Below, in pieces: positions 1 to 64,000 of a DNA stretch of 64,000 nucleotides. Numbering within the stretch: position 1 is the stretch's first letter; the number at the start of each line of letters is the position of its first letter. The DNA is from Pseudophaeobacter arcticus DSM 23566 (GTDB lineage Bacteria > Pseudomonadota > Alphaproteobacteria > Rhodobacterales > Rhodobacteraceae): NCBI RefSeq assembly GCF_000473205.1, contig NZ_KI421507.1:43208-107207 (forward strand). The letters run 5' to 3'. Both the position numbers and the translations under genes were made by a program. The notes under the pieces are model-generated. The model was not told the DNA's origin and made no database searches. It saw only the letters and a list, made by a program, of their open reading frames with translations.

Positions 1-1214
1 TGTCGATTGAACAATACCACCGTGACGAGACCCGCCACAATGAGCGTGGCCTCGACCCAGGCCTTGGCAGGCAGGTAAAAGCTAAAGGCGCTCAGCGCGA
101 CGCCCCTGATTTCTGCCTTTCTCGGCACGGGCATCACGACGGATGTAATGGCGGCGACGGATAGCCCAACCAAAATAAAGATCCCGGTTTGAACCAGGGC
201 AGGAACCTGTGAGCCAACCATGGCCAAAAAGGACAGCCCCGTGGTTGCGGCGCCCAGCAGGATCAACCTGTTGGCCTTGCTGCGGCGGTTGCCGTGATGG
301 GCCATGACATGGATCGGATAGTCCAGCGCCAATCCCAAAAGAACGCCACCAAAGGCCAGGGCAACAATATGCACCGAGCCAAATACCAGATTGACCACAC
401 CAATTGCTGCAGCCACACCCAGGGCGAGGGGGAGAAAGGCATGCACCACCAGAAGAACGGAGCGTAGCGACCAGATCAGCCAAAGAACCAAAAGCACGCT
501 GGCCAATATTGAGGCCCGCGCCGAGGCTGCGGAATTGAACTGGGTGGTCTCGGCGGCGATGACCCGGACCCCCAGCAGATGCACAGTCACGCCCTTTTGT
601 GCTGCGAGGTCACGCAGCGCCACAGACCAATCCTTTATCGCCCGGGCGTCAAAGGGGTGCTGTGCCAGGCGGATATGCAGAATTGCAGCAGAGTTGTCGC
701 TGGATTGCCAAACCCCGTCTTCGACCGGGAAGGCGCCTTTAGGGCTCTCAAACCGTTTGATAATACGCCAATAGCTGCCAGTGGGGTCACGCAAAAAGCG
801 GTCCCCAAACACTATACTGGCGGCATCGGAAAAATACTCTTTTGCCTCGGTGAGCCGCCGGGCCATGCGCTGGTTTGTCAGATCCATCTGATCAGGGGGG
901 GCTAACTGGAGCCGGTTCTCCCAGATCCAGTTGTCAAATTCCTCCGAGGGGGCCGGGGTGGTGACAAGGACTTCACTTACCAGCGTGTCTTGTCTCAGGT
1001 GCTGTGCAATTGCTTTTGCCGCTTTGTTGCGCTGGGCGACCTGGGGGTGGCTTAGGGCGACAAGCACATCCAGCCCAGCCCCGTCAGTGAGAGAGGGAAG
1101 CCCGGCATTGTCCCCGATGACCAAGGCCTCGGTGTCGGAACTGATCGTTACCCAGGGAGCCAGGAGTAACATCACCCCAATCAAGCCAAGAACAGCCAGG
1201 ATAATCCGCATCAT
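1..1214 (-). CDS. MMPL/RND-family exporter, N-terminal part (runs off left edge)
   Basis: About 404 N-terminal residues are visible; the frame stays open to base 1. A first membrane helix (residues ~3-22, hydrophobic LAVLGLIGVMLLLAPW) is followed by a ~170-residue soluble, presumably periplasmic loop. Several hydrophobic helices come next, including the stretch GLALDYPIHVMAHHG, where an acidic residue lies inside a membrane helix as in MMPL/RND exporters. The start ATG overlaps the stop of the LolA-like gene (ATGA), so the two are co-translated. In aryl-polyene-type clusters an MMPL exporter and a LolA-like carrier are thought to move the lipid product to the outer membrane. The role is inferred from context; the family call is strong. 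Confidence 0.85.
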   Translation of the reverse strand, partial: MMRIILAVLGLIGVMLLLAPWVTISSDTEALVIGDNAGLPSLTDGAGLDVLVALSHPQVAQRNKAAKAIAQHLRQDTLVSEVLVTTPAPSEEFDNWIWENRLQLAPPDQMDLTNQRMARRLTEAKEYFSDAASIVFGDRFLRDPTGSYWRIIKRFESPKGAFPVEDGVWQSSDNSAAILHIRLAQHPFDARAIKDWSVALRDLAAQKGVTVHLLGVRVIAAETTQFNSAASARASILASVLLVLWLIWSLRSVLLVVHAFLPLALGVAAAIGVVNLVFGSVHIVALAFGGVLLGLALDYPIHVMAHHGNRRSKANRLILLGAATTGLSFLAMVGSQVPALVQTGIFILVGLSVAAITSVVMPVPRKAEIRGVALSAFSFYLPAKAWVEATLIVAGLVTVVLFNR

Positions 1215-1780
1215 TGCGACAAAAACCTGATTTGACGGTTTTGATTGCCTGCCATTTCCAGGTCGATGGCCTGCAAGACCTCACCACAGCCGGAAAAGAC
1301 AATGCTGCCGCCGCCGCTCTGGCGTAACGAAATTCGTGCGGTCCAGCCAGTTGTCGTGGAGGTGATCCTATGGGGCAGCGGGGGTAATTCAGAAATGCCC
1401 TGATTGAACACCGCCGCCTGTAGGACAGTGAAAAACCCATTCATACGCTTCGGGATCGCGCGGGTGATCTCTGTTCCGTCACGCTGGATGGTGATGGTCT
1501 TGGGGCCGATCATCATCTCTTCTGCTTTGGGCATGGTTTGTCGTCGCAACAGGAATTTGTCGCGGGTCAAGACAAAGACACCGCTATTTTGGACCGCAGT
1601 GCCAAAGGCCGGATGTGCAATAGTTTCCGTGTAGGCAACTGAGCCGTCCACAGAAATGGGTTCTGCCATCAAGGCGGTCTCAAGCGTTGCGGGGGCGGGC
1701 AGCGAACAGTTCGGCTCAGCGGCGCCAGATATCGAAGAAGTTGAACCAGTTAAAAGGATCGACGCGGCACCAGCCTTCAA
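1211..1780 (-). CDS. LolA-like outer-membrane lipoprotein carrier family protein
   Basis: A protein of about 189 residues. The proposed start is a TTG at 1780, because the next residues (KAGAASILLTGSTSSISGAA) look like a signal peptide; the reading frame itself opens further upstream, inside the acyltransferase gene, so the start is uncertain. The body has the beta-rich, low-complexity character of LolA-type periplasmic carriers (segments such as SGVFVLTRDKFLLRRQ and GPKTITIQRDG). Its 3' end overlaps the MMPL exporter start by 4 bases and its 5' end overlaps the acyltransferase by about 65 bases. The LolA call leans on the gene order (acyltransferase, LolA, MMPL), which is typical of aryl-polyene loci; sequence evidence alone is moderate. 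Confidence 0.65.
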   Translation of the reverse strand: MKAGAASILLTGSTSSISGAAEPNCSLPAPATLETALMAEPISVDGSVAYTETIAHPAFGTAVQNSGVFVLTRDKFLLRRQTMPKAEEMMIGPKTITIQRDGTEITRAIPKRMNGFFTVLQAAVFNQGISELPPLPHRITSTTTGWTARISLRQSGGGSIVFSGCGEVLQAIDLEMAGNQNRQIRFLSQ

Positions 1781-2645
1781 GAGCTTTTGCGTAGTCCTGC
1801 GCCATGCGTGCGGCGGCTTTGGCGCGCTCGGGTCGTGGCACAGGTGCCCCATCATAGAACGGCGTGAATTCAGCGGCATAGTGGTTTCTGGATTCCCATC
1901 TGGCGAAACTGAGGATTATTGGAACTCTGGCTGCCATTGCAGTCAGGTAGGGTGATATTGGCACTTGTATATCATCGCCCAGAAAGGAAACATCCTGTTT
2001 TGCACGCACCGTTGCATCGGGCAGCCTATCTCCCAAAATGGCCACAAACTCGCCGCTGCTCAGGGCGTCAGAGACCTGGATCATGGCCATCGGCCCATTC
2101 TCCAACGCGATGATTTTCTCGCTGACCTCCGGGTTGATCCCCTCCAGCACACGGGTGCTTTTCCCGGCGTGTTTTGTGAACATCATATAGCGAACCGACA
2201 GGCCCGGGAGTTCACGATCCAGCGCTCTGAGCGCCTCAAAACTACCGTAATGCGCGCCCAGCAACACGGCCCCTTTGCCCTGCTTCACGAGCTCTTGAAT
2301 AGGCTCCGCACCGCGCATTGACACTGTAAACTGGTCAACCCCGCGCCCCAGCAGCCGAACCCGGTCAAAGAAGGCATGACTGAAGGTCCTGGCGTGCCGC
2401 ATGCGTTCGGATAGCGTTGGTGTGCGGCCTAGAATGCGGGTGAGAAAAGCGATCGAGGCGCGGGTACTCAGCCGCCGTTTGTCGATCGCAAAGATCAGCG
2501 ATATCACCCAGAGCAAAGGCACGTAAATGAGGCTTGGTGGCCTGGTTGCCAGTAGCCGCATGAATCTCAGCTGCCACAAAGACCCAGCTTCTCGGGCTTT
2601 GGTCCAGCTGGAAGCCTGCTCCCCTCGTGATGCCTGTTCAGCCAT
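1716..2645 (-). CDS. LpxL/HtrB-type lysophospholipid acyltransferase
   Basis: A 309-residue membrane-associated acyltransferase of the lipid A lauroyl/myristoyl acyltransferase superfamily. A hydrophobic anchor lies near residues 35-53. The catalytic HX4E motif is visible as HYGSFE (H132, E137). The family transfers acyl chains from ACP onto a lipid acceptor at the inner membrane. Here it is embedded between an ApeI-like dehydratase (8-base overlap) and the LolA-like gene, so it more likely acylates the cluster's product or its glycolipid head than lipid A. In E. coli-type aryl-polyene clusters this domain is fused to a glycosyltransferase; here the two are separate genes. Confidence 0.85.
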   Translation of the reverse strand: MAEQASRGEQASSWTKAREAGSLWQLRFMRLLATRPPSLIYVPLLWVISLIFAIDKRRLSTRASIAFLTRILGRTPTLSERMRHARTFSHAFFDRVRLLGRGVDQFTVSMRGAEPIQELVKQGKGAVLLGAHYGSFEALRALDRELPGLSVRYMMFTKHAGKSTRVLEGINPEVSEKIIALENGPMAMIQVSDALSSGEFVAILGDRLPDATVRAKQDVSFLGDDIQVPISPYLTAMAARVPIILSFARWESRNHYAAEFTPFYDGAPVPRPERAKAAARMAQDYAKALEGWCRVDPFNWFNFFDIWRR

Positions 2646-2940
2646 CGGTAGGACGCAGTTCTACCCGCGCATTTGCCAGGGTCTCCGTCCCCGAGCTCCA
2701 CGTCAGTTTGGCAAGGGAACTCCCTATTTCGACCGTGATATCAAAAGGTTGATCTGGGATCAGTTGGCGCAGAAACTTCATGCGTTGGACGCATTTAATC
2801 TCGTATCCGATGTCGCGTAATCCCTGTTCTGCCAGACCCAACAGAACCGCCCCGGGAACAATAGGGTTCCCGGGGAAATGGCCGTCCAAGAAATCTGACT
2901 TGGGATCAATACCATCGGATCTAGTCAGCTGCACAACCAA
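2638..2940 (-). CDS. ApeI/FabZ-like hotdog 3-hydroxyacyl-ACP dehydratase
   Basis: A short (100-residue) hotdog-fold dehydratase. The motif HFPGNPIVPGAVLL (from H21) matches the FabZ/FabA active-site loop. The start is a TTG at 2940; an in-frame stop lies about 45 bases upstream, so only a few residues could be added (an alternative CTG is possible). It ends inside the start of the acyltransferase gene, showing translational coupling. In aryl-polyene pathways such proteins dehydrate ACP-bound 3-hydroxyacyl chains to build the conjugated polyene. The partner ketosynthases and ketoreductase are not in the window. Confidence 0.8.
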   Translation of the reverse strand: MVVQLTRSDGIDPKSDFLDGHFPGNPIVPGAVLLGLAEQGLRDIGYEIKCVQRMKFLRQLIPDQPFDITVEIGSSLAKLTWSSGTETLANARVELRPTDG

Positions 2941-2977
2941 ATCTCCGTGCGGATGTGCCAGATTGAATTGCCATGGA

Positions 2978-3379
2978 TCACTTCAGGCAAAAGATCACAT
3001 CGTTGGTTAGGTTTTCGATCCAGCTGTTGTAGCGTTTGTGGATGGTGTTCTTTTCGGCGTTGTATTTCATGTTCCTCGAGTCCCGGTAAGAGATCTTGAA
3101 GACCTGGCTGCTGTATTCAACGTCGACTTCAACATAGTGTTTTCCGCGCACGGTCAGTTGGCCGATCAATTTGCCTGGTGCTACACGGCTGAACTTCCAG
3201 CCACGTGCCGAGCTGCATGTTTTAAGGGCGTTTTCTACACCACGGATCGTGGTGTTTTTTGATGTCACCTCGCTGAGTTGAACAAAGGAGGTCTGGATTT
3301 TTTCCAGAGCTGCGGCAGTTGTCGCTGTCAGCGGTTGCAGGGCAAAGGCGCCCAAGAAGGCATAGGTCAAAAGTTTCAT
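2978..3379 (-). CDS. Exported protein of unknown function in the APE-type operon
   Basis: A 133-residue protein not recognised from any family. Residues 1-24 form a clear Sec signal peptide (MKLLTYAFLGAFALQPLTATTAAA). The mature part is basic and beta-prone, with two cysteines (in LKTCSSARG and the C-terminal FCLK) that could form one disulfide. The start ATG overlaps the stop of the glycosyltransferase by 4 bases. It sits about where aryl-polyene clusters often carry a thioesterase, but the sequence is not hotdog-like. A periplasmic role in product handling is only an inference from the signal peptide and position. Confidence 0.7.
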   Translation of the reverse strand: MKLLTYAFLGAFALQPLTATTAAALEKIQTSFVQLSEVTSKNTTIRGVENALKTCSSARGWKFSRVAPGKLIGQLTVRGKHYVEVDVEYSSQVFKISYRDSRNMKYNAEKNTIHKRYNSWIENLTNDVIFCLK

Positions 3380-4134
3380 TTCGTCTCTCCTCGATAATGT
3401 TTCTGGTCAATAAGTCCCAAGGCCTTCAAAAAGCCCATTGGGCGCAGGCCTCTAAGAAGTAGGAATTCCGTGACGAGCCCAAAAAGCCGCATGAAGTCAC
3501 GCAGGGGGTCAAAATGGCTCGGGCGGAGGACAAAGCCCTCATAACGGGCTTTGAGGGGGACATATTCAAAGGAAATGCCCTTTTCCGCGGCATGGAGCAA
3601 CACGGCGGTTTCGAACTTGAACCCCCCGATATGGCGCTTGGGGATGTCCAGGCGTTTCAAGGCGGTCGCCGGGTAGAGCCGCATGCCACATTGGGCGTCT
3701 TTAATCCTGCGGCCACAGGCCCAGCCAATAAAGAAGTTGCCGAATTTGATGCCTTTGCGGCGGGTCCCAGGCATGTTTTCCATATCGGCGGAGCGATCCC
3801 CCATGACAATGGCCAGGGGCGTTTCCTGATGCTTTGCGAGGAATTTGGGGATATCCGCAGGGTCATGCTGCATATCCGCATCCAGCACGATTACCGCAGT
3901 TGCACCTTGGTCAATTGCCGCCTGGAAGCCTTCGACCAGGCGATCCCCCTTGCCCAGGTTGATGTCGTGGCGCCGCACAACGGCACTGGTCTCGGATAAG
4001 GAACCCGCTGTGCCATCCGTTGAACCGTCATCAACCACAATCACCCGGTCCACCAAAGGAATGGTTTCCTCGACCACCTGCCGCACGGTCAGGATCTCGT
4101 TATGCGCCGGGATCAGTGCAAAGGATTTGGTCAT
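3376..4134 (-). CDS. Family-2 glycosyltransferase (GT-A fold)
   Basis: A 252-residue inverting glycosyltransferase. The N-terminal nucleotide-binding region has the family hallmarks ALIPAHNE, VDDGSTDGT (residues 34-42) and a DAD metal-binding triad (85-87, in VLDADMQHDP). The C-terminal part (FVLRPSHFDPLRDFMRLF) resembles the dolichol-phosphate-mannose-synthase-like/aryl-polyene GT2 group, without obvious transmembrane anchors. It is stop-start coupled to the exported-protein gene downstream and separated from the methyltransferase upstream by 18 bases. It probably adds a sugar to the polyene or its lipid anchor. Confidence 0.85.
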   Translation of the reverse strand: MTKSFALIPAHNEILTVRQVVEETIPLVDRVIVVDDGSTDGTAGSLSETSAVVRRHDINLGKGDRLVEGFQAAIDQGATAVIVLDADMQHDPADIPKFLAKHQETPLAIVMGDRSADMENMPGTRRKGIKFGNFFIGWACGRRIKDAQCGMRLYPATALKRLDIPKRHIGGFKFETAVLLHAAEKGISFEYVPLKARYEGFVLRPSHFDPLRDFMRLFGLVTEFLLLRGLRPMGFLKALGLIDQKHYRGETK

Positions 4135-4152
4135 GGGCGTTCGAAATCTTTG

Positions 4153-4887
4153 CTAGCGGCGCGCGACATATTCAGAAAAACAGCCCAGCAATAAGTTGTG
4201 CTCGACCGTCGTGAACCCGGCTTTGCGCAGGCTGTCCAAGACGTTTTCGATTGGCACCATCTGATCCATGGATTCCCAGTAATAGCGCATCAGGCGAAAG
4301 ACATTCCGGTCTCTGGTCAGGATCATCGCGACTGTGGGCAAAATGTGTTTGAAGTAGAGGCGGAACAGGGCTTTGGGAATGGCTTTTTCTGGTACTGTCA
4401 CATCCATGATCAGCACCTTGCCGCCGTCTTTCAGAACGCGGTGATATTCTGTAAAACTGTCATCGAGGCTGTCCACATGACGCAGGGCAAAGCCCATGGT
4501 CAGAAAGTCGAAGCTTTTGCTTTCTACGGGCAGTCTTTCTGCCGTGGACTGGTGGAAGGTCACCGGAACACGTTTCTTGGCCTCTGCGATCATGCCGGCC
4601 GAGGGTTCAACGCATTCAATCTGTTTAGGGTCATCCAGAATGGTCATCAACGCCCGTGCCACCTGACCGGTGCCTGTGGCAACATCAAGAACGCGCATCT
4701 CGGAGGTCACACCATTGCGGCGCAGGGCCTCGCGGCGATACCAGTCGCCAGAGCCGAACCAGCCCCATTTTGCGATGGCCTCATAGTTTTTGGCGGTGTC
4801 GTCAAACACCTGACGCAGGAAGGCCTGCTTTTCTGCCTGTGACTCGTAATACTCACCAACTACGATTGGTTTGTTGCCGTCGGACAT
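4153..4887 (-). CDS. UbiE/COQ5-like SAM-dependent methyltransferase
   Basis: A 244-residue class I methyltransferase. SAM-binding motif I is VLDVATGTG (residues 67-75), with later motifs ECVEPSAGM and LRHVDSLDDSF typical of the UbiE/MenG group. The ATG at 4887 is chosen because the family alignment begins near MSDGNKPIVVG; the frame extends 22 residues upstream without family-like sequence. Aryl-polyene loci often contain a methyltransferase acting on the aryl head group, which fits this position. It is the first gene of the leftward transcript and is divergent from the PlsC-type gene. A role in quinone synthesis cannot be excluded. Confidence 0.8.
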   Translation of the reverse strand: MSDGNKPIVVGEYYESQAEKQAFLRQVFDDTAKNYEAIAKWGWFGSGDWYRREALRRNGVTSEMRVLDVATGTGQVARALMTILDDPKQIECVEPSAGMIAEAKKRVPVTFHQSTAERLPVESKSFDFLTMGFALRHVDSLDDSFTEYHRVLKDGGKVLIMDVTVPEKAIPKALFRLYFKHILPTVAMILTRDRNVFRLMRYYWESMDQMVPIENVLDSLRKAGFTTVEHNLLLGCFSEYVARR

Positions 4888-5092
4888 TAATAAGACCCTG
4901 CGTCTAGATTTTTCCCAAAACTCTCGAATTAGGCTTTTGGCTCTTCGGCGCAACTTTTACCAGTAAGGAATTCAAACCACCCAGCCCTGCATCGTACCAA
5001 AACTGCCTAGCCAAGTGATTTCGAAAGTAGTTTGTCGCGTTACATTCAACGTGTATAGACGGTTTTGCACCTGAAGTAAGCTGATAGAAGTC
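4888..5092. promoter_or_regulatory. Divergent intergenic region, methyltransferase / PlsC-type acyltransferase
   Basis: About 200 bases between two divergently oriented genes, noticeably more AT-rich than its flanks. It must hold the start signals for the leftward methyltransferase-to-MMPL transcript and for the rightward acyltransferase. No convincing -35/-10 pair or operator palindrome was identified by eye. Confidence 0.45.
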
Positions 5093-5884
5093 ATGGATAC
5101 CTTAGCCCGCGAAGAAACCGTTCAGTCAAAGCGACTTTTGCCCTATTTGGCTGCTTGGTTGAGAACCCGCGTCTATGAGGTTTTTGTCTTCCTGGTCAGT
5201 ATTTGCGCCGGGGCTTGCATCATTATTTACCTGCATTGGCGACCCACGCCTGTGTTGGTACGTCGGTTGCTACGATTTTGGTCCTGTGGCTATATCTATG
5301 GGGCAAAATACATCCTAGGGGTGACTTATAAGATCGAAGGTCAGGAACATATTCCTACCGGGCCAGTGATCTATATGGGCAATCACCTTACCGCCTGGGA
5401 ATCCGTGATGATGACGGTGCTGGTGCCCCATGTGAATATGGTGACCAAGCGCGCGGCCATGACTATTCCGGTGTTTGGTTGGGGTTTGAAACATGCTCCG
5501 ATGACGCCCATTGATCCTGATACCCCCGGCAAGAACATCCGCCGCCTGTTGAAGGAGGGCAAGGCCTCGATCCGTGAGGGCAGGAGCATGGTCATTTTTC
5601 CAGAAGGATCCCGCGTTCCTATCGGGGAAACACGCCCCTATGCGCGGGGGTTTGAAATCCTGTACAAACACTGCGGCGTGCCGGTTGTACCCTTTGTGAC
5701 GGATTCAGGTTTGCATTGGCCATCGGGCTATTCGACAAAACCGCCTGCGGAAATCACCCTTCGGTTTCTGCCGCCCATCGAAGCGGGCAAAGGCCCAAAT
5801 GAATTTGCAACGGAGCTGGAAGAAACTGTTCGCACGGAAGCGGCCAAATTGTTGGGCCCTCAAGTTCAGGCGTGCGAGACCTGA
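5093..5884 (+). CDS. PlsC-type 1-acylglycerol-3-phosphate acyltransferase family protein
   Basis: A 263-residue LPLAT/AGPAT protein. An N-terminal membrane helix (residues ~28-48) precedes the catalytic NHLTAWES block (HX4E, H98 and E103; many family members have D at the last position) and the FPEGSR substrate-binding block (169-174). Such enzymes transfer acyl groups to lysophosphatidate or other glycerol-type acceptors at the inner membrane. It is the only plus-strand gene in the aryl-polyene-type locus and is flanked on both sides by minus-strand pathway genes. It may serve the pathway or be a general phospholipid enzyme. Confidence 0.85.
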   Translation: MDTLAREETVQSKRLLPYLAAWLRTRVYEVFVFLVSICAGACIIIYLHWRPTPVLVRRLLRFWSCGYIYGAKYILGVTYKIEGQEHIPTGPVIYMGNHLTAWESVMMTVLVPHVNMVTKRAAMTIPVFGWGLKHAPMTPIDPDTPGKNIRRLLKEGKASIREGRSMVIFPEGSRVPIGETRPYARGFEILYKHCGVPVVPFVTDSGLHWPSGYSTKPPAEITLRFLPPIEAGKGPNEFATELEETVRTEAAKLLGPQVQACET

Positions 5885-5920
5885 ACCTGCGGGCCTGAGT
5901 CTATGGGCGCTCACAACAGG

Positions 5921-7273
5921 CTAGTTCAGCATCCCGGCCTTCTTCAACAGATCTACTGTTGTCGCACGGGTTATCTTCCCGGTGGCAGAGCGGGAAATTT
6001 CAGGTAGAAACAGCAGCTTTTTGGGAACAAAGGCCGCGTCGAGATGCAGTAAAAGGTGGCGACGCACCAGGCTGCGTATCTGTGCTTCAGACAGTGAACT
6101 GCCCGGGTGTGGAACCACCGCAATGGCCAAGGCGTCTGACTCGCCGCGCTTGGCGTGCAGGAAAACCCCATCGGATATCTCTGCGACCTCCGAAAGGATC
6201 GCATTCAGGGCGGCAAGCTGGCTCCGTTTTCCACGCACGCTCACCATGTCGCCGGCGCGGCCAAGCAGGGTAAAGCGCCCATCCGGATGTTGCTCGATCT
6301 CGTCTTCCAGCGCGATAGGGTCCGGCAGATGCGGTGCGGTCGCCAGGCAGGTTGCTTGCGCCTTTTTCAGCTCAAACCCAGCCGAGAGACTCCAGGCCTC
6401 CTCAAATGCGGTTTGCCGCAGCGCCATAGAACCGGTCTCGGTGCTGCCGTAGATCTCCATGACCTTTAGATTTTCTCTGGCGGCCAGTTTCTGAGCCAGG
6501 GCCCGAGGAAACGGCGCGGTGGCAGAGAGCACGCAGATGATTTCCGGCGCGGCCAATATAGCCGCCTCAAGAAACCGCAGATGTGCAGGGCTGGTGATCA
6601 GCACAAGTTTGGAAATCCCGCAAGCGCGCGCCGCTTCAATCGCCGCTTCAAGGTCCGCCGGGTAAAAAATGGTGTCCCGATAGGTGGCATGGCCAAAGCC
6701 AAGCGTGGCAAAAATCGTGGCCTCCAGCCCGTACATATGACCATGCGGCGTGGTGCCCAGCAGACCAATCTCTGTCGGCTGCGCGTCCAGATCCTGTATG
6801 ATCTGATCTGTAATTGCTGCACCGCCACGCAGCATCTTCCAGGTTTTGACATTGCATTTTGGCTGCTTGGTCGAACCTGAACTATACACACGAATTTCTG
6901 TGGGATTGTCTTGCAGCAAGGCTGCATAATCCCAGCTCTCCACCTGTTCGGACTGCCCATATTCAGAAGCCAGGCGGGCAGCGAGTGCGTCATGATCTGC
7001 GTTGTCGCTCAGAATGAACGGGGCAGGGGCATCGGCAATCGAGGACCGGATCGCTTCAGGTGCCAGCGAAGGCGGCAGGATAATGGCCTGTCTGTTCAGC
7101 AACCCGGCGACAATGCCCAGGGCGAACTGATAGCGGTCCTGGAACAGGTTGCAGATCGAACCCGCCCCCTGCAATCGACGACGCAAGGCCGCAAGATCCG
7201 TGACGAATTGCTTTTGATCAACAACGCCATCTTTTGAAAAGAACAGTTTTCTTTCTGCTGCGTACATGTTCAA
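5921..7273 (-). CDS. ApeH-like AMP-dependent acyl/aryl ligase
   Basis: A 450-residue member of the ANL adenylating superfamily, shorter than typical acyl-CoA synthetases. The P-loop is SSGSTKQPK (residues 131-139); the adenylation motifs YGSTETG (275-281) and GRAGDMVSVRGKR are present, and the C-terminal lysine region is SRSATGKI. In aryl-polyene systems this enzyme activates the aryl starter acid and loads it on an ACP. The start overlaps the preceding membrane-protein gene (ATGA), placing it in an ACP-membrane protein-ligase operon. The starter identity cannot be read from the sequence. Confidence 0.85.
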   Translation of the reverse strand: MNMYAAERKLFFSKDGVVDQKQFVTDLAALRRRLQGAGSICNLFQDRYQFALGIVAGLLNRQAIILPPSLAPEAIRSSIADAPAPFILSDNADHDALAARLASEYGQSEQVESWDYAALLQDNPTEIRVYSSGSTKQPKCNVKTWKMLRGGAAITDQIIQDLDAQPTEIGLLGTTPHGHMYGLEATIFATLGFGHATYRDTIFYPADLEAAIEAARACGISKLVLITSPAHLRFLEAAILAAPEIICVLSATAPFPRALAQKLAARENLKVMEIYGSTETGSMALRQTAFEEAWSLSAGFELKKAQATCLATAPHLPDPIALEDEIEQHPDGRFTLLGRAGDMVSVRGKRSQLAALNAILSEVAEISDGVFLHAKRGESDALAIAVVPHPGSSLSEAQIRSLVRRHLLLHLDAAFVPKKLLFLPEISRSATGKITRATTVDLLKKAGMLN

Positions 7274-7908
7274 AAATCCAATTTTTCCCAGGTGTCGCGC
7301 CGGAGTATCAAAGATAGGGAGCGTTGCCAGGTTTCCGTCCGACTAAACCGAATGCGGGCAATTTCATGAGAGATGACAAACCATAGTGCCTGTGCAACCA
7401 GGAGCGTGACTAAAACGATGCTGGCCAGGGAACGCAGGGGGGGCGCCACAAGTGCAAGCAGGGCCAAGCCTGCTGAGAACAGGCCAATGCCCAGCCAGAC
7501 GCCGCATTGTTGCCTTAGGTAGGCGATGAATTCAGCGGATGGGCTTGGTCCCAAATGGGCGGATGTGACGAACTGGAGCAAAACGCTGGGCCGTCCTCGC
7601 AGCAGGTTGTGGCCAAAGACATAGGCCATGCTGAGGTTGATCGCGATGACGGCGAGATAGGGGGTGAATTGCAGACCTTGCTTCCAGAACGCCAGGAGCA
7701 CCCCGATAGGCCCTCCGATACCAAGCAGGATCAGCCTGGCCCTTTGCAGGCCGCAGGTGTCACGCAAAAACAGCGAGAAGACATGCAGGGTAAACAGAAT
7801 GAAGACGGCATTCAGCAGAGGTGAAGCAAACAGCCAGCAGGAGACAAGCAAGGCAGCCGTAACCGCGCCCTTCAGATGAGGAGGCCAGCCTGCTGGATTG
7901 TGGCTCAC
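7270..7908 (-). CDS. Small integral membrane protein, ApeG/COG4648-like
   Basis: A 212-residue protein with about six hydrophobic helices (e.g. AVTAALLVSCWLFASPLLNAVFILF and ASIVLVTLLVAQALWFVI). The start is taken as GTG at 7908, because that GTG overlaps the ACP stop codon (GTGA) and the 15 upstream residues are only ACP gene read in another frame. A membrane protein of unknown function between ACP and AMP ligase genes is characteristic of aryl-polyene clusters, and the family assignment rests partly on that synteny. Confidence 0.75.
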   Translation of the reverse strand: MSHNPAGWPPHLKGAVTAALLVSCWLFASPLLNAVFILFTLHVFSLFLRDTCGLQRARLILLGIGGPIGVLLAFWKQGLQFTPYLAVIAINLSMAYVFGHNLLRGRPSVLLQFVTSAHLGPSPSAEFIAYLRQQCGVWLGIGLFSAGLALLALVAPPLRSLASIVLVTLLVAQALWFVISHEIARIRFSRTETWQRSLSLILRRDTWEKLDF

Positions 7909-8198
7909 GTCTTCCGGTTTTCCGCGATGTGACTGGAGAGGGCACGGACGCAAGAGAAAATCTCTTCGTTGCGCTCATCATCGGAGCGCAGCTTGAAGCC
8001 ATAGGTCTCGCTGATGGCAAAGGCGATTTCCAGGGCGTCGATGGAATCAAGCCCAAGGCCCTCACCAAACAGGGGAGCATCAAAATCAATTTCCGCAGCA
8101 GTCACGTCATCCAGAACCAAGGCGTTCACAATCAATTCAGCAACTTCAAGCTGCAGCTTTTTGAAATCGCTCTGATCCGCAAGTTGGGTTACTGACAT
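7905..8198 (-). CDS. Acyl carrier protein
   Basis: A 97-residue acyl carrier protein. The phosphopantetheine attachment serine is S52 in the motif GLGLDSIDALE. The ATG at 8198 has a GGAG ribosome-binding site 7-10 bases upstream and gives a normal ACP N terminus. It is the first visible gene of the leftward ACP-membrane protein-ligase transcript and overlaps the next gene by 4 bases. Aryl-polyene loci often have two ACP genes; only one is seen here, and the sequence just upstream is an insertion-sequence remnant, so an upstream partner may have been lost. Confidence 0.92.
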   Translation of the reverse strand: MSVTQLADQSDFKKLQLEVAELIVNALVLDDVTAAEIDFDAPLFGEGLGLDSIDALEIAFAISETYGFKLRSDDERNEEIFSCVRALSSHIAENRKT

Positions 8199-8636
8199 GT
8201 CTGCTCCATTCTTTTGGCACTGCCCCGAAGCAGATTTCGCCATGGCCTGTTTGGCAGGAATTGACTATCCGCCGGGCGTCGCAAGGTCCAGCCAAAAATG
8301 GCGAGCTTTCTACTCTAGGCTCTGGACTCATAGCCAGTAAATGACAAGTGCAGCGAGTGTGATGGCTGACAGGAAGACCTTCGGGCATCTGTCGTTTCGT
8401 GTTGCCACGCGCCGCCAATCTTTCAGCCTCCCGAACATGATCTCGATCCGGTTCCGGCGTTTGTAGCGGCCTGTCCTTCGGCAGAGTTTTTGGGTCCAAA
8501 GGTGGCCTAAACTAAGAGAGGGTTTGGCTCATCTGGTTGGTTTGATTACGCGGCGCGCTGTCCGGCGCTGCCACCGCGGCAATGGCCTTGGTCGCCGTCA
8601 TATCTGTTCTGCTACAAGGCACGTTCGCGAGGCTGG
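8199..8636. other. Junction region between the ACP gene and the accessory island
   Basis: About 440 bases without an intact gene. The central part is the IS5-type transposase remnant listed separately. Bases 8199-8327 should contain the promoter of the leftward ACP operon, but no clear promoter motif was seen. Bases 8491-8636 contain no recognisable gene. Confidence 0.5.
8328..8490 (-). pseudogene. IS5-family transposase, C-terminal remnant
   Basis: Reading the minus strand gives about 53 residues ending in a stop at 8328, with the signature segments YKRRNRIEIMFGRLKDWRR and CPKVFLSAITLAALVIYWL. These match the C-terminal end of IS5/IS427-group transposases, where the YREE-type motif containing the last catalytic acid (here RIE) lies. 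The N-terminal two thirds are absent and no inverted-repeat pair was found, so this is a dead fragment marking the island edge. Confidence 0.8.
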
Positions 8637-9131
8637 CTACGTTTCCGGTCGCGAGGGCATGCCTTCGTTTTCGGCAGCCTGGATCGACGCATTTTCGCGC
8701 GCTCCTTGGTGCGCCGGCTTTGGGTCCGGCACATCCATGTCGGACTGGGGCGTCCGGAGCCCGGAATAGAGATTTCGCAGATATGCCTCGGAAACGCCGT
8801 CAGCCTTCATCACAAGACGCACCATCGGATCGGCCAGCATTTCCTCCAGAAAGAAGTCGGACAACGCTCTGCCCGTCAGCTTGTCCCTGGCGCGTGCGTG
8901 GTCGAGGTCGACAAGGGAAACGGTCAGGGCCCGCGCAAGCCCGGGATGCGATGTCCGGGGATGAAGCTTCACCAGGACGGAGGCTTTCCAGGCTGCGGGA
9001 TCCTTTTGATCCGGGGGTGAAACCAACTCCGTTTCGATCTCGTACTCTCCCGCCGGGAGCGTCTCGGCAAAGCCTGGAACGGTGAACGGTCGGGAAAAGA
9101 CCGCGATGGTCTTGCTTGTCATGTCTTCCAT
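8637..9131 (-). CDS. Uncharacterised protein, paralog A of an island family
   Basis: A 164-residue protein. The start ATG at 9131 has GGAGG nine bases upstream. Residues ~8-35 (FSRPFTVPGFAETLPAGEYEIETEL) match the protein at 11908-12222 and the broken copy at 17456-17627, defining a shared N-terminal module: an F-x-x-PF-x-hydrophobic-x-G core followed by a LPAGEYE/DYE turn. No membrane segment or catalytic motif is evident. The C-terminal residues IQAAENEGMPSR come from a DNA segment repeated at 10974-11004. Function unknown; clustering with groESL and other small genes suggests a stress context, as inference only. Confidence 0.7.
   Translation of the reverse strand: MEDMTSKTIAVFSRPFTVPGFAETLPAGEYEIETELVSPPDQKDPAAWKASVLVKLHPRTSHPGLARALTVSLVDLDHARARDKLTGRALSDFFLEEMLADPMVRLVMKADGVSEAYLRNLYSGLRTPQSDMDVPDPKPAHQGARENASIQAAENEGMPSRPET
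8656..8686. repeat. 31-bp direct repeat, copy 1
   Basis: This segment matches 10974-11004 at 28 of 31 positions in the same orientation. Both contain the palindromic GCATGC. Copy 1 lies in the 3' end of the gene at 8637-9131; copy 2 lies between two genes. Confidence 0.75.
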
Positions 9132-9207
9132 CGGCGTATTCCTCCATGCGGCTGCTGCAAGTGGTCCGCGCCCCCTTTGAGGTAGGGGCGCGTGGCTCGT
9201 GCATCTC

Positions 9208-9345
9208 TCAAGATGTCTTGGTTTTCGCTGGTGCTTCCGTGTCGGCGGCCTTGGGCGCGTTCGCCTTGGCAGGTGCTTTTGATGTTTTGGCAGGCTTCGG
9301 CTTCATTGCGGCCGCGGCCCTGGCGGTGAGGTCCTTGAAGGACAT
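9208..9345 (-). CDS. Small Ala/Lys/Pro-rich protein (45 aa)
   Basis: A 45-residue protein starting MSFKDLTARAAAAMK, followed by a Lys/Pro/Ala/Thr-rich tail. The ATG at 9345 has an AAAGGA ribosome-binding site about 8 bases upstream, which supports it as a real gene despite its size. The low-complexity basic tail suggests a disordered, possibly nucleic-acid-associated protein, resembling the C-terminal tails of alphaproteobacterial histone-like proteins, but no domain can be named. Function unknown. Confidence 0.6.
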   Translation of the reverse strand: MSFKDLTARAAAAMKPKPAKTSKAPAKANAPKAADTEAPAKTKTS

Positions 9346-9478
9346 GTTATCGATCCTTTGATTGGCCGACGCCAAATTCCTCGTCCGTGCCGGACCGGGA
9401 TACTTTGCATCGGTATTAACTATATGGGGACTGGCGACCCGATTTACGATGGTGCACCGCAAAGGAAAACAAGGCCCG

Positions 9479-9982
9479 TCAGGCCAGTTCATCGGTCCAG
9501 ACCTTGAACTCCCTCAAAGTGTTTTCCCCAAATGTCTGGGTCAAAGGCACATCGGCGGCATCGCGGCCGCGCGCGATCAGAATTCTCGCAAATCTCGGTT
9601 TGTTGTTGCGCGGGTCGAACATGTGCCATTCACCAGCGAGAAAGACCTCAATCCATGCGGCGAAGTCTCCAGGCAGATGCGGGAGAGGCTCACCAATGTC
9701 GCTCAGATATCCGGTGCAGTAACGTGCCGGAATGTTCATGCAGCGACACAAGGCGATAGCGAGATGGGCAAAATCGCGGCAGACGCCCTGTCGCTCAGCC
9801 ATTGTTTGCGATGCAGAGCGCGTCGCATTCGCCTGCATGTAGTCGAAGCGGACATGCCCGTGCACGAAATCGCAGATCGCCTGAACGCGTGACCATCCGG
9901 GGTTCGTGGACTCGAAAAGACGCCACGCCTCCTCCGAAAGAAGGTCGGTATCGCAGTACCGGCTGCCCTGCAGGAACACCAA
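9479..9982 (-). CDS. Transglutaminase-like protein, N-terminally truncated
   Basis: A 167-residue core of a transglutaminase-like cysteine-protease-fold protein. The catalytic-cysteine block is ERQGVCRDFAHLAIALC, and the C-terminal block HMFDPRNNKPRFARILIARGRDAADV is typical of a large bacterial family usually around 270 residues with an extra N-terminal domain. That N-terminal domain is missing: upstream of the GTG at 9982 the frame runs only ~24 codons to a stop. The block that in many relatives reads DFHAW here reads DFAAW, so the usual catalytic histidine is absent. It may be a pseudogene or a non-catalytic variant. Confidence 0.7.
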   Translation of the reverse strand: MVFLQGSRYCDTDLLSEEAWRLFESTNPGWSRVQAICDFVHGHVRFDYMQANATRSASQTMAERQGVCRDFAHLAIALCRCMNIPARYCTGYLSDIGEPLPHLPGDFAAWIEVFLAGEWHMFDPRNNKPRFARILIARGRDAADVPLTQTFGENTLREFKVWTDELA

Positions 9983-10057
9983 GGTCTCGAAAGGCAGATC
10001 CTGAACCGCGTGCTGACGCGCATGTCGGCAACACGGTGGCGCATCGTCTTGTCGCCT

Positions 10058-10840
10058 CTATCTTCCAAGGATGCATGTCCCATCGGAGAGGTGGTAGCCT
10101 CGATTGCAACTCCACCGGTTTCCGGATCGGTCGAGATATGCGTTCAAAGGCAGATCGATAGCGACGCAGGCGCGGCCCAGCGGCTCGAATCCTCGATCAC
10201 AGCGCCAGCCCGGTCCATAGGATGCTTGGTCGAGAAACGCGTTTTCAGGCAGGACAATGGCGTCGCACCGGTCGTCGATCTTGATGAACCCTCGCTCGCA
10301 AACCCAGGCAGCGCCATAGCTTGCGTTGGTCAGATATGCGTTCGCTGGCACGGCAATCGGCATGCAAGTCCGTGCGACGACCGCGTAGCCGCGATCGCAG
10401 GTCCATCCCGTCCCCGAGCTGTCTTCTGTCAGATAGGCATGCTCGGGCAAAACGATGGACAAACATCCGTCGCCTTCCTGCCGGTACCCGCGTTCGCATT
10501 GCCAATCATTGCCGTAGGACCGGAGGAAGGCATTGGCGGGCACACGGATCGAATTGCAGGAGGTTCCGTTCACCTCCTCATACCCACGACCGCACTCCCA
10601 GCCTGTCCCATAGGAGCGCCCGGTCGGATAGGCATTCTCAGGGATATCGAGAGCCAGGCATTCGGCGCCCTCTACCCGGTAACCGAGTTCGCAGATCCAG
10701 CCGCCACCATAGCTGCGCGCCTGAGCGTTTTGCGGCATCGGGCCGGAGCCATCCTGCGCAAGAACGGAGAAGGCAAAAGACGCGATCACACCGGAAATGA
10801 CTGCCGTTCTCGCGATCATCCTCGCGAGGGGATATCTCAT
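10058..10840 (-). CDS. Secreted repeat protein with seven W-C-RG repeats
   Basis: A 260-residue exported protein. The start ATG at 10840 has AAGGAG upstream and begins a signal peptide (MRYPLARMIARTAVISGVIA, cleavage near SVLAQ). The mature protein is seven tandem repeats of about 33 residues. Consensus: N-A-(Y/F)-L, a short variable segment, S-Y-G-x-x-W-x-C-x-R-G-(Y/F), six variable residues, C, then a hydrophobic-V/L-P. Each repeat contributes two cysteines, suggesting one disulfide per unit in the periplasm or outside the cell. No enzyme motif is seen. Repeats of this type suggest binding to a surface, glycan or protein, but no family name can be given. Confidence 0.75.
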   Translation of the reverse strand: MRYPLARMIARTAVISGVIASFAFSVLAQDGSGPMPQNAQARSYGGGWICELGYRVEGAECLALDIPENAYPTGRSYGTGWECGRGYEEVNGTSCNSIRVPANAFLRSYGNDWQCERGYRQEGDGCLSIVLPEHAYLTEDSSGTGWTCDRGYAVVARTCMPIAVPANAYLTNASYGAAWVCERGFIKIDDRCDAIVLPENAFLDQASYGPGWRCDRGFEPLGRACVAIDLPLNAYLDRSGNRWSCNRGYHLSDGTCILGR

Positions 10841-10973
10841 CGCCGCTTGCTCCTTGGCGGACCAGAGGTCGCCGGTTTCCGCACGAGTTTTCGATAGCCC
10901 AAGCGTGAGCGTTCCGGTCAGCCGTCGAGTGGGCGCGGGCGGTGGCGGGGAGCCCCTCGAGTTGGATCTCGAT

Positions 10974-11004
10974 GGCATGCCTTCGTTCTCGGCCACCTGG
11001 ATCG
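10974..11004. repeat. 31-bp direct repeat, copy 2
   Basis: This matches 8656-8686 with three mismatches. It lies between the repeat-protein gene start and the small gene ending at 11041. Read in the minus-strand frame it encodes nearly the same peptide (IQVAENEGMPSR) as the end of the 8637-9131 gene, suggesting copied or deleted coding sequence. Confidence 0.75.
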
Positions 11005-11040
11005 GGAAGTCCTGCTGGACGGTCGGGCGGGTGCTGCCGG

Positions 11041-11244
11041 TCATCGGAGGGACAACTTGTGCAAAGCCGCGGCCGCAAGAGCATGTTCCTTCTGGAGGTA
11101 GTCGCCGCGGAACTTGCCATCGACCTGCACCTCCCAGATGCCGTTTCGTTCGCGTACCTGAACCCCACCCCGCTGCGCCGGTCGGCTCATTGAAAAATCC
11201 TGTCCCTCTCTGCTATTCGGCGGCAGGGGTTTGATGTCGGTCAT
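11041..11244 (-). CDS. Small uncharacterised protein (67 aa)
   Basis: A 67-residue soluble protein. The ATG at 11244 follows AAGGAG at good spacing. The C-terminal part (VQVRERNGIWEVQVDGKFRG, then DYLQKEHALAAAAL) has the alternating pattern of a small beta-sheet followed by a helix, somewhat like DUF2188-type domains, but this is a weak resemblance. It belongs to the minus-strand run of small island genes. Function unknown. Confidence 0.6.
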   Translation of the reverse strand: MTDIKPLPPNSREGQDFSMSRPAQRGGVQVRERNGIWEVQVDGKFRGDYLQKEHALAAAALHKLSLR

Positions 11245-11313
11245 TTCCAGCTCCTTCGCATTGGGCGCGCGCGCTTCTCCGAGGAGCATCACGGCGCGAA
11301 TGAATTCTTCCGC

Positions 11314-11460
11314 TTAATCGTCGGTTTCGCGATGGTCATGTTCATGCCGGGTCAATTCCATCGGCTCCACGAACCGTTCTCGCAGGTGATCGACGAAACG
11401 CGGCTCGGTACGGGCCATGTAGGCGATCAGGGCCTGCAAGATCCGTTCATGGGCCAGCAC
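11314..11460 (-). CDS. Possible very small protein (48 aa)
   Basis: The frame ending at 11314 encodes VLAHERILQALIAYMARTEP, then a second charged helix and a His/Asp/Glu-rich tail (HEHDHRETDD). The helix-forming and charged pattern looks coding, and the frame continues upstream to ~11560 without a good start codon. GTG at 11460 is the only plausible start and has only a weak ribosome-binding site. The acidic His-rich tail might bind metal. Existence and start are uncertain. Confidence 0.4.
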   Translation of the reverse strand: MLAHERILQALIAYMARTEPRFVDHLRERFVEPMELTRHEHDHRETDD

Positions 11461-11566
11461 GCGCGGTTCGAGATCGGTCGGCTCCGAAGCCGGACATGCA
11501 AGAGCTTTCGCTTGTGTCTGGCCTGCTGCGCCCCCCCCAAAACGAGGTCGGTTTGCTTTGTCTCGT

Positions 11567-11911
11567 TCAGAGTTCGAGTTCCGCGAGACAGGCCTGCGCG
11601 ATGTCGCGGTTCGGGGCATCGGTTCCAGGCATGGTCGACCAGCCCGCCGCCATGAGCGCGTCGCGCCTCTGGTAGGTTGAGGTTGCCCGGATCGTTGCAA
11701 GCTTGTCCGCCCGAGCCGGGTCTGACCGCGCCATGTCGAGGCAGACGGGCACCATGGAGGCGACAACATCGCCGCGGGACATCGCCATCGCCCTGTCATT
11801 CGCGGTGCTGCCGGTCACCCAGCCGCCCCACGAAAATCCGACGACGCCGACGAAGACAGCGCCGATCACGGCACCATAGATACCGGGTTTAAGCCATTCG
11901 GGAGTATTCAT
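11567..11911 (-). CDS. Single-helix membrane protein of unknown function
   Basis: A 114-residue protein with one N-terminal membrane helix (GIYGAVIGAVFVGVVGFSWGGWVTG, residues ~10-34) followed by a soluble, Ala-rich helical domain with two cysteines (VCLDMARS and QACLAELEL). The start ATG overlaps the stop of the upstream gene (ATGA). I recall similar proteins as common conserved hypotheticals in alphaproteobacteria but cannot name a family. It is co-translated with the paralog B gene. Confidence 0.7.
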   Translation of the reverse strand: MNTPEWLKPGIYGAVIGAVFVGVVGFSWGGWVTGSTANDRAMAMSRGDVVASMVPVCLDMARSDPARADKLATIRATSTYQRRDALMAAGWSTMPGTDAPNRDIAQACLAELEL

Positions 11912-12222
11912 TTCAAGTCCTCCTGCGGGGAAAGCGCCGCATCGCTGTGATTGTTCGTTTTGATTGTGGCCGCATCCCGGCTCAGCGCCTCTTTCAGGTC
12001 TTTTTCAAAAATGACCCTCAACTCGGAACGTCCCGCATGACCGCCCCTACCGCGCACTGTCAGGTAGGTCGCCGTTCGTCGGTAAGCCTCGAAGCTCAGC
12101 CCCTGGAGAAGCTCCTCTTCGACGAGAACTTCATAGTCACCCGCAGGCAAATCGCCCGGGTAACCCGACAAGGTGAACGGGTTTGAAAACGTCACCGTCG
12201 ATCTGCTCGACCGCATGGTCAT
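11908..12222 (-). CDS. Uncharacterised protein, paralog B of an island family
   Basis: A 104-residue protein. Residues 9-35 (VTFSNPFTLSGYPGDLPAGD, then YEVLVEEE) are clearly related to paralog A at 8637-9131 and the broken copy at 17456-17627. The ATG at 12222 has GGAGAG five bases upstream. After the shared module it continues with YRRTATYLTV and an Arg-rich segment. It is the first gene of the leftward run and is stop-start coupled to the membrane protein gene. Function unknown. Confidence 0.7.
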   Translation of the reverse strand: MTMRSSRSTVTFSNPFTLSGYPGDLPAGDYEVLVEEELLQGLSFEAYRRTATYLTVRGRGGHAGRSELRVIFEKDLKEALSRDAATIKTNNHSDAALSPQEDLK

Positions 12223-12494
12223 CTTTGCTCTCCGCGATGTTGGCAGGTCCGTCGCTCATCACTGTCGACGGTCCCTTGGAGTGCGGGCCTGACCAGTCGA
12301 ACGATTAATTCTCTTGTACCTCGTGATCGTTAGTCTGGCGCTGACACATGTTAGTCCCCGGCGCCGAAACAGCTGCGACCTTCCCGGGCGCAGTCGTCCG
12401 CACTGACCTGTGTAAGGGCGACGAGACCGACCTGCGCGTATCCTTTGGGAAACAGGGGCGATCTGCGTTCCTGCAATCAAGGAACGGAACGACG
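12223..12494. promoter_or_regulatory. Divergent intergenic region inside the island
   Basis: About 270 bases between the leftward small-gene run and the rightward gene at 12495. It should carry both promoters. No clear sigma-factor motif or palindrome was identified. Confidence 0.35.
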
Positions 12495-12920
12495 ATGACC
12501 GCACCCAATGTCCTTAACCCGCACCCGCCCGAGTTTGATCGGTTTCTCCATGCGTCGGTCGGCGAGGATCGAAACGGATATGTCGTGACGGTCCTCTCCA
12601 CGCTCGCGCGGCTCGGCTTCGATCCATGGAAAGAAACCGCTGAGCTGGTCGCGCTGGGGCGCGATGCTGCGCGATCACGGTTGGGAAAGCTGCTTGCTCG
12701 ATTTCCGGATGTTCCCACGCTTGCAAGCGATCACGGCAAGGTCGCACATGAGCTTAGCCAGCTGCTTCCCGAAGGCCGGGCGTCAGGCAGCCCAAAGCGG
12801 GCTGCCTCGACGGTGGCCGTTGGTCGTCCGGGCAAAAACGGCGCGATCTGGGCTGCACTCGCGATCATCTTTGTGCTGTTTCAGATGTTCATGGTTGGCA
12901 GGCCGGGGTCAGGCGAATGA
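12495..12920 (+). CDS. Tail-anchored protein of unknown function
   Basis: A 141-residue protein beginning MTAPNVLNPHPPEFDRFLHA, chosen over longer frames because similar openings recur in alphaproteobacterial hypotheticals and an AAGGA lies upstream. The body is helical (NGYVVTVLSTLARLGFDPWK). A C-terminal membrane helix (GAIWAALAIIFVLFQMFMVG, ~residues 117-136) is followed by a few residues, giving a tail-anchor topology. The stop overlaps the next gene (ATGA). Function unknown; island location suggests stress or envelope association. Confidence 0.65.
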   Translation: MTAPNVLNPHPPEFDRFLHASVGEDRNGYVVTVLSTLARLGFDPWKETAELVALGRDAARSRLGKLLARFPDVPTLASDHGKVAHELSQLLPEGRASGSPKRAASTVAVGRPGKNGAIWAALAIIFVLFQMFMVGRPGSGE

Positions 12921-13324
12921 CCGTTTCCACTCAGACATCGACGCCAATGGGTCATTCTGCGCACAAGACCGGGACGCTATCGCCGCGCGAACAGAGCGTT
13001 CTCTGGGACATGGAGGAACATTTCTGGACCAGTGGCGCGGACCACGCGCGGGCGACAACAGCAGACAACGCCGTGATGATTTTCCCTTATCCGCCCGGCA
13101 TCCTCCAGGGTGACCAGATCTGGACCCATCTAAAGCAGAGCACCGGCTGGCGCTCCGTCGTCACGTCCGCATCACGCCGACCGATCCCGACAAGATGCTC
13201 CACGACCATCGCTTCGTCCCTTGACGCCGCCCAGAGTATGGCGGTCGCCAAGCGTGGGCTCGACGCCTGTGAAGTCGGGCTTTGGACCTGTCACGCTTTC
13301 GTGCCGCTCCACGTGCTCGTTTAA
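12917..13324 (+). pseudogene. NTF2/SnoaL-like protein, disrupted
   Basis: The first ~75 residues (LSPREQSVLWDMEEHFW, then AVMIFPYPPGILQGDQIW and STGWRSVV) look like the start of an NTF2/SnoaL-like small alpha+beta protein. After TGWRSVV the sequence becomes Arg/Ser/Thr-rich with no beta pattern, and another frame (VRITPTDPDKMLHDHRFVP then stop) looks more protein-like, so a frameshift or recombination joint is likely near 13155. The frame then runs into the IS3 element at 13283. The start ATG overlaps the upstream gene stop. Confidence 0.55.
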
Positions 13325-14220
13325 GCCACCTTTCGTTCGAAGGCGACAGGGCTTTTCCAGCCCAGTGCTGAATGGCGGCGGCGCGGATTGTAGAAGCCGT
13401 TGATGTATTCGAAGATCGCCATCTCGGCCTGCCGCCGTGTTTCCCATGAATGCCGCCAAATCAGTTCGGCCTTGATGGTTTTGAAGAACGTCTCGACTGC
13501 AGCGTTATCGTAGCAATTGCCTTTGCCACTCATGGACACTTTGAAGCCGTGCTGTCGCAAGATCTGTCGATAGTCGTGCGAACAATATTGCGATCCGCGA
13601 TCCGTGTGATGGATGCAGCCCTTCGGCGGCCCCCGGAAGGCTATTGCCATGTTCAACGCACGGATCGCCAGGTCCCGCTTCATCCTGTTACTCACCGCCC
13701 AGCCGATCACGCGCCTTGAATGCAGATCCAGTATCACAGCGAGATACAACCAACCTTCACGCGTCCAGATATAGCTGATGTCCATTGCCCGGCAGGGTAT
13801 TTCCGTAGGAAATGTCCCGAGAGGGGCCGCCCACTTCTGGTTTGGCCCATCAGCGTTGAAGTCCCGGTCCAACAGGTTCGGCGCGATGTTGAACTTATGA
13901 TTGCTGTCTGTAGTCACCTTGTGTTTGCGCGTTCTGATGACCGATATGCCGTTCTGGCGCATCAAGCGACCCACGCGACGATGACCAATAACCAGTCCGA
14001 TCTCTTTCAATTCCTCAGTCATGCGCGGCCTGCCATAACTGCCAAGGCTGAGACGGGATTGTTCTTTGATATGCGCCAGCGTGACCAGGTCGGACCGTTG
14101 TCTGCGGCTGGCAGGGCGACTGCGGAATGCCCGCAACCCACGTGAACTGACCCCCATGACACCGCACATCCGGCCGATAGAGAACGCAGATCGGTGTTCC
14201 TCAATGAACCTAAACCTCAC
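13321..14220 (-). CDS. IS3-family transposase OrfB (DDE integrase core)
   Basis: A 299-residue retroviral-type integrase domain, normally made as an OrfAB fusion by -1 frameshifting. DDE-region landmarks are DISYIW (first Asp), HTDRGSQY (second Asp) and NAAVETFFKTIKAE (Glu), followed by the usual PRRRHSALGWKSP ending. Just before the first Asp, between NQKWA and MDISYIW, there is an in-frame insertion of about 14 residues (APLGTFPTEIPCRA) not expected from relatives I know, where NQKWAGDISY is usual. The insertion may impair activity. Confidence 0.88.
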   Translation of the reverse strand: MRFRFIEEHRSAFSIGRMCGVMGVSSRGLRAFRSRPASRRQRSDLVTLAHIKEQSRLSLGSYGRPRMTEELKEIGLVIGHRRVGRLMRQNGISVIRTRKHKVTTDSNHKFNIAPNLLDRDFNADGPNQKWAAPLGTFPTEIPCRAMDISYIWTREGWLYLAVILDLHSRRVIGWAVSNRMKRDLAIRALNMAIAFRGPPKGCIHHTDRGSQYCSHDYRQILRQHGFKVSMSGKGNCYDNAAVETFFKTIKAELIWRHSWETRRQAEMAIFEYINGFYNPRRRHSALGWKSPVAFERKVA

Positions 14221-14492
14221 GGCTTTTGGCTCGCGAAGAACACCGTGGCCTTTTTTAAGATTTCCCGCTCCTCCTTGAGAATGCGGTTCTCGCGCCGAAG
14301 CCGGTCATTCTCTTGGGCGAGGCCTAAATCCTCTTTCGTCACCACACCCGTGTCTCTGTATGCCGTGATCCATTTGTTCAGCGTCGACATGCCCACACCT
14401 AGGTCATCAGCTACCTGATTGCGCGTTAGCCCACTGGTCAGTGCTATCCGCACCGCATCCTGGCGAAATTCGTCCGTCCGTTTCAGTCCCAT
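14217..14492 (-). CDS. IS3-family transposase OrfA (helix-turn-helix)
   Basis: A 91-residue DNA-binding protein: an HTH segment (GLTRNQVADDLGVGMSTLNKW) followed by a leucine-zipper-like coiled coil (LAQENDRLRRENRILKEERE). A slippery A6-G heptamer on the minus strand (14256 to 14250) near the end of the frame is the likely -1 frameshift site for making OrfAB. The OrfA stop overlaps the OrfB GTG by 4 bases. Confidence 0.9.
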   Translation of the reverse strand: MGLKRTDEFRQDAVRIALTSGLTRNQVADDLGVGMSTLNKWITAYRDTGVVTKEDLGLAQENDRLRRENRILKEEREILKKATVFFASQKP

Positions 14493-14555
14493 AGTTCATC
14501 TCCTTTGTTGCAGTAAATGCTATCAAAGGAGCGGCATCAAACCGCGACAGGTCCA

Positions 14556-14619
14556 CTTCGACGACCTGCGGGAGGATTTATGGATATCTGTTGATTGGAA
14601 GCCGGAAGATATTCTTTGA
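14556..14619 (+). pseudogene. 3' end of a gene interrupted by the IS3 element
   Basis: When the IS3 element and one copy of the CTT duplication are removed, bases before 13283 join to 14559 onward. In the joined frame the last residues read SGFDDLREDLWISVDWKPED then IL and a stop at about 14619, which looks like a real protein end. The gene's identity is unknown because its upstream part is itself scrambled. Confidence 0.4.
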
Positions 14620-14662
14620 GACGCTATTGTAGAACCCCTGCTGAGCCATCACATAGATGACA

Positions 14663-14689
14663 TTGGCACTCCGGTATGGCGAGTGCCAG
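14663..14689 (+). promoter_or_regulatory. CIRCE operator (HrcA-binding) upstream of groES
   Basis: TTGGCACTC-N9-GAGTGCCAG, a nearly perfect inverted repeat with the exact 9-base spacer of the CIRCE element (consensus TTAGCACTC-N9-GAGTGCTAA). It lies 54 bases before the groES start. This predicts repression by HrcA and induction when chaperonin is titrated by unfolded protein. Confidence 0.92.
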
Positions 14690-14743
14690 TGCACCTTCGA
14701 ACATCGCCATGCTCCCTTGGACATCCGAAGAAGGAGCACTTAA

Positions 14744-15031
14744 TTGACGTTCACTCCACTCCACGACCGGGTTCTCGTCCGCCGCATTGAAGGCGACGCG
14801 AAGACCTCAGGCGGGCTTATCATCCCCGACACCGCAAAAGAGAAGCCGCAGGAAGGCGAGATCGTCGCGACCGGCGCCGGCGCCATGGACGAGGATGGCG
14901 AACGCATCGCCATGGACGTCAAGGCGGGCGACCAGATCCTGTTCGGAAAATGGTCGGGAACCGAAATCAAGCTCGACGGCGAAACCCTCATGATCATGAA
15001 GGAGAGCGACATTCTCGGCGTCATGACCTGA
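14744..15031 (+). CDS. groES: GroES co-chaperonin (second copy)
   Basis: A 95-residue GroES (10-kDa chaperonin), full length. Family landmarks are [10 protein letters not shown] at the N terminus, the mobile-loop region [15 protein letters not shown], and a C terminus ESDILGVMT. The start is a TTG; the AAGGAG just upstream fixes it, and no ATG is available. It forms the heptameric lid of the GroEL cage encoded 44 bases downstream. Its position among insertion sequences suggests an accessory chaperonin rather than the housekeeping pair. Confidence 0.96.
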
Positions 15032-15075
15032 CCCCGACAGCGACGCCGTAATTTCATTCTCAGGAGCACCCAATC

Positions 15076-16713
<1,638 letters not shown>

Positions 16714-16821
16714 GCGCCCACGTCTATTGGGCAGGGCCCTTGGGGCGCCAAATCGCAATCTGACAAAGACCAAAGACGAGAACAGCATCAGAAACAGCAA
16801 TCTGGATCAGGAGGATCTGAC

Positions 16822-16956
16822 GTGTCAAAAGGTGACAAGAAGCGCGGGAATAAAGAAGCGAAGAAACCCAAAAAGGTGAAGGAAAAGGTCGTTGTGACAG
16901 CTGATTTTACCAAGGGTAAAACCTTGACCAATCTGGGCGAGCACAAGAAGAAATAG
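16822..16956 (+). CDS. Small Lys-rich protein (44 aa)
   Basis: GTG at 16822 preceded by a strong AGGAGG site encodes 44 residues, a very basic N-terminal half (KGDKKRGNKEAKKPKKVKEK) followed by VTADFTKGKTLTNLGEHKKK. The good ribosome-binding site and my recollection of similar small alphaproteobacterial proteins support it. Likely disordered; a nucleic-acid or chaperone-client role is speculation. Confidence 0.65.
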   Translation: MSKGDKKRGNKEAKKPKKVKEKVVVTADFTKGKTLTNLGEHKKK

Positions 16957-16981
16957 GTGTGGCCGAAGCCTATTTTGAGAC

Positions 16982-17182
16982 TTGGTAGAAATGACGCCGT
17001 GTTCTCGTGCGTACGGGACACACTTGATGCGCCGCACCAAAGCTGCGGAGATTTCCCGCAAGACGGGCAACCTTCGCGCTGTGCAACTTCTGCTTGGCCA
17101 TGCGAAGGTCGATAGCACCGTGCGTTATTTAGGTGTCGAGCTGGAAGATGCGTTAAGCATTGCTGAAAGAATCGACATTTGA
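16982..17182 (+). pseudogene. Tyrosine recombinase / phage-type integrase, C-terminal remnant
   Basis: About 60 residues matching the end of a tyrosine recombinase: HLMRRT (the HxxR arginine region), LRAVQLLLGHAKVDSTVRYL with the conserved His and catalytic Tyr, and a tail LEDALSIAERIDI. The rest of the enzyme is absent, so it is inactive. Its presence shows that an integrative element was once here. An inverted-repeat hairpin follows directly. Confidence 0.8.
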
Positions 17183-17209
17183 ACAAAGTTGGCGGATGCC
17201 AACTTTGTT
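17182..17209. terminator. Perfect 12-bp inverted repeat after the integrase remnant
   Basis: AACAAAGTTGGC, a 4-base loop, then GCCAACTTTGTT. The hairpin starts at the stop codon of the integrase remnant, so it probably served as its terminator. The 3' side ends in TTTGTT, a modest U-rich run. Confidence 0.7.
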
Positions 17210-17455
17210 CGCCAATCCAGAACGTGCCTTTGTGCCTGCCAACCTTGATCTCTTTTGGGGCATGGGTGGTCTCAGAAATGAAGCCAGAGTCATCAACGTT
17301 GTATTTTCGACGCTAAGTGACTATGTAAAGTATACGAAAGTTGCGGTTCTCTGCGGCATAGGCGTATCAGCCTGCCAGAGCGGACCACAACCCTTCATCA
17401 TGAAAATTCAGCTGTCACGTCCTGTAGCAGGGATCTGATGTTTGGGAAGCTTGCC

Positions 17456-17627
17456 GATGTTATCGCGCACGACCACGTCAGTTGTGACATTTCTTCATCC
17501 GTTTGTGGTCGCGGGATACACCGATGAACTGGCCGCGCCGGACATCGAAGTGACACTGTTGGGCGATCAATCCATGCGCCCATCAGGGCGCGCCCAAGAC
17601 AAGGTCACCCACTTGGTCTTGGTGTGA
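17456..17627 (+). pseudogene. Broken paralog C of the island family
   Basis: The start of this frame (SVVTFLHPFVVAGYTDELAA, then PDIEV) matches the N-terminal module of the proteins at 8637-9131 and 11908-12222. After IEV the similarity stops and the frame ends at 17627, at 56 residues, much shorter than the paralogs. It is on the opposite strand from the other two and flanks groESL on the other side. Most likely a decayed copy. Confidence 0.6.
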
Positions 17628-17676
17628 AAGACCTCGCTTGGTCCGGCCGACCTTAAACCACAAAGGAAACTGAAAA

Positions 17677-17910
17677 TTGACGAAACTCACAAAAAACAAT
17701 CTGTTCAAAGTGTATGACTCCAAACCGGAAACCGCGATGGAAAAGACGACGCGTGTCGTCAGACAAATGGTCGACGAAGAAACGGAACAACGACAAGCTA
17801 AAGTTACTCGGCTTCGCAATACCCGCCTTGAAAGAGAAGCGAACACGCCATCCGAAACCACAGCGAAAACAGCGCGCAAAACGCGACCTTCTAGAACCGT
17901 TTCAAAGTGA
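17677..17910 (+). CDS. Small charged helical protein (77 aa)
   Basis: TTG at 17677, preceded by AAAGGAAA, encodes 77 residues rich in Lys, Arg, Glu and Thr, with a predicted helix (TRVVRQMVDEETEQRQAKVT) and a basic tail (TARKTRPSRTVSK). I recall similar small proteins near stress genes in Rhodobacterales but cannot name a family. Function unknown. Confidence 0.55.
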   Translation: MTKLTKNNLFKVYDSKPETAMEKTTRVVRQMVDEETEQRQAKVTRLRNTRLEREANTPSETTAKTARKTRPSRTVSK

Positions 17911-18040
17911 TTATAGAGCTTCGACGGCATTGCTTTACGTTGAGCGCTCCGCTGGGCAACAGTCACTTCAATCAGGCTGAAATCGGCCAGAGCTTTTCCC
18001 GGATTTTCCAATCGCTCCCGCCGATAACAAGGATCCATCC

Positions 18041-18322
18041 ATGACAAGCGATGAGCGACCCTCAGAAAAAATCCACTATATCTGCCAGACTTATGTTGAA
18101 ACGAAGGCTGGGCGCAACGGGCAGACCGGGCTGAAGATTGCAAAGCAATTTGAATATTCCACAGCGTCGGAAGCACAGAACAGAGCCGAACGAGAGGCTC
18201 TATCCGAAAATTGTTCTGGTGCCGACGCCTACATGGTCACTGAAGATCCAGCCAGTGGAGAAGTTGGCGTCCCAAGCTTCCTTGTAAGGCTAGGCAATGT
18301 CCCCGAATTTGACGATTTCTAG
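18041..18322 (+). CDS. Uncharacterised small protein (93 aa)
   Basis: A 93-residue soluble protein. The N-terminal half (HYICQTYVETKAGRNGQTGL then KIAKQFEYSTASEAQNRAER) looks like a beta-hairpin plus helix and resembles small stress-associated hypotheticals of alphaproteobacteria, but no domain can be named. It has two cysteines. It is in the same orientation as the hemerythrin-like gene downstream. Confidence 0.6.
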   Translation: MTSDERPSEKIHYICQTYVETKAGRNGQTGLKIAKQFEYSTASEAQNRAEREALSENCSGADAYMVTEDPASGEVGVPSFLVRLGNVPEFDDF

Positions 18323-18644
18323 AAGCCCGAAAATGACCGCGGCCTGCGCGGAGTCCATGTCCCTCAAACGCGACACTTCACCCGCGTCTGAGTCGTTGTA
18401 GCCGCCGGCAGCAAAAGCAGGGTTTGAATTTCGTGTCTCAGCAGGGGCTTTGAACGTTCTGTGTGGATGGCTCCTGCTTAGCAAGACATTTTTTGAGCTG
18501 ATATGAGCGCCTGTCAGATGCAGCCGTGTGTCCGGCCTGTTTGCGCAGCGCATAGGGCTGCTGGCCCTGATGGTTTCCGCTGACCAGGGCGATTGCCCAA
18601 TTCGCAAGGTCGACGCTCTTGACTTGGCACAAGCAGAGGCTTTT
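18323..18644. other. Non-coding stretch before the hemerythrin-like gene
   Basis: About 320 bases with only degenerate open frames. One minus-strand frame hints at decayed mobile-element sequence but was not matched to a known transposase. It should also hold the promoter of the hemerythrin-like gene; none was seen clearly. Confidence 0.4.
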
Positions 18645-19235
18645 ATGCCAAGCATGAATGACCTCTCAACACAGTCGCTGGATGACCTAACAATTGACGA
18701 GTCCTCGCGGCCCAAAGCGCCAAAGGTTCCGGCAGCAACAGACATGCACCGCCGCCAAGGTCGACAGCTGGCGGCCATCCACCGTCACTATCTGATGGAG
18801 ATGGCCCAAATTGGAGCGGTGTTGGCGCGGATTGAAGCGGGAGAGGCTCCGCCCGAGAACCTGAGGCAGATCGTACTCTCACTCGATATGGCGGAGAATT
18901 TCCGGGCGTTCGGAAACCTTTGCGGGCGCGAATGCCAGGTGCTCAAATTCCACCACGACATTGAAGGTTCCGATATGTTCCCCCGGATCGAGGCGGCGGG
19001 TGGAGGGATGTTTCGAGAGGTCGTCGCCAAGCTGCTGTCAGAGCACGAGGTGATCCACGAGTTGATCATCCGCCTCGGTCGCGCTGCGGACGCGCTGATG
19101 GAAGATCCGGAAGAGGCGAACTTCGTTCATGCCGCCACCACGTACCGAAAACTTGAAGAGGTCGTACGCTCCCATTTTGGCTATGAGGAGACGGAACTGG
19201 CGGAGGTGATCGGCTATTACCTCGGATCGATCTGA
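18645..19235 (+). CDS. Hemerythrin-like (HHE-domain) protein
   Basis: A 196-residue helical protein. An HHE-type metal-binding pattern is visible: HRHYLMEM, HHDIEGSDMFPRIE, LLSEHEVIHELI and HFGYEETEL, the order expected for a di-iron four-helix bundle. Such proteins bind O2 or NO or sense redox state. ATG at 18645 is used; the frame extends ~39 residues upstream without family-like sequence. It closes the island and may report oxidative stress, but this is inference. Confidence 0.8.
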   Translation: MPSMNDLSTQSLDDLTIDESSRPKAPKVPAATDMHRRQGRQLAAIHRHYLMEMAQIGAVLARIEAGEAPPENLRQIVLSLDMAENFRAFGNLCGRECQVLKFHHDIEGSDMFPRIEAAGGGMFREVVAKLLSEHEVIHELIIRLGRAADALMEDPEEANFVHAATTYRKLEEVVRSHFGYEETELAEVIGYYLGSI

Positions 19236-19801
19236 AGCCGCATCCGGAACAGCTATGCATCGTCTGAAGAAAATGTAGTTGCGGGGCGCGTTCGTCCGCG
19301 CTGCCGCCGCTCAACGGTAAAATGCTGCATGCGGTATGAATGGCAGCAATGACGGGCCGCACCGCAGCGCCGGGTGCCAGCGGTGAAAGGCGGCAACGGG
19401 CCGATCATGCCCTTTACCTGGGCCGAACCACCCAGACTTTGTAGAGGTCGCTGCCTGCGCGTAGCCGTCGTTGCAGGAGCGGGGCGACTCGCAGTCCATT
19501 TGCGAGCGCGCCAATTTGGGTTGCCGCGCCTCTGGTCCGGAGCTGGAGCGAACCTGGAACGGCGCTGGGTCGGCAGGAAGGCGCAGGATTGGGCAGGCGG
19601 TGTCGGCGGAAAAATACTCAATCAAAAAGGGTGGCAGTAAAGCGCACACAAGGGATGACTGTTTTGGCGGCACGGCGCCGGAAATGCCGCCTTTGCCATC
19701 TTGGGCTGGAGGCGGGCGCATGCCGGGCCTAGCTCTTGTGTACGGCCCGCAGAAATGAAGGCGGGCCGCAAAAACACAGTAGAATGAATGGAGTGTTCAA
19801 C
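19236..19801. other. Long non-coding GC-rich stretch at the island's right edge
   Basis: About 560 bases with no convincing gene. It contains motifs reminiscent of dispersed intergenic repeats I recall from roseobacter genomes (around 19330-19440), and an 8-bp inverted repeat CGGCCCGC / GCGGGCCG at 19743-19768. The EF-hand gene promoter should lie near the right end. Confidence 0.4.
19743..19768. terminator. 8-bp GC-rich hairpin upstream of the EF-hand gene
   Basis: CGGCCCGC, a 10-base loop, then GCGGGCCG followed by CAAAAAC. It may be a terminator of leftward transcription (T-rich on the minus strand is lacking) or a structured 5' leader of the EF-hand gene. Confidence 0.4.
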
Positions 19802-20041
19802 ATGACTAAGATTTCCCTGACAGCCGTTGCTTTCGCAGCTCTGATCGCAGCACCACTTGCAGCCCAGGTCGCTGTGGATGCTGACGGAAATGGCAGCTTC
19901 TCCCTTGAAGAACTTCAGGCCGCCTTTCCTGATCTTTCCGCCGAAGCCTTTGCGCAGATCGACACCAATGAAGATGGCTCCGCTGATCTCGTAGAGGTGC
20001 AGGCGGCCAAGGAAGCAGGTATTCTGCCGGCCGCAGGTTAA
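19802..20041 (+). CDS. Small exported EF-hand protein
   Basis: A 79-residue protein. Residues 1-21 are a signal peptide (MTKISLTAVAFAALIAAPLA). Two EF-hand loops follow: DADGNGSFSLEE and DTNEDGSADLVE, both with Asp/Asn at the 1, 3 and 5 positions and Glu at 12, so calcium binding is likely. Roseobacters carry many such small periplasmic calmodulin-like proteins. The partner is unknown. Confidence 0.85.
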   Translation: MTKISLTAVAFAALIAAPLAAQVAVDADGNGSFSLEELQAAFPDLSAEAFAQIDTNEDGSADLVEVQAAKEAGILPAAG

Positions 20042-20195
20042 CCCGCTGCGGGACTTTCACGTCCCTAACGGTTCACCACCCATGCGACCACCGCACTGGT
20101 AGATCCGAACCATCCAGGTGATCGCCCGTTGTGGTCCAGGAACAGTTCTGTCAGGCGCAAAGCAAAGCTCTGTGCCTGACAGGTTTAAGCAGCCT

Positions 20196-22421
20196 TCAGG
20201 GAGCCAAAACCGTCGGCTCGACGGATGGTGTCACAAGGGCGGTGTGAGGCATTTTGGGACCTGTGACAGGGTGGGCTGCGACCTCGAGATGGGTAGGCGG
20301 CAACCCTTGCAGATAGCGCCCGTAAGCCATGTCAAAACCCTGCTCCAGCCTCCGCGTGAAGCCCCTGGTGTCAAACAGGGGCGCAGAGCGACGATTGCGC
20401 TGCAGTTTGCTGCGCAGAGCGGCAAGCGCGTCCGGGTCATTGGCCAGCTCCAGAGCGCGGGCTTCGTATTCGGCGGCGGATTTGGCGATCATTTCCGGCA
20501 GCCCCACGGCGCTGACCAGGCTGGCGCCAACCCGCGAGGCAAACTGACGCCCCGGCAGCGTCAGGACCGGCAGCCCGGCCCAGAGTGCATCGCTGGCTGT
20601 TGTATGTGCGTTGACCACAAAAGTGTCGAGAAACAGATCCGCAGCCCGGTGCCGGGCCAGATGCTTTTCCTGGCTGACGCGGGGGGCAAAGATCAGACGG
20701 TCAGGATCCTGGCCGCGCTCTGCGGCTTCCCGGCGCAAATTCTCCTTGGAGCTGTCGCTGCACTCCAGCAGCCAAAGAACACTGCCCTCAACCTGGTCAA
20801 GCAGACGCATCCAGATGTCAAATTCCGTCGGCGTGATCTTGTAGCTGCTGTTGAAGGAGCAAAAAACAAACCCGGTGCTTGGCAAGCCACAGTCCTTGCG
20901 GGTGTACTGCTGGCCTGACAGCGGGCGTTTGTCGTCATTGACCTGATAGCTGTGCGGCAGGCGCATGAGATGTTCTTCGAAATAGCGCTCGCTGCCGGCA
21001 GGGCAGGTGACGTGATCCCCAATAAAGTAATCTATGGCGGTACTGCCCAGGGTTCCTGGAAAGCCAAGGTAGGACATGTGCAGTGGGGCCAGGCGATTGG
21101 CAAACAGGGTTGTCCGGTTGTTTCCGGTAAAGCCCTTCAGGTCGATGGCGATGTGCAGCCCATCTGCGACCACCTGCTTTGTGGCTTCGGCATCAGAAAG
21201 CTGGCTGATGTCCTTAAAGCTGGTGACGGCCTGGCTGACGCGGCGGCGCATGGCATCCTCGGGCGCCGGATCGTAGGAATAGGCTATGATGTTAAAACGA
21301 TTTTGATCATGGGCTTCAAACAGTCCGGCCATCAGATGCATGGTGGCGTGATCATGATAATCGGACGAGAAATAGCCGATGCGCAGCCGGTCCGGGCGGT
21401 CTGTTCCCAACAGGTCATCAGGCAAAGGCTTTGCAGGCGTTACCTTGGGAAGAAGCGTGTTTGCATAGGCCTGGGTCCGCAAACGCAAAAGGTCTGGGTT
21501 GTCCTCAAACGTGAGACAGGCAAAGGCGGAGCAGGCCTTGCTTGTCAGCCCAAGCTGCCGGCGAACCTGTTGGTATTCCTCCACCCAAGTCCAGTCATTC
21601 AGATGTGCCTGGACGTGCAATTTATCGGCACGGACCCGATCGTCGCCAGGGCTGGCTTCAAGTATTTTCTCGAATCGCTTGATCGCCGCCTGTTTGTTCC
21701 CATCCAGAGATTGCAGCTGCGCCAGGTTATATTGGGCGCTGCTCAGCTCTGGGGCAAGTTCGGTGGCCTGCTCCAGCAGGGCCTTTGCCTGCTCCATGCG
21801 GCCATCCCTTAGCAATACTGTGCTGTAGTTGAACAGAATTACCGGGCTTTGGGGCGCCAGTTTGGCGGCTTTTTCCAACAGCGGCTCGGCCTCGGTCAGA
21901 CGGCCCAGATCCGTCAGCGTGTTTGCCATATTGTTCAGGGCGCTCAGATCATTGTCATCCAGCGAAAGGGCCTTGCGGTAGAGCGCCAGGGCATTGTCTG
22001 TTTGCCCCTGTGCGCGGTGAACATCCCCCAGCGAGGAAAAGACAGACGGATCCTTCGGGTTCAGCTCGCAGGCCTTGTTCAGACAGGTTGCCGCTTCATC
22101 CAGATTTTTTGCCTTGAGATGACATTTGCCAAGGGTGCTCCAAAGAAAACCGGATCTCTTGTGGCTGCTGAGAAGAGCAGCGCAGGCGCTTGCCACCTTG
22201 GCGTAATCGCCGCGGTCAAAAGCAGTAGCCAGCTGTTGTTGCTGTTCCAGAGGAGGGTTGAGATCTTGCATTATCTTTTTTTGCAAGCTGGTAAACGCCG
22301 CTTGAGCGCGCGCATTTTTTGGAAACTTGGCGAGAATGTCACCATAGATCCTGGCGGCGTCCGCGTGTTTCTTTTTCCGTTCCAGTCGGTTTGCTTTGGT
22401 CATGGATACAGCGATATTCAT
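20196..22421 (-). CDS. TPR protein with O-GlcNAc-transferase-like (GT41/SPINDLY) domain
   Basis: A 741-residue protein. Residues ~1-280 are tetratricopeptide repeats (e.g. LWSTLGKCHLKAKNLDEAAT and VFSSLGDVHRAQGQTDNALA). Residues ~330-715 form a GT41-type catalytic region with RLRIGYFSSDYHDHATMHL, APLHMSYLGFPGTLGSTAID and the sugar-nucleotide-binding part TTASDALWAGLPVLTLPGR. GT41 enzymes add GlcNAc or related sugars to Ser/Thr of proteins. In bacteria such proteins often modify surface or flagellar proteins. It is divergent from the GSCFA gene. Confidence 0.88.
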   Translation of the reverse strand: MNIAVSMTKANRLERKKKHADAARIYGDILAKFPKNARAQAAFTSLQKKIMQDLNPPLEQQQQLATAFDRGDYAKVASACAALLSSHKRSGFLWSTLGKCHLKAKNLDEAATCLNKACELNPKDPSVFSSLGDVHRAQGQTDNALALYRKALSLDDNDLSALNNMANTLTDLGRLTEAEPLLEKAAKLAPQSPVILFNYSTVLLRDGRMEQAKALLEQATELAPELSSAQYNLAQLQSLDGNKQAAIKRFEKILEASPGDDRVRADKLHVQAHLNDWTWVEEYQQVRRQLGLTSKACSAFACLTFEDNPDLLRLRTQAYANTLLPKVTPAKPLPDDLLGTDRPDRLRIGYFSSDYHDHATMHLMAGLFEAHDQNRFNIIAYSYDPAPEDAMRRRVSQAVTSFKDISQLSDAEATKQVVADGLHIAIDLKGFTGNNRTTLFANRLAPLHMSYLGFPGTLGSTAIDYFIGDHVTCPAGSERYFEEHLMRLPHSYQVNDDKRPLSGQQYTRKDCGLPSTGFVFCSFNSSYKITPTEFDIWMRLLDQVEGSVLWLLECSDSSKENLRREAAERGQDPDRLIFAPRVSQEKHLARHRAADLFLDTFVVNAHTTASDALWAGLPVLTLPGRQFASRVGASLVSAVGLPEMIAKSAAEYEARALELANDPDALAALRSKLQRNRRSAPLFDTRGFTRRLEQGFDMAYGRYLQGLPPTHLEVAAHPVTGPKMPHTALVTPSVEPTVLAP

Positions 22422-22656
22422 GGAATCCTATCTCATAGTCACGCACAGAGCAGCCGGTCATCGTTCTGAGGACTTTTGGGCCGCGTTCTCTAACGCTATG
22501 CCAAGGGAATTAAGATTGAGTTTCGATAAACTGATCCGGCATCTGCGTCCGGTGCGGGATCATTTCTGGGCCGCGGAAAATGGTTTACTGGCGCAAGGGA
22601 ATTGTTTTCCCGTCCCAGCCCGCCTAGGCTGGCCAAAACGATAGCAGGCAGACACG
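22422..22656. promoter_or_regulatory. Divergent intergenic region, GT41 / GSCFA genes
   Basis: About 235 bases that must hold promoters for the GT41 gene (leftward) and the GSCFA gene (rightward). No clear motif could be assigned. Confidence 0.35.
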
Positions 22657-23739
22657 ATGAGCGAGCAATCTCCAAACCCCTATGTGGGCTTGCCGGAAAC
22701 GGCCTTCTGGAAGCGGGCGGTGGCGGCGCGAAATCCGCTTGAGATTTCGCAGCTGTGGCGTCCCAAATTCCCGGTGGCGCGCAAGCATAAGGTGATCACG
22801 GCGGGATCCTGTTTTGCGCAGCACTTCAGTCGTGCGCTGGTTGCGCGCGGCTATGGCTGGCAGGATGCAGAACCGGCGCCAAACCTGCTGAGCGAAGATC
22901 AGGCCCGTGCCTATAACTACGGGATCTTTTCGTTTCGCACCGGCAATATCTACACCGCGCGCATGTTGCGGCAATGGCTGGGCTATGCCTTTGAAGGCGA
23001 AGAGCCCCCGGTGGAGTGCTGGCAGACGGAAGGGCGGTTTTATGATCCGCTGCGCCCGGGGATTGAGCCAGATGGCTTTGTTGATATGGCCGAGCTGCAG
23101 GCCTCCCGCAGTGCAACGCTGGCAGCGATTCGCACGGCGGTCACCGAGGCGGATGTTTTTGTCTTTACCATGGGGCTGACGGAATGCTGGCGCGACCGGG
23201 AAAGCGGTCTGGAATATGCCATGTGTCCCGGCACCCTGGCCGGCCGCTTTGATCCTGACCAGCATGAATTTGTGAACCAGAGCTTCATCGGTATTCGGCG
23301 CGATATGCGGGCGGCTTTGAAAATCCTGCGCCAGGCCAATCCCAAACTGAAGGTGCTGCTGACCGTCTCGCCGGTGCCGCTGACCGCAACCGCCTCGGGG
23401 GAGCATGTGCTGACGGCGACATCACATTCCAAATCGGTTCTGCGGGCCGTAGCGGGTGAGCTGGCGGCAGAGTTCAGCCATGTCGATTATTTCCCGTCCT
23501 ATGAGATCATAGCCCACCCTGCCTATCGGGGCATGTTTTACGCGCCCAATCAGCGCAGCGTGGTGGCGCAGGGGGTCAACCATGTGATGGAGAGCTTCTT
23601 TGCCTGCCAGAGTGAGGCCTTCCCCTGGCTGGCGCGCAAATCCAAACGTGGCGGGCAGCAGCCGGGCGACAGCAAGACCGCAGCTGCCAATGCCCGGGCG
23701 GTCAAATGTGACGAGGAGTTCCTGGATGCCTTTGGATAA
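22657..23739 (+). CDS. GSCFA-domain protein
   Basis: A 360-residue protein with the name-giving motif (ITAGSCFAQHFSRAL, around residues 47-61), the conserved FVFTMGLTECW block and a C-terminal YFPSYEI block. GSCFA proteins are related to SGNH/GDSL hydrolases with Ser in the GSC motif and are thought to act on acylated glycans, although their biochemistry is poorly known. It overlaps the next gene by 14 bases, so the two are coupled. Confidence 0.88.
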   Translation: MSEQSPNPYVGLPETAFWKRAVAARNPLEISQLWRPKFPVARKHKVITAGSCFAQHFSRALVARGYGWQDAEPAPNLLSEDQARAYNYGIFSFRTGNIYTARMLRQWLGYAFEGEEPPVECWQTEGRFYDPLRPGIEPDGFVDMAELQASRSATLAAIRTAVTEADVFVFTMGLTECWRDRESGLEYAMCPGTLAGRFDPDQHEFVNQSFIGIRRDMRAALKILRQANPKLKVLLTVSPVPLTATASGEHVLTATSHSKSVLRAVAGELAAEFSHVDYFPSYEIIAHPAYRGMFYAPNQRSVVAQGVNHVMESFFACQSEAFPWLARKSKRGGQQPGDSKTAAANARAVKCDEEFLDAFG

Positions 23740-24526
23740 GCCAAGCGCGGGCAAGACACCCAGCAAAAGCAGCAAGACCACCAAAGCCACACCCGCGCGG
23801 GGCCTGCGGTTCTGTGTCTTTGGCGACAGCCATATTGCCTGTGTCAAACATGCTTTGGATGAGGGGCTGCTGGATCTGAAGGGGATCGAGCTGGAGTTCT
23901 GGGGTGCACCGGGGCCGCAGTTTCGCGATCTGCACCTGGAAGAGGGGCGCCTGGTCGGGACCAGCGCGGCAGCCCGCGACAGTCTGGCAAGGATCAACCC
24001 GGCACGCAGCGCGGCGCTGGACCCGCAGGACTTTGACGGCTTTTTGTTTATTGGCTGCCGACTGCGCAGCTCTGAATTTCTGGTGCCATTGCTGGCCAGC
24101 CAGCCTGGATCTTTGGGCTATCTGAGCCAAGCAGTGCGTGATCTGATGCTGCCACGTTGGCTGGAAGGCTGCCGCTGGTACCGCGCGGCGCGCGAATTTG
24201 CCAAGCAGCGCCCGGTGTTCTTTTCCCCGGCAGGGTTTCTCAACGATGGGATTGTCAGCGAAGATGAGGTGGCCCGGACAGTCAACATCGAGGCGACACA
24301 GGCCGAGCGGGATGTGATCTGGGACCAGATTGCCAAAGCGATGGAAGAGGACAAGATCCAGCTGATCCGCCAACCCGAAGACACGGTGACCCGTGGTGGG
24401 TTGACCCGGGCCGCGTTTGCAACCAGCCTTGGTGATCAGGGGGATGACAGCGTACATAAGAACGGTGCCTATGGGGCATTGATCCTGAATCAGGCGCTGG
24501 GCGCGTTGCGCGCGATGCAGAAATAA
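23726..24526 (+). CDS. SGNH-hydrolase-like protein with GDSH motif
   Basis: A 266-residue protein. After a Lys/Ser/Thr-rich N-terminal segment comes LRFCVFGDSHIACVKHAL, where GDSH occupies the position of the GDS(L) nucleophile block of SGNH hydrolases. A C-terminal DSVHKNGAYGALI segment could supply the Asp-His block. The ATG at 23726 was chosen because it lies at the end of the GSCFA gene. It is probably an esterase or acyltransferase acting with the GSCFA protein on a glycan; this is inference from the motif and pairing. Confidence 0.7.
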   Translation: MPLDKPSAGKTPSKSSKTTKATPARGLRFCVFGDSHIACVKHALDEGLLDLKGIELEFWGAPGPQFRDLHLEEGRLVGTSAAARDSLARINPARSAALDPQDFDGFLFIGCRLRSSEFLVPLLASQPGSLGYLSQAVRDLMLPRWLEGCRWYRAAREFAKQRPVFFSPAGFLNDGIVSEDEVARTVNIEATQAERDVIWDQIAKAMEEDKIQLIRQPEDTVTRGGLTRAAFATSLGDQGDDSVHKNGAYGALILNQALGALRAMQK

Positions 24527-24598
24527 CCCTAGGGCTTGAATTCGGGCTCTGTTGGCGTTAAATGCCGCAGACCCTGCTAGCAGAGAGACACAAGGCAC

Positions 24599-24796
24599 AT
24601 GGCCACACTCAATCCCGTTCAGTTCATCCAGCAAGTCCGTGCCGAGGTGAGCAAGGTCGTTTGGCCTACCCGTCGCGAAGTTCTGCTGACCACAGTCATG
24701 GTCTTTATCATGGCGGCTTTGACGGCCGTGTTTTTTGCCCTGGTTGATGTTGTGATCCGCTTTGGCCTGCAAAACCTGCTTGGCATGTTTGGCTAA
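24599..24796 (+). CDS. secE: SecE, preprotein translocase subunit
   Basis: A 65-residue, single-helix SecE typical of alphaproteobacteria. The N-terminal amphipathic part (FIQQVRAEVSKVVWPTRREV) contains the conserved VWPTR motif; the membrane helix is TTVMVFIMAALTAVFFALVD. It stabilises SecY in the inner-membrane SecYEG channel. It sits ahead of nusG as in most bacteria, but no tRNA-Trp gene, its usual upstream neighbour, is seen here. Confidence 0.95.
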   Translation: MATLNPVQFIQQVRAEVSKVVWPTRREVLLTTVMVFIMAALTAVFFALVDVVIRFGLQNLLGMFG

Positions 24797-25088
24797 GCGT
24801 TCAAAACTGTGCCAGTTGGGGCGGCCTGAAATGGCGGTCTGTGACCTGTCCCAAATCTCTGGCCAGACCTGCGGGCACCGCGTCCGCACAAAACCGGACC
24901 CGGCTCTTGATCTTGCCCCCGTTGGCGGGTAGTTGAGCCAGAACCTCTGACGTGGGCGTGCGGCGAATCGTGTTGCGCGCCGATTTTTGTTAAAACGCTT
25001 GATGTGTTTGACGGGATCACGGCAGAAATCATTTTTACTGACGGCGTTGATTTTCTTTCGCGCGGCAAAACTAAGGACGGTCAAGTTC

Positions 25089-25622
25089 ATGGCGAAACGG
25101 TGGTATTCGGTCAGCGTTCTTTCGAACTTCGAAAAGAAAATCGCAGAGCAGATTCGCACCTCGGTTGCCGAACAGGGGCTTGAGGATGATATCGACGAGG
25201 TCCTGGTTCCCACCGAAGAGGTGATCGAGATCCGTCGCGGCAAAAAAGTCTCGACCGAGCGTCGCTTTATGCCCGGCTATGTGCTGGTGCATATGGAAAT
25301 GTCCGACCGGGGCTATCACCTGATTTCCTCGATCAACCGGGTTACCGGCTTCCTCGGCCCGCAGGGGCGTCCGATGCCAATGCGCGACGCCGAAGTCCAG
25401 GGCATCCTGGGTCGCGTCGAAGAAGGTGTTGAGGCACCCCGCACCCTGATCTCCTTTGAGATCGGTGACCGGGTCAAGGTCAACGACGGTCCGTTTGAAG
25501 ACTTCGACGGCATGGTCGAAGGCGTTGATGACGAGGCGCAAAAACTCAAGGTTTCGGTCTCCATCTTTGGCCGCGAAACCCCGGTCGAGCTGGACTACAC
25601 CCAGGTCACCAAACAGAGCTGA
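25089..25622 (+). CDS. nusG: NusG transcription termination/antitermination factor
   Basis: A 177-residue NusG. The NGN domain starts RWYSVSVLSNFEKKIAEQI; the linker and C-terminal KOW domain (FEIGDRVKVNDGPFEDFDGM) are complete. ATG at 25089 gives the canonical MAKRWYSV start; the frame extends upstream without family sequence. NusG couples RNA polymerase to Rho or to ribosomal protein S10 (encoded at 46174). A strong terminator follows. Confidence 0.96.
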   Translation: MAKRWYSVSVLSNFEKKIAEQIRTSVAEQGLEDDIDEVLVPTEEVIEIRRGKKVSTERRFMPGYVLVHMEMSDRGYHLISSINRVTGFLGPQGRPMPMRDAEVQGILGRVEEGVEAPRTLISFEIGDRVKVNDGPFEDFDGMVEGVDDEAQKLKVSVSIFGRETPVELDYTQVTKQS

Positions 25623-25650
25623 TCGCTCTCATTTTTCGAATTCAAGAAAG

Positions 25651-25684
25651 CGCCGCGAAGCCCCAAGCCTCGCGGCGTTTTTTT
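25651..25684 (+). terminator. Rho-independent terminator after nusG
   Basis: Stem CGCCGCGA / TCGCGGCG with an 11-base loop, followed by a run of seven T residues. It ends secE-nusG transcription before the rplK operon. Confidence 0.9.
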
Positions 25685-25722
25685 GTTTGTGGGAACGGCA
25701 GCTGAGCGGGACATTGCGGACC

Positions 25723-26154
25723 TCAGATAATCCCGTGCTGCTTCAGCAGTTCCTGTTCATCGCCAGACACCCAGCCAAAGACTTTCGCGGTGCCGTTCAA
25801 GACTTGAACGAGATAGTGGACATCGAAGTCGATGTCCGTCTCGGGCAAATCGTCTCGGGAATAGGTTGCGGTCCAGGAGACGTGGGCCACGCAATGAAGA
25901 TCGTCTATTGGAGACAGCCGAATATCGCGTTTTCGCATCTGCCGAGTGCCGATTTCTCTATAGTTCTGATAACCTTGAACCATCGCCTGAATGAGTGTTT
26001 CGTCATTTTTCCCTGCCATAACACCGGCAGGAGTAGCCGCGATAAATTCAGAAGCGTAGAGTTCTGAGACCTCTTCCTTGTCGAAGTCGTCAGCCAGAGA
26101 ACGCTTGAAGAATTCCTCGTATCGTTCGAACAGCTTATGCACTTCTTGTTCCAC
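25723..26154 (-). CDS. NTF2/SnoaL-like protein
   Basis: A 143-residue protein with an NTF2-like cone fold pattern: an N-terminal helix (VHKLFERYEEFFKRSLADDF), a central region LYASEFIAATPAGVMAG and beta strands (CVAHVSWTATYSRD, DFDVHYLVQV). GTG at 26154 is the likely start; the frame stays open upstream only because it runs antisense to rplK. It lies between nusG and rplK on the opposite strand. Function unknown. Confidence 0.7.
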   Translation of the reverse strand: MEQEVHKLFERYEEFFKRSLADDFDKEEVSELYASEFIAATPAGVMAGKNDETLIQAMVQGYQNYREIGTRQMRKRDIRLSPIDDLHCVAHVSWTATYSRDDLPETDIDFDVHYLVQVLNGTAKVFGWVSGDEQELLKQHGII

Positions 26155-26415
26155 AGACTTGGTCCTCAACGGCAGAATGGTCCGGTGAACATCGCACCGA
26201 TCGCGCCATCGAACAACGACTTCAAAGGGCTCAGAGCGGGCATTGGCTTTCGTCAGTCGCCCCACTTGCCAGCGGACCCATTCCCCTGTAAGTGCCCCCA
26301 ATCGTCTTTGGGCGAGATTCTCTCGTGGGAGATTCGGAGATCGCGATCTTCGGTCGGACCACGCAACACCAAACCGGATGGGACGCGTCTCATTCTCCGT
26401 TGAAAGGACAACCAC

Positions 26416-26841
26416 ATGGCTAAGAAGCTTGTTGGTTCGATGAAACTGCAGGTTGCTGCAGGTCAGGCAAACCCATCTCCACCCGTTGGCCCCGCATTGG
26501 GTCAGCGCGGCATCAACATCATGGAATTCTGCAAGGCGTTCAACGCCAAGACCGCAGACATGGAGCCAGGTGCGCCTTGCCCAACCGTGATCACCTATTA
26601 TCAGGACAAGTCCTTCACCATGGAAATCAAGACGCCACCTGCGTCTTATTACCTGAAGAAGGCTGCCAAAGTTAAATCCGGCGCCAAGACACCTTCGCGT
26701 GAAACCGTTGGGACCGTAACCGCTGCTCAGGTGAAAGAAATCGCCGAAGCAAAGATGAAAGATCTGAACGCCAACGATATCGAAGCGGCGATGAAGATCA
26801 TTCTGGGTTCTGCCCGCTCTATGGGCATCGAGGTGAAGTAA
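26416..26841 (+). CDS. rplK: 50S ribosomal protein L11
   Basis: A 141-residue L11, full length. The N terminus ([20 protein letters not shown]) and the C-terminal RNA-binding helix region ([20 protein letters not shown]) are typical. It forms the GTPase-associated centre on 23S rRNA helices 43/44 with L10-L7/L12 and is the activation surface for RelA-type stringent response. It is followed one base later by rplA. Confidence 0.97.
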
Positions 26842-26842
26842 G

Positions 26843-27541
26843 ATGGCAAAGTTCGGAAAACGTACACGCGCCGCGCGCGAAGCAGTCGCTGGCAAAGCCA
26901 ACCTCACCGTTGCTGAAGCCGTTGCTCTGGTCAAAGCCAATGCAACCTCGAAGTTCGACGAAACCGTTGAGATTGCTCTGAACCTCGGCGTTGACACCCG
27001 TCACGCCGACCAGATGGTTCGTGGCGTTGTTGGTCTGCCAAACGGCACCGGCAAAACCATGCGCGTTGCGGTCTTTGCACGTGGCCCCAAGGCAGACGAA
27101 GCCAAGGCCGCCGGTGCAGATGTGATCGGCGCAGAAGACCTGATGGAAAGCATCCAGGCCGGTAACCTCGATTTTGATCGTTGCATTGCCACTCCTGACA
27201 TGATGCCTATCGTTGGTCGTCTGGGTAAGATCCTTGGCCCACGTAACCTGATGCCAAACCCCAAGGTTGGCACCGTGACCATGGACGTCAAGGCAGCTGT
27301 TGAAGCGGCCAAAGGCGGCGAAGTTCAGTTCAAAGCTGAAAAAGGTGGCGTTGTACACGCAGGTGTTGGCAAAGCCTCCTTTGACGCGGACAAGCTGGTT
27401 GAAAACGTCTCTGCCTTTATCGATGCGGTTGCCAAGGCGCGCCCATCGGGTGCCAAGGGTACCTACATGAAGAAGATCGTTCTGGCCTCGACAATGGGCC
27501 CAGGCGTGAGCCTGGACGTGGATGCTGCTGTCTCTGAGTGA
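26843..27541 (+). CDS. rplA: 50S ribosomal protein L1
   Basis: A 232-residue L1, full length, with the conserved [10 protein letters not shown] and [15 protein letters not shown] segments. It binds 23S rRNA in the L1 stalk, helps release E-site tRNA, and in many bacteria represses translation of its own mRNA. It is the last gene of the two-gene rplK-rplA operon; a terminator follows. Confidence 0.97.
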
Positions 27542-27570
27542 GACTGCACATCGGTTGATGTGATTTGAGA

Positions 27571-27602
27571 ATGGGCGGCGTCGCAAGACCCGCCCATTTT
27601 TT
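27571..27602 (+). terminator. Rho-independent terminator after rplA
   Basis: Stem ATGGGCGG / CCGCCCAT with a ~12-base loop and a run of six T residues. Confidence 0.9.
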
Positions 27603-27710
27603 ATCGGGCGCCTCCAAATCCCTGTGGTCTTCCCTGTCATCGGTGGCGGCATGAGGGGGCACTGGCTTTGCGGCTGTCAGGCGCTTGTTGCGGTTTGGGC
27701 GATTTACCAC

Positions 27711-27739
27711 TTGGAAATCCCTGGAATTGGCAGTAATAC
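27711..27739 (+). promoter_or_regulatory. Candidate promoter of rplJ-rplL-rpoB-rpoC
   Basis: TTGGAA, 17 bases, TAATAC, located ~240 bases before rplJ. The spacing is ideal but the -35 is a weak match. The rest of 27603-27978 is untranslated leader with hairpins near its end. Confidence 0.45.
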
Positions 27740-27915
27740 GACCAAGAGGTAAAGCGTGCGATTCGTCGTGCGCTTTATTTCATTTCGTCCAAGATGGTGG
27801 GTGACCTGTCGATCGGGTCTTAATTTCCCTCCTGAGACGGGAAAGACAAAAAAGATCGAGGGTTCTTTATACCTTCGGGCGACGTTGGCTATCCCTGTAA
27901 AACGGACTTGAACGT

Positions 27916-27962
27916 CAGGCATTTATGCCTGGCACATCAATGAGCCGGGGTGTTTACACCCC
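27916..27962 (+). promoter_or_regulatory. Two tandem hairpins in the rplJ leader (candidate L10 binding site)
   Basis: CAGGCA-TTTA-TGCCTG (27916-27931) and GGGGTG-TTTA-CACCCC (27947-27962), two stems with identical TTTA loops just before the rplJ ribosome-binding site. In other bacteria L10-L7/L12 binds a kinked stem structure in this leader and represses translation. Confidence 0.6.
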
Positions 27963-27978
27963 AAATTTGGAGAGAACT

Positions 27979-28497
27979 GTGGATAGAGCCCAGAAAGAGA
28001 AATTGGTCGAGGAACTCGGCCAGATCTTCGAAAGCTCTGGCGTCGTGGTGGTTTCCCACTACGTCGGTCTTACAGTTGCTGAGATGCAGGACCTACGAGC
28101 GCGCGCAAGCGAAGCTGGTAGTGCCGTGCGTGTTGCCAAAAACAGGCTCGCCAAAATCGCCCTCGAGGGAAAGTCGTGTGAAAGCATTTCTAACCTGCTG
28201 ACGGGGATGACCGTTCTAACCTACTCTGAGGACCCTGTGGCAGCTGCCAGAGTGGCCGAAGATTTTGCCAAAGAGAACAAGAAGTTCGAAATTCTTGGCG
28301 GCGCAATGGGTGAGAACGTTTTGGACCGGGCTGGTGTTACAGCTGTGTCGAAAATGCCTTCGCGCGACGAGCTTATTGCTCAGATCGCAAGCTGCATCGG
28401 CGCACCTGCAAGCAACATCGCTGGGGCCATTGGCGCACCTGCAAGCAATATCGCAAGCATTCTTTCGACCATCGAAGAGAAGGCGGAAGCTGCGTAA
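27979..28497 (+). CDS. rplJ: 50S ribosomal protein L10
   Basis: A 172-residue L10, full length. A GTG at 27979 with GGAGAG upstream starts the canonical [14 protein letters not shown]; the upstream ATG would add 18 residues from the leader and is rejected. [19 protein letters not shown] is the family core. The C-terminal helix anchors L7/L12 dimers; here it holds a duplicated [20 protein letters not shown] segment before the end. It is the first gene of the rplJL-rpoBC operon. Confidence 0.95.
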
Positions 28498-28578
28498 GCG
28501 GTTAGCACTGAATGACTGGCGTGGGGAAATATCCCATGCGTTGGAACACATACACTGAACACGGAAAGAGCTGATACA

Positions 28579-28950
28579 ATGGCTGATCTGAAAGCACTCG
28601 CAGAAAGCATCGTGGGTCTGACCCTGCTGGAAGCACAAGAACTGAAAACCATCCTCAAAGACGAGTATGGCATCGAGCCCGCCGCTGGCGGCGCAGTAGT
28701 AATGGCAGCCGGCGACGCCGGTGGCGCTGCTGAAGAAGAAAAAACCGAATTTGACGTCGTTCTGAAAAACGCCGGCGCGTCAAAGATCAACGTGATCAAA
28801 GAAGTTCGCGGCATCACCGGTCTTGGCCTGAAAGAAGCCAAAGAGCTGGTCGAAGCTGGCGGCAAGATCAAAGAAGGCGTGTCGAAAGACGAAGCCGAAG
28901 AAGTCAAAGGCAAGCTGGAAGCAGCTGGCGCCGAAGTCGAAGTGGCCTAA
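28579..28950 (+). CDS. rplL: 50S ribosomal protein L7/L12
   Basis: A 123-residue L7/L12, full length. The N-terminal dimerisation domain, an Ala/Gly-rich hinge ([20 protein letters not shown]) and the C-terminal factor-binding domain ([20 protein letters not shown]) are present. It recruits translational GTPases such as EF-G and EF-Tu. An 18-base hairpin follows before rpoB. Confidence 0.97.
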
Positions 28951-28970
28951 GCCATTTTGTCAGGGGATTT

Positions 28971-28988
28971 GGTCAGGTTTTCCTGACC
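28971..28988 (+). promoter_or_regulatory. Hairpin between rplL and rpoB (attenuator-like)
   Basis: GGTCAGG, TTTT loop, CCTGACC, followed by CTTCCTT. The stem is compact and the U tract weak, as expected of a partial terminator that lowers rpoBC output relative to L7/L12. Confidence 0.6.
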
Positions 28989-29215
28989 CTTCCTTGTAAA
29001 TTTAAGGCTGGATCCGAAGAAATTCGGGTCCAGCCGAATCTGTCTTAGCAAGGACCATTGTTTACGGTCTTTTCTCAGGCGCGGTTCAACGGATCGGGAG
29101 GCCGCCATTCGGGACGGTGGCCATGAATAGATCCAACCACGCTGTCTCGTATGGGCAAGATGCTGTGGCCCGGCAGCAGTCTTGACCGGTGAGAACTCGA
29201 AAGGTGACATCTGAC

Positions 29216-32200
29216 ATGGCTCAAACGTTCCTTGGCCAGAAACGTCTACGTAAATATTATGGCAAAATCCGCGAAGTGCTGGATATGCCGAACCTCATTG
29301 AGGTTCAAAAATCGTCTTACGACCTGTTTCTCCGTTCCGGAGATTCCCCAGAGCCGCTCGACGGCGAGGGCATCAAGGGCGTATTCCAGTCGGTTTTCCC
29401 GATCAAGGATTTCAACGAAACCTCCGTTCTGGAGTTCGTGAAATACGCGTTTGAGAAACCCAAATACGACGTCGAAGAATGTATGCAGCGCGACATGACC
29501 TATTCAGCACCGCTGAAGGTTACTCTGCGTCTGATCGTGTTTGATATCGACGAAGATACTGGCGCCAAGTCGGTCAAGGACATCAAAGAGCAGGACGTCT
29601 TCATGGGCGACATGCCTCTGATGACCCCCAATGGCACCTTTGTTGTCAATGGCACCGAACGCGTTATCGTCTCCCAGATGCACCGGTCGCCTGGCGTGTT
29701 CTTTGACCACGACAAGGGCAAGACGCATTCCTCTGGTAAGCTGCTGTTTGCCTGCCGCATCATCCCGTATCGCGGCTCCTGGCTGGACTTTGAATTCGAC
29801 GCCAAAGACATCGTCTTTGCCCGGATCGACCGCCGCCGCAAGCTGCCTGTGACCACCCTGCTTTATGCGCTGGGACTGGACCAGGAAGCCATCATGGATG
29901 CCTATTACAACACGGTGAACTACTCGCTCGATCCGAGCCGTGGTTGGGTGACCCCCTTCTTCCCCGATCGTGTCCGTGGCACCCGTCCGACCTATGATCT
30001 GGTCGATGCAGCCTCGGGTGAGATTTTTGCCGAAGCCGGTAAAAAGGTCACGCCGCGCGCTGTGAAGAAAATGATCGACGAGGGCGCGATCAAAAATCTT
30101 CTGGTTCCGTTTGAGAACATCGTCGGCAAGTTTGTCTCCAAGGATATCATCAACGAAGAAAACGGTGCGATCTACGTTGAGGCCGGTGATGAGCTGACGC
30201 TGGAATACGATAAAGGCGGCGATATCATTGGCGGTACCGTCAAGGAGCTGATGGATGCCGGTATCACCGACATTCCTGTTCTGGACATCGACAATGTCAA
30301 TGTTGGCCCCTACATGCGCAATACCATGGCGGCGGATAAAAACATGGGTCGCGACACCGCGCTCATGGATATCTACCGTGTGATGCGCCCAGGCGAGCCC
30401 CCCACCGTCGAAGCGGCCTCTTCGCTGTTTGACACATTGTTCTTTGACAGCGAGCGCTATGACCTCTCGGCTGTTGGCCGTGTCAAAATGAACATGCGTC
30501 TGGCGCTGGACGCAGAAGACACCCAGCGGACCCTGCGCAAGGAAGACATCGTTTCCTGCATCAAGGCCCTGGTTGATCTGCGTGACGGCCGTGGCGGCAT
30601 TGATGACATTGACCACCTTGGCAACCGTCGTGTGCGCTCTGTTGGCGAGCTGATGGAAAACCAGTACCGCGTTGGTCTGTTGCGCATGGAGCGCGCGATC
30701 AAGGAGCGGATGTCTTCTGTCGAGATCGACACTGTGATGCCGCAGGATCTGATCAACGCCAAACCCGCCGCGGCTGCGGTACGTGAATTCTTTGGCTCCT
30801 CGCAGCTGTCGCAGTTCATGGACCAAACCAACCCGCTGTCGGAAGTCACCCACAAACGCCGTCTCTCGGCGCTTGGGCCTGGCGGTCTGACCCGTGAGCG
30901 TGCCGGTTTTGAAGTGCGAGATGTTCACCCGACCCACTATGGCCGGATGTGTCCCATTGAAACGCCGGAAGGCCCGAACATTGGTCTGATCAACTCGCTG
31001 GCGACCTTTGCCCGTGTCAACAAATATGGCTTCATCGAGACGCCCTATCGTGTTGTGACCGATGGCAAGGTGACCGACGAAGTTCACTACATGTCGGCAA
31101 CCGAAGAAATGCGCCACACTGTGGCGCAGGCCAACGCCTCGCTGGATGAAAACGGCAAGTTCACCAATGATCTGGTGTCGACCCGTCAGTCCGGTGACTA
31201 CACGCTGGCGCCAAGCGAAAGCGTTGATCTGATCGACGTGTCGCCCAAGCAGCTGGTCTCGGTTGCGGCCTCGCTTATTCCGTTCCTGGAAAATGACGAT
31301 GCGAACAGGGCTCTGATGGGCTCGAACATGCAACGTCAGGCGGTTCCGCTGCTGCGTGCCGAGGCGCCCCTGGTTGGCACCGGTATCGAAGAAGTTGTGG
31401 CGCGGGATTCCGGCGCGGCGATCATGGCAAAACGCGGTGGTGTCATCGACCAGGTCGATGCCCAGCGTATCGTTATCCGTGCCACCTCTGATCTCGAATT
31501 GGGCGACGCAGGCGTAGACATCTACCGCATGCGCAAGTTCCAGCGTTCGAACCAGAACACCTGCATCAACCAGCGTCCGCTGGTGCGTGTGGGTCAGGAA
31601 GTCCGCAAGGGCGAAGTGATTGCCGATGGCCCAAGCACCGATATCGGTGAATTGGCGCTGGGTAAAAACGTCGTCGTGGCCTTCATGCCCTGGAACGGCT
31701 ACAACTACGAAGACTCCATTCTGATCTCCGAGCGTATTGCCCGCGATGACGTCTTTACCTCGATCCACATCGAGGAATTCGAAGTCGCCGCCCGTGATAC
31801 CAAGCTGGGCCCAGAAGAGATCACCCGTGACATCCCCAACGTTGGTGAAGAAGCGCTGCGCAACCTCGACGAGGCTGGCATCGTTTACATCGGCGCTGAT
31901 GTTGAACCCGGTGATATCCTGGTCGGCAAGATCACACCAAAGGGTGAAAGCCCGATGACGCCAGAAGAAAAACTGCTGCGCGCCATCTTTGGTGAAAAGG
32001 CCTCGGATGTTCGTGACACCTCGCTGCGGGTGAAGCCCGGTGACTACGGCACAATTGTCGAAGTCCGTGTCTTCAACCGTCACGGCGTCGAAAAAGACGA
32101 ACGTGCGCTGCAGATCGAACGGGAAGAAGTTGAACGTCTGGCCCGTGACCGCGACGATGAGCTCGCGATCCTGGACCGCAACATCTACGCCCGTCTGCGC

Positions 32201-33352
32201 AGCATGCTGCTGGGTAAGACCGCCGTCAAAGGCCCCAAAGGTGTTCGCACCGGTGCCGCCGTCGACGAAGATACCCTGTCGCAGCTGAGCCGTGGCCAGT
32301 GGTGGATGATTGCCCTCGAAGAGGAAAATGACGCCAAGGTTGTTGAGGCCCTGAACGAGCAGTACGAGGCACAGAAACGTGCCCTGGACGCCCGTTTTGA
32401 AGACAAGGTCGAAAAAGTCCGCCGTGGTGACGATCTGCCACCCGGTGTGATGAAGATGGTCAAAGTCTTTATCGCCGTGAAGCGTAAGCTTCAGCCAGGG
32501 GATAAAATGGCTGGTCGTCACGGCAACAAAGGTGTGATCTCGAAAGTGGTTCCCATGGAGGACATGCCGTTCCTTCAGGATGGTACCCCGGTCGATTTCT
32601 GTCTGAACCCGCTGGGTGTTCCGTCGCGGATGAACGTTGGTCAGATTCTTGAAACGCATATGGGCTGGGCCGCGCGTGGCCTGGGCATCCAGGTGGATGA
32701 TGCGCTGCAGGAATACCGTCGCTCCGGCGATATGACCCCCGTGCATGATGCGATGAAACATGCCTATGGCGAAGACGTCTATGAAGAAGGTCTGGCGGAC
32801 ATGTCCGAAGACGATCTTCTTGAGGCGGCAGGCAATGTGACCCGCGGTGTGCCAATTGCGACACCTGTCTTTGATGGTGCCAAAGAGGCTGACGTGAACG
32901 ACGCGCTGACGCGTGCCGGGTTCGACACCTCTGGTCAGTCGATCCTGTATGATGGTCGTACCGGTGAGCAGTTTGCCCGCCCCGTGACCGTCGGCATGAA
33001 GTATCTGCTGAAACTGCATCACCTGGTTGACGACAAAATCCACGCCCGTTCCACTGGCCCATACTCGCTGGTTACCCAGCAGCCATTGGGTGGTAAGGCG
33101 CAGTTTGGTGGTCAGCGTTTTGGGGAAATGGAAGTCTGGGCTCTGGAAGCCTATGGCGCCGCCTATACCCTGCAGGAAATGCTCACCGTTAAGTCGGATG
33201 ACGTTGCCGGTCGGACCAAGGTCTATGAATCGATCGTCAAGGGCGAGGACAACTTTGAAGCGGGCGTACCCGAAAGCTTCAACGTTCTGGTCAAAGAAGT
33301 CCGTGGCCTCGGCCTGAACATGGAACTCCTGGATGCGGAGGAAGAGGAGTAA
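29216..33352 (+). CDS. rpoB: RNA polymerase beta subunit
   Basis: A 1378-residue RpoB, full length. Landmarks include the rifampicin-binding pocket ([21 protein letters not shown]536 equivalent to E. coli D516; wild-type residues at the usual resistance sites), [11 protein letters not shown], and the C-terminal clamp segment [20 protein letters not shown]. The ATG at 29216 gives the canonical [13 protein letters not shown] start; an in-frame ATG 9 codons upstream is not family-like. It lies 55 bases before rpoC. Confidence 0.98.
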
Positions 33353-33407
33353 GGGCGCTCGCCCTTACTTCCACTCCCCCCTTCCGCACAAATTTGAGGA
33401 AACACAA

Positions 33408-36400
33408 ATGAACCAGGAAATCACCAACAACCCGTTCAACCCGCTGACGCCCACCAAGGTCTTTGATGAAATCAAAGTCTCCCTGGCGTCGCCGGAACGG
33501 ATCCTGTCGTGGTCTTATGGCGAAATCAAAAAGCCAGAGACCATCAACTACCGGACCTTCAAGCCCGAGCGCGACGGCCTGTTCTGTGCCCGTATCTTTG
33601 GCCCGATCAAAGATTACGAATGCCTGTGTGGTAAATATAAGCGCATGAAGTATCGCGGCGTTGTCTGCGAGAAATGTGGTGTTGAAGTTACCCTGCAAAA
33701 AGTGCGCCGCGAGCGCATGGGCCATATCGAACTGGCCGCCCCAGTTGCGCATATCTGGTTCCTGAAATCGCTGCCATCGCGCATTGGTCTCATGCTGGAC
33801 ATGACCCTGCGCGATCTGGAGCGGGTTCTGTACTTTGAAAACTACGTTGTTATCGAGCCAGGTCTGACCGATCTGACCTATGGCCAGATGATGACCGAAG
33901 AAGAGTATATGGACGCTCAGGATGCCTATGGCATGGATGCTTTCACCGCCAATATCGGTGCCGAAGCAATCCGAGAAATGCTGGCGGCCATTGATCTGGA
34001 TTCCGAGGCCGAGCAGCTGCGCGCCGAACTGGCCGAGGCCACCGGTGAGCTGAAGCCCAAAAAGATCATCAAACGTCTGAAAGTTGTGGAATCCTTCCTG
34101 GAATCCGGCAACCGTCCAGAATGGATGATCATGACCGTGATCCCGGTTATCCCGCCAGAGCTGCGCCCACTGGTGCCGCTGGACGGGGGGCGTTTTGCGA
34201 CCTCTGACCTCAACGATCTGTATCGTCGGGTGATCAACCGGAACAACCGTCTGAAGCGTCTGATCGAACTGCGCGCCCCTGATATCATCGTCCGCAACGA
34301 AAAGCGGATGTTGCAGGAATCTGTGGATGCGCTGTTTGACAACGGTCGTCGTGGCCGGGTCATCACCGGTGCCAACAAGCGTCCGCTGAAATCGCTCAGT
34401 GACATGCTGAAGGGTAAGCAGGGTCGTTTCCGTCAGAACCTTTTGGGCAAACGCGTCGACTTTTCCGGTCGTTCGGTCATTGTGACCGGCCCCGAGCTGA
34501 AGCTGCATCAATGTGGCTTGCCGAAAAAGATGGCGCTCGAACTGTTCAAGCCCTTCATCTATTCGCGTCTCGAGGCCAAAGGTCTGTCCTCGACCGTGAA
34601 GCAGGCGAAGAAGCTGGTGGAAAAAGAACGTCCCGAAGTCTGGGATATCTTGGACGAAGTCATTCGCGAACACCCTGTCATGCTGAACCGTGCGCCGACG
34701 CTGCACCGTCTTGGTATCCAGGCGTTTGAACCCACGCTGATCGAAGGCAAGGCTATCCAGCTGCACCCGCTGGTCTGCTCGGCCTTCAACGCCGACTTTG
34801 ACGGTGACCAGATGGCTGTTCACGTGCCGCTGAGCCTTGAGGCCCAGCTGGAAGCACGTGTTCTGATGATGTCGACCAACAACGTTCTGTCGCCTGCAAA
34901 CGGCGCGCCAATCATCGTTCCGTCGCAGGATATGATCCTGGGTCTCTACTATGTGACCCTGGACCGCGAAGGCATGATTGGTGAAGGCAAGATCTTTGGC
35001 AGCATCGAAGAAGTGCAGCATGCGCTGGACGCCGGTGAAGTTCACCTGCACTCCCGCGTAACTGCGCGGGTCACCCAGATTGACGACGAAGGCAACGAAG
35101 TGTTTGCGCGCTTTGAAACCACGCCGGGTCGCGTCTTGCTGGGCGCATTGCTGCCCAAGAACGCCAAGGCGCCGTTTGCACTGGTGAACCGTCTTCTGCG
35201 GAAGAAGGAAGTTCAGCAGGTCATCGATACGGTCTACCGCTATTGTGGTCAGAAAGAGTCGGTTATCTTCTGTGACCAGATCATGACTATGGGGTTCCGC
35301 GAGGCCTTCAAGGCAGGCATTTCGTTCGGCAAGGACGACATGGTTGTTCCTGAAACCAAATGGCCCATCGTCAACGAAACCCGCGGTCTGGTGAAGGATT
35401 TTGAACAACAGTACATGGACGGCCTGATCACTCAGGGTGAAAAGTACAACAAAGTTGTTGATGCCTGGTCCAAGTGTAACGACCGCGTCACCGAAGCCAT
35501 GATGACCACGATTTCGACCTCTAAGCGCCACGAAGACGGCTCGGAAGCGGAACCAAACTCGGTCTATATGATGGCGCACTCCGGTGCCCGTGGTTCGGTG
35601 ACCCAGATGAAACAGCTGGGTGGGATGCGGGGCCTGATGGCCAAGCCAAACGGCGACATCATCGAGACACCTATCATCTCGAACTTTAAAGAAGGCCTGT
35701 CGGTTCTGGAGTACTTCAACTCCACCCACGGTGCCCGTAAAGGTCTGTCGGATACGGCTCTGAAAACAGCGAACTCGGGTTATCTGACCCGTCGTCTGGT
35801 TGACGTGGCGCAGGATTGCATTGTGCGCGATCGTGACTGTGGCACCGAAAACTCGATCACGGCTTCTGCTGCGGTCAATGACGGTGAAGTGGTTGCCAGC
35901 CTTGGTGAGCGCATCCTGGGTCGTGTCACTGCCGAAGACGTCAAACGTCCCGGCACCGAAGAGATCCTTGCGGCTTCGGGTCAACTGATCGACGAACGTC
36001 TGGCCGACACCATCGAAGACGCTGGTGTGCAGACCATGCGCATTCGCTCGCCGCTGACCTGTGAGGCCGAAGAAGGCGTCTGCGCCATGTGCTATGGTCG
36101 TGACCTTGCACGCGGTACCATGGTCAACACCGGTGAAGCTGTCGGCATTATCGCCGCGCAGTCGATTGGTGAACCCGGCACCCAGCTGACGATGCGGACA
36201 TTCCACATCGGCGGCGTTGCCCAGGGTGGTCAGCAGTCCTTCCAGGAAGCCAGCCATGACGGTAAAATCGTCTACGAAAACGAAAACACTCTGAAAAACT
36301 CCGACGGAGATACTCTGATTGTTGGTCGTAACATGAAGATGATCATCCAGGACGAACACGGTGAAGAACGTGCCAGCCACAAGCTGAGCTACGGTTCCAA

Positions 36401-37649
36401 ACTCTTCGTCAAGGCTGGTCAGCAGATTGCGCGTGGCGACAAACTGTTCGAATGGGATCCCTATACTCTGCCAATCATCGCCGAAAAATCCGGTACGACA
36501 AAATATGTCGACTTGGTTTCGGGTATCGCGGTACGCGATGAAACCGATGAAGCAACAGGTATGACCCAGAAGATCGTGATCGACTGGCGCGCCGCCCCCA
36601 AAGGCAGCGAGCTCAAGCCTGAGATCATTCTGGTGGACGCCAACGGCGAGCCTATGCGTCTCGACAATGGCAACCCTGTGACCTACCCGATGTCCGTGGA
36701 TGCGGTTCTTTCGGTTGAGGATGGCGATGAGATCCAGGCTGGTGACGTTGTTGCGCGTATCCCGCGTGAAGGCGCCAAGACCAAGGACATTACCGGTGGT
36801 CTGCCACGGGTTGCGGAACTGTTCGAAGCCCGTCGTCCCAAGGATCACGCAATCATCGCCGAACTCGATGGCTACGTGCGCTTTGGTCGCGACTACAAGA
36901 ACAAGCGCCGTATCGCCATTGATCCTGCGGATGAGTCGCTGGATGCCGTTGAATACATGGTGCCCAAGGGTAAGCACATTCCTGTTCAGGAAGGTGACTT
37001 TGTCCAGAAGGGTGACTACATCATGGACGGTAACCCAGCGCCGCATGACATCCTTGGCATCATGGGTGTCGAAGCCCTGGCGAACTACATGATTGACGAA
37101 GTGCAGGACGTGTATCGCCTGCAGGGTGTGAAGATCAACGATAAGCACATCGAAGTCATCGTGCGTCAGATGCTGCAGAAATGGGAGATCTCGGACTCGG
37201 GTGAAACCACACTGCTCAAAGGCGAACATGTGGATAAGGCAGAGTTCGTTGCAGCCAATGAAAAAGCGCTGTCGCGCAACAAACGCCCTGCCAAGGGCGC
37301 GCCGATCCTGCTTGGGATCACCAAGGCATCGTTGCAGACCCGCTCCTTCATCTCGGCGGCCTCCTTCCAGGAGACCACCCGTGTTCTGACCGAAGCATCG
37401 GTTCAGGGTAAGCGGGATAAGCTGGTTGGCCTGAAAGAGAACGTCATCGTTGGCCGCTTGATCCCAGCCGGGACCGGTGGGGCAACCCAGCGCGTTCGGT
37501 CGATCGCTCAGGGGCGCGACAATGTGGTTCTTGAGGCCCGTCGCGAAGAAGCCGAAGCCGCCGCCGCACTGGCTGCGCCTGTGGTGGAAAGTGACCTCGC
37601 CAGCGAGACCTTCGACAATCTGGTGGATACACCAGAAAGCCGCGATTGA
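33408..37649 (+). CDS. rpoC: RNA polymerase beta' subunit
   Basis: A 1413-residue RpoC, full length. The N-terminal zinc motif ([20 protein letters not shown]), the catalytic magnesium loop NADFDGDQM (residues 461-469), and the trigger-loop/C-terminal zinc region ([14 protein letters not shown]) are intact. The ATG at 33408 follows GAGGAAA. A strong terminator closes the operon. Confidence 0.98.
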
Positions 37650-37684
37650 TCTTTGACGCCTCACGGCTCTGACTGACAAGTTTG

Positions 37685-37720
37685 AAACCCCCGCACCCCG
37701 GTGCGGGGGTTTCTTTTTGT
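37685..37720 (+). terminator. Rho-independent terminator after rpoC
   Basis: A GC-rich stem CCCCCGCAC / GTGCGGGGG with a 4-base loop, followed by TTTCTTTTT. Confidence 0.92.
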
Positions 37721-37794
37721 GCTAGCCAGGCCCATAGGCTATCTAGGCGCTGCAGGGGCACCAAAAGACATTTTTGCTTTGGGCAGGGGAAACG

Positions 37795-38601
37795 ATGACG
37801 CAGAGCATGAACATGGTGGGATTGGTGCGCTTTTCGGTGCTGACGCCGACCTATTACTCTGAACGGTTTTCCAACCTGAAACAGACAGCCCGGCATCTGT
37901 TCAACCCGGACCGCATGGAGCTGCGCTTTAGCGTCTTTGAAAATCTCTGCCTGCCATCCCTGGTACAACAGACCGATCCAAACTTTGATCTGGTGGTGCT
38001 GACCGCCCAGTCAATGCCAGAGCTCTACCTCAACCGGCTGGGTGATCTGTTGGGCCCCCATGCCAATATTCACCTGCGCCCTGTGGGCACGCGCAACCAC
38101 TACCGGCTGTTGAAGCAGGGGTATGACTCGGTGCCGTCAAATGACGCCAGCCACCGCATTTTGTTTCGGCTGGATGATGATGACGCGGTGGACCTGGATT
38201 TTGTCCGCCGCACCCGCCGTTTGGCCACTGGGCTTTTGCCTCTGCAGCCCGCCGACAGCTCCTTTGTGATTGCCCATAACCGTGGTTTCTATTTGCAGGC
38301 CACCCCAGAGGGCCCCGAGGTGTTTGATGCAATTGAGCAGGCGCCTTTGTCGGCGGGAACCGCGCTGGTGACCCCGGTGGGGAGCGGCGCCAACCCGTAT
38401 AAATTCAACCACCGTAAACTGGCGCGGCATTTCAACCTCTATTCGGATATGCAGGTGCCAGCCTATATCCGCACGATCCATGGCGACAACAAATCCGAAC
38501 CGGCGCAAACGGGACTTACCCGCAGGATGGAACCAGAGGACATCGACGCCAGTCTGCAGGCTCATTTTGGCCAAAGCCTCGCGGCATTAAAGGGGCTTTG
38601 A
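37795..38601 (+). CDS. Putative rhamnosyltransferase-like glycosyltransferase
   Basis: A 268-residue GT-A-type protein of the group annotated as putative rhamnosyl transferase (PF11316-like). The N terminus reads LVRFSVLTPTYY; the metal-binding cluster is RLDDDDAVDLDFV; RFSVFENLCLPSL is another family block. No membrane anchor. It probably adds a deoxysugar to a surface polysaccharide. It is followed 3 bases later by a DMT transporter gene, and a related protein is encoded just beyond on the other strand (39434-40303). Confidence 0.75.
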   Translation: MTQSMNMVGLVRFSVLTPTYYSERFSNLKQTARHLFNPDRMELRFSVFENLCLPSLVQQTDPNFDLVVLTAQSMPELYLNRLGDLLGPHANIHLRPVGTRNHYRLLKQGYDSVPSNDASHRILFRLDDDDAVDLDFVRRTRRLATGLLPLQPADSSFVIAHNRGFYLQATPEGPEVFDAIEQAPLSAGTALVTPVGSGANPYKFNHRKLARHFNLYSDMQVPAYIRTIHGDNKSEPAQTGLTRRMEPEDIDASLQAHFGQSLAALKGL

Positions 38602-38604
38602 GCC

Positions 38605-39471
38605 ATGACACCCAATCACAAGGGCGCGCTGTTCATGATGGGGGCGATGGCGGCCTTTACCTTTAACGACACATTGGTCAAGGCGGTGGGGGATGAGTTG
38701 CCGCTGTCGCAGATCCTGGTTCTGCGCGGCGCCATGGCCTCGCTGTTGATCTATGCTTTTGCCCGCTATCAGGGCAGCCTGCGTTTGCGTCTGAGCCGCC
38801 GGGACTGGGGCCTGGTAGGCCTGCGCTGTCTGGCCGAGGGCGGCGCTACCTTCCTGTTCCTGACCGCGCTGATGCGGATGCCAATTGCCAATATCACGGC
38901 GGTTTTGCAGATGTTGCCCCTGAGTGTCACCCTGGGCGCGGCCCTGTTGTTCAAAGAGCCTGTGGGCTGGCGGCGCATGATGGCGATCCTGGTTGGCTTT
39001 TGCGGCATGTTGATGATCGTAAGGCCGGGGCCAGGCGGGTTTGAACCGGCTTCGGTCTATGCGCTGGGGGCGGTGGCCTGTGTGACCCTGCGGGATCTGT
39101 CAACGCGGCGGATGTCTGCAAATGTGCCCTCGATGACGGTGACGGTTCTGGCCTCCTTTTCGGTTCTGGGGTTTGGCATAGGCTATAGCTTTTTTCAGGA
39201 CTGGGTGCCTGTTTCCACTGGCCAGGTGGGGCTCTTGGCCGGAGCGGCCTGCATCATTCTGTTGGGCTACCTTGGCTCGGTGATGGCGATGCGGGTTGGC
39301 GATATCGCTGTGGTCTCGCCCTTTCGCTACACCGGGCTTTTGTGGGCGCTGATCCTGGGCTGGCTGGTGTTTGGCGATTGGCCGGACAGGCTGACCCTGA
39401 TGGGCGGAGCCCTGGTGGTGGCGGCAGGTCTGTTCACCCTGTACCGTGAACGACAGCAGGCCCAGGGCTAG
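38605..39471 (+). CDS. DMT-superfamily (EamA) transporter
   Basis: A 288-residue membrane protein with about ten helices arranged as two five-helix EamA repeats; repeat starts are visible at LFMMGAMAAFTFNDTLVKAV and AVACVTLRDLSTRRMSANVP. Such proteins export metabolites such as amino acids or nucleotide sugars; the substrate cannot be read. It is in an operon with the rhamnosyltransferase-like gene. Its last 38 bases overlap the convergent gene downstream. Confidence 0.85.
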   Translation: MTPNHKGALFMMGAMAAFTFNDTLVKAVGDELPLSQILVLRGAMASLLIYAFARYQGSLRLRLSRRDWGLVGLRCLAEGGATFLFLTALMRMPIANITAVLQMLPLSVTLGAALLFKEPVGWRRMMAILVGFCGMLMIVRPGPGGFEPASVYALGAVACVTLRDLSTRRMSANVPSMTVTVLASFSVLGFGIGYSFFQDWVPVSTGQVGLLAGAACIILLGYLGSVMAMRVGDIAVVSPFRYTGLLWALILGWLVFGDWPDRLTLMGGALVVAAGLFTLYRERQQAQG

Positions 39472-40303
39472 GGGGAGGAGCCTCGCCGCCGCAGCTCCCC
39501 TTGGGCGCAAAGATCCGGCGAACATCATCCTGGCGCAGGGCAAACCGGGCGGCAAAATCAGCCGCCAGGGCGTCATCTATCGGGGTGACGGGAACGGGCC
39601 TTACCTTTTTTTGTCGCGAGTCATTGTAGCCATTATGGCTGCGCACAAACATCGGCGCATCGCTGATGGTGATCGTGGGCATGAAGCGCAGGATCTTTTC
39701 ATGGGCAAAGTTCATGATGGTCAGCGGACAGTTCCCCTGCACATACATCCCCAACGAGGCGACATAATAGGGCCGGTGAATTTCCGTTGCAGAAATCCCG
39801 GATGCCCCCAGTTCGGCGACATAGCCGCGATTGAAATCAACGGCCAGGGTTTTGCTTTTGGCAACCAGTCCGGGGCAGTCCTGTAATGTTTGGCGCAGCC
39901 GCGCGATAAAATCCACCGAGATCGCATCATCGTCATCATGGCGAAATTGCAGGCAGGCAGCTTTGGGGTCGCGGCGCGCCGCGTTCAGGATCTCTTTCAT
40001 CACCTGGCGTTGTTTGCGCGGCGGTTCGGCATGGATGGTGATCTGGGGAATGTCAGCACAAAGATCGCGCAGCCGCGCGACATGATGCGCGGGCAGGCTG
40101 TCTCCAATCACGATGATCAGCTCAAAATCCTGATCGGTCTGCGCCCGCAGGCAGGGCAGGGCGATGGCCTCCATCAGCTGAAACCGCTCTTCCAGCCGTT
40201 CTTTGGCGTACAGAAAGGCAATGCGTTCTTCGATTGAGCCATGTTCCACCTGAAAACCGCCGATGGCGGGGTAGGAAAAACGGCAAAGTCCAATAACCTG
40301 CAT
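39434..40303 (-). CDS. Putative rhamnosyltransferase-like glycosyltransferase (second)
   Basis: A 289-residue relative of the protein at 37795-38601: N terminus LCRFSYPAIGGFQ, block RFQLMEAIALPCLRAQTDQD, and the DxD-type cluster QFRHDDDDAISVDFI. ATG at 40303 is preferred; the frame stays open 37 residues upstream through non-family sequence. The C terminus is Pro-rich and overlaps the DMT gene's end on the other strand. Confidence 0.75.
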   Translation of the reverse strand: MQVIGLCRFSYPAIGGFQVEHGSIEERIAFLYAKERLEERFQLMEAIALPCLRAQTDQDFELIIVIGDSLPAHHVARLRDLCADIPQITIHAEPPRKQRQVMKEILNAARRDPKAACLQFRHDDDDAISVDFIARLRQTLQDCPGLVAKSKTLAVDFNRGYVAELGASGISATEIHRPYYVASLGMYVQGNCPLTIMNFAHEKILRFMPTITISDAPMFVRSHNGYNDSRQKKVRPVPVTPIDDALAADFAARFALRQDDVRRIFAPKGSCGGEAPPPSPGPAVVHGTG

Positions 40304-40407
40304 GTGCGATGTCCTGAAAAGCTGTATTAGGCGGCAATCTGCACAACTATGCATGGCAAAGACAGGCGCGCAAGCGGCGCGCGCGTGGGGCTGGTGCCGC
40401 GCCGCAG

Positions 40408-40436
40408 TTGACAAGCCCCGCGACTCCCCATATACG
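40408..40436 (+). promoter_or_regulatory. Strong sigma-70 promoter of the str operon
   Basis: TTGACA, 17 bases, TATACG: a perfect -35 and a close -10 with ideal spacing, about 230 bases before rpsL. It lies in a 365-base gap between the divergent glycosyltransferase and rpsL; the remainder is rpsL leader. Confidence 0.8.
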
Positions 40437-40668
40437 CGCGCCTATCCGGCAACTCGGGGGTCGCCCCTATAGCCGAAATCTATATTGTTGTGGACCAAGG
40501 TTCGGGAACTTTTATCACCCGGGCCCTCTGAAAAACCACCGCGTCGCTTACCTCGGAATGGAAGCGATTGCGGTTTTTGCGCTTGCGGACGCGCCTGCGC
40601 ATGGAAGACCTAGCCGTATGCTTTTTTAGCGTACATGACCAAAGTTGCGAAACGGGGAAAAAACCGGA

Positions 40669-41040
40669 ATGCCAACGATCCAACAGCTGATCCGCAAGCC
40701 GCGTCAGCCTAAAGTAAAGCGCTCTAAGTCGATGCACCTGGAGCAGTGCCCACAAAAACGCGGTGTATGTACTCGTGTATATACCACCACACCTAAGAAG
40801 CCGAACTCCGCTATGCGGAAAGTTGCGAAGGTTCGCCTGACCAACGGTTTCGAAGTGATCTCCTACATCCCAGGGGAAAGCCACAACCTTCAGGAACACT
40901 CCGTGGTTCTGATCCGCGGCGGTCGTGTAAAAGACCTTCCCGGTGTCCGTTACCACATCCTGCGCGGTGTTCTGGATACCCAAGGCGTCAAAGACCGTAA
41001 ACAACGTCGTTCGAAGTACGGCGCCAAGCGTCCTAAATAA
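40669..41040 (+). CDS. rpsL: 30S ribosomal protein S12
   Basis: A 123-residue S12, full length. [11 protein letters not shown] carries the decoding-centre residue K43, and [12 protein letters not shown] carries K88; both are wild type, predicting a streptomycin-sensitive ribosome with respect to S12. ATG at 40669 starts [10 protein letters not shown]. It is the first gene of the str operon rpsL-rpsG-fusA-tuf. Confidence 0.97.
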
Positions 41041-41526
<486 letters not shown>

Positions 41527-41547
41527 TTTCCAAAGGACATTAGACCA

Positions 41548-43668
41548 ATGGCACGCGAGTATACACTCAACCATTACCGCAACTTCGGCATCATGGCGCA
41601 TATCGATGCAGGTAAAACCACCTGTTCCGAGCGCATCCTGTATTACACAGGCAAGTCCCACAACATTGGTGAGGTGCACGACGGTGCAGCCACCATGGAC
41701 TGGATGGAGCAGGAGCAGGAACGCGGTATTACCATTACTTCGGCGGCGACCACCACATTCTGGGAACGCACCGAAGATGGCGTCACGGCTGACACGCCCA
41801 AGCACCGTCTGAACATCATCGACACCCCTGGCCACGTTGACTTCACCATTGAAGTTGAGCGTTCGCTGGCGGTTCTCGATGGTGCTGTCTGTGTTCTGGA
41901 CGCCAACGCAGGTGTTGAACCTCAGACCGAAACCGTGTGGCGTCAGGCTGACCGCTACAAGGTTCCGCGTATGGTTTTTGTCAACAAAATGGACAAAATC
42001 GGCGCGGACTTCTTCAACTGCGTTCGCATGATTGAAGACCGCACCGGCGCGCGCGCTGTGCCCGTTGGTATTCCGATCGGTGCAGAAACCGAGCTGGAAG
42101 GTCTGATCGACCTCGTGACCATGGAAGAATGGCTGTGGCAGGGCGAAGATCTGGGTGCGTCCTGGGTCAAGGCTCCGATCCGCGACAGCCTGAAAGACAT
42201 GGCTGACGAATGGCGCGCCAAGATGATCGAAGCGGCCGTCGAAATGGACGACGACGCGATGGAAAACTACCTGATGGACGGCGCAGAGCCCGACGTCGCG
42301 ACCCTGCGCAGCCTGCTGCGTAAAGGCACGCTGTCGCTCTCCTTCGTTCCGGTTCTGGGTGGTTCCGCGTTCAAGAACAAAGGTGTTCAGCCGCTGCTCA
42401 ACGCTGTGATCGACTATCTGCCCAGCCCGCTGGACGTTGTTGATTACATGGGCTTCAAACCCGGCGACGAGACAGAAACCCGTGATATTCCGCGTCGTGC
42501 GGATGACAACATGGCGTTCTCGGGCCTGGCGTTCAAAATCATGAACGACCCCTTTGTTGGCTCCTTGACCTTCACCCGGATCTATTCCGGTGTGCTGAAC
42601 AAGGGCGACACCCTGCTGAACTCGACCAAAGGTCGTAAAGAGCGTGTTGGCCGGATGATGATGATGCACTCGAATGACCGTGAGGAAATCACGGAAGCAT
42701 TCGCAGGCGACATCATCGCGCTGGCAGGTCTGAAAGACACCACCACAGGTGACACGCTCTGCGCCGTCAACGATCCGGTGGTTCTGGAAACCATGACCTT
42801 CCCCGATCCGGTTATCGAGATCGCGGTTGAGCCCAAGACCAAAGCCGACCAGGAGAAAATGTCTCAGGGTCTGGGTCGTCTGGCTGCTGAAGATCCATCC
42901 TTCCGTGTGGAGACCGACATCGAGTCCGGTCAGACCATCATGAAGGGCATGGGCGAACTGCACCTGGACATCCTGGTTGACCGTCTCAAGCGGGAATTCA
43001 AGGTTGAAGCCAACATTGGTGCGCCTCAGGTTGCCTACCGTGAGACCATCGGTCACGAAGTTGAACATACCTACACCCACAAGAAACAGTCGGGTGGTTC
43101 GGGTCAGTTTGGCGAAGTGAAGATGATCATCTCCCCCACCGAACCGGGCGAAGGCTATTCCTTCGAATCCCGCATCGTTGGTGGCTCGGTGCCAAAAGAA
43201 TACATCCCAGGTGTCGAAAAAGGCATCAACTCGGTGATGGATTCTGGCCCCTTGGCTGGCTTCCCCGTGATCGACTTCAAGGTTGCTCTGATCGACGGTA
43301 AGTTCCACGACGTGGACTCCTCGGTTCTGGCCTTTGAAATCGCCGCACGGATGTGTATGCGTGAAGGCATGCGCAAAGCTGGCGCCAAGCTGCTTGAGCC
43401 AATCATGAAAGTGGAAGTGATCACGCCGGAAGAATATACCGGTGGTATCATTGGCGATCTGACCTCCCGTCGTGGTCAGGTTTCCGGCCAGGAGGCCCGT
43501 GGCAATGCGATTGCGATCGACGCAAACGTGCCGCTGGCAAACATGTTTGGCTACATCAACACCCTTCGTTCGATGAGCTCGGGCCGCGCCCAGTTCACCA
43601 TGCAGTTCTCGCATTACGACCCCGTACCGCAGAACATCTCGGACGAGATCCAGGCAAAATTCGCGTAA
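41548..43668 (+). CDS. fusA: Elongation factor G
   Basis: A 706-residue EF-G, full length. GTPase motifs are AHIDAGKTT (G1), DTPGHVDF (G3) and NKMDK (G4). The C-terminal domains IV-V end with [19 protein letters not shown]. It drives ribosomal translocation and recycling and is the third gene of the str operon. Confidence 0.98.
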
Positions 43669-43731
43669 GCGAACAGAAATTGGAAGGTTCGCAGTTTTTG
43701 CGGGCCTTCCTCAATAACAAAGGAGGCCATC

Positions 43732-44907
43732 ATGGCTAAGGAAAAGTTTGAACGTAATAAGCCGCACGTCAACATCGGCACCATCGGCCACGTTGACCAC
43801 GGTAAAACCACTCTGACCGCAGCGATCACCAAATATTTTGGTGACTTCAAAGCCTACGACCAGATCGACGGCGCACCAGAAGAAAAAGCGCGCGGCATCA
43901 CCATCTCGACCGCACATGTTGAGTATGAAACCGAGACCCGCCACTACGCGCACGTCGACTGCCCCGGCCACGCTGACTATGTGAAAAACATGATCACCGG
44001 TGCGGCACAGATGGATGGCGCCATCCTGGTTGTGAACGCGGCTGATGGCCCGATGCCTCAGACCCGCGAGCACATCCTGCTGGGCCGCCAGGTTGGCATC
44101 CCTTACATGGTTGTCTTCATGAACAAAGTTGACCAGGTCGACGATGAAGAGCTGCTCGAGCTGGTTGAAATGGAAATCCGTGAGCTGCTGTCCAGCTACG
44201 AATATCCTGGCGACGATATTCCTATCATCGCGGGCTCGGCTCTGGCGGCGATGGAAGGCCGTGATCCTGAAATCGGCGAAGAGAAAATCAAAGAGCTGAT
44301 GAAAGCGGTTGACGAGTATATCCCTACTCCTGCCCGTGCCGTTGACCAGCCCTTCCTGATGCCTGTTGAAGACGTGTTCTCGATCTCTGGTCGTGGGACC
44401 GTTGTGACCGGCCGTGTTGAGCGTGGCGTGATCAATGTTGGCGACAGCATTGAAATCGTTGGCCTGAAGGACACTCAGACCACCACCTGTACCGGTGTTG
44501 AAATGTTCCGCAAGCTGCTGGATCGCGGTGAAGCAGGCGACAACATCGGCGCCCTGCTGCGCGGTATCGACCGTGAAGCTGTTGAGCGTGGCCAGGTTCT
44601 CTGTGCGCCCAAGTCGGTGAACCCACACACCAAATTCGAAGCCGAAGCCTATATCCTGACCAAGGATGAAGGTGGTCGTCACACGCCGTTCTTCGCCAAC
44701 TACCGTCCTCAGTTCTACTTCCGGACCACAGACGTCACCGGCACCGTTACTCTGCCCGAGGGCACCGAAATGGTTATGCCTGGCGACAACCTGAAGTTCG
44801 ACGTTGAACTGATCGCCCCCATCGCGATGGAAGCCGGCCTGCGCTTCGCCATCCGCGAAGGCGGCCGCACCGTTGGTGCCGGCGTTGTGTCCAAAATCAC
44901 CGAGTAA
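43732..44907 (+). CDS. tuf: Elongation factor Tu
   Basis: A 391-residue EF-Tu, full length. GTPase motifs are [18 protein letters not shown] and NKVDQ. It delivers aminoacyl-tRNA to the ribosome. An AAAGGAGG ribosome-binding site precedes the ATG. This is the only tuf gene in the window; many alphaproteobacteria have a second elsewhere. Two hairpins follow, the second a clear terminator. Confidence 0.98.
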
Positions 44908-44952
44908 GGTCGAAGCCCAGCTTGCTGGGGTTCTGGCCGGTGGTGACAGGGT

Positions 44953-44972
44953 ATTCGCGCCAAGGCGCGAAT
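44953..44972 (+). terminator. Hairpin downstream of tuf
   Basis: ATTCGCGC, CAAG loop, GCGCGAAT. There is no U tract, so this is probably an mRNA 3'-stabilising or processing stem ahead of the main terminator. Confidence 0.5.
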
Positions 44973-45000
44973 GTCCCGAAAACCACACAGGTGAAGTCTA

Positions 45001-45032
45001 CAAAAGGGCGCCCCCAGGGGCGCCCTTTTGCA
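45001..45032 (+). terminator. Rho-independent terminator of the str operon
   Basis: A long stem with AAAAGGGCG on the left, a CCCC/GGGG inner part and CGCCCTTTT on the right. It is A/T-flanked, so it can work in both directions, also closing the convergent gene at 45084-45902. Confidence 0.85.
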
Positions 45033-45083
45033 TTGCTACCGCAGCAGGTGGTAGGCACTCGAGTTTGGAGCTTAGGCCTTTGA

Positions 45084-45902
45084 CTAGCAAAGCTGTGTTT
45101 TGAATGATTGATCAACTGTGAAAGGGGGAACAGGAGGATGTCTTTTAGACAGTTGTTCCAAAATGCGCTTTTGCCCTTCTACAAAGAAGTTTTCAGAGAT
45201 TTTTACAGTGCTGAATGGAATGGTCTTAAGGTACCTGTAGATCTCCCAGCGCAAAGTGTTGAGTTGCTCTGAAATATGACTGGATTGGTAGATGAATGCG
45301 TGATCGTGAAACCAATCTTGAAACTCTCCAAGGATTAGGTATTCCTGACCGCCTACTAGTTGGATGCCATGTTTTCCCATAATCGTTTTTATCTTGTTAG
45401 CATCCACTGCCAATCTGGTGAAATTGTGCTTTCCTATATTTCCAGTGATCTTAAGCGCTTCATGTCGCGGGATTCTAAGACTGACTTCTTTCTGTATCGT
45501 GGGAAACCAAGCACTTTTTATGGTGGTTTCTCCATCTAACCAGCTTGCAAGTGCCTGAACAGCCATCTCAAGATCCGCACTGTAGGACGCCAAGGTGGGT
45601 GTCTTGGATACCGATTTGAGGTAGAAAAGAAACGAGCCATCCGATCCAGAAACTTGTGGTTTCGCCGGATCCAAGCCAAACGGCATCTGCCGTTCTGTCG
45701 CTTTTGATGGCTGTGGAGCGGAAAGAAAGTCAGACAGTCTAATGTTGAATAGTACCGCATGCTCTGCTGTCCGAAATAGAACGTTTGACCACGTTGGTTC
45801 CCAATCTTCAGAAAACATCGAGTAGTTGACCATCTCATCAATGAGGTCACATGCCGCAGTTAGTATGATAATCTCTTTGTCGGCGTCGGTTAGTTCGTGC
45901 AT
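45084..45902 (-). CDS. Unknown accessory protein between tuf and rpsJ
   Basis: A 272-residue protein not recognised from any family. It is soluble and helix-rich (EIIILTAACDLIDEMVNYSM at the N terminus), with segments such as GKHNFTRLAVDANKIKTIMG. Base composition is clearly more AT-rich than its ribosomal neighbours and codon use is less biased, suggesting horizontal acquisition. It is encoded opposite to the str and S10 operons and separates them. A defence or cargo role is possible but not supported by any motif I can see. Confidence 0.7.
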   Translation of the reverse strand: MHELTDADKEIIILTAACDLIDEMVNYSMFSEDWEPTWSNVLFRTAEHAVLFNIRLSDFLSAPQPSKATERQMPFGLDPAKPQVSGSDGSFLFYLKSVSKTPTLASYSADLEMAVQALASWLDGETTIKSAWFPTIQKEVSLRIPRHEALKITGNIGKHNFTRLAVDANKIKTIMGKHGIQLVGGQEYLILGEFQDWFHDHAFIYQSSHISEQLNTLRWEIYRYLKTIPFSTVKISENFFVEGQKRILEQLSKRHPPVPPFTVDQSFKTQLC

Positions 45903-46026
45903 GGTGCTTCTCTGTATCAGTTGCCTAAAATGTGATCCGCTTCGCTAGTGTCCCCTGTTCGCGCCGATTAACAAACCCCAAACCCACCGTCCGCCCCTTA
46001 GGCAACTGTTTCGCGCGCGAAACGTC

Positions 46027-46055
46027 TTGCCAGGTTGGCGTATCCCGCGTATAGG
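46027..46055 (+). promoter_or_regulatory. Candidate promoter of the S10 operon
   Basis: TTGCCA, 17 bases, TATAGG, about 120 bases before rpsJ. The region 45903-46173 also holds the start signals of the divergent unknown gene. Confidence 0.6.
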
Positions 46056-46173
46056 GCGCTAGTTCCCTGGTGGAACAACAAGGCGGGGTGATTCCCGCCT
46101 TTTGGGTTCGATGAGGGTAAGCGGTGGTCGCTGCCCCTCCTCTCAACCTTCACGCCTAGATAAAGGCTGACTA

Positions 46174-46488
46174 ATGCAAAGCCAAAATATCCGTATTCGG
46201 CTCAAGGCATTTGACTATCGTGTACTGGACGCCAGCACACAAGAGATCGTCAACACTGCCAAGCGGACCGGCGCGACTGTTCGCGGCCCGATCCCACTGC
46301 CAAACAAAATCGAGAAATTCACCGTTCTGCGTGGTCCCCACGTTGACAAGAAATCTCGTGACCAGTTCGAGATCCGTACGCACAAGCGTATGCTCGACAT
46401 CGTTGATCCGACCCCCCAGACCGTGGACGCGCTGATGAAGCTCGACCTGGCCGCTGGTGTGGACGTCGAGATCAAACTGCAATCTTAA
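46174..46488 (+). CDS. rpsJ: 30S ribosomal protein S10 (NusE)
   Basis: A 104-residue S10, full length, starting [20 protein letters not shown] and with the loop region [12 protein letters not shown]. It is a 30S head protein and, as NusE, part of the NusB/boxA antitermination complex that would act on the rRNA leader at the right end of this window. First gene of the S10 operon. Confidence 0.97.
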
Positions 46489-46506
46489 GAACGGAGGGTA
46501 TAAATA

Positions 46507-47217
46507 ATGCGCTCTGGTATTATTGCAAAAAAAGTCGGCATGACACGTTTGTTCATGGAAGATGGTCAGCAGATCCCTGTGACCGTTCTTCACCTGGACG
46601 GGCTGCAGGTTGTGTCTCAGCGTACCGAAGATAAAGACGGCTACACAGCTGTTCAGCTCGGTGCGGGTTCCGCCAAGGTCAAGCGCGTCTCCAAGGCGAT
46701 GCGTGGTCACTTTGCGGCCTCCAAGGTAGAGCCCAAGCGTAAGCTCGTGGAATTCCGCGTGCCTGCTGATGCTCTCATCGAAGTTGGCGCCGAAATCTCG
46801 GCCGAGCACTTCCTGGCTGGTCAAAAAGTTGACGTGACCGGTACATCCATCGGTAAAGGTTTTGCCGGTGCGATGAAGCGCTGGAACTTTGGTGGTCTGC
46901 GCGCGACACACGGTGTTTCGATTTCGCACCGTTCGCACGGTTCCACCGGCCAGTGTCAGGATCCCGGTAAGGTTTTCAAAGGCAAGAAGATGGCTGGTCA
47001 CATGGGCGCTGCCCGCGTAACCACACAGAACCTGGAAGTCGTCAAAACTGACGCCGACCGTGGTCTGGTCTTCATCAAGGGCGCCGTACCTGGTCCAAAG
47101 TCTGGCTGGGTCACCGTCAAGGATGCCGTGAAGAAGAAAGCTCCTGAAGGTCTTCCCTTCCCAGCTGGTATCAAAGCCGCTGCGAGCGAAGCCCCTGCGG
47201 AAGGTGGTGAAGCATGA
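46507..47217 (+). CDS. rplC: 50S ribosomal protein L3
   Basis: A 236-residue L3. [20 protein letters not shown] is the family N terminus; the loop reaching the peptidyl transferase centre ([15 protein letters not shown]) is intact. The C-terminal ~25 residues ([13 protein letters not shown]) form an alphaproteobacterial-type disordered tail. The stop overlaps rplD by 4 bases. Confidence 0.97.
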
Positions 47218-47831
47218 AACTTGATGTGATGAATCTCGACGGCAGCAAAGCTGGCGACATCGAGCTGAACGCCGACCTCTTTGGTCTGGAGCCCCGTGCG
47301 GATATTCTGCACCGTGTGGTCCGCTGGCAGCGTAACAACGCGCAGGCCGGTACCCACAAGGTAAAGACCCGTTCGGAAGTCAAATACTCGACCAAGAAGA
47401 TCTATCGCCAAAAAGGCACCGGTGGCGCACGCCACGGCGCGCGCTCGGCACCGATCTTCCGCGGTGGTGGTATCTACAAAGGCCCCGTTGTGCGTTCGCA
47501 CGGCCACGAGCTGACCAAAAAGTTCCGCAAGCTGGGTCTGCGTCACGCACTCTCTGCCAAGGCGAAAGCCGGTGAACTGGTTGTGATCTCTGACGCTGCT
47601 GCCGAAGGCAAAACCGGTGCTCTGGCCAAACAGGTTGCAAACCTCGGCTGGAAGCGCGCGCTGGTCATCGACGGTGCCGAAGTGAACGCAGGCTTCCTGA
47701 AAGCCTCGCGCAACATTGAAGGTCTGGATATCCTGCCAACAATGGGTGCGAACGTTTACGACATCCTGAAGCGTGACACCCTGGTTATCACCAAGGCTGG
47801 TCTCGAAGCACTGGAGGCTCGTTTGAAATGA
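47214..47831 (+). CDS. rplD: 50S ribosomal protein L4
   Basis: A 205-residue L4, full length, with the exit-tunnel loop region [20 protein letters not shown]. In E. coli, L4 represses its own S10 operon; whether that applies here is unknown. Start and stop are coupled by 4-base overlaps to rplC and rplW. Confidence 0.97.
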
Positions 47832-48124
47832 ACGCTAAAGCAGAACACTACGACGTGATCCGCAAGCCGATCATCACCGAGAAAACCACCATGGCATCCG
47901 AAAACGGTGCGGTTGTTTTTGAAGTTGCGATCGGCAGCAACAAACCCCAGATCAAAGAAGCTGTTGAAAGCCTCTTTGGTGTGAAGGTGAAGGCGGTCAA
48001 CACCACCATCACCAAGGGTAAAGCCAAGCGGTTCCGCGGCCAGATCGGCCGTCGCAAAGACGTGAAAAAAGCCTATGTGACGCTCGAAGAGGGCAACACA
48101 ATCGACGTGTCCACCGGACTCTGA
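47828..48124 (+). CDS. rplW: 50S ribosomal protein L23
   Basis: A 98-residue L23, full length, with [20 protein letters not shown] and [16 protein letters not shown]. It lies at the tunnel exit and is the docking site for trigger factor and SRP. It is followed here by a terminator instead of rplB, splitting the S10 operon. Confidence 0.97.
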
Positions 48125-48150
48125 GATCAGGTTCTTTTGAACTAATAGAG

Positions 48151-48181
48151 AGGCCCTCGCTGCGAAGCGGGGGCCTTTTTT
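48151..48181 (+). terminator. Rho-independent terminator after rplW
   Basis: Stem AGGCCCTCGC / GCGGGGGCCT (one mismatch or wobble) with a 6-base loop and a run of six T residues. Confidence 0.88.
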
Positions 48182-48225
48182 GTTGAGGCGTTGCGCTATC
48201 GAGAGAGCGGCGCCTGACCTAGAGT

Positions 48226-48293
48226 GGGTGCGAAGGGCCCTCCCGTTCTGCTGGAGGCAAACCTTCGGTTTACCGGGAGGGTCGGGCGCACCC
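48226..48293. ncRNA. Structured non-coding element (three nested stems)
   Basis: Nested inverted repeats: outer GGGTGCG / CGCACCC (48226-48232, 48287-48293), symmetric 5-base internal loops, middle CCCTCCCG / CGGGAGGG (48238-48245, 48274-48281), and an inner AAACC-TTC-GGTTT hairpin (48259-48271). No U tract follows, so it is not a simple terminator. It could be a small RNA, a cis-regulatory leader of the lipoprotein gene, or a palindromic repeat. Confidence 0.5.
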
Positions 48294-48392
48294 GGCTTGA
48301 TAGCCGAAGAATGGAAATAGGGCTGCTACGAGCTGGCATTGATTGCAACTTTGAGCTGAATTAGAGGTGTAAGTGGAAGCAAGAATTTGCAT

Positions 48393-48953
48393 ATGCCAGA
48401 TTTAGAGGTGTTTGGTTTGAATAGATTGAATGTGTTTGTAGTCATCGCTTTATGCCTTGTAGTCCAAGGGTGTTCGCAAAGTAGCACCGGCGGCGAAAAT
48501 TTCTCGGTGAATTTTGGGCAAACCAAAGTGTACTGGAAGGATTTCCTTGAAGTCAGCGAAATGCACCGTGGGGCTGTTCAGGTAGCTCCCGGGGAAAGCA
48601 TCTATATGTTTGGCGCAGTGACTGCCGCGAGCGTCAAGATGCCTGATGGCGCAGTCGTCACTTCCGAGCAGGGGTGTATTCAGCGAGCGTCAGACTATTC
48701 CGGGACCGTACCGGTTCTTGACAGCTCAAAATACTATGACTGTAAGAGACGTCTCGACGCCGCCAAAACTGCCGCAAATCAACGGAGCTTTTCTCAGTTG
48801 CTGTCAATGGCTGAGCGGGCGGTGCAGGAAGAGGGAAGCTGTAGCTGGAAAGGCTATGATCGGCAGTTAGATCAAGAAATGCGTGCAATAGGGCGCTTGG
48901 CGAGGGCTGATGATCAAAGGATCTTTTTTGCAAAAATGACTTGTAACAACTGA
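48393..48953 (+). CDS. Predicted lipoprotein of unknown function
   Basis: A 186-residue protein with a type II signal sequence (RLNVFVVIALCLVVQGCSQS; lipobox VVQGC), so it is anchored by a lipidated Cys. The start is ATG at 48393 or TTG at 48417, the latter with AGAGG close upstream. The mature part contains four further Cys (EQGCIQRASD, YYDCKRRLD, GSCSWKGYD, MTCNN), possibly two disulfides. Base composition is more AT-rich than the flanking ribosomal genes. It interrupts the S10 operon. Function unknown. Confidence 0.75.
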   Translation: MPDLEVFGLNRLNVFVVIALCLVVQGCSQSSTGGENFSVNFGQTKVYWKDFLEVSEMHRGAVQVAPGESIYMFGAVTAASVKMPDGAVVTSEQGCIQRASDYSGTVPVLDSSKYYDCKRRLDAAKTAANQRSFSQLLSMAERAVQEEGSCSWKGYDRQLDQEMRAIGRLARADDQRIFFAKMTCNN

Positions 48954-49277
48954 TCGGAGCAGTTCAGGTTTCCATAAGGAATAAATGGCGAGGCTTTAGG
49001 TGATCAACCTATTGTACAGGAAACCGAAGACTTCCGTTCTTCCCCCCATTGCCAGCCACCCGCAACCCTGCTACATCCGCACGATCCTACTGGCCTCAGA
49101 TTCGTTCTGGGGCCGTATTCTTTGTGGGATGATTTGAGCTGGGGACCTTCGGGGCCCTAAAGACTGGCCACCTTAGTAGTCATTGTCCCATGGGGGCTCG
49201 GCGGACGGGGGGCTTACACATAGCGGGTCCAAAGACAATAACCTAAGGGTCCGCACGCTAAACGGAAGACAGAAAGC
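48954..49277. other. Gap before rplB
   Basis: About 320 bases with no gene seen. Because rplW is followed by a terminator and the lipoprotein gene interrupts the operon, this stretch should carry a separate promoter for rplB-rplP. A weak candidate (TTGAGC, 18 bases, TAAAGA near 49135-49164) was seen but is not convincing. Confidence 0.45.
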
Positions 49278-50120
49278 ATGGCACTTAAGTCGTATAAGCC
49301 GACGACGCCGGGCCAGCGTGGGCTGGTTCTGATCGACCGTTCGGAGCTTTGGAAAGGGCGTCCGGTTAAATCTCTCACTGAGGGTTTGACCAAAAAGGGC
49401 GGCCGGAACAACACCGGACGGATTACGATGCGCCGCAAAGGTGGCGGGGCAAAACGCCTCTATCGTATCGTCGATTTCAAACGTAACAAATTCGACATCG
49501 CGGCAACCGTTGAACGGATCGAATATGACCCGAACCGGACCGCGTTTATCGCTCTGATCAAATACGAAGATGGTGAACAGGCCTATATCCTGGCACCTCA
49601 GCGTCTTGGCATTGGCGACAAGGTCATTGCTTCGGCAAAGGCAGACATCAAGCCCGGCAACACAATGCCCTTCTCTGGCATGCCGATTGGTACCATCATT
49701 CACAACATCGAAATGAAGCCCGGCAAAGGCGGCCAGATCGCCCGTGCAGCCGGTACCTATGCTCAGTTCGTTGGTCGTGACGGTGGCTACGCTCAGATCC
49801 GCCTGTCCTCGGGCGAGCTGCGCATGGTCCGTCAGGAATGCCTGGCCACAGTTGGTGCTGTGTCGAACCCCGACAACTCGAACCAGAACTTTGGTAAAGC
49901 GGGCCGCATGCGTCACAAGGGCATCCGCCCTTCGGTACGTGGTGTTGTCATGAACCCAATCGATCACCCACACGGTGGTGGTGAAGGTCGTACCTCTGGT
50001 GGTCGTCACCCGGTAACCCCATGGGGCAAACCGACCAAAGGTAAGCGCACCCGTAACAAAAACAAAGCGTCGCAAAAGCTGATTATCCGCTCGCGTCACG
50101 CCAAGAAGAAGGGGCGTTAA
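49278..50120 (+). CDS. rplB: 50S ribosomal protein L2
   Basis: A 280-residue L2, full length, starting [20 protein letters not shown] and with the conserved peptidyl-transferase-near segment [20 protein letters not shown]. It leads the second half of the split S10 operon. rpsS follows 3 bases after the stop. Confidence 0.97.
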
Positions 50121-50123
50121 TTT

Positions 50124-50402
50124 ATGTCTCGCTCTGTATGGAAAGGTCCTTTTGTCGACAGCTACGTGCTTAAAAAAGCCGAAGCTGCGCGCGAGTCGGG
50201 CCGCAATGATGTCATCAAAATCTGGTCTCGTCGTTCCACCATTCTGCCCCAGTTCGTGGGTCTGACATTTGGTGTGTACAACGGTCAGAAACACATTCCT
50301 GTCAACGTCTCGGAAGACATGATTGGTCAGAAGTTTGGTGAGTATTCGCCAACTCGTACCTATTATGGCCACGCCGCTGACAAAAAAGCGAAGCGGAAGT
50401 AA
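50124..50402 (+). CDS. rpsS: 30S ribosomal protein S19
   Basis: A 92-residue S19, full length, with [20 protein letters not shown] and the C-terminal [20 protein letters not shown]. It binds 16S rRNA in the 30S head together with S13. rplV follows after 3 bases. Confidence 0.97.
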
Positions 50403-50405
50403 GTC

Positions 50406-50786
50406 ATGGGTAAGGTACAAAATCCCCGCCGCGTGGCAGACAACGAAGCAATGGCGAAAACGCGCATGCTCCGCACCTCCCCGCAAAAGCTGAACCTGGT
50501 TGCGCAAATGATCCGCGGCAAGAAAGTCGACAAGGCTCTGACCGACCTGACTTTCTCGAACAAGCGCGTGGCGCAGGACGTGAAGAAATGCCTTCAGTCC
50601 GCGATTGCCAATGCTGAGAACAACCATAACCTGGACGTTGACGAGCTGATCGTCGCCGAAGCCTGGGTTGGGAAGAACATGACCCTCAAGCGTGGTCGTC
50701 CACGGGCGCGTGGTCGTTTCGGCAAGATCTTGAAACCGTTCGCTGAGATCACCATCAAGGTGCGTCAAGTTGAGGAGCAAGCCTAA
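50406..50786 (+). CDS. rplV: 50S ribosomal protein L22
   Basis: A 126-residue L22, full length. [20 protein letters not shown] is typical and the tunnel-loop region [19 protein letters not shown] is intact, so no macrolide-resistance-type deletion. The stop shares a base with the rpsC start (TAATG). Confidence 0.97.
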
Positions 50787-51496
50787 TGGGACATAAAGTC
50801 AATCCGGTTGGCATGCGCCTGCAGATCAACCGCACCTGGGACAGCCGCTGGTACGCCGACACCAAAGACTTTGGTGATCTGCTGCTGGAAGACATCAAGC
50901 TGCGCGATTTCATCAAGGATGAGTGCAAGCAGGCTGGCATCGCCCGCGTGATCATTGAACGCCCTCACAAGAAATGCCGTGTGACAATCCACACAGCACG
51001 TCCTGGCGTGATCATCGGTAAAAAAGGCGCTGACATCGAAGTGCTTCGCAAGAAGCTGGCCTCGATGACTGCCTCGGAACTGCACCTCAACATCGTTGAA
51101 GTTCGCAAGCCCGAGCTGGACGCGCAGCTGGTTGGTGAGTCGATTGCTCAGCAGCTGGAACGTCGTGTATCTTTCCGTCGCGCGATGAAGCGTGCCGTAC
51201 AGTCTGCCATGCGTATGGGCGCCCTGGGTATCCGGGTGAACGTTGCTGGCCGTCTGGGTGGCGCTGAAATCGCCCGTACCGAATGGTACCGCGAAGGTCG
51301 TGTGCCGCTGCACACTCTGCGCGCCGACATCGATTACGCTCACAACGAAGCCATGACACCTTACGGTATCATCGGGATCAAAACCTGGATCTTCAAAGGC
51401 GAGATCATGGAACACGATCCTCAGGCACGTGACCGTAAAGCACAGGAACTCCAGGACGGCCCTGCACCTCGTGGTGCTGGTGGCGGTCGTCGCTAA
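50786..51496 (+). CDS. rpsC: 30S ribosomal protein S3
   Basis: A 236-residue S3, full length. The KH domain contains [20 protein letters not shown]; the C-terminal domain contains [20 protein letters not shown]. It forms part of the mRNA entry channel. The Gly/Arg-rich tail ([10 protein letters not shown]) is normal for the group. Confidence 0.97.
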
Positions 51497-51507
51497 GGAG
51501 AGAATAG

Positions 51508-51921
51508 ATGCTTCAACCAAAGCGTACAAAATTCCGTAAAATGCACAAAGGCCGGATCAAAGGCGACGCCAAAGGCGGCTCCGATCTGAACTTTGGCACC
51601 TACGGCCTCAAGGCAACCACACCTGAGCGCGTCACCGCGCGTCAGATCGAAGCTGCCCGTCGTGCCATGACCCGTCACATGAAACGTCAGGGTCGTGTCT
51701 GGATCCGTATCTTCCCAGATACCCCAGTGACCTCCAAGCCCGTCGAAGTTCGTATGGGTAAGGGTAAAGGTTCCGTGGATTATTGGGCATGCAAGGTCAA
51801 ACCTGGCCGCGTGATGTTCGAAATCGACGGCGTCAACGACGATGTCGCCCGCGAGGCCCTGCGCCTGGCCGCGATGAAACTGCCGGTCAAGACCCGCATC
51901 GTGGTTCGCGAAGACTGGTAA
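51508..51921 (+). CDS. rplP: 50S ribosomal protein L16
   Basis: A 137-residue L16, full length, with [20 protein letters not shown] and the A-site-near [20 protein letters not shown]. It is the last visible gene of the S10 operon half; a terminator follows 30 bases later, and rpmC/rpsQ are not adjacent. Confidence 0.97.
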
Positions 51922-51954
51922 CCCCGGTCATCTAACCCCGATCATCGGAAAAAT

Positions 51955-51989
51955 TAAAAACCCCCGCTGAGAAATCGGCGGGGGTTTTT
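51955..51989 (+). terminator. Strong bidirectional terminator after rplP
   Basis: AAAAACCCCCGC, a ~9-base loop, then a GCGGGGGTTTTT arm. It stops the S10 operon before the metallo-hydrolase region. Confidence 0.92.
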
Positions 51990-52218
51990 CTGTTGCAGGC
52001 TGTCGACCCGCTGCGCGTTCAGGCCTTTGTCGCTGCTGGCGGTGCGGATGCTTGCTGGTATCTCCCCTCGTCTGAGAGCCTTAAAGGCCGCTAGCCATCT
52101 GCGCAGCTCTCGCAGGGGCCACAAGGGGCAGGGTAGAATGTCGCATTTGTATTTTGGAATGTGAGCGCTAGGATGCTGGGCAGATGCACCTTTGCGTAAT
52201 AGTGAAAGACGCCCTGCC

Positions 52219-53130
52219 ATGATCCGCACCATTGTGACTGTCGCCATGCTTGTTCTCCCTGGTCTTGCCTTTGCGCAGGGGCTTGATGTGCAGCCGGTGA
52301 TGCCGGGGATCTGGGCCATCGTTGGCCCCACCGAGCAACGCAGCCCGGACAATCATGCCAACAATGCAACCTTTGGTCTGGTCGAAACGGATGCCGGCGC
52401 AGTTCTGGTAGATCCGGGCGGGTCCTGGGCGGGAGCCGAGGCCCTGCACGGGGTTGTGCGCGGGCTCACCGATCAGCCAGTGAAATACGTGATCAACACG
52501 GGCGGGCAGGATCACCGCTGGCTTGGCAATGGCTATTGGCAGGCCCAGGGCGCAACTGTCATCGCCTCAGAGGCGGCGGTCAGGGATCACAAAGACCGTG
52601 CCTCGTTGCAGATGTCGGCCCTGGCACAATTGCTGGGGGACGACCTTGAGGGGACTGAGCCGTCCTTTGCCGATATCACCTTTGAAAGGGATTATCGGTT
52701 GGATGTCGGCCAGATGCGTTTTGACATCATGCACCGGGGCTCAGCCCATACTCTGGGTGACAGCTTTGTCTGGCTGCAAGCGCAGGAGGTGATGTTCACG
52801 GGCGATATTGTCTATGTCGATCGCATGTTGGGGATTGGTCCGGCAGGGGATAGCGTCAGCTGGCTGGAGGTGTTTGATGCCATGGCGGCTTTTGGCGCCA
52901 AACATATTGTGCCGGGCCATGGCAGAGCGACGGATATTGCCCAGGCGAGGGCGGAAACCCGTGATTACTTGTCCTATCTGCGCAGCGAGATCGCCAAGGT
53001 GATCGAGGCCGGCGGATCCATCGAGGACGGGACCCATATTGATCAGTCCCAATTCAGCTACCTGGCTGTCTTTGATCAGATTGCCCGGAAAAACGCGCAA
53101 AGTGTCTATATGCAGATGGAATGGGAGTAG
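52219..53130 (+). CDS. Exported metallo-beta-lactamase-fold protein with altered zinc motif
   Basis: A 303-residue protein with a signal peptide (MIRTIVTVAMLVLPGLAFAQ). The MBL fold is seen in FGLVETDAGAVLVDPGGSW, RGSAHTLGDSFVWL, VMFTGDIVYVDR and HIVPGHGR. The HxHxDH zinc motif, expected after INT, reads GGQDH (residues 95-99): the first two His are replaced by Gly while Asp98 and His99 remain. Close relatives are often annotated as quinoprotein-associated zinc metallohydrolases. With one metal site probably lost, it may bind a single metal or have a changed activity. Confidence 0.8.
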   Translation: MIRTIVTVAMLVLPGLAFAQGLDVQPVMPGIWAIVGPTEQRSPDNHANNATFGLVETDAGAVLVDPGGSWAGAEALHGVVRGLTDQPVKYVINTGGQDHRWLGNGYWQAQGATVIASEAAVRDHKDRASLQMSALAQLLGDDLEGTEPSFADITFERDYRLDVGQMRFDIMHRGSAHTLGDSFVWLQAQEVMFTGDIVYVDRMLGIGPAGDSVSWLEVFDAMAAFGAKHIVPGHGRATDIAQARAETRDYLSYLRSEIAKVIEAGGSIEDGTHIDQSQFSYLAVFDQIARKNAQSVYMQMEWE

Positions 53131-53328
53131 GCCTGCGGATTTCACGCTGAGCGGCACATTTCTACCCCAGGTGGCCGCAGCGACTGGCGGATTGTGGCCT
53201 GTCTCAGAATGTGTTTGGGTCGTTCCTGTGCTTCCTCAGCGAAGCCGGGTACCAGAGATAAACTGTAAGCCGGGGCACAAGCCGTACCTGGCCCAAGTCC
53301 CCACTGAAATCATCTGAGAGACTGTGAC

Positions 53329-53700
53329 ATGCGCCAATTGCTAAGCCCTGATGCCGTTCATCCGGCCATCAAAGAAACGATCCGCAGCTACCACCAGGAC
53401 ATTGTGCAAGAGGTCATGGAGGCGGTTGCTGACAATGGGGTTGTTGTGATCGGTATGAAACATAATCCGGTGGTGTCAAAGGCGCGTAAGTCGCTGCAAG
53501 AGGCAGGTATCCCCTTCACCTATCTGGAATATGGAAGCTACACCTCGCAGTGGCACAGGCGGCTGGCGCTCAAGATGTGGTCGGGCTGGGCGACCTTTCC
53601 GATGATTTTTGTTGACCAGGTGCTTGTTGGTGGCAATTCGGAACTGCAGCGATTGCTGCGTGATCCCAACCCTGACATGCCGTCTTTGCAGCGCCGCTGA
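53329..53700 (+). CDS. Glutaredoxin-fold protein lacking active-site cysteines
   Basis: A 123-residue protein. Residues ~35-115 follow the glutaredoxin pattern: GVVVIGMKHNPVVSKARKSL, then IPFTYLEYGSYTSQW and the cis-Pro region WATFPMIFVDQVLVGGNSEL. The CPxC/CGFS site is replaced by MKHNPVV, so it has no redox cysteine. It may bind glutathione or a metal, or act as an adaptor. Similar proteins are annotated as glutaredoxins in roseobacters. Confidence 0.75.
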   Translation: MRQLLSPDAVHPAIKETIRSYHQDIVQEVMEAVADNGVVVIGMKHNPVVSKARKSLQEAGIPFTYLEYGSYTSQWHRRLALKMWSGWATFPMIFVDQVLVGGNSELQRLLRDPNPDMPSLQRR

Positions 53701-53885
53701 TACCCTGGCCACTGTGCTGTGGTGATCGGACTTTGCCGCTGTCCTGTAGCCTATAAGGGCTGCTTTTTATGCAAATAGGATCACTTAGCCCTCGCTCCGC
53801 TGGGTTTTCCCAGTTGAAATTAAGGAAAAAAAAGCACTTGGAAGGGTAGATACTCTGCAAGTAGTGAATAGGTTGGGCGCAGAGT

Positions 53886-55352
53886 ATGGCATTGTTATTT
53901 AAAAGAAAGTCTCAAAAAGAGATTTCCGAGATTGAGACGAACAAGGTTATTGCGGGTCTGATTGACCGGACTCAGGCGACTATTCAGTTCGATCCTCAGG
54001 GAAAAATTTTAACCGCGAACAAGAATTTTCTTGCGGCTGTTGGCTATGACCTGGAGGAAATTGTCGGCAGGCAGCACTCGATGTTTGTGCCAGAGGAGTT
54101 TGTCCAAAGCCCCGAATATGCCGCCTTCTGGGAAAGGCTGACCAGGGGTGAGGATATTACCGACCAGTTCCCCCGCGTGACCAAGGATGGATCGACAATC
54201 TGGATCCAGGCCACCTATGCCTCCTGCCTGGGGGCTGACGGAAAATTGGAGCGGGTGGTGAAAGTGGCCAGCGACGTGACCGCGCGGCGTCGCGGTCTTG
54301 AGGAGGTCGCCGAAGGGCTGGAGGCCCTGCGCCATGGCAATTTGGTGCACCGGGTTGAGGTGTCGGAGATTGCGGACATTGGCAATCTGGGCAAGGCCTT
54401 TAATGACTCTGTTGAACAGCTGGAATTGACAGTGACCAACGCCAAAACGGTCTCTGTTGGGGTGGGGCGTACTGCGGGGGAGATCAGCCAGTCCTCCAGT
54501 GACCTGTCAGAGCGCACCGAAAGCCAGGCCGCAACACTGGAACAAACTGCAGCAGCGCTAGAGCAGCTGACCGCGACCGTGCAGTCCTCTGCCGAGGGGG
54601 CCAAAAAGGTTGAAGAAATTGTCAGTGAGGCGCAAACTGTTGCCATGCAGAGCGGAGATGTGGTTGGCAAGGCAATAGAGGCCATGTCCAAGATCGAAGG
54701 CTCTTCTGATGAAATTGCCAAGATCATCACCGTCATTGACGACATTGCCTTTCAGACCAATCTGCTGTCGCTGAACGCGGGGGTCGAAGCCGCGCGCGCC
54801 GGTGAGGCCGGGCGTGGCTTTGCCGTTGTTGCCTCAGAGGTGCGCGGCCTGGCGCAGCGCTCTGCCCATGCCGCCGGGGAAATCAAGGACCTGATCGCCC
54901 AGAGCCAGCATCATGTGGGCAGCGGTGTTGACCTGGTTGGACAAACGGGTGCAGAGCTGGAGCGGATCATCGAAAGCGTGGGCACCATTACGGTGCATAT
55001 CAGTGAGATTGCACGCGGCGCAGCCGAACAATCCTCGGCTTTGTCGGAAATCAATACAGGTGTTGTGCAGCTGGACCGGGTGACACAGCAAAACGCCGCC
55101 ATGGTTGAAGAAACCACGGCCGTCAGCCTGACCCTGTCCAACGATGCAGGTCAATTGACCCAGCAATTGGGCGCCTTCAAGGTAACGGCTGAAAGCGGCG
55201 CAACCGTGGTGCCTTTGCCTGCGGCATCACCAATGCAAGAGCGCAACGCAACGCCCGCCCTGTTGCAGACCGGCACTGGCGCAGCTGGGGCACAGTTTGT
55301 GCCATCTGCGGTATCCGCACATGGGACACCGCCGGGCTGGGATGATTTTTAA
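53886..55352 (+). CDS. Soluble PAS-domain methyl-accepting chemotaxis protein
   Basis: A 488-residue chemoreceptor without membrane helices. One PAS domain (~residues 25-130; [32 protein letters not shown]) is followed by a short HAMP-like linker and a signalling domain (~200-445) with the highly conserved tip [20 protein letters not shown] and [17 protein letters not shown]. The C terminus ends GWDDF, matching the xWxxF pentapeptide that tethers CheR/CheB. The Aer/BdlA-like PAS may bind heme or FAD to sense oxygen or redox. Confidence 0.9.
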
Positions 55353-55590
55353 CGGCCCTCTCGCACTGTTGTGCGGGGGATGGGGGGCGGGGTATTCCCT
55401 CTGAAAATCCAATAAACGCAACGGTCCGGATTTCTGGGCCGTTTGTGTGTCCACCCTTTGCTTCATCCCCTTTTGCTGGCCGTTTGGAAAATCCCTGGCG
55501 ATTCAGAGGGGTCAACCGGATGCAAAAGCAATATTGACACCAGCCAGGCCTGCCGCGACGGTGGCGCCACACTTTTCTGGGGGCATCAGG

Positions 55591-56340
55591 GTGACACAAA
55601 GCACGTCGCGTTTTCCGATAATTCGCACCGCCGGGCTGGACGGTATGCTGGTGACCTTTTCAGATGCGCTGAGCGAGTCCTCAAACCGCGCTACTCTGGC
55701 TTTTGGCGCGGCGGTGAAGGCCAGCGGCTGGTCAGGGGTTGCGGAGGTCTCGACCTCGCTGGCCTCTGTCTTTTTGCGTTTTGACAGGACTGTGCTGCGC
55801 CATGAGGCGCTCGAGACCCTGCTTTGGGAGTTATTGGAGCAACAGGACTGGCAGCAGGCGGCCTTGCCGGGCGGGCGGCGCTTGTGGCGGGTGCCGACGG
55901 TGTTTGGCACCGATCTGGCGCCGCAACTGTCCGAGGCCGCCGATGCCGCCGGAATGAGCGAAACCCAGGCCATCGAGAGCCTGGGCAGCGCGCGGGTGCG
56001 GGTTTTGACCATTGGATTTGCACCGGGGCAGCCCTATCTGGGACCTCTCGGCGCGGAATGGAACCTGCCCCGCCAAACCGAGCTGACCCCACAGGTGCCA
56101 ACCGGAGCACTGGTGCTGGCGATCAGCCAGTTTGTGCTTTTTGCCACCACCGCGCCCACAGGCTGGCGTCACGTCGGCCAAACCGGGTTTCGCGGATTTC
56201 AACTGGGCAGACCGGAACCCATCGCCCTGCGGCCCGGGGACGAGATGATTTTTACGCCGGTCAGCAGATCCGACTATGATCGCTTCTGCCTGGAGGACAG
56301 CCATTTTGGCGGTGCCAGCCACGAGGAGATCCCAGCATGA
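55591..56340 (+). CDS. pxpB: 5-oxoprolinase subunit PxpB (KipI family)
   Basis: A 249-residue protein. The conserved FAPGQPYLGPL block and the C-terminal region GWRHVGQTGFRGFQ, then ALRPGDEMIFTPV are KipI/PxpB hallmarks. The GTG at 55591 is chosen because the frame upstream is not family-like. With PxpC and PxpA it forms an ATP-dependent enzyme that opens 5-oxoproline to glutamate. The stop overlaps pxpC (ATGA). Confidence 0.88.
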   Translation: MTQSTSRFPIIRTAGLDGMLVTFSDALSESSNRATLAFGAAVKASGWSGVAEVSTSLASVFLRFDRTVLRHEALETLLWELLEQQDWQQAALPGGRRLWRVPTVFGTDLAPQLSEAADAAGMSETQAIESLGSARVRVLTIGFAPGQPYLGPLGAEWNLPRQTELTPQVPTGALVLAISQFVLFATTAPTGWRHVGQTGFRGFQLGRPEPIALRPGDEMIFTPVSRSDYDRFCLEDSHFGGASHEEIPA

Positions 56341-57368
56341 GCGGGCTCAAGGTACTTCGCATTGGTCCGCTTGCCTCGATCCAGGATCAGGGGCGCCCGG
56401 GACAATTGCAACAAGGGGTCTCTTGTGGTGGCGCTGCTGATCTTTTGGCCCTGGCCGAGGGCGCGGCGCTGTTGCGGCAAGATGCACATCTGGCCGCGCT
56501 GGAGATGGCCGGGATCGGCGGGCTGTTTGAGGCAACCGGCCCCCTGCGTATTGCCCTGACGGGGGCACCGATGCAGGCGAGCCTTGATGGCGAAAGCCTC
56601 GCCTGGAACGCCTCGCATCAGGTCCAGGCGGGGCAGAAACTGGAGATCGGCGCCGCGCGCAAGGGGCTATATGGCTATTTGCACCTGGGCGGTGGCATCG
56701 CCAGCGAGGTGCTGCTTGGCGCCCGTGCCGTGCATGTGATGTCTGGTCTGGGCAGCCCTGTCGCGGTGGGGGATCTGCTGCCCTGCGGTGCGGACCGTGG
56801 TCGCGAAGTTGGACTTGGGCTGGTGGCTGAGGACCGGTTTCAGGGCGGAGCCTTGCGGATCGTTGAGGGCTTTCAGTCTGATTTATTTACCGCCGAGGTG
56901 CGGGCGCGGTTTGCCGATACAGCCTTTAAACGGGGCAGTCGGGCCAACCGGATGGGGGTTGAGATGATCTCTGACGGGGCGGGGTTCTCGGCGGCAGGGC
57001 AGCTCAACATCCTGTCCGAGGTGATCCTGCCGGGGGATGTGCAGATGACCGGCGACGGCAAACCCTTTGTGCTGCTGCGCGAGGCGCAAACCACCGGGGG
57101 CTATCCGCGGATCGGCACGGTTTTGCCCTGTGATCTGAGCAAGGTGGCGCAGGCACAGGCCGGGATGGATCTGCAGTTTGTTTGGGTTACTCTGGACGAG
57201 GGGCTGGCGATCCAGGCCAGACACGATGCTATGGTGAAAGCGCTGCCTTCGGCCTGCAAGCCCCTATTGCGTGATCCGGCGATGATGCAGGATCTGCTTT
57301 CTTTTCAACTGGTCAGCGGGGTGGTCTCGGCAGAGGCGGACCCTTTTGAATCTGGAGACATCACATGA
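56337..57368 (+). CDS. pxpC: 5-oxoprolinase subunit PxpC (KipA/biotin-dependent carboxyltransferase-like)
   Basis: A 343-residue protein of the AHS2/KipA family; similar domains occur in urea amidolyase. Early block IQDQGRPGQLQQGVSCGGAA and later block GSRANRMGVEMISD are characteristic. It forms the PxpBC complex that activates 5-oxoproline. It overlaps pxpB and pxpA by 4 bases each, so the three are translationally coupled. Confidence 0.9.
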   Translation: MSGLKVLRIGPLASIQDQGRPGQLQQGVSCGGAADLLALAEGAALLRQDAHLAALEMAGIGGLFEATGPLRIALTGAPMQASLDGESLAWNASHQVQAGQKLEIGAARKGLYGYLHLGGGIASEVLLGARAVHVMSGLGSPVAVGDLLPCGADRGREVGLGLVAEDRFQGGALRIVEGFQSDLFTAEVRARFADTAFKRGSRANRMGVEMISDGAGFSAAGQLNILSEVILPGDVQMTGDGKPFVLLREAQTTGGYPRIGTVLPCDLSKVAQAQAGMDLQFVWVTLDEGLAIQARHDAMVKALPSACKPLLRDPAMMQDLLSFQLVSGVVSAEADPFESGDIT

Positions 57369-58168
57369 GCAACACTGACGCGGTAAAAACGAGCACGGCA
57401 AAAACTGTCGATCTCAACGCGGATATGGGCGAAAGCTTTGGCCCCTGGACCATGGGCGACGACACCGCTTTGCTGGATATTGTGACCTCGGCCAATATCG
57501 CCTGTGGTTTCCATGCGGGCGATGCGGATGTGATGGCCGCGACCATGGCGTTGGCGCGGGACAACGGCGTGGGCATCGGGGCGCATCCCGGTTTCCCGGA
57601 TCTGCAGGGCTTTGGCCGTCGCAAGATGCAGATGACCCCGGCCAGCCTGGGCAATATGGTGCGCTACCAGCTGGGCGCGGCACGCGGCATGGCGGCAGCG
57701 CAGGGCGCCGAGGTGCGGCATTTGAAATTGCACGGGGCGCTGTCCAATATGGCCTGTGTTGATCACGCCATGGCGCGCGCCTGCTATGAGGCGGCACTGG
57801 AGGTGGACCCGGATATCATCATCATGGTTCTGGCCGCCACCGCAATGGAAGAGGTGGTGCGTGATCTGGGCTGCAACTGGTGTGGCGAGATCTTTGCCGA
57901 TCGGGCCTATAATGATGATGGCACCCTGGTGGATCGCTCGTTGCCGGGGGCGGTGATCCATGATGCGGATCTGGCCGGGCCGCGCATCCTGCAGATGGTG
58001 CAGGAAGGCGCGATCATTACCGAAAGCGGCAAGCGCATTGCCACCTCGATTGATACCATCTGCCTGCATGGGGATACGGCCGAGGCGGTGCAGCTGGCGC
58101 AATCCGTGCGCAACAGTCTGCAGGCCGGTGGCGTTGAGCTGGCGCAGTTCAAAGGCCGCAGAGGCTAG
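57365..58168 (+). CDS. pxpA: 5-oxoprolinase subunit PxpA (LamB/YcsF family)
   Basis: A 267-residue LamB/YcsF protein. DLNADMGESFGPW, SANIACGFHAGDADVMAATM, GAHPGFPDLQGFGRR and VRHLKLHGALSNM are all canonical. It has a metal-dependent deacetylase-like barrel and hydrolyses the activated 5-oxoproline. Order pxpB-pxpC-pxpA. Confidence 0.93.
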   Translation: MSNTDAVKTSTAKTVDLNADMGESFGPWTMGDDTALLDIVTSANIACGFHAGDADVMAATMALARDNGVGIGAHPGFPDLQGFGRRKMQMTPASLGNMVRYQLGAARGMAAAQGAEVRHLKLHGALSNMACVDHAMARACYEAALEVDPDIIIMVLAATAMEEVVRDLGCNWCGEIFADRAYNDDGTLVDRSLPGAVIHDADLAGPRILQMVQEGAIITESGKRIATSIDTICLHGDTAEAVQLAQSVRNSLQAGGVELAQFKGRRG

Positions 58169-58228
58169 CGGATCCTTGATCCTCAGCCCTGTTCCTCAAT
58201 GCCCAGGCCCTCAGCTCAGCTCAGGCCC

Positions 58229-59017
58229 TCAGTCCATGGCATTGAGGATCAGGGTGGCAATCTGGGTTGAGGAATGAACGCCCAGCTTGCCATAGGCGCG
58301 GCGGCGCAGGGTGCGAATGGTGTTCTCAGAGACCCCCAGCTCCAGCGCGGTGCCTGCCACGCTGAGCCCCTGCACCCCCAGATCACAGACCTCGGCCTCG
58401 CGCGGGGTGAGGGCGCCAAAGGGACCGGCATCCCGGTCGCGTAGGGCGGACGCCCGTCCACTGGCCACCTGTCCAATGGCGGCGGCCCCGGCGATCCGGT
58501 GGCGCAGCCCGATCAGCTCATGCGCCAGTGGCAGAACCTGTTGCAGGCGCTGCATATCCTGGTCAGAGAGCCAGCCGGATTTTTCGCCTCGCAAGAAGAA
58601 GGATTGAAAGCCAACCCGCTCATTCAGGGAGGAGACCGTGACCCGTTCGATGACCTGATCGCGGGCGTAGATCGGGCTGATCGGATCTTCGGGGCTCGGG
58701 CGCCAGCGCTCGATCATCAGCCCGCCGGTTTGGGCGGCACGGATCCGTTGCAGGATGCTCTGCATCAGGCGCTCGTTCTTCAGGATCGTGCTGGCATTCC
58801 GGTTGAACCAATAGCCGCTCATCTCGCCCGCCCAGATCGACAGGACGGGCGTCGGGCGGGCCATGTCCGGGACATAGAAGGTGCCAAAATTGGCAATCTC
58901 AGCCGCGGTGCGAATGTAGCGCAGCAGATGGCGGGCAAAATCCGGCCGCACAACGGCGGCTGCAAGCTCGGCAACACCGTCACGGGGGAGGGGCCTGGGC
59001 GGAAAGATGTCACTCAT
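58229..59017 (-). CDS. LuxR-family transcriptional regulator
   Basis: A 262-residue regulator. The C-terminal GerE/LuxR helix-turn-helix (GALTPREAEVCDLGVQGLSV then GVSENTIRTLRRRAYGKLGV) occupies residues ~195-260. The N-terminal ~190 residues lack an autoinducer-binding or receiver signature that I recognise, so the signal is unknown. It is divergent from the reductive dehalogenase gene across a 77-base gap, the usual arrangement of a local regulator, so it may respond to a halogenated aromatic; this is inference. Confidence 0.82.
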   Translation of the reverse strand: MSDIFPPRPLPRDGVAELAAAVVRPDFARHLLRYIRTAAEIANFGTFYVPDMARPTPVLSIWAGEMSGYWFNRNASTILKNERLMQSILQRIRAAQTGGLMIERWRPSPEDPISPIYARDQVIERVTVSSLNERVGFQSFFLRGEKSGWLSDQDMQRLQQVLPLAHELIGLRHRIAGAAAIGQVASGRASALRDRDAGPFGALTPREAEVCDLGVQGLSVAGTALELGVSENTIRTLRRRAYGKLGVHSSTQIATLILNAMD

Positions 59018-59094
59018 TCGGGTGACAGACTGGCGCGGTCACTGTGGAATAGTCAAGCCACTTCCACAGATCCCAGCTGCGAGGCCCGGCCATC

Positions 59095-62000
59095 ATGACC
59101 AAAGTCTTTTCAACCCGGCAGCGCCCGATCCATCTGGGCCCCTTTCCGTTGGAGCGACTGGTGCGCGGGCCGATGCCGGATCTTGGTGCCGTGCCTGCCG
59201 CGCAGCCGCTGGAGTTCCGCCGTCCCACGGCGCCTGCCTCGATCATCAATGCGATGGGGGAGTATCAGGCGATGATGGATGCGGTGCGCGATGGGCTGGT
59301 GAACAAGGCACAGGCCAGCTGTCCCGGTGATCCACAGGAGCGCGCCGATCATATCAAGGCCTTTGGCTATTTCGCGGATGCGGCCATGGTGGGGATCGGC
59401 CCGGTGCCAGCCTCAGCCCGGCTGGCGCAGCCCTATCGCAACCCGGATATTGACCGGCTGTCGGAGGATCTGAAAACCCGCCAGACAAAGACGCTGGCGG
59501 CGGGCATTGATCACATCATGGCCGACCTCAAAGAGGCGATGCAGGCGCCGCCGACCACCATTGGCGATCATAAGCACGCCATTGTCTTTCTCTATGACAT
59601 GCCGCGTGATCCGCGCGTCGATGAAGAGGGCGCCGAGTGGATCCAGGGGGCTGCCCGCCACCGGGCCTGCCTGCGTGCCAGCGAAACCGCCGTGGTGCTG
59701 GCCAATTATATCCGGCTGTTGGGCTGGGATGCCAAGGCCCATACCGGCACCTCGTCCGATGTGGACCTCAACCAGTTGGCGGTGGCCGCTGGGCTGGTCA
59801 CGGTGCAGGAGGGGCATCTGGTTTGCCCCTATCTGGGGGACCGCTTTGGTCTGGCGGTGGTGACCACCGATTTTGACCTCGCCATGGACCGGCCGCTGCT
59901 GCCGCTGGATCAGCAGCCGATGGTGCAGCTCAAGGGGCCAAAATGGTGGTTGGGGCTGGGCTCGCAGCGCTCTGCCCTGAATGGCGATCCCTTCAAGGCG
60001 CGCGATTTCAAGGATGGCCCGCACCCCTTTGAAACGCTGAAACGGGTGGCGGATCCCACTACCTATATAGATGAGCCCAATGTGGCACGGGTGCCAAAAC
60101 GTGCCGATATGTTTGCCCGCAGCCAGTTTGGGGACATGGGAAAGGGCAATCAGACGGCAGCCACGGGTGGCTTTTATGTGCGCAAAGCAGCGCCGTCGAT
60201 GGCGCAGCGCCGGATGCTGGGCGCCTTTGTGCTGTTGCAGGATGGCACGCCCGCCAGGGGCCCGCGCCCCAGCGATGCGGCGCGCAATGCTGCCAATATC
60301 AAAGCGGCCAGCTATTGGCTGGGCATTGATGCGGTTGGTATCAGCCGCTGCCCGGACTGGACCTGGTACAGCCATGACGCCACCGGCGCCGAGATCCACC
60401 CCGAACATGATCAGGCGATCAGCATGATTGTCGATCAGGGCTTTGACACCACCGAGGGCACCTCGGGGGATGACTGGATCGCGGTGGCCCAGTCGATGCG
60501 GGCCTATCTGCGGTTCTCGCTGCTGGGCGGTGTCATTGCCCGCCAGATCCGCAACTTGGGCTACAAGGCCAAGGCCCATACGGTGATGGATGGCGAGGTG
60601 TTGCAGCCGCCCTTGCTGCTGCTCTCGGGCCTGGGAGAGGTCAGCCGGATTGGTGAAGTCATCCTCAACCCCTTTCTGGGGCCAAGGTTGAAATCCGGCG
60701 TGGTGAGTACCGATATGCCGATGACCCATGATGCACCGATCGACTTTGGCCTGCAGAAATTCTGCGAGGCCTGCAATAAATGCGCCCGTGAATGCCCCTC
60801 GGGGGCGATCACTGCCGGACCCAAGCTGATGTTCAACGGCTATGAGATCTGGAAAAGCGACAGTCAGAAATGCACCACCTACCGGATTACCACGCCGGGC
60901 GGCGCCATGTGTGGGCGCTGCATGAAAACCTGCCCCTGGAACCTGGAGGGCATCTTTGCCGAGCGCCCGTTCCGTTGGGCGGCGATGAATATTCCCCAGG
61001 CCGCGCCGGTGCTGGCCAAACTGGACGATGCGCTGGGCAATGGCGAGATGAACCCGGCCAAGAAATGGTGGTGGGACCTGGAGATGCAAGAGGACGGAGG
61101 CTACCGCCCGACACGCCATCCGGTAAATGCCCGTGCCCTGCAAAAGGATCTGGATCTGAAGTATGAGGACCAGACACTGGCGGTCTACCCGGCGCATCTG
61201 GCGCCGCATCCCTGGCCCTACCCCTTCCCGATGGACCGCGAGGCCGGGATCGAAGCCTACCAGCAGATGATCACAGCCGAGGACTACAAGGCGCGCCGCG
61301 CCAAAGGAGAGACCGGCACCTGGGATCACCGCTATAGCAGTGATGTGGACAGCCCGGTGCTTGGCGTGCGGGTGTCGCGGGTCGACGCCATGAGCCCGGA
61401 GGTGACCAAATACGAATTTCAAAGCCTGGACGGCTCCCCCTTGCCGGAATGGACGGCGGGCGCCCATCTCGACATCGTGGTGGCGCCGGAATACCTGCGC
61501 CAGTATTCCATGTCCGGTGACCCGGCGGATCGCTCCAAATACCAGATCGGGGTGCTGCGCGAGGACGCCGGGCGCGGCGGCTCGCTGCTGTTGCACCGGA
61601 TCTTTGCCGAGGGGCGCAAGATTTTTATCTCCAAACCGATCAACCATTTCCCGCTCAGAGAGGAGGCTGCAAAATCCTACCTCATGGGCGGTGGCATCGG
61701 GGTGACGCCAATGATCGCCATGGCGCATCGGCTGCATGCGCTGGGCCAGGAATTTGAGCTGCATTACTCGATCTCCAACCGGGCGGCGGCGGGCTATCTG
61801 CAGGATCTTGCGCAGATGCCCTGGTCCGACAGGGTGCATATCCATGTCTCGGCTGAGGGTACGCGGGCTGATCTGGATCTGCTGCTGGCAGGCTACGCGC
61901 CGGGGCAGCATGTCTACACCTGCGGGCCGGATCGCTACATGGAGGCGGTGATGCAGGCGGCAGAGCGGCAGGGCTTCCCCGAAGAGGCGCGCCATCTTGA

Positions 62001-62304
62001 GTATTTCTCGGTGCCAGAGCTGCCAGAGTATGAAAACCATACCTTTACCCTCAAACTGGCCCGGTCGGGCAGGGTGCTTGAGGTGCCTGCGGACAAGACC
62101 GCAACCGATGTCTTGCTGGAAAACGGCGTTCATATCGACGTGAAATGTTCGGACGGTATTTGCGGCGTGTGCAAATGTGGCCTGTTGTCCGGTGAGGTCG
62201 AGCACCGCGACTTTGTGCTGTCCAAAGCGCAGCGCAAGGATGCAGTGATCCTGTGCCAGTCGCGGGCCGCCCACAAGGATGGCACCATCGAGGTGGACCT
62301 GTAA
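59095..62304 (+). CDS. Self-sufficient reductive dehalogenase fused to flavin/NAD/2Fe-2S reductase
   Basis: A 1069-residue fusion. Residues ~1-700 form a cobalamin-dependent RdhA core ending in two 4Fe-4S motifs: CEACNKCARECP (C557, 560, 563, 567) and C593 with CGRCMKTCP (C606, 609, 613). Residues ~735-980 form a ferredoxin-reductase-like unit: RQYSMSGDP for flavin and GGGIGVTPM for NAD(P)H. Residues ~985-1069 form a plant-type 2Fe-2S ferredoxin (C1018, C1023, C1026, C1054). There is no Tat signal and no RdhB anchor gene, so it is cytoplasmic. The layout matches BhbA of Comamonas and NpRdhA of Nitratireductor, which remove halogens from hydroxybenzoates or phenols with NAD(P)H under air. Confidence 0.93.
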   Translation: MTKVFSTRQRPIHLGPFPLERLVRGPMPDLGAVPAAQPLEFRRPTAPASIINAMGEYQAMMDAVRDGLVNKAQASCPGDPQERADHIKAFGYFADAAMVGIGPVPASARLAQPYRNPDIDRLSEDLKTRQTKTLAAGIDHIMADLKEAMQAPPTTIGDHKHAIVFLYDMPRDPRVDEEGAEWIQGAARHRACLRASETAVVLANYIRLLGWDAKAHTGTSSDVDLNQLAVAAGLVTVQEGHLVCPYLGDRFGLAVVTTDFDLAMDRPLLPLDQQPMVQLKGPKWWLGLGSQRSALNGDPFKARDFKDGPHPFETLKRVADPTTYIDEPNVARVPKRADMFARSQFGDMGKGNQTAATGGFYVRKAAPSMAQRRMLGAFVLLQDGTPARGPRPSDAARNAANIKAASYWLGIDAVGISRCPDWTWYSHDATGAEIHPEHDQAISMIVDQGFDTTEGTSGDDWIAVAQSMRAYLRFSLLGGVIARQIRNLGYKAKAHTVMDGEVLQPPLLLLSGLGEVSRIGEVILNPFLGPRLKSGVVSTDMPMTHDAPIDFGLQKFCEACNKCARECPSGAITAGPKLMFNGYEIWKSDSQKCTTYRITTPGGAMCGRCMKTCPWNLEGIFAERPFRWAAMNIPQAAPVLAKLDDALGNGEMNPAKKWWWDLEMQEDGGYRPTRHPVNARALQKDLDLKYEDQTLAVYPAHLAPHPWPYPFPMDREAGIEAYQQMITAEDYKARRAKGETGTWDHRYSSDVDSPVLGVRVSRVDAMSPEVTKYEFQSLDGSPLPEWTAGAHLDIVVAPEYLRQYSMSGDPADRSKYQIGVLREDAGRGGSLLLHRIFAEGRKIFISKPINHFPLREEAAKSYLMGGGIGVTPMIAMAHRLHALGQEFELHYSISNRAAAGYLQDLAQMPWSDRVHIHVSAEGTRADLDLLLAGYAPGQHVYTCGPDRYMEAVMQAAERQGFPEEARHLEYFSVPELPEYENHTFTLKLARSGRVLEVPADKTATDVLLENGVHIDVKCSDGICGVCKCGLLSGEVEHRDFVLSKAQRKDAVILCQSRAAHKDGTIEVDL

Positions 62305-62319
62305 GCGGCAGGGGCTGCC

Positions 62320-63189
62320 CTAGTGGCCGAACCAATTGGGAAGTGTGGTTCGAAACTGAAACCGCAGGCTCTTGCAGCGCAGGACAGAGCTGGCCTCGTC
62401 CCGCACCGGGGATTGCAGGCTGCTCCAGGCGGTTTCTTCGGCCTCCTGCCAGGGCAGATGCGGCAGCGCCTCTGCCTCTGCAAGCTTGTCCACCGCTTCC
62501 TTTGCCGCCTGCTGCCAGGCCTTTCCGGGGCTGCCTGGGCCTTTGGTATTGGCCACCTCATGGCGTACCTCGGTCATGGCCGACAGGGCAGCGACATCCG
62601 CATATTTCAAATGGGCAAGGTAGACCCCCCGTGGCATGGCAAAGGGAAACTGTGCCAGCCGTGCCGGGCGCAGCTGAATCCCATGACGGCGCAGCCCGAT
62701 GGGCCTGCGGACCGCCCAGGCCTTGCTATAATGGCCGGTAAAAACGGCGGCGCGGGTCCTGGCAAAGACAGGTGCTTTGGGGGCCTCGGCTGCGTCAGCT
62801 TCTGCGTCTGAGAAATCAAACAGATTAAACCCAAGCGCAAAAAGCGCAGGCGCCTGTTGCTGGGCCAGCATGTCGGCAAGCGATCCCCAGCGGGCGGGAT
62901 CCAGGCAAATCAGCTCATCCGCATCTGTTCGAATGACCCAGTCATAGATCTCCAGCAGGCCCTGTTGAAACCCATTCAGCATCCGTCCCCGCCAATGGTC
63001 AAACCCCTGCAGGCGATCCCGCGGGATGGTCAGCACCGAAGCGCCGGGGCAAATCTCCTGAATGCAAGGATCCGCGCCGTGGGACACAACATACAGATTC
63101 TCGGGGCCAAGCAGCCGGCTGTAGTGGCGAAACCATTGGGCCAAAGCCCAGTGGTCCTTATAGACCATGGTGAGTGCACAGATTTTCAT
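62320..63189 (-). CDS. Glycosyltransferase family 2-like (GT2_4) protein
   Basis: A 289-residue protein starting MKICALTMVYKDHWALAQWF, with a DWVIRTDADELICLD segment containing the DAD metal motif, and HLKYADVAALSAM near residue 205. This matches the Glyco_tranf_2_4 group common in roseobacter surface-polysaccharide loci. No membrane segment. It is convergent with the dehalogenase gene, 15 bases from its stop. Acceptor unknown. Confidence 0.8.
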   Translation of the reverse strand: MKICALTMVYKDHWALAQWFRHYSRLLGPENLYVVSHGADPCIQEICPGASVLTIPRDRLQGFDHWRGRMLNGFQQGLLEIYDWVIRTDADELICLDPARWGSLADMLAQQQAPALFALGFNLFDFSDAEADAAEAPKAPVFARTRAAVFTGHYSKAWAVRRPIGLRRHGIQLRPARLAQFPFAMPRGVYLAHLKYADVAALSAMTEVRHEVANTKGPGSPGKAWQQAAKEAVDKLAEAEALPHLPWQEAEETAWSSLQSPVRDEASSVLRCKSLRFQFRTTLPNWFGH

Positions 63190-63554
63190 GCCCGCACTAT
63201 GCGAGCACCGCAGTCGCTCGCCAAGAGCGTTTCATCAGAAAGCAGGACGACCTGAACGCGGATCTGGCGTCCTGGACCGGTTTCTGAACCGCTTCTGACC
63301 GACTCGACATCCCCCACCAGCGACTCACAGGAGGGGGAACAGCAGGCGAGTCGCCGGGTTGTCTTGTAGGTGGCGGTTGCCAAATAACTACATGTTGAGA
63401 GTAGCCCTTTGGTCCGGCTGCAAACGCTGCAGTGCCTGTGGGGGCAGGTCGTATGGAGCGAGAATTTTCTGCCAGATTGAATCGGCTTAAGGCATTGAAA
63501 ATATTAAATAATAGTTCTCTTCTGAAAAAAGGCACTGATTTTGTAATTTAGGTC
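63190..63554. other. Gap between the glycosyltransferase and the rRNA promoter
   Basis: About 365 bases with no gene seen. It contains an inverted repeat GCGACTC / GAGTCGC around 63320-63360 and an AT-rich patch near 63500-63550, which could be an UP element for the rRNA promoter that follows. Confidence 0.4.
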
Positions 63555-63583
63555 TTGCGGGTTTGTTGAGTTAACACTAGAAC
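63555..63583 (+). promoter_or_regulatory. Candidate rRNA operon promoter
   Basis: TTGCGG, 17 bases, TAGAAC followed by a run of C residues. The -10 TAGAAC plus C-rich discriminator resembles roseobacter rrn promoters as I remember them; AT-rich DNA lies just upstream. Confidence 0.55.
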
Positions 63584-63950
63584 CCCCTCTACCGGCAGCG
63601 GCGACGCGGTTTGGTGGGTTGCTTCGGCGGCCGGACGGGCCGGAGAGACGGTTGTGACGCTCGGGAGAGACCGGGGCATCTGGGGGGTGTGATGAGGCGG
63701 TTGCGCTAAGGAATTGGCGCGGTGGTCTTGTTTTTGGCCTTTGGGTGTTGCTCTTTGACATTGATGATAACTGAAGAGATATGTGGGCGGTTTGGTTCGT
63801 TTCGATGGATCAACGTCTGTATATCAACGCTCTTAGTAATATTGCGGCGCTCAAGTAGCGCAGCGGTAGCGCGATGATAGAGTGTCAGCTTCACTGTTTG
63901 AACGGTTCACTGTTTTCTTATGAAAACTGTGTACATCAAACAGATGACTT
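63584..63950 (+). ncRNA. rRNA operon leader (untranslated 5' part of the 16S transcript)
   Basis: This stretch resembles, from memory, the leader preceding 16S rRNA in roseobacters, including segments GGTGGTCTTGTTTTTGGCC, GGCGGTTTGGTTCG and ATCAACGTCTGTATATCAAC, and the final part CAGATGACTTCCAATGCGT. The conserved 16S start (AGAGTTTGATCCTGGCTCAG) is not found in the ~50 bases that remain in the window. Confidence 0.65.
63749..63760 (+). promoter_or_regulatory. boxA antitermination signal of the rRNA leader
   Basis: TGCTCTTTGACA, one base from the classical boxA consensus TGCTCTTTAACA. It is bound by NusB-S10 (rpsJ at 46174) to make rRNA transcription resistant to Rho. Confidence 0.8.
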
Positions 63951-64000
63951 CCAATGCGTGTTCAATCCTTAGCCGGGTGAACATATGGGCCTGCCCCCAA

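Follow-up and report, generated by a model that had tools for sequence, protein, structure and literature searches.

The window, a 64,000-nucleotide stretch of the Pseudophaeobacter arcticus DSM 23566 genome, carries an open reading frame that begins with ATG, has no internal stops and encodes a protein of 1069 aa (hereafter the window RdhA), in which a reductive dehalogenase (RdhA) core is joined to a phthalate-dioxygenase-reductase (PDOR) module. The features of the locus are:

58229..59017, reverse strand: LuxR-family (GerE) regulator gene, divergent, about 78 bp from rdhA and its candidate regulator (Pfam; neighbour cluster c8)
59095..62304, forward strand: rdhA, self-sufficient reductive dehalogenase, RdhA core + PDOR fusion, 1069 aa (ORF; Pfam, NCBIfam and PDB matches; alignment)
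59326..59895, forward strand: N-terminal degenerate RdhA-domain duplicate, residues ~78-267 (second TIGR02486 match)
60379..61041, forward strand: catalytic RdhA core, TIGR02486 positions 78-313 (TIGR02486 matches)
60505..60507, forward strand: catalytic Tyr471, equivalent to the NpRdhA proton donor Y426 (86/86 fusions)
60691..60693, forward strand: Lys533, equivalent to NpRdhA K488 (86/86 fusions)
60763..60933, forward strand: eight cysteines of two 4Fe-4S clusters, C557 to C613 (Pfam, alignment)
60883..60885, forward strand: Arg597, equivalent to NpRdhA R552 (86/86 fusions)
61360..62277, forward strand: PDOR module, flavin/NAD(P)H/2Fe-2S reductase, residues 756-1061 (2pia match)
62146..62256, forward strand: four 2Fe-2S cysteines, C1018, C1023, C1026 and C1054 (Pfam, alignment)

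With a score of 200.7 bits the protein exceeded the 160.35-bit cut-off of the NCBIfam RDH model (TIGR02486), matching best over residues 428-649, and Fer4_7, Fer4_16, Fer4 and Fer2 all exceeded their Pfam cut-offs. A sequence search of the PDB returned NpRdhA (4ras, 537.9 bits), aligned over residues 3-103 and again over 158-742, and matched residues 756-1061 to phthalate dioxygenase reductase (2pia, 186.6 bits); the RdhA + PDOR fusion at 59095-62304 is far beyond chance. The N-terminal duplicate was seen as a second TIGR02486 match (G000:C6:102533-103102; 45.3 bits, below the cut-off when taken alone), is also reflected in the interrupted NpRdhA alignment, and agrees with the degenerate RdhA-domain duplication described for catabolic RdhAs in the available text of PMC10463259. 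Within the first 60 residues a motif search found no RR.F motif and there was no hydrophobic stretch (19-residue Kyte-Doolittle mean of at most 0.52), whilst a simple hydropathy test of 57001-64000 returned no ORF of RdhB type (50-200 aa with two TM-like stretches), and hence no RdhB candidate there. The preliminary description, which had proposed a self-sufficient fusion of an RdhA core with a flavin/NAD(P)H/2Fe-2S reductase lacking both a Tat signal and an RdhB partner, was thus borne out on all three counts, the fusion by the TIGR02486, 4ras, 2pia and Fer2 matches and the lack of RdhB within 57001-64000.

In an alignment of 86 fusions (the window protein and 85 relatives), every 4Fe-4S cysteine (C557, C560, C563, C567, C593, C606, C609 and C613) and every 2Fe-2S cysteine is conserved in 86/86, as are Tyr471, Lys533 and Arg597 and the further members of the NpRdhA-type set, S467, M468 and F340. 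Compared with six relatives, rdhA has a dN/dS of 0.048-0.087, which indicates purifying selection. The full complement of eight 4Fe-4S and four 2Fe-2S cysteines noted earlier was therefore confirmed, the Tyr/Lys/Arg residues of NpRdhA that were to be looked for are all present (by alignment, not structure), and the gene is intact as had been supposed, given its stop-free frame, complete ligands and low dN/dS. An AlphaFold model (36-row alignment) had a mean pLDDT of 73.5, with parts of 505-618 below 50. NpRdhA chains made up its first 14 matches in the PDB (target-normalised TM 0.80-0.82); next came self-sufficient P450s and phthalate dioxygenase reductase, which matched the reductase part. 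Since the values below 50 fall in parts of the catalytic Fe-S region, the predicted model supports the overall fold and nothing finer, active-site geometry included.

Fused rdhA genes occur in 11 of the 12 genomes of the genus, and a near full-length fusion in at least 109 of 295 genomes drawn across the family, on scoring the top two candidates of each genome and requiring a single match of 1000 residues or more without stops; genomes with split, partial or stop-containing copies (G110, G113, G280, G107, G171, G223) and one with an RdhA-only copy (G044) were left out of this count. Some match at 1e-50 was present in at least 155/295 family genomes, our own included, many of them reductase-only. 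Damaged copies were also seen, with stops in G280, G107 and the second copy in G204, and G110 in two pieces. The window protein falls among roseobacters in the tree, in which orders are clustered with some mixing (five changes for Rhodobacterales, one of them forced by starred branches), a pattern that speaks neither for nor against horizontal transfer; the remaining alphaproteobacterial fusions form a clade that excludes BhbA and Nitratireductor OM-1. Marine roseobacters commonly carry enzymes of this kind, and one of the same build has already been characterised, so the initial impression of an unusual case did not survive: the architecture is published (BhbA, JtRdhA) and the gene widespread in the family.

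Gene neighbourhoods were compared across 85 related loci, comprising the best 80 genome loci of 340 confirmed stretches and five plasmid records taken from the eight that covered at least 80% of the query, with neighbours counted from a simple longest-ORF caller. The linkage counts are lower bounds, since the flanks of 35 of the 80 genome loci fall short of 10 kb on one side or both (seven have <2 kb upstream and 17 <2 kb downstream). The window rdhA is surrounded by 5-oxoprolinase genes, the LuxR regulator, a glycosyltransferase-like gene and an rRNA operon, with no aromatic-catabolism genes among the identified neighbours. Genes resembling pxpC and pxpA recur in 14/85 loci, and the LuxR gene is at the same place in 5/85, all close kin (c8: L006, L007, L008, L009 and L019, plus the window). 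Both are uninformative on substrate, and the window's own neighbourhood was rejected as a substrate clue. Among the relatives, pobA is directly adjacent to and co-directional with rdhA in at least 5/85 loci, each copy scoring above the TIGR02360 cut-off, and no adjacent pobA was seen in the other 80. A sulfatase gene is part of the rdhA gene chain in at least 3/85 loci; these sulfatases score above the Pfam cut-off and below every NCBIfam equivalog cut-off. The sulfatase cluster also contains L044, located 7.8 kb away and excluded from the count.

The substrate pocket of the window RdhA differs at M339, A356, Y361, V464 and V497 from both BhbA and NpRdhA, which suggests that the preferred substrate may differ. 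Among the 85 aligned relatives, the position of NpRdhA F290 is M in 79, that of F310 is Y in 82, and those of A419 and N452 are each V in 82. The five pobA-linked members share the majority letters at nearly all compared pocket positions, which argues for one substrate class. NpRdhA K307 holds the acid group of one conformer of 3-bromo-4-hydroxybenzoate (PMC7565698, available text), and its position is Ala in the window RdhA and Ser in BhbA; as BhbA nevertheless acts on hydroxybenzoates (PMC13101508), this position is not diagnostic and was rejected as a substrate marker.

Elsewhere, the genome encodes CobN, PobA (688.3 bits) and protocatechuate 3,4-dioxygenase beta, together with a second, short RdhA (L002:1432-2619) that is 90% identical to L104 of Roseobacter sp. 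MED193. L104, a 395-aa frame that matches the published motif positions of Ros_A3X954 (283-294 and 337-345; PMC13101508), is taken to be that protein, an assayed 2,6-dibromophenol debrominase that lost activity when exposed to oxygen (PMC13101508). Equating the window gene with Ros_A3X954, on the ground that their hosts belong to a single roseobacter group, was rejected because the motif positions fit L104 and L002 instead, so that the counterpart of Ros_A3X954 would be the short RdhA. Fused and short RdhAs are paired in 9/12 genomes of the genus. A further weak RDH match lies in another part of the genome, in a 368-aa frame that may be the real QueG.

Taken together, the window protein very probably belongs with BhbA and JtRdhA among the catabolic, self-sufficient reductive dehalogenases and would act on ortho-bromo (or iodo) phenols. 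Tyr471/Lys533/Arg597 and the pobA linkage in some relatives fit a cytoplasmic, NAD(P)H-driven catabolic role on substrates of the bromophenol or bromohydroxybenzoate type. By analogy with characterised relatives, from which we infer the chemistry, electron path and bromo/iodo preference, NAD(P)H would deliver a hydride to the PDOR flavin, and single electrons would pass from there through the 2Fe-2S and the two 4Fe-4S clusters to base-off cobalamin; the cobalt would take the halogen, and Tyr471 would protonate the ring carbon with support from Lys533 and Arg597. PobA and protocatechuate 3,4-dioxygenase would then probably channel the debrominated aromatic, as 4-hydroxybenzoate, into central catabolism, a 4-hydroxybenzoate-like substrate class being suggested by the gene order of some relatives. 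The CobN, PobA and protocatechuate dioxygenase genes, with the pobA or sulfatase linkage in relatives, point to bromo-4-hydroxybenzoate-like algal aromatics as substrates. Weighing against this reading are the lack of identified aromatic-catabolism genes around rdhA, the 80/85 loci in which no pobA adjoins it, the divergent pocket letters and the oxygen sensitivity of the short Ros_A3X954.

A respiratory RdhA, serving as terminal reductase of organohalide respiration, would share with the window protein its RDH core and both 4Fe-4S motifs, but is contradicted by the protein's anatomy (no Tat-like signal, no RdhB-like ORF in 57001-64000 by hydropathy, a fused NAD(P)H reductase) and is extremely improbable. 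That the protein is no dehalogenase but a reductase-fused QueG (epoxyqueuosine reductase) or other class III corrinoid enzyme is hinted at by a weak TIGR00276 match (21.3 bits against a cut-off of 200); we consider this highly improbable, as the RDH match exceeds its cut-off, the NpRdhA-type Y/K/R/S/M/F set is present in 86/86 and the 368-aa frame may be the genome's QueG. Stop-containing or split copies in some family genomes would suit a passenger gene that has lost its function or is seldom expressed, an explanation made very unlikely by the intact frame, complete ligands, purifying selection and retention in 11/12 genomes of the genus.

It is quite possible, although we lean against it, that the same type of enzyme acts on something other than a bromohydroxybenzoate (for instance an iodophenol, a derivative of bromotyrosine, or lanosol or another bromocatechol), maybe for detoxification and not carbon gain. 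This would accord with the hydrophobic half of the pocket, which is unlike BhbA and NpRdhA and nearly constant among the 85 relatives, with the rarity of an adjacent pobA, with the sulfatase gene chains, lanosol-4,7-disulfate and 3,5-dibromotyrosine being compounds of red algae (PMC9322897, available text), and with iodophenols being good substrates of JtRdhA (PMC10463259, available text). Against it stand the majority pocket letters of the five pobA-linked members and the PobA and protocatechuate dioxygenase of the genome itself. Returning to bromohydroxybenzoate-type substrates, a broader and rather doubtful proposal is that the fused RdhAs of the marine clade carry out the debromination in an aerobic pathway that degrades red-algal (sulfated) bromophenols, in which a sulfatase would free the phenol, the fused RdhA would debrominate bromo-4-hydroxybenzoate-like acids with NADPH, and PobA would hand the product on to protocatechuate. 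In the window's genus, the short RdhA might then take simple bromophenols such as 2,6-dibromophenol, a slow substrate of JtRdhA (6.8% of the best rate; PMC10463259, available text).

Our data lend sequence support to NAD(P)H-driven reductive debromination as a common and conserved trait of marine roseobacters. If the enzyme is active in air like JtRdhA, marine bromophenol turnover could proceed independently of anoxic halorespirers. The natural substrate can be tested directly, given the pairing with a short RdhA and, in a few relatives, the gene chains with pobA and sulfatase.

The fused catabolic architecture had initially been exemplified by BhbA and NpRdhA, and this holds for the former, a full-length fusion, but not for the latter. 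NpRdhA of Nitratireductor pacificus (PDB 4ras, 6zxu, 6zy0, 6zy1) shares the RdhA core, N-terminal duplicate and Y/K/R/S/M/F set with the window RdhA (43.6% identity over 578 columns), but carries no fused reductase; the available text of PMC10463259 describes it as truncated by nature, with genes for separate ferredoxin-type partners alongside. With its fused PDOR module, the window protein is not an unfused catabolic RdhA of the NpRdhA type. BhbA of Comamonas sp. 7D-2 (L087) is 49.4% identical to the window RdhA over 1064 columns and matches it in the full-length fusion, the cluster ligands and the catalytic residues, but has different pocket letters and is borne on plasmid pBHB with ligAB nearby. 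Ros_A3X954, from a near relative of the window's host, is likewise a catabolic roseobacter RdhA and debrominates 2,6-dibromophenol (PMC13101508), but is short and unfused. The fused RdhA of the same strain, MED193 (L009), is 92.1% identical to the window RdhA over 1069 aa and has the same LuxR neighbour; the literature searched held no functional data on it. JtRdhA of Jhaorihella thermophila (WP_104007082) is likened to the window RdhA by its published description, as a marine RdhA + PDOR fusion without a Tat signal that has the Y426/K488/R552 equivalents. According to the available text of PMC10463259, this enzyme of a marine Rhodobacteraceae was purified, is an NADPH-dependent bromo/iodophenol dehalogenase that works also in air, and has 3,5-dibromo-4-hydroxybenzoate and 3-bromo-4-hydroxyphenylacetate as its best substrates.

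Judged from its sequence, the window rdhA is a real and intact member of an already known enzyme type. The preliminary description had placed the gene correctly, and its account of an RdhA core joined to a reductase module was borne out by two successive sequence matches to PDB entries within one protein:

59095-62304, + strand: rdhA fusion, a stop-free ORF of 1069 aa
Residues 3-103 and 158-742: NpRdhA-like part, match to PDB 4ras (537.9 bits for both stretches together)
Residues 756-1061: phthalate dioxygenase reductase-like part, match to 2pia (186.6 bits)

In the profile search the NCBIfam RDH match exceeds the family cut-off, and the Pfam models Fer4_7, Fer4_16, Fer4 and Fer2 each exceed their own. 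An additional, weaker RDH match (residues ~78-267, 45.3 bits) is read as the degenerate duplicate typical of catabolic RdhAs, by analogy with the domain duplicate reported for such enzymes (PMC10463259). The earlier claim that both a Tat signal and RdhB are lacking agrees with a motif and hydropathy test, which detected neither an RR.F motif nor a hydrophobic leader over residues 1-60, and with the absence of any RdhB-like ORF (50-200 aa, two TM-like stretches) within 57001-64000.

An alignment of 87 rows (the window protein, the best 80 of 340 genome loci, five plasmid loci and NpRdhA residues 112-699) equates F340, S467, M468, Y471, K533 and R597 with NpRdhA F291, S422, M423, Y426, K488 and R552, and all six are kept in 86/86 fusions. 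The Tyr, Lys and Arg proposed as a check on function are thus present as Y471, K533 and R597; the roles of NpRdhA Y426, K488, R552 and S422 are treated in PMC7565698. The cysteines of both cluster types, eight for 4Fe-4S and four for 2Fe-2S, had been correctly counted beforehand and are likewise invariant across the 86 fusions.

The gene has dN/dS values of 0.048-0.087 against six close relatives (Nei-Gojobori). Eleven of the 12 genomes of the genus have a fusion match, which spans residues 1-1069 in nine of them, 1-874 in one and 3-540 in one, and at least 109 of the 295 genomes sampled across the family, our own included, carry a near full-length fusion as a single match. Split or stop-containing copies occur in some family genomes (G280, G110, G107 and G204), and fused rdhA is therefore dispensable in places. 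The match covering only 1-874 (genome G004, G004:C29:202381-205005) lies inside a 2585-aa open frame, where an assembly gap is possible.

The window gene is surrounded by 5-oxoprolinase genes, a divergent LuxR regulator and a glycosyltransferase-like gene, with no aromatic-degradation genes among those identified nearby. An rRNA operon lies 1.76 kb downstream (L096:275-6323, at the window's end and past it). The rdhA of the Ruegeria TM1040 megaplasmid is 0.73 kb upstream of an rRNA operon (L086:11927-17611), and that of MED193 precedes an LSU rRNA gene (L009:17294-20632) by ~4 kb, with no SSU gene reported there. Downstream of our operon, ~13-15 kb past the window's end, ORFs named by eye as IS110-transposase-like and integrase-like (L096:13025-14044 and 14219-15451) are perhaps part of a mobile element. 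CobN, a marker of the aerobic cobalamin route, is encoded in the genome, as are PobA and protocatechuate 3,4-dioxygenase beta, both unlinked to rdhA.

Among the 85 related loci, the raw linkage counts are these: pobA (4-hydroxybenzoate 3-monooxygenase; all above the TIGR02360 cut-off) adjoins fused rdhA co-directionally at <=53 bp in five, a sulfatase belongs to the gene chain in three, and TRAP transporter genes stand immediately upstream in two (L045, L046).

L038:8826-9992: pobA
L061:13211-14386: pobA
L064:3268-4443: pobA
L075:6032-7234: pobA
L084:13217-14392: pobA
L067:8270-9994: sulfatase, 7 bp upstream of rdhA
L082:8319-9992: sulfatase, 9 bp upstream of rdhA
L075:333-1973: sulfatase, in the chain sulfatase - short-chain dehydrogenase - rdhA - pobA

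The five pobA linkages probably represent about three independent cases, because the tree places L061, L064 and L084 next to one another. An adjoining pobA is absent from 80/85 loci, 35 of the 80 genome loci being without full flank; at the Nitratireductor OM-1 locus (L089) it lies 3.4 kb from rdhA on the opposite strand. The sulfatase chains of the three relatives suggest sulfated bromophenols as natural substrates; lanosol-4,7-disulfate and 3,5-dibromotyrosine are described as red-algal compounds (PMC9322897). No paper joining reductive dehalogenase, sulfatase and bromophenol was found in literature drawn largely from outside subscription journals.

The genome also encodes a second RdhA:

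L002:1432-2619 (contig C6, ~746.4 kb), - strand: short RdhA of 395 aa, RDH match above cut-off

Its motifs, CDICTKCADACP at 283 and CAICMRVCP at 337, and their start positions are those published for Ros_A3X954 of MED193. The short RdhA of genome G003 (L104), 90% identical to it, is taken to be Ros_A3X954, because rdhA coordinates in G003 equal those on the MED193 contig. Ros_A3X954 is reported to convert 2,6-dibromophenol to 2-bromophenol and to lose activity upon oxygen exposure (PMC13101508), the latter counting against easy aerobic use. Within the genus, short RdhA occurs in 10 of the 12 genomes, fused RdhA in 11 and both in 9. A division of labour between them is plausible by analogy, since JtRdhA is reported to act best on 3,5-dibromo-4-hydroxybenzoate and 3-bromo-4-hydroxyphenylacetate and to be slow on 2,6-dibromophenol, at 6.8% of its highest rate (PMC10463259).

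The fused architecture, its occurrence in one marine member of the Rhodobacteraceae and the bromophenol chemistry have been published (PMC10463259), and putative bhbA homologues are said to be widely distributed in the Roseobacter clade (PMC13101508); no assay of a fused enzyme from this genus was seen among the matches listed, again mostly outside subscription journals. According to PMC10463259, JtRdhA passes electrons from NADPH through FMN, 2Fe-2S and 4Fe-4S to cobalamin, couples dehalogenation 1:1 to NADPH, in air too, and acts on brominated and iodinated, but no chlorinated, phenols. The motifs for this path have counterparts, at the sequence level, in the window protein, which by analogy would run NADPH -> FMN -> 2Fe-2S -> 4Fe-4S -> cobalamin.

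The window protein shares 92.1% identity with MED193, 79.6% with Ruegeria TM1040, 72.6% with Jannaschia M317 (L088), 58.3% with Aminobacter SS-2016 (L090), 50.1% with Nitratireductor OM-1, 49.4% with BhbA (L087) and 43.6% with NpRdhA (578 columns). In a tree of the RdhA part (quick method, 87 rows) it groups with Phaeobacter/Pseudophaeobacter/MED193 within a 20-row set (SH-aLRT 99), and BhbA, together with OM-1, falls outside the other fusions, a deep order that is unsure because NpRdhA and L090 have long branches and L087 and L090 may join falsely. Other pocket positions vary: M339, A356, Y361, V362, V464 and V497 of the window protein stand against F290, K307, F310, P311, A419 and N452 in NpRdhA and against F, S, S, V, S and A in BhbA. 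A small alignment insertion at 358-359 makes the residues read at 356, 361 and 362 less certain.
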